Origin: a virus
Direction: 5' to 3' (one strand)
Length of the DNA: 21,690 bases
Virus record (IMG/VR): IMGVR_UViG_3300027754_000498
Span: 1-21,690 of that record
Shown here: positions 1-21,690 of the stretch, one piece after another
Numbering within the stretch: position 1 is the stretch's first letter
Layout: each line of letters opens with the position of its first letter
The notes under the pieces: model-generated
Told to the model about the DNA's origin: nothing
The model's database searches: none
Seen by the model: the letters and a program-made list of their open reading frames with translations, nothing else
Position numbers and translations under genes: made by a program

Positions 1-13
1 GGAAGGTGAGATC

Positions 14-334
14 GTGCCATATAACCCTTATGGGGTTAGTGGTAGCATAATCACACCCCCTAGAAATGTTAGGTCTGCGCCAGCGTGGTTAGGTTCACGC
101 TCTAAGCGGTTCAGCAATCTAGAGGTGCGTGATCGTGAGGGCAATCTGATCGTGGCTATCTCTGATAGTGATGCGGTTAAATTGGCAAGGCGTGTTAAAC
201 GACACGCTAAGCCTAAGCCCCTACCTGCTACCCTTAGACCCCTATCTGAGATCGAACTGCGCAACATTAGAGCGCAGGAGAAGTTGGCAGAACTGGCTAA
301 GAAGTTGGCTAGACCTGCTGAGCAGTATAATTAG
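14..334 (+). CDS. Hypothetical protein, basic
   Basis: A 106-residue open frame beginning with GTG; the purine-rich GGAAGGTGAG at 1-10 lies just upstream as a ribosome binding site. I do not recognise the family. The first third is Pro/Gly/Ser-rich, the middle (residues about 35-60) reads like a short beta-rich segment, and the last 50 residues are Lys/Arg-rich and probably helical (ending in repeated LAxLAKKLA-type heptads). The basic tail could mean nucleic-acid binding, but nothing shows this directly. It ends just upstream of the structured element at 341-388 and before the promoter at 406-434, so it belongs to a transcript that starts left of the window. Confidence 0.6.
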   Translation: MPYNPYGVSGSIITPPRNVRSAPAWLGSRSKRFSNLEVRDREGNLIVAISDSDAVKLARRVKRHAKPKPLPATLRPLSEIELRNIRAQEKLAELAKKLARPAEQYN

Positions 335-340
335 ATAGAA

Positions 341-388
341 GTCGTAGCCGATAAGTTCGGTATGCTTAGGGTCGCACCCTACTACGAC
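341..388 (+). ncRNA. Compact three-way-junction RNA element (candidate)
   Basis: Three perfectly paired helices abut in 48 bases. An outer 7-bp stem pairs GTCGTAG (341-347) with CTACGAC (382-388). A 4-bp hairpin CCGA/TCGG (348-360, loop TAAGT) follows directly. A six-base linker (361-366) leads to a 5-bp hairpin TAGGG/CCCTA (367-381, loop TCGCA), which abuts the outer stem. It lies 6 bases after the stop of the first gene and before the promoter at 406-434, so it would be a 3' element of the upstream transcript. No U-run follows, so it is not an ordinary terminator. It looks like a tRNA without an anticodon arm, but no tRNA consensus fits. Function unknown. Confidence 0.45.
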
Positions 389-405
389 ACGCCATAAGTC
401 AGAAC

Positions 406-434
406 TTGACTTGTAGCCCTGAGTATGCTATACT
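406..434 (+). promoter_or_regulatory. Sigma70-like promoter
   Basis: A -35 box TTGACT (406-411) is separated by 17 bases from the -10 box TATACT (429-434), which carries an upstream TG (extended -10, TATGC before the box). Predicted transcription start is near 441, giving a leader of about 20 bases with the site GAGAGG before the ATG at 463. The same architecture recurs at 686-714. Confidence 0.75.
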
Positions 435-462
435 TAGGTATAACTTAATAGAGAGGTAATAA

Positions 463-678
463 ATGGCTAAGATAACCTTAGATGCTTATGCTCCTGATGG
501 TCGCTTAATCGCTAAGTGCGATCAAGACGACTACGGCGCACCGCTACTGATGAGCCTTTACGGAGAAGGTTCTACGATCAGAGTTAAGAACAGAATTGTG
601 TGGCTAGAAGGTGCTGATGGTGAGGGTGCTGAGAGTTATGATGGCACTATCTTTAAGATATTCAGCAGACTAAAGTAG
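463..678 (+). CDS. Hypothetical small protein
   Basis: A 71-residue ORF with ATG start preceded by AGAGAGG at 8-9 bases. It is the first gene after the promoter at 406-434 and is followed by another promoter, so it may be transcribed as a short unit. The sequence alternates hydrophobic and polar residues (ITLDAYAPDGRLIAKC near the N-terminus), suggesting a small beta-rich fold. One Cys, no membrane segment, no signal peptide. I recognise no family. Confidence 0.6.
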   Translation: MAKITLDAYAPDGRLIAKCDQDDYGAPLLMSLYGEGSTIRVKNRIVWLEGADGEGAESYDGTIFKIFSRLK

Positions 679-685
679 TAGTGGC

Positions 686-714
686 TTGACTATCCTTTAA
701 GGGTATGGTATCCT
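686..714 (+). promoter_or_regulatory. Sigma70-like promoter
   Basis: A -35 box TTGACT (686-691), 17-base spacer, -10 box TATCCT (709-714) with TATGG immediately upstream (extended -10). The whole block closely resembles the promoter at 406-434, including the C before TTGACT and TTAG after the -10. Predicted start near 721, just upstream of the hairpin at 725-742. It would drive 756 onward. Confidence 0.7.
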
Positions 715-724
715 TAGAGGGTAG

Positions 725-742
725 CCTAATCACTAGATTAGG
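725..742 (+). promoter_or_regulatory. 5'-leader hairpin next to the ribosome binding site
   Basis: CCTAATC (725-731), loop ACTA (732-735), GATTAGG (736-742) form a perfect 7-bp stem-loop within a few bases of the predicted transcript start. The ribosome binding site GGAG (747-750) for the ATG at 756 lies 4 bases beyond. The position suits an mRNA-stabilising 5' stem or a translational control site; which of the two is not visible. Confidence 0.55.
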
Positions 743-755
743 AGATGGAGATAAG

Positions 756-866
756 ATGAGTTATTATACTAAAGAGTATGATAAGACTTGCTTAGAGTGT
801 GGTGCTAAACTATACTCAGAAGTAGAGATCATCTTTCACACTTGCGACAAGGATAAGGAGAACTGA
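756..866 (+). CDS. Small zinc-finger-like protein
   Basis: A 36-residue ORF with a good ribosome binding site (GGAG, 5 bases before ATG). It has a CLECG knuckle at residues 12-16 and a later HTC, so a single zinc site (CxxC plus H/C) is plausible. It is the first gene after the promoter and hairpin at 686-742, and its TGA overlaps the next ATG (TGATG at 864-868), which suggests coupled translation. Function unknown; many phage early proteins of this size act by binding host enzymes. Confidence 0.55.
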   Translation: MSYYTKEYDKTCLECGAKLYSEVEIIFHTCDKDKEN

Positions 867-991
867 TGTATCTAGAACTAACAGATACTCTAGCGATTAT
901 TATTGCGCTATCTACTAGCACTACGCTAGTAATTACTACCGCAATAAAGAACGCTAGACTAGTGCGTGAGATACGCAAGTTAAGCAAGTAA
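866..991 (+). CDS. Small single-pass membrane protein
   Basis: A 41-residue ORF whose ATG overlaps the previous stop. Residues about 9-27 are an uninterrupted hydrophobic stretch rich in Ile, Ala, Thr and Val, followed by a basic tail (KNARLVREIRKLSK), so a single membrane helix with the C-terminus inside is expected. No family recognised. Support is the overlap, the orientation and the coherent membrane pattern. Confidence 0.5.
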   Translation: MYLELTDTLAIIIALSTSTTLVITTAIKNARLVREIRKLSK

Positions 992-993
992 TT

Positions 994-1164
994 ATGTTGT
1001 ATAATCCTGATGAACAGAGCCACCATTTACTAATGGATTTGGTGGACAATATGTCAAACTTTACAGAGTTTGATAATGTAGTTAGCCTACTAATTGAGTG
1101 GGGTTTAATAGAGGCGGATATTGGCGCACAAGCCCCTGAGATGTGGAAAGAGGCGCAAGAGTAA
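994..1164 (+). CDS. Hypothetical small acidic protein
   Basis: A 56-residue ORF starting two bases after the previous stop and ending one base before the next ATG. It is acidic and helical in character (LLMDLVDNMSNFTEFDNVV, then EWGLIEADI). No recognisable domain. Support rests on packing between two other small genes on the same strand. No clear Shine-Dalgarno beyond the coding end of the upstream gene; re-initiation is likely. Confidence 0.5.
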   Translation: MLYNPDEQSHHLLMDLVDNMSNFTEFDNVVSLLIEWGLIEADIGAQAPEMWKEAQE

Positions 1165-1165
1165 T

Positions 1166-1342
1166 ATGGATAATATAGTGATAGAGATAACTAGAGATGA
1201 GTTGGAGTTAATCCGCAAATCTTTAAGAACTCAAGAGAGTTGGTATGTAAGGTCAGACTTTAAGAGTATGGCTACTGCTACTAACTTGCTAAGAAGTAAA
1301 GTAAATGATATAATGATAGAACTAGAACTGCCTATAAAGTAA
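1166..1342 (+). CDS. Hypothetical small helical protein
   Basis: I chose the ATG at 1166 (58 residues) instead of an upstream TTG at 1121, because the longer N-terminus overlaps the previous gene and is basic and unlike a protein start. GAGGCGCAAGAG just upstream may serve as binding site. The product is mostly helical and charged (ITRDELELIRKSLRTQE), with no Cys or membrane segment. Its stop lies 9 bases before the amidoligase gene, so it is co-transcribed with it. Family unknown. Confidence 0.55.
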   Translation: MDNIVIEITRDELELIRKSLRTQESWYVRSDFKSMATATNLLRSKVNDIMIELELPIK

Positions 1343-1351
1343 GGAGTTAAT

Positions 1352-2569
1352 ATGCCAGATGATATAGAATACAAGGAGTGCCACTCTTGTAATGGTGATT
1401 ACAAGGCTGACGAATTAGCCACTAATAGAAATGGTGAGTTGTTATGTGAGGATTGTCGTATCTATTGTGAGCATTGTGAGGAGTATGATTACTCCGATAA
1501 CGCAAGGCATATAGAGGGTGTCGGTATGTATTGTGAGGTATGTGCCGATAATAATACCTTCTATTGTGAGAGTTGTTGTGATAATTATGCTGATGATGTT
1601 AATAGTTATGAGATAGTTAATAGGGGTGTGTATTGGTGCGAGAATTGTTGCTCTAATAATGCTAGTTGGTGCGACAGTTGTGAGCATTATACTGATGGCG
1701 ATTGTAATAATTGTAGTGCTGGTGTGCTACCTTATAGCCATAAGCCTGAGCCTATCTTTCACGGCTCTAGTAAAGAGGGGTTATACTTTGGACTAGAGTT
1801 AGAGATGGAGATAAGCGATATGAAAGATAAGTTTAACAATGCGGTAGAGTATGTATCTGACCGCTTAGATAGGGATTGGATTTACTTAAAGAAAGATGGT
1901 AGTATTGGTAGCACAGATGGTCGTGTTGTCGGACCTGAAGGCTTTGAGTTAGTATCTCACCCCGCTTCACTTAATTACTGGAGTGGTGAGAATAGTCAGA
2001 AGTTATGGGATACTTTAGATGGACTAAGGACTAGGCACAATGCTAGGTCGTGGAACGCTAAGTCTAACTGCGGTATCCATATACATATAAGTAGAGCAGG
2101 GTTTAAGGGTGGCGCACATACTCATAGGTTCTTAGCCTTCGTGTATAAGAACACTAAGAATATGAAGCGATTTGCGGGTAGAGATTGTAATAAGTATGCT
2201 ACCTTCACAGATGTTTGGCAGTATAATGAGGACAACATACCTTATATGTCCTTCGCTGGTAAGTTAGCGAAGCGTAATTATAGTGAGCGTATGAGTGCCG
2301 TCAATACTCTCAATGATGATACGATAGAGTTAAGGTTCTTTAGGGGAACGACACAACCTAAAGGAGTATTAGCAACGATAGAGTTGGCTCACGCTATGGT
2401 AGAATATACCCGCGACCTGACCCTATCTGATGTTAAGTTAGGTATGCTAGGTTGGGAGTGGTTCGAGGATTATATCCAAGTTAATAATGGATTGTATCCT
2501 AACGCTTACGATAGGCTACCTAAGTTAAGTAAGGTAGATATAAATAGACCTGAGTTGTTAAATGCTTAG
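1352..2569 (+). CDS. Amidoligase (COOH-NH2 ligase, glutamine-synthetase-like fold) with N-terminal zinc-knuckle array
   Basis: The 405-residue product has two parts. Residues 1-121 carry a dense series of CxxC pairs (10/13, 32/35, 39/42, 61/64, 72/75, 96/99, 107/110, 118/121), probably several structural zinc sites. Residues about 135-380 match the Amidoligase_2 family: GLELEME (147-153), KDGSIG (181-186), FELVSHP (198-204), CGIHIHIS (240-247), YSERMSAVN (310-318) and TIELRFFRGT (324-333). In this family Glu and His residues bind metal and the Arg/Asn motifs bind ATP and an acyl substrate; members join a carboxylate to an amine. The substrate here is unknown. A strong AAGGAG precedes the ATG. 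The next gene, 14 bases on, is a class II glutamine amidotransferase, so the pair probably works together, using glutamine-derived ammonia or a peptide amine. Family assignment is firm; pathway is inference. Confidence 0.85.
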   Translation: MPDDIEYKECHSCNGDYKADELATNRNGELLCEDCRIYCEHCEEYDYSDNARHIEGVGMYCEVCADNNTFYCESCCDNYADDVNSYEIVNRGVYWCENCCSNNASWCDSCEHYTDGDCNNCSAGVLPYSHKPEPIFHGSSKEGLYFGLELEMEISDMKDKFNNAVEYVSDRLDRDWIYLKKDGSIGSTDGRVVGPEGFELVSHPASLNYWSGENSQKLWDTLDGLRTRHNARSWNAKSNCGIHIHISRAGFKGGAHTHRFLAFVYKNTKNMKRFAGRDCNKYATFTDVWQYNEDNIPYMSFAGKLAKRNYSERMSAVNTLNDDTIELRFFRGTTQPKGVLATIELAHAMVEYTRDLTLSDVKLGMLGWEWFEDYIQVNNGLYPNAYDRLPKLSKVDINRPELLNA

Positions 2570-2583
2570 GAGAGGAGGTAAGT

Positions 2584-3438
2584 ATGTGTTTATTGGTAGT
2601 GTGTAATCCTAATTCCACACCTAGTAAAGATGAACTAAAGCAGGGTGCGTGTAAGAACCCACACGGCTTTGGCTTTGCGATAGATACTGGCGAAGGTATT
2701 ATATCTGAGCGCAGTATGTCCGCTAAGAAGTCTATCGCTAGGTTCTTAGAACTTAGAGCGCAGTATCCTAGTGGCTATGCTATGTGGCACGCTAGGTATG
2801 CTACTCACGGAGTTAAGAACGAACTGAACTGCCACCCATTTAAGGTAGCAGGGCAGTATGATACTTACTTAGCACACAACGGAGTGTTAGATATTCTAAT
2901 ACCTAAAGATGATAAGCGTAGTGATACTAGGATTATGGCAGAGGAGTTGTTGCCACGATTAGGTGGCGTGTCTGCCCTAGATGATGACTATGTATATGAT
3001 ATGATAAGTTCGTGGGCTAATGGTAATAAGATAGCGGTAATGACCAATGACCCTAGCGCATTATACAAGATGTATATTGTCAATGAAAGCGCAGGTAGTT
3101 GGGATACGGAAGGTGTGTGGTGGAGTAATAACTCACACAAACCTGCCCCGCCTATCGCTACCTATACCTATGAACCTAGCGTGTATGATATAGTAGCAGG
3201 AGATAAGCACTTTAGTCCTACCTTATATGAGGATAACAAGTTCGAGTGTCCTAATTGTGAAGCACTAATAGACTTATGGGAGAGCGAACTCTACTGCTTG
3301 ATGTGTGAGTGTTGCTTTGATTGTAGCGCACAGTTCTTAGATTGTTTATGCTATAATCCACAGACTAAGGATATGCTTACAGATGAATACGGATTTTATA
3401 AAGAGAAGTGGTATAGTAAAGAGCCACTTGACTTCTAG
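2584..3438 (+). CDS. Class II glutamine amidotransferase (Ntn-hydrolase) with C-terminal Cys cluster
   Basis: The 284-residue product begins MCLLVV, so removal of Met would expose Cys2, the catalytic nucleophile of class II (GATase-2) enzymes. Further family motifs are HGFGFA (27-32), HARYATHG (69-76, with the glutamine-binding Arg), NCHPF (82-86), AHNG (97-100, oxyanion hole) and SDTR (113-116). These enzymes hydrolyse glutamine to glutamate and ammonia, or transfer the amide. The length suits a stand-alone YafJ-like enzyme plus an extra C-terminal segment (from about residue 220) with CPNC and a CLMCECCFDC cluster, perhaps zinc-binding, echoing the Cys-rich N-terminus of its neighbour. An excellent GAGGAGG site precedes the ATG. 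It follows the amidoligase closely and is very likely its partner. Confidence 0.85.
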   Translation: MCLLVVCNPNSTPSKDELKQGACKNPHGFGFAIDTGEGIISERSMSAKKSIARFLELRAQYPSGYAMWHARYATHGVKNELNCHPFKVAGQYDTYLAHNGVLDILIPKDDKRSDTRIMAEELLPRLGGVSALDDDYVYDMISSWANGNKIAVMTNDPSALYKMYIVNESAGSWDTEGVWWSNNSHKPAPPIATYTYEPSVYDIVAGDKHFSPTLYEDNKFECPNCEALIDLWESELYCLMCECCFDCSAQFLDCLCYNPQTKDMLTDEYGFYKEKWYSKEPLDF

Positions 3439-3440
3439 AA

Positions 3441-3495
3441 TTGGTAGTGAGTAATCACTATCGATACCAACACCTACTGGTAAATTACCAATAGG
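3441..3495 (+). promoter_or_regulatory. Two consecutive hairpins in the leader of the next gene
   Basis: First hairpin: TAGTGA (3445-3450), GTAA loop (a GNRA tetraloop in RNA), TCACTA (3455-3460), with an outer TTGG/CCAA pairing (3441-3444 with 3467-3470). Second hairpin: CCTA (3473-3476) with TAGG (3492-3495) and, after one C/A mismatch, TGGTA with TACCA around the loop AAT. They fill most of the 76-base gap between the amidotransferase and the gene at 3515, whose AAAGG site follows at 3505-3509. No U-run follows either stem. They could be a processing or translational control element; no promoter is convincing here (TTGACT at 3428 lacks a -10). Confidence 0.5.
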
Positions 3496-3514
3496 ATAGT
3501 AACGAAAGGTAAGT

Positions 3515-3805
3515 ATGAATACCACAACAGCACAAGTATATGAGGACTACTTGGCTAGTATATCACTAACACTATCAGACCTAGCAGATGAACTTGCTAG
3601 TGTCCAGTTTGATGTAGATAGTGCTAATGGTTACGAACCAAGAGGCACAGTAGTAAAGGCACTACCTGACCAAATCAGGTTCAAGCCTAAGTCTATGTGG
3701 GTATCACTAGGCAACGGCAAGTATCAACACTTAACAGGAGAGAAGGGCTTAGTAGCCAAGCACTCCCGTCTTGACGGATATACATCAGTAGTATTCCGCC
3801 CATAA
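3515..3805 (+). CDS. Hypothetical protein
   Basis: A 96-residue ORF with GAAAGG upstream of the ATG. The first 40 residues look helical (YEDYLASISLTLSDLADELA), the rest beta-rich with Gly turns. No Cys cluster, signal or membrane helix. I recognise no family. It is flanked on both sides by hairpin-bearing gaps (3441-3495 and 3820-3845), so its mRNA segment may be processed away from its neighbours. Confidence 0.6.
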   Translation: MNTTTAQVYEDYLASISLTLSDLADELASVQFDVDSANGYEPRGTVVKALPDQIRFKPKSMWVSLGNGKYQHLTGEKGLVAKHSRLDGYTSVVFRP

Positions 3806-3819
3806 TAAACTAGTTAATT

Positions 3820-3845
3820 GTGGGTGGGGTTATCGCCCCACCTAC
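3820..3845 (+). promoter_or_regulatory. Strong intergenic stem-loop
   Basis: GTGGGTGGGG (3820-3829) pairs with CCCCACCTAC (3836-3845), a 10-bp stem with one G-T wobble and a six-base loop TTATCG. It sits between the genes at 3515 and 3866. The GC-rich stem is terminator-like, but ACCGACAC follows in place of a U-run, so it is more likely an mRNA-stabilising or processing structure, or a barrier to 3' exonucleases. Confidence 0.55.
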
Positions 3846-3865
3846 ACCGACACAGAGAGGACAGT

Positions 3866-4006
3866 ATGCTAGAGGATTACGATTGGACTTCTTACATTAG
3901 TAAGAGGGACACGCAACACCTGACAGAGCAGGAGATTAAACAGATGGTAAAAGAATTAACTTCAGCAGTTGGTAGTATCTGCTTCGAGTATGGGATACAT
4001 AACTAA
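3866..4006 (+). CDS. Hypothetical small acidic protein
   Basis: A 46-residue ORF from the ATG at 3866, chosen over an upstream in-frame ATG at 3818 because AGAGAGG lies a few bases before it and the longer version would translate through the stem-loop at 3820-3845. The product is acidic and helical (LEDYDWTSYI, then LTEQEIKQMVKELTSAVG). Its TAA overlaps the ATG of the WhiB gene (TAATG at 4004-4008), so the two are probably translated together. Function unknown. Confidence 0.5.
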   Translation: MLEDYDWTSYISKRDTQHLTEQEIKQMVKELTSAVGSICFEYGIHN

Positions 4007-4419
4007 TGGGTAATAAATCTATTGATACATATATCTTTGATGATAAGAACTTAGATATAAGTAATGGGTTGTGCGTTAATCACGACGACCCCGACCTATG
4101 GTTTGCTGGTGAGATAGACTTACTTGACACTAAGACTAGTGTTAATAGGAACTCACCTGCCACTAAGGCTGAGGTAGATAAGGCTATCGTTGCCCTATCT
4201 GTATGTAAGAATTGTCCCGCTAAAGATAACTGCTTACAACTAGGCAGTCAAGGCACACAGATATACTATGGTATATATGGTGGCACTATGGCAGGAGAGA
4301 GATTAGTAGTAGCAGGTATGTCTACTAAGAACTCTACTAATAAGAATAGAATTGCCTTCGCACGGAAGGTAAGAAAGACAATGAAAGAAAGGGGTATGAG
4401 TGGAAATCAAACAGTATAA
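4006..4419 (+). CDS. WhiB-family iron-sulphur transcription factor
   Basis: The 137-residue product has the four-Cys pattern of WhiB proteins: Cys23, then Cys67, Cys70 and Cys76 (CKNCPAKDNC), which bind a [4Fe-4S] cluster. Downstream GIYGG (89-93) matches the G[V/I]WGG turn that contacts the sigma factor, with Tyr in place of the usual Trp. The tail is basic and helical (ARKVRKTMKERG), as expected for the DNA-binding end. WhiB proteins are found in Actinobacteria and their phages, where they bind sigma A region 4 and redirect transcription; some phage copies block host WhiB2-type septation control. The stretch between the first and second Cys (44 residues) is long for the family. Host assignment of the window rests largely on this gene. 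Confidence 0.88.
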   Translation: MGNKSIDTYIFDDKNLDISNGLCVNHDDPDLWFAGEIDLLDTKTSVNRNSPATKAEVDKAIVALSVCKNCPAKDNCLQLGSQGTQIYYGIYGGTMAGERLVVAGMSTKNSTNKNRIAFARKVRKTMKERGMSGNQTV

Positions 4420-4576
4420 GATAACTATCAAGACCCAAGCAGAACTAGTGTATTATGTATCAGAGTATGATATAGATACAGCAATTAACTTAGCGATAGA
4501 CGCACCATATAAAGAATGGGAAGTCTCTGAGTTTGATATGCCAACAGGGGCAGATGTAATAGCAGAAGAAATCTAA
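4400..4576 (+). CDS. Hypothetical small acidic protein
   Basis: A 58-residue ORF with GTG start; GAAAGGGG lies 5 bases before it. It overlaps the last 20 bases of the WhiB gene in another frame, indicating coupling. The product starts with a beta-like stretch (EIKQYKITIKT) and is acidic towards the C-terminus. No family recognised. Confidence 0.55.
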   Translation: MEIKQYKITIKTQAELVYYVSEYDIDTAINLAIDAPYKEWEVSEFDMPTGADVIAEEI

Positions 4577-4580
4577 GGGT

Positions 4581-4982
4581 ATGAAAAATAAAATAGTATT
4601 GCTACTTGTCTTGGGCTTAACAACCATAGCAGGTATAAGATTTGCTACCCCTACATATAAAGCACCTACCAATCCAATAATTGAGGTTGACTGGCGTGTA
4701 GAGGATAGCAAGGCTTACGCACAAGATATGTTATCCGAGTGGCAATATAAAGAATGGTTGTGCCTTAATAAATTGTGGACTAAAGAAAGTAACTGGCGAC
4801 CTACTGCTTATAACAAAGTTAAAGTAATGGGTAAGAATGCTGGAGGTATTCCACAATTATTAGGGCTCGACCCCAAGACACCACCAACTTTACAGATAGA
4901 CAGAGGGTTGTCTTATATCTATTACAGATACAATACCCCTTGTAAGGCGTGGAAGTTCTTTAATAAGAATGGATACTACTAA
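4581..4982 (+). CDS. Secreted SLT-like muralytic protein
   Basis: The 133-residue product starts with a short basic end and a hydrophobic segment (residues 5-19), a signal peptide or anchor. The remainder has the pattern of actinobacterial lytic-transglycosylase-like domains: WLCLNKLWTKESNWRPTAYN (59-78, with the presumed catalytic Glu69), GGIPQL (88-93), QIDRGLSYIYYRY (105-117) and PCKAW (120-124). Such domains cleave the glycan strand of peptidoglycan. Cys61 and Cys121 could form a disulphide outside the membrane. It lies in the early plus-strand block, not with the endolysin and holin, so a role in wall remodelling or in entry is as likely as lysis. The AAGGG site is very close to the ATG. 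The domain call is made from motif shape. Confidence 0.72.
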   Translation: MKNKIVLLLVLGLTTIAGIRFATPTYKAPTNPIIEVDWRVEDSKAYAQDMLSEWQYKEWLCLNKLWTKESNWRPTAYNKVKVMGKNAGGIPQLLGLDPKTPPTLQIDRGLSYIYYRYNTPCKAWKFFNKNGYY

Positions 4983-5209
4983 TGAAAGAACCTAAACATA
5001 TAACAGAACTTAAGCCTGATTACAAATCAGCGATGGACATACGTGGTACGCCAACCACAGTATGTCCTTGCGGATGTAATATATGGAACTTAAAGACTGT
5101 ATTTGATGATGAGACAGGTGAGATCGATATGTATTTCACAGATATGGAGTGTGCTTTATGTGGCACTCTTGCTACCGCACCAACACCAGAGAATAGTGAG
5201 AATATATAA
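4982..5209 (+). CDS. Small zinc-ribbon protein
   Basis: A 75-residue ORF with ATG overlapping the preceding TAA (TAATG). Two knuckles, CPCGC (28-32) and ECALCG (56-61), about 25 residues apart and separated by beta-like sequence, fit a zinc ribbon. No further domain. Stop again overlaps the next start. Role unknown; could contact nucleic acid or RNA polymerase. Confidence 0.6.
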   Translation: MKEPKHITELKPDYKSAMDIRGTPTTVCPCGCNIWNLKTVFDDETGEIDMYFTDMECALCGTLATAPTPENSENI

Positions 5210-5385
5210 TGCCAACTTATTCATATAGATGTCTTGATGATAAGACACTACTAGAACTAAGTCGTGATGTTAACGACAGAGATAACCTAGTTGAATGTCC
5301 GCAATGTAATAAAGAAATGACAAGAGAATACCAAGCCAACCCAGTTCACTTCAAAGGGACAGGGTTCTATTCAACAGGAGGATAA
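5209..5385 (+). CDS. FmdB-like zinc-ribbon protein
   Basis: A 58-residue ORF between two TAATG junctions, below usual length cut-offs. It starts MPTYSYRCLDD and contains ECPQC (32-36), ending HFKGTGFYSTGG; this order of MPTYxYxC, CPxC and FKGxGFYST is the signature of the FmdB/CxxC_CXXC_SSSS regulatory-protein family. The second Cys of the first knuckle is missing (RCLDD in place of RCxxC), so metal binding may be weakened. Function of the family is poorly known. Confidence 0.7.
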   Translation: MPTYSYRCLDDKTLLELSRDVNDRDNLVECPQCNKEMTREYQANPVHFKGTGFYSTGG

Positions 5386-5876
5386 TGAACGAGCAAGAAT
5401 TGTTTGACGCACTAAGAGATGAATACTATCCTGACTTAATCAAGGTAGCCGATGAGTATTCAAACTTTGATTGTGTATCTGAGCGTGAGGATTTATATAT
5501 TGAATTGAAATGTAGGCACGCACACTATGATGATTTATTAATTGAGAAGTTTAAGTATACAAACATTATGGAACAGGCTAACCTATGTGGTAAGATACCA
5601 ATCTATATATGTTCAACACCATCAGGTGTATGGGAGTTTAATCTTGATACGATTAAGGTTAAGTGGCAAGACAAGGATAACTTACCTAAGACTACCGAGT
5701 TCAAGGACATCAAAAAAGTAGTTAAAACCGTAGGTTTTCTGCCTATTTCTAGGGGTAAAAAATTATTTGCCGACATCTATGAAGATGAAGAGATAGAAGA
5801 TTTTGTTATGGAAGATAGTGAAACAAACTTATCGTTTGATAGAGAGGATATATGGAGTGCGCCTGAAGTTGACTAA
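5385..5876 (+). CDS. Hypothetical protein, possible PD-(D/E)XK fold
   Basis: The 163-residue product starts on a TAATG junction with AGGAGG a few bases upstream. Residues 34-60 (SEREDLYIELKCRHAHYDDL) show an acidic residue followed by a beta strand ending ELKCR, which resembles the (D/E)xK motif of PD-(D/E)XK nucleases; hydrophobic strands such as IPIYICS follow. The C-terminal 40 residues are very acidic. A nuclease, or a nuclease-fold protein without activity, is possible, but I see no complete active site. It is the last gene of the plus-strand block and ends 4 bases before the end of the convergent sigma-like gene. Confidence 0.6.
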   Translation: MNEQELFDALRDEYYPDLIKVADEYSNFDCVSEREDLYIELKCRHAHYDDLLIEKFKYTNIMEQANLCGKIPIYICSTPSGVWEFNLDTIKVKWQDKDNLPKTTEFKDIKKVVKTVGFLPISRGKKLFADIYEDEEIEDFVMEDSETNLSFDREDIWSAPEVD

Positions 5877-5880
5877 GTTA

Positions 5881-6591
5881 TTAATCTTGTTCGCTCCTAT
5901 CATTGTCCTTACTTTTTCTGTCGGACTCTTGGTTGCTTTGTTCTATACTATCTTCTTTACTTTCATCCTCATCGGATGAATCAATATCATTGTAAGGTTT
6001 GTATCCACCTATCTTACTAATCAATCTATTGATGGCACGCTTAAGTCTCATTCGTGCAGCACTATCACTACCAAGTTCTAAATAATTTGCTATCTCGCTG
6101 AAGTCTAAGTTCTCTTCGAAGCGATAGGATATAATCCTTCTGTCTTCTTTGTTTAACTTCCAGTAACCTGCGTCAACTTCTAACATCATAATAGTTAGGT
6201 TGCCACCTTCGGCGGGTGCAGATGGTCTACCAGTTCTACCAAGATTTAATTTATGAACAACACCATACTCACCACGTAACACAGGTGGTAGTAATGCTTC
6301 TACTATTACAGGCTCATAGTAATGTAAGTCCGATACATCATAGCCCAAAGACTTAGCCTTCCATCTCTGACAATAATCTAATGCTTGATTGCGAAGTGAA
6401 CGATAGATTAAATTCTTTGCATCTCTCTCACCTATTGCTTCCCAATCTTTAAGTTTGTTTGGGTGCTCGGTGAACCATTGATACAACGATTGCCTTATGT
6501 CTGCTAACTCTACCATAGTAAACTTTCTATGATACTCAGAGGCAACCGCTGTTACAATGTAGTCCCACTTCTCAATGCTATCCCAATCCAA
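5881..6591 (-). CDS. Sigma-factor-like protein (region 4 HTH)
   Basis: The 236-residue product has a C-terminal helix-turn-helix typical of sigma region 4: LNKEDRRIISYRFEENLDFS (146-165), then EIANYLELGSDSAARMRLKR (166-185). The N-terminal part (residues 20-80, with SLRNQALDYCQRWKAKS) could correspond to region 2, but the match is weaker. Residues about 201-236 are a Ser/Asp/Glu/Lys-rich tail of low complexity. Start is TTG at 6591, directly after the TAA of the phosphoesterase gene, so it depends on re-initiation. It is the last gene of the replication block. It may direct late or middle transcription together with the WhiB-like protein. A region-4-only regulator without true sigma activity is the main alternative. 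Confidence 0.65.
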   Translation of the reverse strand: MDWDSIEKWDYIVTAVASEYHRKFTMVELADIRQSLYQWFTEHPNKLKDWEAIGERDAKNLIYRSLRNQALDYCQRWKAKSLGYDVSDLHYYEPVIVEALLPPVLRGEYGVVHKLNLGRTGRPSAPAEGGNLTIMMLEVDAGYWKLNKEDRRIISYRFEENLDFSEIANYLELGSDSAARMRLKRAINRLISKIGGYKPYNDIDSSDEDESKEDSIEQSNQESDRKSKDNDRSEQD

Positions 6592-7332
6592 TTACTTCCA
6601 CACCTTCTTATCGAATACGAATGAACCATCCATATTAACTGGAACTAATTGTGGTGTAACCTTATTCCCATCTACATATAGCACACCGAAACCCTTGTGC
6701 CAAGTGAACAAGCCACCCCTAATATACTTAGCGAATTTAAAGTCCATCAAGCAACCAGTCTCTAATCCCCATATAGTCTTAGGTGTGCCGCCAAAGTATG
6801 ACTGAGTGTAATGTGTTAAACCAGCACGATGCGTGTGACCACACACTACTGACATACCAGCACGCTTGGCCAGTCCAAGTGCGGTAGCACCAGCAGTAGG
6901 CTGAACGTTACCCTCATCACCGTGTAGTAACAACCAGTTCGGTGCTAGTTCATATGGTTTTTCGTGGTAAGTAATACCTAAGTCATCAAGTTTTAAGAAG
7001 TTCTTTAACTCTAACTCAGGTAAGCCAGCAAGTCCTGGCGCCCTCATTCTAATTGTATTATATAATCTATCCGTATGATTACTTCTAATCATATGTTTAA
7101 TCTTTAATGATTCAAGCACACGATGTGTCTCATCTCTATCTCTAGCAATAGACTTCTCGTGTTCAAGATCAGTACCCTTACTCCACTTTGAGATAGTCTG
7201 CATATCCATCTCATCCCCAACTGATACCACCTCGTCAGGTTTATATTTCTTTATGAAATTAGACAGCGCTGAGACTGCCTTCTTGTCGTGGTATGGTACC
7301 TGTAAATCAGATACGCAGACTATAACCTTCAT
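6592..7332 (-). CDS. Metallophosphoesterase
   Basis: The 246-residue product carries the calcineurin-like phosphoesterase motifs in order: SDLQVPYHD (8-16, with Gln where DxH is usual and His15 close by), GDEMD (39-43), SNHTD (84-88, the GNHD motif), HGDE (137-140) and GHTHR (165-169). These bind two metal ions and cleave phosphoesters. Altered first motif aside, the active site is complete. Substrate unknown; phage versions next to replication genes may act on nucleotides or nucleic acid ends. The ATG overlaps the TGA of the small upstream ORF (ATGA). Confidence 0.82.
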   Translation of the reverse strand: MKVIVCVSDLQVPYHDKKAVSALSNFIKKYKPDEVVSVGDEMDMQTISKWSKGTDLEHEKSIARDRDETHRVLESLKIKHMIRSNHTDRLYNTIRMRAPGLAGLPELELKNFLKLDDLGITYHEKPYELAPNWLLLHGDEGNVQPTAGATALGLAKRAGMSVVCGHTHRAGLTHYTQSYFGGTPKTIWGLETGCLMDFKFAKYIRGGLFTWHKGFGVLYVDGNKVTPQLVPVNMDGSFVFDKKVWK

Positions 7333-7484
7333 TGTTTTTCTTCCAACTCTTTTTCTATTTTAAAAATACCACCTAGTACAACCGACCATAATTCAACTGG
7401 AAAATTTTTTTCTACTCTGTCATAGAGTTCTTTACCAGCATCGGTTTTAATTGTTGCTATTAGTGCAGGTCCCGCTACTATCAT
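7329..7484 (-). CDS. Hypothetical small protein
   Basis: A 51-residue ORF starting immediately after the TAA of the DUF1599 gene and overlapping the ATG of the phosphoesterase gene by four bases (ATGA). It begins with a hydrophobic stretch (IVAGPALIATI) and ends in charged helix (KIEKELEEKQ). No family recognised; the exact packing between two genes is the main support. Confidence 0.6.
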   Translation of the reverse strand: MIVAGPALIATIKTDAGKELYDRVEKNFPVELWSVVLGGIFKIEKELEEKQ

Positions 7485-7850
7485 TTACTTGTCCCACTTT
7501 CCTCTAAGAACTAGCAACCCTATGATTGCATAGTTTGCCATATCCTTGAAAGAATCTTCAAGTGATTCGTGTTCAGGATTGGTAGCACTACCATATAAGT
7601 TATTGATACGTGCTAACTTATCGTGCATCCGAACTCTTAATCCATTGAGCGCACCGCCAGGTGCATCAGCAATGTTCTTAGACCCATAGTCCCTATGCTT
7701 TGACATTAATAAATCTAGTAACTCTTGGAAAGTATGCGCTACTTCTGACTCAAAAGAGGTACTGTCAGGGTAACTACGAGATTCCCATCCGTCTTCTGTA
7801 TTTGACTTATATGGAAACCTTGCTCCTCCAAGTGGATTATAATCTGCCAT
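7485..7850 (-). CDS. DUF1599 / Nmad1-like protein
   Basis: A 121-residue product with the signature of the DUF1599 family (nucleotide modification associated domain 1): KHRDYGSKNI (about 55-64), GLRVRMHDKLARINNL (70-86) and LEDSFKDMANYAIIGL (98-113). The fold is all-helical and MazG-like; family members occur with nucleotide-processing and DNA-modifying genes, but the reaction is not established. It sits in the replication block beside the phosphoesterase, so a role in the nucleotide pool or base modification is plausible. ATG start; TGA of the upstream gene lies three bases away, with AAGGGGGAG forming a strong ribosome binding site. Confidence 0.75.
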   Translation of the reverse strand: MADYNPLGGARFPYKSNTEDGWESRSYPDSTSFESEVAHTFQELLDLLMSKHRDYGSKNIADAPGGALNGLRVRMHDKLARINNLYGSATNPEHESLEDSFKDMANYAIIGLLVLRGKWDK

Positions 7851-7853
7851 TCC

Positions 7854-8192
7854 TCACTCCCCCTTTTCAAGTAGTTGTTTAAGTTCGTCATCTATTTCCA
7901 TCATCTGTGATTCGATTATCATTTCTTCTACTATATCTTTAATTGTTTCGGGGCGTGTCTCCGCCGTAAACAATGTCATATATGCAGACTGGGTTATGGT
8001 TTTTATCTGGTCTGGTTTATTTGCATACTTGTATAGACATCTGAGTAATGAACCTACCATTAACCTAACACCATTTGGTAAGATTAATGATGGGTCAAAC
8101 TTCTCATCGTCTTCTAATAAGTGGTCCGTTGCCTCGAACACATTATTAAAACGCTCACCACATTCAGGACAAGGTGGTATACATCTATCCAT
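7854..8192 (-). CDS. Hypothetical protein with N-terminal zinc finger
   Basis: A 112-residue product starting with CIPPCPECGERF (4-15) and a His at 24, which suggests a C2-H type zinc site. The remainder is helical with a strongly acidic C-terminal segment (VEEMIIESQMMEIDDELKQL). It overlaps the end of the Toprim gene by 8 bases and has close spacing to the DUF1599 gene. Possibly a replication accessory factor, but there is no specific evidence beyond context. Confidence 0.65.
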   Translation of the reverse strand: MDRCIPPCPECGERFNNVFEATDHLLEDDEKFDPSLILPNGVRLMVGSLLRCLYKYANKPDQIKTITQSAYMTLFTAETRPETIKDIVEEMIIESQMMEIDDELKQLLEKGE

Positions 8193-8808
8193 TTAGTCCT
8201 GCCCTATCTCTAATATAATCTGAGCCATACTTAACGTATGCACTATTCACATCTTCTCCATCTGGCAACTGCACGATAGTGACTGGCAGTTCCCTCGCCA
8301 GGCTTGTTGCAAATTCTTTTCCTGGTTGATCTCCATCTGCAAATACAAATACTCTTTCAAAGTCAGCGAGCAATCTCGTGTAGTGCTTCTTCCAACTATT
8401 AGCCCCAGGTACGCCGACACAAGGGATGCCAATACAACTAGATAAAGTAACTGTGTCCAATTCACCTTCACACACTCCTATGTAATCGCCTGCTTTTTCT
8501 ATGTCTAATACATTATACATCTTGGTCTCAGCCCCAGTCATACCCATATACTTAGGTTCTACAGCAGGATTAAGAGAACGAAAGCGCAGGTCAACAACAC
8601 CAGACTTTGTAATATAAGGGATGCATAGTCTTCCTTGAAACGTTTCGTGTCCAATCTCAGGCTCCCCTACTACGCCGAATCGAGCCAGACGTGCTGCTTC
8701 CATTGTTATTCCTCTGCTTCGCAGGTAGTCTTCCGCCTGATAAATGTTTGCCGCGTACTTGATTGCTGCCTGTCCCAGCAATTCTTTCTGCGATATGCTT
8801 TGCTTCAC
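8185..8808 (-). CDS. DNA primase, Toprim catalytic part
   Basis: A 207-residue product with both Toprim motifs: VCEGELD (112-118, catalytic Glu) and FADGDQPG (156-163, the metal-binding DxD). The part before (SRGITMEAARLARFGV, 31-46) matches the segment between zinc and catalytic domains in DnaG-like primases. It has no zinc finger; that is in the neighbouring frame (8657-9046), overlapping by 152 bases. GTG at 8808 is the only plausible start: TAG lies three codons upstream and GAAGGGG (8824-8818) sits 9 bases before it. Together the two products give a phage primase making RNA primers for the helicase-linked fork. A programmed frameshift joining them is an alternative. Confidence 0.85.
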   Translation of the reverse strand: MKQSISQKELLGQAAIKYAANIYQAEDYLRSRGITMEAARLARFGVVGEPEIGHETFQGRLCIPYITKSGVVDLRFRSLNPAVEPKYMGMTGAETKMYNVLDIEKAGDYIGVCEGELDTVTLSSCIGIPCVGVPGANSWKKHYTRLLADFERVFVFADGDQPGKEFATSLARELPVTIVQLPDGEDVNSAYVKYGSDYIRDRAGLNG

Positions 8809-9046
8809 GTATGTCTACCCCTTCGTGCTTAGAAATGATTTGTAAACTATTACCTTGTACTCCACAAGCGAAGCAAATGAAGATGTTGCTGTTAAGGTTG
8901 GCGCTTCCTGATTGATGAGTGTCTGAATGGAAGGGACATCTGATGTTAACTTGTCCTTGCCCTTGTCGCACTGTCGCACCATAGTGTATGAGTACTTCTC
9001 TAATACTTGGTAAGTCATTTGCCTGCCCTCTTAGTCCATTGTTCAA
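8657..9046 (-). CDS. DNA primase, CHC2 zinc-binding part
   Basis: A 129-residue product whose Cys37, His40, Cys58 and Cys61 (CPFH ... CFAC) form the CHC2 zinc-binding site of bacterial-type primases, which recognises template. The helix SIREVLIHYG before it and EGVDIREAKHIAERIAG after it agree with the family. The tail from about residue 97 is basic, with many Asn/Ser/Arg, and overlaps the Toprim frame. The frame opens with TTG at 9046, within the end of the resolvase gene; no ATG lies before the essential first helix. Basic tails like this occur in split primases of actinobacterial phages as I remember them, so the overlap may be genuinely dual-coding. Confidence 0.8.
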   Translation of the reverse strand: MNNGLRGQANDLPSIREVLIHYGATVRQGQGQVNIRCPFHSDTHQSGSANLNSNIFICFACGVQGNSLQIISKHEGVDIREAKHIAERIAGTGSNQVRGKHLSGGRLPAKQRNNNGSSTSGSIRRSRGA

Positions 9047-9368
9047 AGTCTTCCACCACCCAAGCCTTGTCTATTCCTGCCTGTCTCCGCTTAATGATTA
9101 CAAACTTAAACGGAACTTTTTTTAATCCTCTAGCCTTAGCATAATTCTCTGCCTCAACCTCAGCCTCACGCCAGAACTGTGGCAGATCTAACTTCTTTGT
9201 TGCCTTTAACTCTAGTATGTTTGCTGCCCCATCTAAGAAAGCAACTACATCACCCTCATCTTTAGCGCCAGCCTTAGTTAATCTCTCGGCTAGTATATCT
9301 TTAAGGCGTAGCCACCTTACTACACTAGTCTCAAATGTAGCACCTTTTCGCTTGCCATATGCACTCAT
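9015..9368 (-). CDS. Holliday-junction resolvase-like PD-(D/E)XK nuclease
   Basis: A 117-residue product starting GKRKGATFETSVVRWLR (5-21), as in Hjc-type resolvases, with Glu13, Asp40 (EGDV) and the ELK motif (53-55) as the presumed metal-binding active site, then a helical part (FWREAEVEAENYAKA). It would resolve branched replication or recombination intermediates before packaging. Length fits a single-domain resolvase. ATG overlaps the TAA of the ATPase gene (TAATG), so expression is coupled. Confidence 0.8.
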   Translation of the reverse strand: MSAYGKRKGATFETSVVRWLRLKDILAERLTKAGAKDEGDVVAFLDGAANILELKATKKLDLPQFWREAEVEAENYAKARGLKKVPFKFVIIKRRQAGIDKAWVVEDFEQWTKRAGK

Positions 9369-10150
9369 TAATGATTCTCTGGTATGTCATCAACAAACAT
9401 ATACTCAGGGTTAAATGCAATCCAAGTCATCAATCCTCCACCTGCGTCTGCTCTTCCGTATCTGTTCTTGACTGGAGCAACACCCATTGAAGTTCCGACA
9501 ACACCAAGTGTACATATAAGCGCTGGTAGTTGTGCCACCTTACCTTGGATAGCAGAGCGTGGCTGACACGGTGTCCCAAGCACAGCCTCACTAGTGTGGT
9601 GAAGAACGACAACAGCCGAATTAGTAGCACGAGCAAGATACTTCAACTCCTTCATTATCGCCCTCATTGAAGCGAACTCTTCGCCACCATCAGTGGCTAC
9701 ATCCATTAAGTTATCTACAATTATAAGTGTAGGAGAACAACCCCATAGTTCTTCAAAGGCCTGGACTTCTTCATCTATATCTTGTAAAGTGGGTGCTGAT
9801 TCAAACGACCAGACTATGTGGTTACTCTTAGATAGAGTAGCCTTAGTCCAACCTATATCTGTATGTATCATACCCTCTACATCTGTTTGATTCTTCCCTG
9901 AAATCATTGACGCTAATCTCATAGCCATTGTATGAGCGTTAGTATCAGCAGATATGTAGAGGGTAGGTACCTTCATCTTTAGTGCAAGTGCTAGTGCAAG
10001 TGTTGACTTTCCAACTCCTGGTGCTGCTGCGAACATCGAAACTTCGGATCTACGTAAGATGATCTTGTTAGATTCAAATGCCTTAAAGCAAGACGGTAAC
10101 GGTTCGCCGCCGATACTGGCACGACCAACTGATCTGACAAGTGTACGCAT
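9368..10150 (-). CDS. RecA-like ATPase, DnaB-type replicative helicase domain
   Basis: A 260-residue product with Walker A APGVGKST (43-50), a strand leading to Walker B LIIVDN, and later VVVLHHT, which matches the sensor His of DnaB/RecA-fold ATPases. The C-terminal KNRYGRAD resembles the arginine-finger loop (KxRxG) of DnaB-like helicases. It lacks the N-terminal primase-binding domain of DnaB, so it is a core-only helicase, as in many small phages (AAA_25/RepA-like). It lies between the zinc-ribbon gene and the resolvase, upstream of the primase. ATG start with AGGAACCAGG before it. A recombinase rather than a helicase is the alternative. Confidence 0.82.
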   Translation of the reverse strand: MRTLVRSVGRASIGGEPLPSCFKAFESNKIILRRSEVSMFAAAPGVGKSTLALALALKMKVPTLYISADTNAHTMAMRLASMISGKNQTDVEGMIHTDIGWTKATLSKSNHIVWSFESAPTLQDIDEEVQAFEELWGCSPTLIIVDNLMDVATDGGEEFASMRAIMKELKYLARATNSAVVVLHHTSEAVLGTPCQPRSAIQGKVAQLPALICTLGVVGTSMGVAPVKNRYGRADAGGGLMTWIAFNPEYMFVDDIPENH

Positions 10151-10182
10151 CCTGGTTCCTTTCTAGTTCCGAAGAATATTCT

Positions 10183-10208
10183 AAGCCAGTCTTTTAGTTT
10201 ACTGGCTT
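10183..10208 (-). promoter_or_regulatory. Perfect inverted repeat over a stop codon
   Basis: AAGCCAGT and ACTGGCTT are perfect 8-bp complements around a 10-base loop. They span the stop codon (10196-10194) of the zinc-ribbon gene and precede the helicase gene. The tract after it in the minus direction is AGAATATTCTT, not a clean U-run, so this is an attenuator or stability element, or a weak terminator. Confidence 0.5.
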
Positions 10209-10583
10209 GCATTGATCTGCTGTTCCCTGCGGTGAGGGACAGGCCCAGAATGCATATGGCTTGCCACTAGCCTTAGCAAGTCCTTCTCTCCAAATACGAG
10301 CACCGTGCTTACATACTGGTGCTGCGGTACCTGATGCTTGCGACACTGGGGTTGGTGCGGAGTAACTCGAGGGCCTTGTGCTTGTAGTGGAACTCGATGT
10401 CAAGGACGGGTTTAGATTGTATGAACCTACAATCTTTTGCTGGGTAGCAGCAATCTGTGGAGAGTAATCTCCTACGCCCTCTAACAATACTGATAGTTCA
10501 TCAGCAGTATTAGCACGTACATTTATCATATCACCTGATGGTGTCTTGTAGGAAACTTGTAGTTTCCAGTCTTCATTTGCCAT
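10194..10583 (-). CDS. Hypothetical protein with C-terminal zinc-ribbon-like motif
   Basis: A 129-residue product from the ATG at 10583, chosen because GAGGAAAACA lies directly upstream; a longer frame to 10634 would overlap the nuclease gene. Residues 1-45 are beta-like (WKLQVSYKTPSGDMINV), the centre is a Ser/Thr/Pro-rich linker (NPSLTSSSTTSTRPSS), and the end has CKHGARIWREG, then PYAFWACPSP and DQCKPV, a C/H-C-C arrangement. The same end motif occurs in phage proteins of actinobacteria as I remember. Position between nuclease and helicase suggests a role in replication or recombination, perhaps ssDNA binding; not shown. Confidence 0.65.
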   Translation of the reverse strand: MANEDWKLQVSYKTPSGDMINVRANTADELSVLLEGVGDYSPQIAATQQKIVGSYNLNPSLTSSSTTSTRPSSYSAPTPVSQASGTAAPVCKHGARIWREGLAKASGKPYAFWACPSPQGTADQCKPVN

Positions 10584-10591
10584 TGTTTTCC

Positions 10592-11203
10592 TCATTTCTT
10601 CGATGTGAATTGACAGTACTCTGTTAACCCACAACGATTGCAGTTGTTTGTGTTTGGTATAAAGATGCCAGCCTTGCGTGCCTTGTCGAAGTTGCTTACT
10701 AAGTATTCAAGTTTCTCTTGAGTGTAATCAGATAGATCAACCATAGGTGTAGTACCTTGCTGTCTTGCCATCCAATAGGCACCATACTTAATCTCAACTC
10801 CTAAGACCTGCTGTATTCCTAGTTTATAAAATCCAAGTTGTAGAGTAGAGGTTGGGGTTTGCTGTGATGTTTTAAGGTCAACGACTACCAACTCGCCGTC
10901 AACATTAAACACTCTATCAAGCACCATCTTTACTGGTATGTCAGCAAAGATAGGAGTCAACCCCAACTCTATGGCGGGTGCGCCTTCGGGAGTGTACCAA
11001 ATCTTCCAGTTATGATTAGCCTTACGCCAATCAATATAAGACTGAACCCATTCAGGTCCTGTCTGTTGCCAGAAATCTACGTTCTCTCTATTAGGAAATG
11101 CTTTAGATGTTCTACCACCAACACGAGCAAAGGTTAAGTCAACACCTTCTGACTCTTTAACCCAAGCCTTATCCCATAGAGCAAGTGTATCAGATGCTAT
11201 CAA
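10592..11203 (-). CDS. Cas4/RecB-family exonuclease, C-terminal (catalytic) part of a split gene
   Basis: A 203-residue product containing the PD-(D/E)XK core: KMVLDRVF (about 91-98, Asp), ELVVVDLKT (about 103-111, DxK) and LQLGFYKLG (about 120-128, the conserved Gln/Tyr helix), then GAYWMARQ. The end CNRCGLTEYC supplies three Cys of the Cas4-type [4Fe-4S] cluster. The family's N-terminal segment, with the first Cys and the motif-I His, is missing here and is found in the ORF at 11420-11611. Start TTG at 11203 lies inside the intervening ORF; TGA sits two codons upstream, and AGG about 6 bases before may serve as binding site. These enzymes resect DNA ends for recombination. Confidence 0.8.
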   Translation of the reverse strand: MIASDTLALWDKAWVKESEGVDLTFARVGGRTSKAFPNRENVDFWQQTGPEWVQSYIDWRKANHNWKIWYTPEGAPAIELGLTPIFADIPVKMVLDRVFNVDGELVVVDLKTSQQTPTSTLQLGFYKLGIQQVLGVEIKYGAYWMARQQGTTPMVDLSDYTQEKLEYLVSNFDKARKAGIFIPNTNNCNRCGLTEYCQFTSKK

Positions 11204-11423
11204 GAGTCACCTGCTTTGCTAGGCGTAGGGCAATGCTTAGTCCAGCCAGATTCTCAGGGTGTTCTTGAGTATGAACAGTCTTATCAATAGCGTTCTGTAT
11301 AGAACCAACTATAATTGCTTTAGTTTCTTTTAACCCATCCTCATATCGCTCACGCATAATGGTGTTATAAGTTTCCCATTGCATAGTGGTGATGCCACCC
11401 TCTTCATTAACAATGCTAATCAT
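11190..11423 (-). CDS. Intervening ORF inside the split exonuclease gene
   Basis: A 77-residue ORF whose ATG overlaps the TGA of the N-terminal exonuclease ORF (ATGA, 11423-11420) and whose end overlaps the start of the C-terminal ORF by 14 bases. The product looks like a real protein, mostly helical (YNTIMRERYEDGLKETKAII, then ENLAGLSIALRLAKQV), but I recognise no family and see no intein, homing-endonuclease or group I intron signature. It lies in a different frame from both flanking parts, which share a frame with each other. The length from one break to the other is about 215-220 bases. Confidence 0.6.
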   Translation of the reverse strand: MISIVNEEGGITTMQWETYNTIMRERYEDGLKETKAIIVGSIQNAIDKTVHTQEHPENLAGLSIALRLAKQVTLDSI

Positions 11424-11611
11424 AAGTTCTCCAAGTCCCACATCTCAGTAGCAGTATGGAATGAGGAGCCACCCACCGACCAGACAGATGGCGCCTCAGG
11501 TAATTGTAGCAATCTACCTAGGTAATACTGGTAGCCACAATCAATGAAGGTAGTAAAGGCAGAGTAAGATATATGTTCAGGTAGGGTATATTCATCTAGT
11601 TGTATAGTCAT
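11420..11611 (-). CDS. Cas4/RecB-family exonuclease, N-terminal part of a split gene
   Basis: A 63-residue product matching the N-terminus of phage Cas4/RecB-like exonucleases: HISYSAFTTFIDCGYQYYLG (13-32), whose Cys25 corresponds to the first Fe-S ligand, and WSVGGSSFHTATEMWDLEN (44-62) with the motif-I His52. It then stops, where intact relatives continue into the part found at 10592-11203; 63 plus 203 residues is the usual full length. I chose the ATG at 11611 over an earlier in-frame ATG at 11674 because a -10 box TATACT ends 6 bases before it (likely leaderless mRNA). First gene of the replication block. Confidence 0.75.
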   Translation of the reverse strand: MTIQLDEYTLPEHISYSAFTTFIDCGYQYYLGRLLQLPEAPSVWSVGGSSFHTATEMWDLENL

Positions 11612-11617
11612 AGGTGT

Positions 11618-11628
11618 AGTATACCATA
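11618..11628 (-). promoter_or_regulatory. Extended -10 promoter for a leaderless transcript
   Basis: On the minus strand TATGG-TATACT ends at 11618, six bases before the ATG at 11611, so transcription should start at or next to the A of the start codon. TATGN-TAT(A/C)CT is shared with the promoters at 406-434 and 686-714. No good -35 lies 17 bases upstream (CCTATG), consistent with a TGn-dependent promoter. No ribosome binding site is seen, in agreement with leaderless initiation, common in Actinobacteria. Confidence 0.55.
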
Positions 11629-11711
11629 GGTCAGGCACCACATAGGTAGGCAGGATAAGGTTGCCTACCAGCACTGGGTAATGTTAAGTGTATACTTAGA
11701 TATATATACAG

Positions 11712-11739
11712 TATATAAGACCCCGTAGGGGTCTATATA
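11712..11739. repeat. Near-perfect palindrome
   Basis: TATATAAGACCCC and GGGGTCTATATA flank GTA; pairing is complete over 12 positions apart from one extra A on the left. It lies in the gap before the replication block. GACCCC also forms the stem of the late terminator at 11876-11920. Either an operator or a strong RNA hairpin, possibly a second terminator insulating the early promoter from late transcription. Confidence 0.6.
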
Positions 11740-11875
11740 ACTACATATAGAATTCGTCTCGAAGTCAAGGTGGACTCTCTACCTTAGTTAGTGGGATGAT
11801 ATATCTCTGTAGGAAGCGTGTTCGACTTCATACGCCTACTACACTTACGGCAAAGTAAACTCCTAGTTGAATGAC

Positions 11876-11920
11876 AAAAAGACCCCCTTACCCAGTAGAC
11901 ATACTAGGCGAGGGGGTCTT
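11876..11920 (-). terminator. Rho-independent terminator of the late genes
   Basis: On the minus strand AAGACCCCCT (11920-11911) pairs with AGGGGGTCTT (11888-11879), and the U-run UUUUU follows (11880-11876). The inner loop can pair further (CCTAGTA-like with TACTGGG-like, imperfect). It lies 18 bases after the stop of the holin gene, the last of the late minus-strand genes. On the plus strand a shorter UUAUUU follows, so weak activity in the other direction is possible. Confidence 0.8.
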
Positions 11921-11937
11921 ATTTATTTATAAACTAC

Positions 11938-12126
11938 TTACTTAGTGCGTCCAAATTCTGGGGCTGAGGAATCCAAAGCCTTAAGAATAGGTCCTGCTAC
12001 TGCCGCTACTGCGGCTGTTGCTAATGCCTTGACGTCTGTATTACCAGCAAGGTATAGAGCAAGCACGGCTGCAATAGCAGCACGAGCATAAGTTGTTGCA
12101 ACTGCTTTTAGTTTAGTTGTATTCAT
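11938..12126 (-). CDS. Holin, r1t-like
   Basis: A 62-residue product with two hydrophobic, Ala-rich segments (about residues 13-28 and 32-50) separated by the turn GNTDVKA, ending APEFGRTK. This arrangement, with ARAAIAAVLALYLAGN before the turn and an FGR(T/G)K end, matches the r1t-type holin family of actinobacterial phages. Holins form the membrane lesion that releases the endolysin. The gene directly follows the endolysin and ends at the terminator. ATG start with AAGGATGGAATATG just upstream (binding site AAGGA). Confidence 0.82.
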   Translation of the reverse strand: MNTTKLKAVATTYARAAIAAVLALYLAGNTDVKALATAAVAAVAGPILKALDSSAPEFGRTK

Positions 12127-12135
12127 ATTCCATCC

Positions 12136-12591
12136 TTAAGGGCGAGCAACGCCCATTACTAGGGAGTAGGCACGTTTCTTTAGATACACACCATCTCCGT
12201 TTGATTGACTGCCCTTAGTATCCCCTGAGGTATTACCCTCATAGACCATAAGGTATTTCTTTCCATCGTTACTAGCACAGATACCAACGTGGTCAGCCTC
12301 TGCATCAGCATCAAATTGGAAGAAAACTATATCTCCTGCTTCGGCTTTGCCGACTGGCACTATCTTGCCTTTACTTGTAAACCATTTAAGTCCTGCTTGA
12401 CAGGAAGCAAACCCTTTAGCAGTTTGAGCCGCTATCTTTGAGGCTAATCCTGCTTGGTCATAACACCAAGATACAAACATTGCACACCAAGGGTTGTTAT
12501 TAAGTCCATACCACTTGCCATACATACTGTCATTGTTCTTGCCTACCTCTTGGTATCCAAGTTGTGACTTTGCTATATCTACTACACTCAT
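12136..12591 (-). CDS. CHAP-domain endolysin
   Basis: A 151-residue product of CHAP (NlpC/P60-like amidase) type: PWCAMFVSWCYDQAG (34-48, catalytic Cys36), AGDIVFFQF (85-93) and ADHVGI (99-104, catalytic His101), then YEGNTS (117-122). It cleaves a peptidoglycan peptide or amide bond. There is no separate wall-binding domain, so it is a single-domain lysin. I chose the ATG at 12591 because it overlaps the stop of the preceding small ORF (ATGA) and GGATGG lies 8 bases before it; an ATG four codons earlier is possible. No signal peptide, so it depends on the holin. Confidence 0.87.
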   Translation of the reverse strand: MSVVDIAKSQLGYQEVGKNNDSMYGKWYGLNNNPWCAMFVSWCYDQAGLASKIAAQTAKGFASCQAGLKWFTSKGKIVPVGKAEAGDIVFFQFDADAEADHVGICASNDGKKYLMVYEGNTSGDTKGSQSNGDGVYLKKRAYSLVMGVARP

Positions 12592-12689
12592 ATTGACATC
12601 CATCCCTGATACTCGGCCTCTGGATTATCCAGTAGCCATTGCTGCCTTAATTTATTCTGGTGTTCCCAGTCAATCTCATTACTCATCAT
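12588..12689 (-). CDS. Small hydrophilic protein
   Basis: A 33-residue ORF (two adjacent ATGs; the second, at 12686, is equally possible), with Trp/Gln/Glu-rich sequence (IDWEHQNKLRQQWLLDN). It overlaps the endolysin start by four bases and lies 2-10 bases from the end of the membrane-protein gene. Too short for domain assignment; similar short ORFs are common in phage lysis regions. Confidence 0.45.
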   Translation of the reverse strand: MMSNEIDWEHQNKLRQQWLLDNPEAEYQGWMSI

Positions 12690-12846
12690 TAGAGTTACGT
12701 AGTGAATAAGTAACTACCCAGGCTATTAGAGTCGCTATGATTGCATAACCGACTACAGTTTTAGCAGAGCCAGTTAATACAACCCAAGCAATAAACATAC
12801 CTAGTAGGGTCCATAGTTGTTGAACCATATCTCTTAATACTCTCAA
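12679..12846 (-). CDS. Small two-helix membrane protein
   Basis: A 55-residue product with two hydrophobic segments, LLGMFIAWVVL (about 14-24) and VVGYAIIATLIAWVVTYSL (about 31-49), a short turn, and a charged end. It starts with TTG overlapping the TGA of the proline-rich gene (TTGA) with GGAGAAAACC as a good binding site. Position next to endolysin and holin suggests a second holin or antiholin-like factor, but that is inferred from context only. Confidence 0.6.
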   Translation of the reverse strand: MRVLRDMVQQLWTLLGMFIAWVVLTGSAKTVVGYAIIATLIAWVVTYSLRNSNDE

Positions 12847-14036
12847 GGTTTTCTCCTTCTTAATAATTTAATGTTCTCATTGGTTGGTGCATTGGGTCCA
12901 CCGCCACCAGTAGGACTAGGAGTTCTGACTGTAGGTGGGGGAGTTCTTGTAGCAGTGGCTGCGCCTACTGCATTGATGGCAGCCTGGCTAGCAATAACGG
13001 ATGCAATGATTGTTTGCTCTGAGGTTGTTCTTTCTTCATCAGACATATCAGCACCGATGTTTGAGATAGCAGTAAATACTTCTGCTGGATTATCAAAGAT
13101 TGCTGAGATTAACTCTGCTGGATTTTCTAATAATTGTAGGGCTACTACTGTGCCAGCCTCAAGCACTACACCATTGTCTAATTGAACTGGTGTTTCAGGT
13201 GCAAGAGTTTCTAAATCAACCTCATCTACTTGTATAACTTCTTCAGCAGGTGGTTCTTCTTCCACAATAGGTGGCTCTTCAACCACTAAAGGTGGTTCCT
13301 CAACTGGTACTGGTGCTTCTTCCACTACATCAGGGGGTTCCTCAGCCTCTACAGGTGGCTCTACCACAACTGGAGGTTCTTCTATAACAACAGGTGCTTC
13401 ATCAACAACTGCTGGAGGTTCTGGTTCTATAACAGGTGGGATGTAAACAATGTCAGGAGGCTCTGGTGCCACAATAGGTGGCTCAGGAGCAGGGGTTGGT
13501 ACCACAGCGGTACTAGTATCTACTGTAACTGTGCTTCCATCAATTGATGCAGTATGTGTATCTACTACAGCAGTAGCAGTATCTCTGTGTGGTATCAAAC
13601 CACTACTTAAAGTATAGGTTCCTACTGCCCTTTGACCAGCGACTACATAGTCATATGATGTAGCACGAATTGTATAAGTGTCAGCATTTAATGTTCCACT
13701 AAGCCGTGATGCCCAATAGTTATTAGATGAAGAGTTACCATCATCATCACCAGCAATAGCAGCAGAGTTAGCAGTTGTGCTATCTGCTACGCCACGATAC
13801 AACCATAGCCAGGAATCTACCCAAGCAGGGCGTTCAACTGTAACTGAATCCACTACCTCAAACCTAGGTCCAGTAGTGGTAGTAATAACATAAGCGGTTG
13901 TTGTATCTACATTTACTACTACATCTACATAAGCAGTTGTAGCATCAAGATTAATTATTATATCTTCGGCAGTTGCAGGGGTTGGTATAAAGAGTAAACT
14001 AATCCCTATTACTAAGGAGTATATAAATTTGGTCAA
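12843..14036 (-). CDS. Secreted protein: PPC-like domain plus long proline/valine/glutamate stalk
   Basis: The 397-residue product has a signal peptide (residues 1-23, IPTPATA-ED cleavage), then TTAYV repeats (33-50), then a beta domain (about 58-146) with DSWLWLYRG, GDDDGNSSSNNYWASRLSG and TYTIRATSYDY, resembling bacterial pre-peptidase C-terminal (PPC) beta-jellyroll domains. Residues about 178-265 are a Pro/Val/Glu-rich stalk with repeats of the form VVEEPP(V/I), with a Val/Asp/Glu-rich section after it. The end is Pro/Thr/Gly-rich and basic (LLRRRKP). No catalytic domain, no anchor motif. Start is TTG at 14036, overlapping the gene upstream by 38 bases; no ATG precedes the signal. Its place between tail and lysis genes suggests either a virion-attached spike or a host-surface factor made late. 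A signal peptide argues for export. Confidence 0.7.
   Translation of the reverse strand: MTKFIYSLVIGISLLFIPTPATAEDIIINLDATTAYVDVVVNVDTTTAYVITTTTGPRFEVVDSVTVERPAWVDSWLWLYRGVADSTTANSAAIAGDDDGNSSSNNYWASRLSGTLNADTYTIRATSYDYVVAGQRAVGTYTLSSGLIPHRDTATAVVDTHTASIDGSTVTVDTSTAVVPTPAPEPPIVAPEPPDIVYIPPVIEPEPPAVVDEAPVVIEEPPVVVEPPVEAEEPPDVVEEAPVPVEEPPLVVEEPPIVEEEPPAEEVIQVDEVDLETLAPETPVQLDNGVVLEAGTVVALQLLENPAELISAIFDNPAEVFTAISNIGADMSDEERTTSEQTIIASVIASQAAINAVGAATATRTPPPTVRTPSPTGGGGPNAPTNENIKLLRRRKP
13225..13505 (-). repeat. Proline-codon low-complexity repeat within a gene
   Basis: Many imperfect copies of a 12- to 18-base unit with GGTGGTTC/GGTGGCTC (plus strand) encode (V/I)xEEPP-type residues of the stalk of the secreted protein. 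Copies differ, so repeats are old or diverging. Length variation by slippage or recombination between related phages is likely. Confidence 0.55.
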
Positions 14037-14196
14037 CGCGGGCTTCCAATCTATTGACTTGGTCTTTTACGGAACTGCCCCCATTTGGTTTTAATTCTTC
14101 AAGATAATGTTTGACTAGCCACCTAACCATCAAGGCAAAGGAACCAATCAAAGTGCTTATTGCTAGTGCTAGACCAGCCCAATCATTCGGTGTCAT
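13999..14196 (-). CDS. Small membrane protein with coiled coil
   Basis: A 65-residue product with one hydrophobic helix (LALAISTLIGSFALMV, 9-24) and then HYLEELKPNGG and a heptad-like helix (VKDQVNRLEARVDQIYILL). This fits the small membrane-anchored protein that often sits between tail and lysin genes of actinobacterial phages; function there is not known (holin-like, or tail-tip/lysis timing). ATG overlaps the TAA of the minor tail gene (TAATG). Confidence 0.7.
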   Translation of the reverse strand: MTPNDWAGLALAISTLIGSFALMVRWLVKHYLEELKPNGGSSVKDQVNRLEARVDQIYILLSNRD

Positions 14197-16124
14197 TATA
14201 CTGTCCTAACCATAATCTCTATGATTCCTCCAAAGCCATCAAATCGTCTATCAGGTGGTGTCATACGAGTAAATGAAATCTGTTCTATAACTGCTTGTTG
14301 TGATTCAGATGTAGTTAAATCTTGCCAGGTAATAACATCACCAGACTTTTCAATCTCTTCTAATAATCTGATACGGTCAAATGCTCTGCCCTCATAGCCA
14401 ACAACAGTATTATATCTATCTGTCTCTACATCAAAGCAATAAACAGGAAACTTAATAATTCTTACACGAGGTGTAGCAATAGTTGACTTAGCCTGATAGC
14501 CCTTAAAAGTAGGTCCAAGAGTAGTATCAGTACTATCACGAGTAAATGTAAATTTATATGCTAAGAATTCTTGTGCAGTTGCAGGGTTAGATGTAGTTAC
14601 TTCTACTGGGTCTACCTCTGCGGAGTATCCAATGTGGTCATACTCTGTTTCGCTACCACCAGCATTGGTGGCAACTGAGGAAAGTAATAACTCTCCAACA
14701 GTAAATGAACCTCTAGCAATTAAACGTTTAAAGTTCTTAGGCTCTAAAGTTCCGTAACGAATCTTGCCTGTCTTAAGATAACCAGTTGCTGCTAAAACTG
14801 TGGCTGACTGGATAACAATACCATTACTACCAGAGGTAGTAAATACTAATTGATTACTATTACCCAAGAAGTCTACGCTTGTAGCGTATCCAGCCTGTTC
14901 AAGGAATACATCACTAGCATAAGCAAAGCGTAATGTTTCAATTTCATTACCTAAATCAATTCTATATAGACCAGCATATGAACCAACACTTCCAGTTACA
15001 TAAACAAATCTATCTCTAAATGCAAAGTCTAGGCCTGTGTTATCAGCCTCAATAATTAATGGGCCATATGATAAGTCTCCAGTTGTATCTGATATAGAAG
15101 CCACACGCACACCCTTGTTGGTGCCAATTACTAAATAGCCTAGATAAGATTCAATCTTAAGTGGATACTCACCACTAGGTAGTTGCGCTGCAATAACTCC
15201 TGATGTTAAGGTAGGCATACCGCCTAGGGCAGATAAAGTAAACTTATAAATAGCGCCACTAGTACCAGCATAGCCAGCAGTATAAATAGCAGAACCTGAC
15301 TCTGAGATAGATGTCCAAGTCCAACCTGAGTTAGGATGTGTGTATAAAGGTGTAGGTAAGGTAGTTGTTCCTAATGCTCCAGTTAATTCATAAACAGATG
15401 CACCAATGCCAGCAACAAGGCGTTGTTTAACCCAACCTAGTTTAACCTTAGCATTTCCAGTTGAGTAATGATTACTCCAACCAGAGGTACCAATTACACC
15501 AGAGTAGATACGAGTGGCATCAGCCACAAAGATACGGGTGCCATCAGTAACTAAATCTTTTATGCCAGATAGTGAACCAGCAGTATAAGTAGTAAGGGTT
15601 GTGCTATCTGATTGAACATCTAAGACTGTACTGCCATCAGGGATATAAGCAATGACTACATTGGTAGCACCAGATACGGCAGATACTACCTTATAAGTAC
15701 CACTAGATACTGTGTTGGCTACTGCTTTTAATAATGTTACTTGTCCCTTAGTAAATACATCTACATTCTGTGAGTCAGCAAACCTATGCGCTGTTGTTTC
15801 TCCACCAGCAGGGTCATAGAACTTAATGCCTGTGCCACTATGAAAGGATGATTGAGAACGTATCCACCAACCAGTAAGTGATTGCTCACCTGGCTCATTG
15901 TTGTTATCTGACTGAGGTTTATTAAAGGGGGCTGTTTGCCTGATGTATGGTTTAGCATCTGATACTGCATAGATAAATGGCATACCACCAATGGCTACAT
16001 CATAGGCAATATCTGTATTTGTCCAGACAGAACTGCTTGATGTAATACCAAGGTCAACGGCAATAGCGCGACCAATATTTGCGGTTGCACTACCACGCCC
16101 TTCGGTTATGTCACGATTGGCCAC
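14196..16124 (-). CDS. Minor tail protein, beta-propeller-like
   Basis: The 642-residue product is rich in Ser, Thr, Gly and Ala with many repeated beta strands; segments such as DLVTDGTRIFVADATRIYSG, RLVAGIGASVYELTG and YLVIGTNKGVRVASIS recur at regular intervals as in beta-propeller blades. N-terminus ANRDITEGRGSATAN and the C-terminal ITFTRM(T)PPDRR fit phage tail proteins of actinobacterial hosts. No signal, no catalytic motifs. It probably forms part of the tail tip or baseplate. Start is GTG at 16124, overlapping TAG of the small preceding ORF (TAGTG). Confidence 0.72.
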   Translation of the reverse strand: MANRDITEGRGSATANIGRAIAVDLGITSSSSVWTNTDIAYDVAIGGMPFIYAVSDAKPYIRQTAPFNKPQSDNNNEPGEQSLTGWWIRSQSSFHSGTGIKFYDPAGGETTAHRFADSQNVDVFTKGQVTLLKAVANTVSSGTYKVVSAVSGATNVVIAYIPDGSTVLDVQSDSTTLTTYTAGSLSGIKDLVTDGTRIFVADATRIYSGVIGTSGWSNHYSTGNAKVKLGWVKQRLVAGIGASVYELTGALGTTTLPTPLYTHPNSGWTWTSISESGSAIYTAGYAGTSGAIYKFTLSALGGMPTLTSGVIAAQLPSGEYPLKIESYLGYLVIGTNKGVRVASISDTTGDLSYGPLIIEADNTGLDFAFRDRFVYVTGSVGSYAGLYRIDLGNEIETLRFAYASDVFLEQAGYATSVDFLGNSNQLVFTTSGSNGIVIQSATVLAATGYLKTGKIRYGTLEPKNFKRLIARGSFTVGELLLSSVATNAGGSETEYDHIGYSAEVDPVEVTTSNPATAQEFLAYKFTFTRDSTDTTLGPTFKGYQAKSTIATPRVRIIKFPVYCFDVETDRYNTVVGYEGRAFDRIRLLEEIEKSGDVITWQDLTTSESQQAVIEQISFTRMTPPDRRFDGFGGIIEIMVRTV

Positions 16125-16228
16125 TACATACCACCTAACATTAAGTTAGTTACGCGGGAAAGGTCTAGTACATTTGCTTCAGATACACCACTTGATGCTG
16201 CTGTTTCAGGAATAGTTCTAATTGCCAC
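16124..16228 (-). CDS. Very short ORF between tail genes
   Basis: A 34-residue ORF, GTG start, with TAGTG overlaps on both sides (16230-16226 and 16126-16122). The sequence is Ser/Ala/Val/Thr-rich and its end (VLDLSRVTNLMLGGM) could be a short helix. Support is the precise packing and the shared overlap pattern; no family is known to me. Confidence 0.45.
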   Translation of the reverse strand: MAIRTIPETAASSGVSEANVLDLSRVTNLMLGGM

Positions 16229-16533
16229 TAAACGATTTCCTCTCCTGCAATATGAAAGTTAATTGTAATTGCTGATGCACCACCAGTAATGGTTTGAGTG
16301 GCAGCAAGGACTTGAGCACAATCAATATAGATACTGGTATTGGCTGCAATAGCAGTAGTAGTATGGATTGTTGTCGCGTTTAATGCCATAGTAAATGTGC
16401 CAGCAGTCCCTGCTGTATTAGTCACTATGATATTTAATATCTTTGTGGTTGTAGAAGGCGGTACTGTGTATAAGGTTGTGCCTACGGTTGTAGTGGCAGC
16501 ACCCCTAAATAGTGTTTTACTTGTAGTAGCCAC
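16228..16533 (-). CDS. Small beta-rich tail protein, paralogue of 19759-20088
   Basis: A 101-residue Thr/Ala/Ile-rich protein, with MATTSKTLFRGAATT ... TLYTVPPSTTTKILNI. The pattern MATTxKxLxxxAxTT, TLYTxPxSTxT, Ixx(N) and ATFT is shared with the product of 19759-20088, so the two are duplicates. Structural, beta-sandwich-like; probably part of the fibre or tail tip. GTG start with GAGAGG five bases before it. Confidence 0.65.
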   Translation of the reverse strand: MATTSKTLFRGAATTTVGTTLYTVPPSTTTKILNIIVTNTAGTAGTFTMALNATTIHTTTAIAANTSIYIDCAQVLAATQTITGGASAITINFHIAGEEIV

Positions 16534-16554
16534 TAGAGCCTCTCTTAAATGTTA

Positions 16555-16803
16555 TTAAAGCGCAGCAATCTCAGCATCAGATAAACCTAATGCTTTTAAC
16601 TTAGCGTTAGCACTTGCCTTAGCGGAAGCCTTGGCGGTTGCTGCTGCATCTTCCTCTGCCTTGCGAGTTGCGTAGGCTGCTGCATCGGCATTGCGTTGAG
16701 TAATCTCTGCCGCAGTTAATGGGCGGATTACTTCCTTTGGGTGTCCTGCGGTAGCACAATTGCCACAGCAACATACCTCAAGGGCGGTTAGGGTTTCTGT
16801 CAT
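16555..16803 (-). CDS. Small Cys- and Ala-rich protein of the tail-fibre region
   Basis: An 82-residue product from the ATG at 16803, chosen because AAAGGAGAAAAC precedes it; an earlier in-frame ATG would overlap the preceding gene in a different frame. It has VCCCGNC near the N-terminus, a Pro-containing IRPLTAAEI, and a long Ala/Lys/Glu helix ending LKALGLSDAEIAAL. Helical C-termini with LGLxxxE(I/V)xAL occur in fibre-assembly-type phage proteins. A fibre chaperone or accessory role is a guess. Confidence 0.6.
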   Translation of the reverse strand: MTETLTALEVCCCGNCATAGHPKEVIRPLTAAEITQRNADAAAYATRKAEEDAAATAKASAKASANAKLKALGLSDAEIAAL

Positions 16804-16816
16804 TTTGTTTTCTCCT

Positions 16817-17341
16817 TTATGAGTTTTTGATTCCGTATAAGTAAAATGAACTGTATTGGACAAATGTTCCAGTTTCAGGCGTAATGGTAATTGTGGTAAT
16901 CGCTGCCTGTGTTGCAGGATTCCATAAACCAGCACCCATTGTTATATATGCTGAAGTAGCATTGTTTTCCATTGCTGACTCTGAACTTACCGATTTGGCA
17001 TTTGTAGTGCTGCGATAGTTAGGGATATAAAATTGGCAACTGGTAAATGTACTGGCAGTTTGGGTGGCGTTGTTTAACATACCTGTTGCTAATTGTGCGC
17101 TGGCACCCCAATTAAAAGATTGAACAGATGAACCATCACCATAAATAAATTTTTGCGAATAGTTTGAACCTACGCTATTAAAAGTTAAATAACCCCAGTT
17201 ATAAGTTCCGCTAGGTGAACTGTCTATTGAAGCCAATAAAACTAAATCTGTGTAACTTGAATCAATAGAAGTAAAGGATATGCTAGAACTTCCACCTGAA
17301 CCTACTGTTGAACTAGCAATTAATGTATATGTATTTGCCAT
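16817..17341 (-). CDS. Tail-tip/receptor-binding paralogue C
   Basis: A 174-residue Ser/Thr/Gly-rich product with the order YTLIASSTVG, SISFTSIDSSYTDLVLLASI, NSVGSNYSQ and SSFYLYGIKNS. The same order occurs in the two genes before it (17341-17841 and 17847-18464), so these are tandem copies. The shared end SxFxLYGI is a hallmark of a beta-sandwich at fibre tips. No catalytic motif. ATG overlaps the TAA of the previous copy. Probably binds the host surface. Confidence 0.72.
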   Translation of the reverse strand: MANTYTLIASSTVGSGGSSSISFTSIDSSYTDLVLLASIDSSPSGTYNWGYLTFNSVGSNYSQKFIYGDGSSVQSFNWGASAQLATGMLNNATQTASTFTSCQFYIPNYRSTTNAKSVSSESAMENNATSAYITMGAGLWNPATQAAITTITITPETGTFVQYSSFYLYGIKNS

Positions 17342-17841
17342 TATGCCGCCAGTATTCCGTATAGGGTAAAGGTTGAGCCTGTAAGAAAATTTCTTGAATT
17401 TGATGGCTTAAACAAAAGGCTAGTTATTGCATTAGTGTTGCGCCATAAACCAGCAACAACAAACACCAACGAATCGGCTGAAGCATCTTTGCTTAGCCAA
17501 GTTTTGTATGTCGTGCTATTGGAATAGTTACTAAAATTGCAGATAATTGTAGTTATTAAAGTTGGTCTAATTGGATAACCAATAGTGGCATCACTTACAT
17601 TTGCTGCTCTACCACTACTAGCAGAAGTGCCATCACCAGCAAAATATGTTTGACTATAATTACTGCCAGTATCACCGTTAATCACAACATAGGTGTCCTG
17701 TTCGGTACTACCCGAACAGCCTGCATTAAGAACTAGAACTAAATCTGTGTAAGATTGTGAGATACTAGAGAAGGTAACTGATGCTGCTGCGCTACCTAGT
17801 GTCTGAGTTGCTATCGGTGTATATGTTGCTCCTGCGGTCAT
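17341..17841 (-). CDS. Tail-tip/receptor-binding paralogue B
   Basis: A 166-residue copy of the same unit: YTPIATQTLGS, VTFSSISQSYTDLVLVLNA, DTGSNYSQTYFAGDGTS and LWRNTNAITSLLFKPSNS, ending STFTLYGILAA. It shares NTNAITS with copy A and YTDLVL with copy C, so it lies between them in similarity as in position. AAGGGG precedes the ATG. Internal regions differ most, as expected of proteins under receptor-driven selection. Confidence 0.72.
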   Translation of the reverse strand: MTAGATYTPIATQTLGSAAASVTFSSISQSYTDLVLVLNAGCSGSTEQDTYVVINGDTGSNYSQTYFAGDGTSASSGRAANVSDATIGYPIRPTLITTIICNFSNYSNSTTYKTWLSKDASADSLVFVVAGLWRNTNAITSLLFKPSNSRNFLTGSTFTLYGILAA

Positions 17842-17846
17842 TGTGA

Positions 17847-18464
17847 TTACCCCTTAATTCCGTATAAGGCGAATGATGAGTATGTATTCAAATTACCATC
17901 AGAGGAACTAAAAGTAATGCTGGTAATTGCATTTGTGTTTCTCCAATTACCTGATGTTAAGCCAACAAAACCACCGTATCCGCCAAGTGTTCCATTAAAA
18001 TCTGTACCTGCAAAGGTTCTTACAGTTTTATATTTTGAAGTATTTGCATAATCTAAAATATCAATAATACTTATTCCGAAAGTACCACCAGTAGTCGTTC
18101 CGTACATACCATCTGCCGTTACTACGGATGTAGTATTTGCACTACCAGACGCATATGGAGTTCCGCCAATTCCTGTTACATTATGTATAGAATAATTAGA
18201 ACCTGTATCCGAATTAAACTGAATGTTACCACTCGCTATACCAAAAGTATTACGCACTACTTGTGCAAAACATCTAATTTGTAAATGAGTGTAGGTTGCA
18301 GGTATAGAACTAAAAGTAAAACTACTTGTACTGCTACCTAAAGTAGTTGTTGTTATAGACTCATAAGAACTAGGACTAAACGCAGCATTACCCACTAGGA
18401 AACTATCAGACTTTAGATAACTGGCAGATGTAAACCCTACCTTAGACATCTTAGTTATACCCAT
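17847..18464 (-). CDS. Tail-tip/receptor-binding paralogue A with attachment-type N-terminus
   Basis: A 205-residue product. From about residue 35 it is the same unit as copies B and C (YESITTTTLGSS, FTFSSIPATYTHLQIRCF, DTGSNYS, NTNAITSITFS, SSFALYGIKG). Its first 34 residues (SYLKSDSFLVGNAAFSPSSY) resemble the N-terminus of the glycine-rich adhesin (LQGFPKSRSLLAGNAF) at 18781-19755, so this segment probably fixes the protein to a common site in the tail. I use the ATG at 18464, in a TAATG overlap with the preceding gene, and not an upstream in-frame ATG. Confidence 0.72.
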   Translation of the reverse strand: MGITKMSKVGFTSASYLKSDSFLVGNAAFSPSSYESITTTTLGSSTSSFTFSSIPATYTHLQIRCFAQVVRNTFGIASGNIQFNSDTGSNYSIHNVTGIGGTPYASGSANTTSVVTADGMYGTTTGGTFGISIIDILDYANTSKYKTVRTFAGTDFNGTLGGYGGFVGLTSGNWRNTNAITSITFSSSDGNLNTYSSFALYGIKG

Positions 18465-18781
18465 TATGGCATCTCCACTTCGTGTGCTGAATTTGTGCAT
18501 ATCCAACGGCAGGTAGTTTCATCAAGAGTTAATTCACTATGCCCGCAGGTAGGTCTAGGTGCTATGAAAGCACCATCACTTCCTTTAGTTGCATCAAAGG
18601 TATAGCCAATGCCAGCGTAGTTGAAGCGGTAATTATTATTATATGAAGTTCTTTTGCATACTTGATCTCTAAAGTTACCATACCAAGTTTCAGTATCTAA
18701 ACCTTCTATGGTTTCTGTTTCATCAATACCTACTATAACTTCGGTAACTATTCCATCTGTAATAAATGCGTAATGTGCCAT
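18464..18781 (-). CDS. Conserved phage tail-fibre-associated protein
   Basis: A 105-residue product with AHYAFITDGIVTEVIVGIDE at the start and then KRTSYNNNYRFNYAGIGYTF and FIAPRPTC. Proteins with HYAxIxxxIVxxVIVG and NYAGIGYTYD blocks are frequent next to fibre genes of many marine and freshwater phages, and of unknown function. A Cys/His-containing end (CGH, TCRWIC, H) may bind metal. ATG (18781) overlaps the TAA of the adhesin gene (TAATG). Confidence 0.72.
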   Translation of the reverse strand: MAHYAFITDGIVTEVIVGIDETETIEGLDTETWYGNFRDQVCKRTSYNNNYRFNYAGIGYTFDATKGSDGAFIAPRPTCGHSELTLDETTCRWICTNSAHEVEMP

Positions 18782-19755
18782 TATGCCCAACTCACATTTC
18801 CAGTACCAGCAGTAATTGTGGATACTTTATATGAACCATCTGTTGCAGTTGTTCCTGTTAAACCAGCACCTATTGTTATTGTGCCAAAACTTGTTAAGTA
18901 TCTAAGTATTACAACTCCTGAGCCGCCTGTGCCACCTGTTGAATTTGAACCAACAGAATTATGAGCAGCACCTCCACCACCGCCACCTAAGTTTGCAGTT
19001 CCATTATTACCATTGCCAGGATTTGCAGCGTTACCACCATTACCACCACCGCCTTGATTACCAGTACCGCCACCTCCACCACCGCCAGTAGATGCACCAC
19101 CGCCACCGCCGCCTGCGTAAGTTACAGATGCACCAGTAATACTTACTCCTGTGCCAATACCACCGTTACCACCTTGAGAATTAGCACCCGCAACACCAAG
19201 CCCACCACTACCGCCACCTCCTCCACCACCGCCAGATGTTGAAGCATTAGCGTAAGTACCACCATTACCACCATTAAAACCTTGTACTGGACTTGCAGTT
19301 CGTGCGCCACCAGTTTGAGTTGCAGTATCTACACCACCACCGCCACCTGAACCACCTGAACTAGGTGCTACTGATAATGTACCAGCACCACCACCGCCTG
19401 TTGATGTAATTGTGCTAAAAACAGAGTTACTTCCAACAACACCAGCATTTGTATAACCTACGCCACCAGCACCACCTGCACCAACAGTTACTGTGTAATT
19501 AGTACTTAATGCTATAGTTAAGGCAGTTTCTAAAGTTCCACCACCGCCAGTTGCGGTTACAGTTGAGCGAAGTCCACCTGCTCCACCACCGCCACCGTGC
19601 GCCCAAGCATTACCACCACCACCACCGCCACCGCCTCCAGCAACAACTAGGTAATCCATATTAGGTGGATTATAGAAAGCATTTCCCGCAAGCAAAGACC
19701 TACTCTTAGGAAAGCCCTGAAGTATAGATGAGGTTGATATGCGGGAGGTAGCCAT
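18781..19755 (-). CDS. Glycine-rich tail adhesin
   Basis: A 324-residue product. Residues 1-35 are an attachment-type N-terminus (SSILQGFPKSRSLLAGNAF). From MDYLVVAGGGGGG on, the protein is dominated by runs of Gly separated by Ala, Ser, Asn and Thr, such as GNQGGGGNGGNAANPG, ending with SGVVILRYLTSF and a short beta tail. This matches the glycine-rich domain family of phage tail proteins and recalls poly-glycine-II sandwich adhesins such as gp38 of some T-even-type phages, where the loops between Gly runs bind the receptor. DNA of the Gly part (about 18960-19640) is highly repetitive. Confidence 0.8.
   Translation of the reverse strand: MATSRISTSSILQGFPKSRSLLAGNAFYNPPNMDYLVVAGGGGGGGGGNAWAHGGGGGAGGLRSTVTATGGGGTLETALTIALSTNYTVTVGAGGAGGVGYTNAGVVGSNSVFSTITSTGGGGAGTLSVAPSSGGSGGGGGVDTATQTGGARTASPVQGFNGGNGGTYANASTSGGGGGGGGSGGLGVAGANSQGGNGGIGTGVSITGASVTYAGGGGGGASTGGGGGGGTGNQGGGGNGGNAANPGNGNNGTANLGGGGGGAAHNSVGSNSTGGTGGSGVVILRYLTSFGTITIGAGLTGTTATDGSYKVSTITAGTGNVSWA
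18960..19640 (-). repeat. Gly-codon low-complexity region within the adhesin gene
   Basis: Dense GGT/GGC/GGA runs (CCACCACCGCC on the plus strand) encode poly-Gly segments, broken by short variable loops. Such tracts favour slippage and recombination, so loop exchange is a likely source of receptor variation. Assembly or base errors are also more likely here than elsewhere. Confidence 0.65.
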
Positions 19756-19758
19756 TGT

Positions 19759-20088
19759 TTAAGAAATCTCGCTTCCGAAAGCAGCAAATGAACAAGTTGT
19801 AGTTGAAGCCAATACTCTAATTAAATCACCTGCTGCTAGGGTAATTCCTAGTGTTAGTGCTGTTGTATCTGAAGCGCCAACTGTTACGGTCTTAGCAATG
19901 TAATGTTTTGCCGTAGTTGAACTGTCAGCAGCAGGTCTTACTACTATTGTGAAAGTAGCAGCAGCAGAATCTTGATTAGCAATTACTATTGTTGATACTA
20001 CTGTTGATGTTGAAGCAGGGGTTGTGTATAGAGTTGCCTCTGATGTTGTAGATACCGCTTGCGCAAGCACCTTGTATGTTGTTGCCAT
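19759..20088 (-). CDS. Small beta-rich tail protein, paralogue of 16228-16533
   Basis: A 109-residue Thr/Ala/Ser-rich product with MATTYKVLAQAVSTT, TLYTTPASTSTVVS and ATFTIVVRPAAD. It shares the start and TLYTxPxST block with the product of 16228-16533. No signal or membrane helix. AGGAGAAATAA before the ATG. Probably a structural component of the tail fibre assembly. Confidence 0.68.
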   Translation of the reverse strand: MATTYKVLAQAVSTTSEATLYTTPASTSTVVSTIVIANQDSAAATFTIVVRPAADSSTTAKHYIAKTVTVGASDTTALTLGITLAAGDLIRVLASTTTCSFAAFGSEIS

Positions 20089-20109
20089 TTATTTCTCCTT
20101 AGTGTTTGG

Positions 20110-21660
20110 TTAAGCGCCCATCAGCATAAATACTGTTGGCGTTGCATCTGTGGCAGCGACAGCCCATTGGACTCCCGAACCTGTTGAACTTAATACATAA
20201 CCGCTAGTTCCTGTACTTCCATTGGCAGTTAATGAGCCAGTTAGGATTCCAGAAGATAGGGTCTTGTTAGTAAGAGTATCTGTTGTTGCCTTACCCACAA
20301 GAGTATCTGTAGCAGCAGGCAAGGTAAGGGTAGTAGTACCAGCAACCGCAGTTGCTATTAATGTTGTTGTACCAGAGGTAGAACCATTATGTTTAACACC
20401 GCTAGTAACCGTTGGAGCAGTTAAAGTCTTGTTAGTTAGGGTCTCAGTACCAGCCAAGGTAGCAAGGGTGCCTGTTGTAGGCAGGGTTACTGCAGTAGTA
20501 GCACTTGAGGTTAAGGTAGTTGAGAAACCACCTGAGGTGATTAAAGATGAGTTGTTAGCAAGAGTAAGAGTTGCACTTGAAGCAGGAGCAGTAACAGCCA
20601 CCTTGTTTACAGATGTAGCAGTAGCCACACCAATATTGGGAGTTGTTAAGGTTGGGCTAACTGAAGTTACAAATGTAGTACCAGTTCCAGTCTGAGCAGT
20701 AATGCTAGTTACAGCGCCTACTGAGGTAATAACACCTGATAGGTTTCCTGGAGCAGTTGCCACAATTCTATCTGCATAAGCAGTAGTAGCAATCTTTGTG
20801 CTGTTATCACTAAGTGATTGAGTAGGAGCAGTTGGATTACCAGTTAAAGCAGGGGAAGCAAGAGGTGCTTTAGCGGCTACAGTTGTAGCAAGAGCAGCAG
20901 CAGTTGATTCATCGGCTACAAGTAAGTCTGCAATCTCTTTAAGAGTGTCATAGGCAGAGGTAGCACCATTGACTAAGTTACTTATCTGAAGGTCTGTGTA
21001 TGCCTTTGTAGCAGCATCTTGGGCTAATGTAGGGTCTCCCATACCAGTAATCTTGTTAGTACCCATAGCAATAGCACCTGACATAGTGCCACCAGTCTTA
21101 GGTAAATCAAGGGTAGCGGTGCCAGTTACAGTTCCAGTTACGTTACCAGTTAAGTTACCAGTAAAAGATGTAGCAGTAATAGTTCCAGTACCAGTAATAG
21201 TAGGAGATGTGATGGTAGGAGTAGTAATGCTTGGACTAGTAATAGTTGGGGCAGTTAAAACTTTATTAGTAAGGGTTTGACTTCCAGCAAGAGTAACCAC
21301 GTTTGCCACAGTTAAACCGTGTGCTGTGGTTGTATTTTCGCTATGGTCATTAGCCTCTCTTAAATCACGACCAGTAACCATATGCCGAACTACTGCGCCA
21401 GCAGAATGTGCTACTCCCGTACCGCTATTTTCTATACCTCGTTCAACAGTAAGTGAGTTACCACTTCGGGCTGTTACATCTACAATTTCTTCAAGGGCGG
21501 TATCTGGGTCAATAACAACCGTAAATGTTCCAGCGGGACTAAAGGTTACAGATGCTAAAAGGTTTGTGCCAGAAACTACACTTATAGATGTAGTGCTTGC
21601 ATCAGTTCCAGAAGATAGCGTGGTCTGTTGAGAGCGTGATGAGTATTTTCTAGTTGTCAT
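20110..21660 (-). CDS. Long tail-fibre protein with repeats
   Basis: A 516-residue product; the N-terminus (residues 1-110) has a beta domain (TTSISVVSGTNL, FTVVIDPDTALEEIVDVTAR, LTVERGIENSGTGVAHSAGA) typical of fibre attachment domains. The shaft carries the block TLTNKxL(T/S) three times, with repeats such as APTITSPSITTPTITSPTIT, and then NLTGNVTGTVTGTAT and a helical stretch (DAATKAYTDLQ), as in trimeric phage fibres. The C-terminus has SGYVLSSTGSGVQW, typical of fibre ends. AGGAACATAA precedes the ATG. The end of an earlier minus-strand gene may extend from 21690 to about 21669, but too little is visible to call it. Confidence 0.8.
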   Translation of the reverse strand: MTTRKYSSRSQQTTLSSGTDASTTSISVVSGTNLLASVTFSPAGTFTVVIDPDTALEEIVDVTARSGNSLTVERGIENSGTGVAHSAGAVVRHMVTGRDLREANDHSENTTTAHGLTVANVVTLAGSQTLTNKVLTAPTITSPSITTPTITSPTITGTGTITATSFTGNLTGNVTGTVTGTATLDLPKTGGTMSGAIAMGTNKITGMGDPTLAQDAATKAYTDLQISNLVNGATSAYDTLKEIADLLVADESTAAALATTVAAKAPLASPALTGNPTAPTQSLSDNSTKIATTAYADRIVATAPGNLSGVITSVGAVTSITAQTGTGTTFVTSVSPTLTTPNIGVATATSVNKVAVTAPASSATLTLANNSSLITSGGFSTTLTSSATTAVTLPTTGTLATLAGTETLTNKTLTAPTVTSGVKHNGSTSGTTTLIATAVAGTTTLTLPAATDTLVGKATTDTLTNKTLSSGILTGSLTANGSTGTSGYVLSSTGSGVQWAVAATDATPTVFMLMGA

Positions 21661-21690
21661 TTATGTTCCTATTTAGAGGGAGTAGTGGAC

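Follow-up and report, generated by a model that had tools for sequence, protein, structure and literature searches.

A compact version of the phage amidoligase-glutamine amidotransferase pair with putative zinc fingers recurs across phages and bacterial genomes

We analysed a stretch of 21,690 bases, in the following called the window, which is an entire IMG/VR record of virus class and may be a genome fragment. Its source is described as a freshwater virus of actinobacteria. On the plus strand, among small genes, lie the genes of an Amidoligase_2 protein (AL) and of a class II glutamine amidotransferase (GAT), and the replication and tail genes run the opposite way. Respective coordinates are provided in Table 1. 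The host of the phage is likely actinobacterial, since the window's helicase matches almost only phages of Actinomycetota (Mycobacterium, Streptomyces, Propionibacterium, Rhodococcus, Gordonia) and since a WhiB-like gene (identified with Pfam) is carried. Two further regions are of note. Positions 500-1350, upstream of AL, are the least alignable part among close relatives, with small ORFs that come and go, and positions 12136-12603 encode a CHAP/NlpC-P60 protein, i.e., a probable endolysin.

Table 1. Features of the AL-GAT locus and of the DUF1599 gene in window coordinates.
Feature	Position	Strand	Basis
Shine-Dalgarno AAGGAG of AL gene	1341..1346	+	sequence
Amidoligase_2 (COOH-NH2 ligase) gene, AL, 405 aa	1352..2569	+	Pfam PF12224, phrog_22302, AlphaFold2 model
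N-terminal LIM-like zinc-finger array of AL, residues 10-121	1379..1714	+	Cys conservation, LIM profile matches, model
Glutamine synthetase-like ligase core of AL, residues 140-403	1769..2560	+	VIA-align, Foldseek
Motif GLELEME, residues 147-153; G147, E149, E151 invariant	1790..1810	+	198/198 relatives
Motif CGIHIHIS, residues 240-247; G241, H243, H245 invariant	2069..2092	+	198 relatives
Motif TIELRFFRGT, residues 324-333; E326, R328, F330 invariant	2321..2350	+	198 relatives
Shine-Dalgarno AGGAGGT of GAT gene, inside the 14-base gap	2573..2579	+	sequence
Class II glutamine amidotransferase (Ntn glutaminase) gene, GAT, 284 aa	2584..3438	+	PF13230, phrog_25883, GlmS profile
Glutaminase core of GAT, residues 1-182 (Cys2, R71, T74, H75, N99, G100, D114)	2584..3129	+	conservation
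C-terminal 8-Cys tail of GAT, residues 222-256 (C222, 225, 238, 241, 244, 247, 254, 256)	3247..3351	+	Cys conservation
DUF1599 (nucleotide modification associated domain 1) gene	7488..7850		Pfam

AL is matched by the Pfam family PF12224 (Amidoligase_2) with 25.2 bits (E 1.8e-5), i.e., above the curated cut-off of 22. Its best match within PHROGs is phrog_22302 (E 2e-27), which has no assigned function, and phrog_2443 connects AL with annotated amidoligases. Conservation was assessed on 198 AL sequences (77 from phages, 121 from chromosomes). Here, residues G147, E149, E151, E199, V201, P204, G241, H243, H245, R277, N318, E326, R328 and F330 are unchanged throughout, D182 is altered in one sequence and S184 in two. 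That is, the ExE, HxH and ExR active-site residues of Amidoligase_2 are invariant. The AlphaFold2 model of AL (77 rows) shows a mean pLDDT of 90.8, and residues 140-403 are confidently modelled as the ligase fold of glutamine synthetase (GS), GCL and YbdK. Respective VIA-align Z scores of this core are 13.3 to 1tt4, 13.2 to both GCL (2gwc) and YbdK (1r8g), and about 11-12.5 to many glutamine synthetases. Foldseek matches also include the Pup ligase PafA and the depupylase Dop, and no fold outside the GS superfamily came up in the structure searches. Sequence identity to GS, GCL, YbdK and PafA/Dop is about 7-14% and, in contrast to AL, this superfamily is without the zinc array and does not feature a partnered glutaminase.

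GAT scores above the cut-off of the Pfam family PF13230 (GATase_4; E 4.8e-6) and just under that of PF13522. Its best PHROGs match, phrog_25883 (E 1.6e-36), also has no assigned function. When searched as a profile, GAT matches the glutaminase domain of GlmS (1xff; 5.5e-7), aligned around HxRxATHG, NxHP and HNG, as well as the glutaminase domains of PurF. Its motifs are Cys2, HARYATHG (residues 69-76), AHNG (97-100) and SDTR (113-116). The protein thereby carries the class II hallmark, i.e., a Cys nucleophile after Met1 combined with the glutaminase residues R, N, G and D. Across about 176 GATs, Cys2, R71, N99, G100 and D114 are kept, bar gaps and one odd sequence, and H75 is variable among the chromosomal copies. 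The initial annotation of this DNA had placed the two genes 14 bases apart and had described the family motifs of both enzymes as intact. Both reading frames are indeed found at their coordinates, each with a strong Shine-Dalgarno sequence, and all named motifs are present and invariant or nearly so in relatives. The expectation that the ATP and metal sites of AL would be intact is likewise borne out by the GS-like fold and the conserved catalytic residues.

Both partners carry Cys-rich extensions, AL at its N-terminus and GAT at its C-terminus, as had been claimed from the start, and Cys are the most conserved residues there. The AL array comprises 16 Cys in CxxC pairs (10, 13, 32, 35, 39, 42, 61, 64, 72, 75, 96, 99, 107, 110, 118, 121). 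When the 76 nearest phage ALs are compared, hardly any of these Cys vary, in contrast to almost all other positions of the array; in the joint set from phages and bacteria, C61, C96 and C99 never change and a further nine Cys are conserved in at least 90% of the sequences. The earlier label of a zinc-knuckle array does not fit well. In the AlphaFold2 model, hairpins recur along the array, with short helices where the second CxxC of a pair lies, the spacing (C10-x2-C13-x18-C32-x2-C35-x3-C39-x2-C42-x18-C61-x2-C64) is LIM-like, and the AL profile matches LIM chains of the PDB (1b8t, 1.4e-5; 7lt9, 5.7e-5), where a compositional bias due to the Cys-rich sequence is possible. Given these observations, the array looks like LIM-like tandem zinc fingers that presumably bind zinc. 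A Pfam scan of AL gave no LIM match. The Cys of the GAT tail, which could hold two zinc ions, are retained by 74-75 of the 76 phage GATs and by 94-98 of the 101 chromosomal ones.

Mycobacteriophage Marvin, MW202733 and one gut phage contig also encode ALs with a Cys-rich N-terminus; GATs with a Cys-rich C-terminus were seen in Marvin as well as, with other spacing, in LUZ24 and RIO-1. Given that Marvin carries comparable extensions, they characterise the subfamily and are not peculiar to the window phage. The statement that such extensions are absent from the core families is therefore only partly true: it holds for the ALs of LUZ24 and RIO-1, which are without the array and are not detected by the AL profile of the window family, but relatives elsewhere are Cys-rich.

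The adjacency of AL and GAT is far beyond chance, i.e., both form a strongly linked unit. A GAT-led scan of viral contigs gave 80 loci, 79 of them with AL directly upstream; in the sole exception (L068), GAT begins 36 bases from the contig edge. When the scan is led by AL, GAT follows in 75/75 cases with enough downstream sequence. These phage sets (79/79 and 75/75) overlap and cover the closest relatives only. The respective AL scan of chromosomes, using one genome per species for 84,980 bacterial and archaeal species, gave 76 loci, mostly from Nocardia and other actinomycetes, with some from Clostridia and others. Counting all copies with enough downstream sequence, a class II GATase motif comes next after 107/114 chromosomal ALs, which confirms the anticipated linkage of both genes in relatives. 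No GAT motif was detected for one copy each in L180, L208, L171, L194, L200 and L237, and in L221 both genes share the single frame described below. The genes almost touch in phages and overlap in chromosomes. Seemingly lone amidoligases of Clostridia were rejected as such: a divergent class II GATase, missed by the profile, lies directly downstream in L227, L241-L243, L233 and others.

At 38 chromosomal loci, at least two AL-GAT pairs are arranged in tandem. Nocardia chromosomes (L170-L219) show two or three tandem pairs (e.g., L178:3825-10308 and L211:2187-9413), often at loci that also hold DUF4192, Prim-Pol or DprA-like genes. Among the array neighbours in general, we find DUF4192, Prim-Pol, SSB, DprA-like and DUF2637 proteins, which suggests that the arrays sit on integrative or plasmid-like elements; no integrase or transfer gene was found in the chromosomal stretches read. 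Within the family of one such Nocardia genome, any match is seen in 9/151 genomes and a full-strength match in 2, a sparse presence as expected for accessory DNA. Most chromosomal ALs, including many close homologues, are below the PF12224 cut-off and thus escape the present Pfam model; this applies to most of the tandem ALs of Nocardia, which are therefore probably unannotated. No anti-phage defence model of PADLOC matches the pair.

Some chromosomal or metagenomic loci deserve separate mention. In an Atopobiaceae locus (L221:5173-7215), AL and GAT form one frame of 681 aa, inside which the GAT portion begins with Met-Cys; this may be a natural fusion or just a missing stop codon. A Ruminococcus MAG (L230:5118-8366) encodes two tandem ALs followed by one GAT, and in Nocardia higoensis a PAPS-reductase-domain gene (L247:4070-4900) lies near an AL-GAT array. 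On a 3.3-kb contig (L168) in a Rhodobacteraceae MAG, the pair occurs as a close copy (58%); this contig probably stems from a phage and was assigned to the MAG in error.

The gene content around the pair bears on a possible DNA hypermodification, with the ligase attaching an amide or amino group to modified bases in phage DNA. The DUF1599 gene is present in 12/12 tested records of the window's phage group, and some other phages are known to use amidotransferases when modifying their DNA with deazaguanine (PMC6884629). Yet the further carriers of the dyad that were tested, namely Marvin, MW202733, MEP402 and four actinomycete genomes, have no DUF1599, i.e., it is confined to the window's phage group. 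Furthermore, a homologue of thymidylate synthase/hydroxymethylase was found in 0/19 records, and the chromosomal arrays are without DNA-modification partners among the neighbours with Pfam hits. We thus consider DNA modification highly improbable and reject it.

Within the phages, the AL gene is replaced by divergent alleles beside a near-constant GAT. This follows from a raised synonymous divergence (dS) of AL together with a sharp break of identity near the GAT start. When comparing the window with L004, helicase and phosphoesterase are 98% identical and the GAT core 92%, while AL shows 58%. At the DNA level, the identity is 0.64 at the AL end (2452-2601) and 0.98 in 2602-2751, starting just inside GAT. 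The dS is about 2 for AL, 0.47 for GAT and 0.4-0.6 for phosphoesterase, sigma factor, primase and helicase; WhiB (4006-4419) and a transglycosylase-like gene (4581-4982) show intermediate values. AL alleles divergent from that of the window are present in L004, L005, L012 and L025, where GAT and the replication genes stay close, and L010 and L017 share the AL type of the window (dS 0.7-0.8). Fast amino-acid evolution was rejected as the cause of the AL divergence, since the synonymous divergence is raised equally. With a dN/dS of 0.1-0.2 in all of their parts, AL and GAT are both under purifying selection. In our reading, it is the exchanged subunit, i.e., AL, that sets the target.

This target might be a protein. 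That is, the LIM-like array would recruit a specific host or phage protein, of which an acidic side chain or the C-terminus would be amidated or ligated to an amine, as PafA/Dop act on Pup. LIM-like modules are protein-binding folds, which is in line with the LIM chains matched by the profile, and PafA and Dop are among the related folds listed by Foldseek. Furthermore, the array shows higher variability than the catalytic core but keeps its Cys, a pattern expected of a recognition module. The profile matches of Cys-rich sequences are, however, prone to compositional bias, and in the flanks examined no gene follows the AL type, i.e., none qualifies as a co-varying target candidate. Overall, we consider protein modification unlikely.

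The pairing of AL and GAT is already known in phages and thus not new, such that the view of product and role as undescribed does not hold as a claim of novelty: the pair is part of the phiEco32 set, of the peptidoglycan modification cassette, and of the phages Marvin and MEP401/402. A set of amidoligase and GATase genes was proposed for phiEco32 by Iyer et al. 2009, as cited in PMC10580990. Homologous genes are termed 'peptidoglycan modification cassette' in PMC5498523, a proposed function that may block superinfection. As in the window, AL and a class II GATase are encoded together in the cassette, either at a short distance or as direct neighbours (LUZ24, phiEco32, RIO-1, PSA-HP1; Iyer 2009, Hardies 2013), e.g., as gp18-gp19 of LUZ24 (AL, GAT; 11 bases apart) and as phi32_84-83 of phiEco32. 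The cassette of LUZ24, phiEco32 and RIO-1 adds a second COOH-NH2 ligase (PF14395), a RimK-type ATP-grasp ligase and a gamma-glutamyl cyclotransferase (GGCT). In contrast, PF14395, PF06094 (GGCT) and PF08443 (RimK) were found in 0/27 records of the window's group, of which several have about 39 kb and which may be incomplete, and the three families were also not found in Marvin, MW202733, MEP402 and MEP401. Among the control phages, PF14395 was matched in 2/3 and PF06094 in 3/3, while the RimK controls were weakly matched, which renders the RimK test soft. Since the extra cassette enzymes were not found in the 27 records, the pair seems to suffice.

Marvin gp105-gp106 show the gene order of the window with about 31% (AL) and 33% (GAT) identity, and they share the Cys-rich AL N-terminus and the 8-Cys GAT tail. 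They differ by 79 bases between the genes, a shorter Cys array and an extra C-terminal AL domain. An AL-GAT dyad is also encoded by the Methylophilales phages MEP401 and MEP402 (PMC10580990), where the GAT start of MEP402 overlaps the AL end; here, the host is proteobacterial, the Cys content of AL is reduced and GAT is without the Cys tail. What is new is the two-gene version without the other cassette enzymes and with conserved Cys arrays on both partners, its spread to actinomycete chromosomes in tandem arrays, and the exchange of ligase alleles.

Small amides are the products of many amidoligases of the GS-fold and ATP-grasp types. The pair might aid infection by making an amide metabolite or peptide, without a macromolecular target, and a role in secondary metabolite synthesis was suggested for the Marvin genes (PMC10580990). 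However, conserved zinc arrays and ligase exchange are unexpected for a generic metabolic enzyme, and the phages show no further conserved biosynthetic gene next to the pair. A function in small-molecule metabolism is thus very unlikely in our view.

Class II amidotransferases yield ammonia from glutamine, and GS-fold ligases activate carboxylates with ATP. As the best explanation overall, with a probability of roughly 0.55, we propose that AL and GAT are a split glutamine-dependent amidotransferase for which the exchanged AL subunit sets the target. GAT would hydrolyse glutamine through its N-terminal Cys, and the resulting ammonia would pass to AL in a putative complex of both proteins. AL would use ATP to activate a carboxylate of the target and join the ammonia to form an amide; alternatively, a short amine may be ligated to the target. 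The LIM-like array and the Cys tail may hold the target and/or the partner. An acidic group of a host wall peptide or of a protein would be the most likely target, and its change may benefit the resident phage or mobile element, e.g., by keeping competitors out.

The chemistry on its own, i.e., that of a split amidotransferase, is quite probable. The catalytic residues are conserved in the 198 AL and about 176 GAT sequences, the AL core shows the GS/GCL/YbdK fold and GAT matches the GlmS and PurF glutaminase domains. In addition, the linkage of AL and GAT is near-obligate, including the single 681-aa frame of L221. AL-GAT is thus a real, conserved enzyme pair; the functional pair assumed by the initial annotation is supported by intact active sites, fold and linkage. 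With regard to the role as ammonia donor, GAT could in principle also be an amidase.

A two-protein precedent is given by MurT/GatD (PMC6085368), which shows the same split into an ATP-dependent ligase and a glutaminase, acts on a wall peptide, and for which MurT carries a Cys-rich zinc-ribbon-like insert that lies at the interface with the glutaminase and contributes to binding it. MurT has a Mur-ligase fold while AL has the GS fold, and GatD an internal Cys-His-Asp triad while GAT is a class II enzyme with N-terminal Cys, i.e., the two systems are analogous and not homologous. Given this analogy, it is a reasonable idea that the Cys-rich ends dock AL with GAT. Co-divergence of the two zinc arrays was also assessed, but we do not count it as evidence for docking: partial Mantel values of initially 0.33-0.42 fell to 0.04 in the phage group with quadratic controls, and the unrelated neighbours WhiB and orf3515 scored above the zinc-zinc signal. 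A fold model of the AL-GAT read-through of L013 (23 rows), in which GAT continues the frame of AL beyond the stop codon and which served as a modelling device only, showed a pLDDT of 54 and a pTM of 0.45; it is unusable as support for a complex and uninformative either way.

That the target of the split amidotransferase is a wall peptide has, in our estimate, somewhat less than even odds. The idea was taken over from the larger cassette, of which the remaining genes are missing in this case, and zinc-finger arrays fit a protein or nucleic acid equally well or better than a lipid-linked wall precursor. As a more specific variant, the pair may serve superinfection exclusion by amidating a carboxylate of the stem peptide (D-isoglutamate or meso-diaminopimelate), which would hamper other phages or lytic enzymes. 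Such chemistry is performed by MurT/GatD (PMC6085368), and homologous genes are assigned to the peptidoglycan modification cassette (PMC5498523; PMC10580990, citing Iyer 2009). The occurrence in phages and in actinomycete chromosomal elements fits a shared interest in exclusion, and the exchange of ligase alleles fits a contested target. On the other hand, no wall-binding domain was recognised, the zinc arrays suggest a cytoplasmic macromolecule, and the other cassette enzymes are missing, such that we regard this variant as rather unlikely.

Our preferred reading of a split amidotransferase can be extended to a mobile, self-contained system of targeted amidation, in which a constant glutaminase is combined with exchangeable, zinc-finger-guided ligase alleles for different host macromolecules, used by competing phages and actinomycete integrative elements, with tandem stacking of the pair in the latter. 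This extension is speculative and, taken as a whole, quite unlikely.

The AL-GAT pair is a two-gene zinc-finger form of a known phage gene set. The proposed wall-modification set of five to seven genes dates from 2009, and in the literature we found no experiment on any family member and no measured product. The two-gene form, which is also present in Marvin, a phage growing on M. smegmatis, narrows the question of the set's product. Taken together, the tandem arrays of actinomycetes and the exchanged ligase gene suggest that the target is contested.
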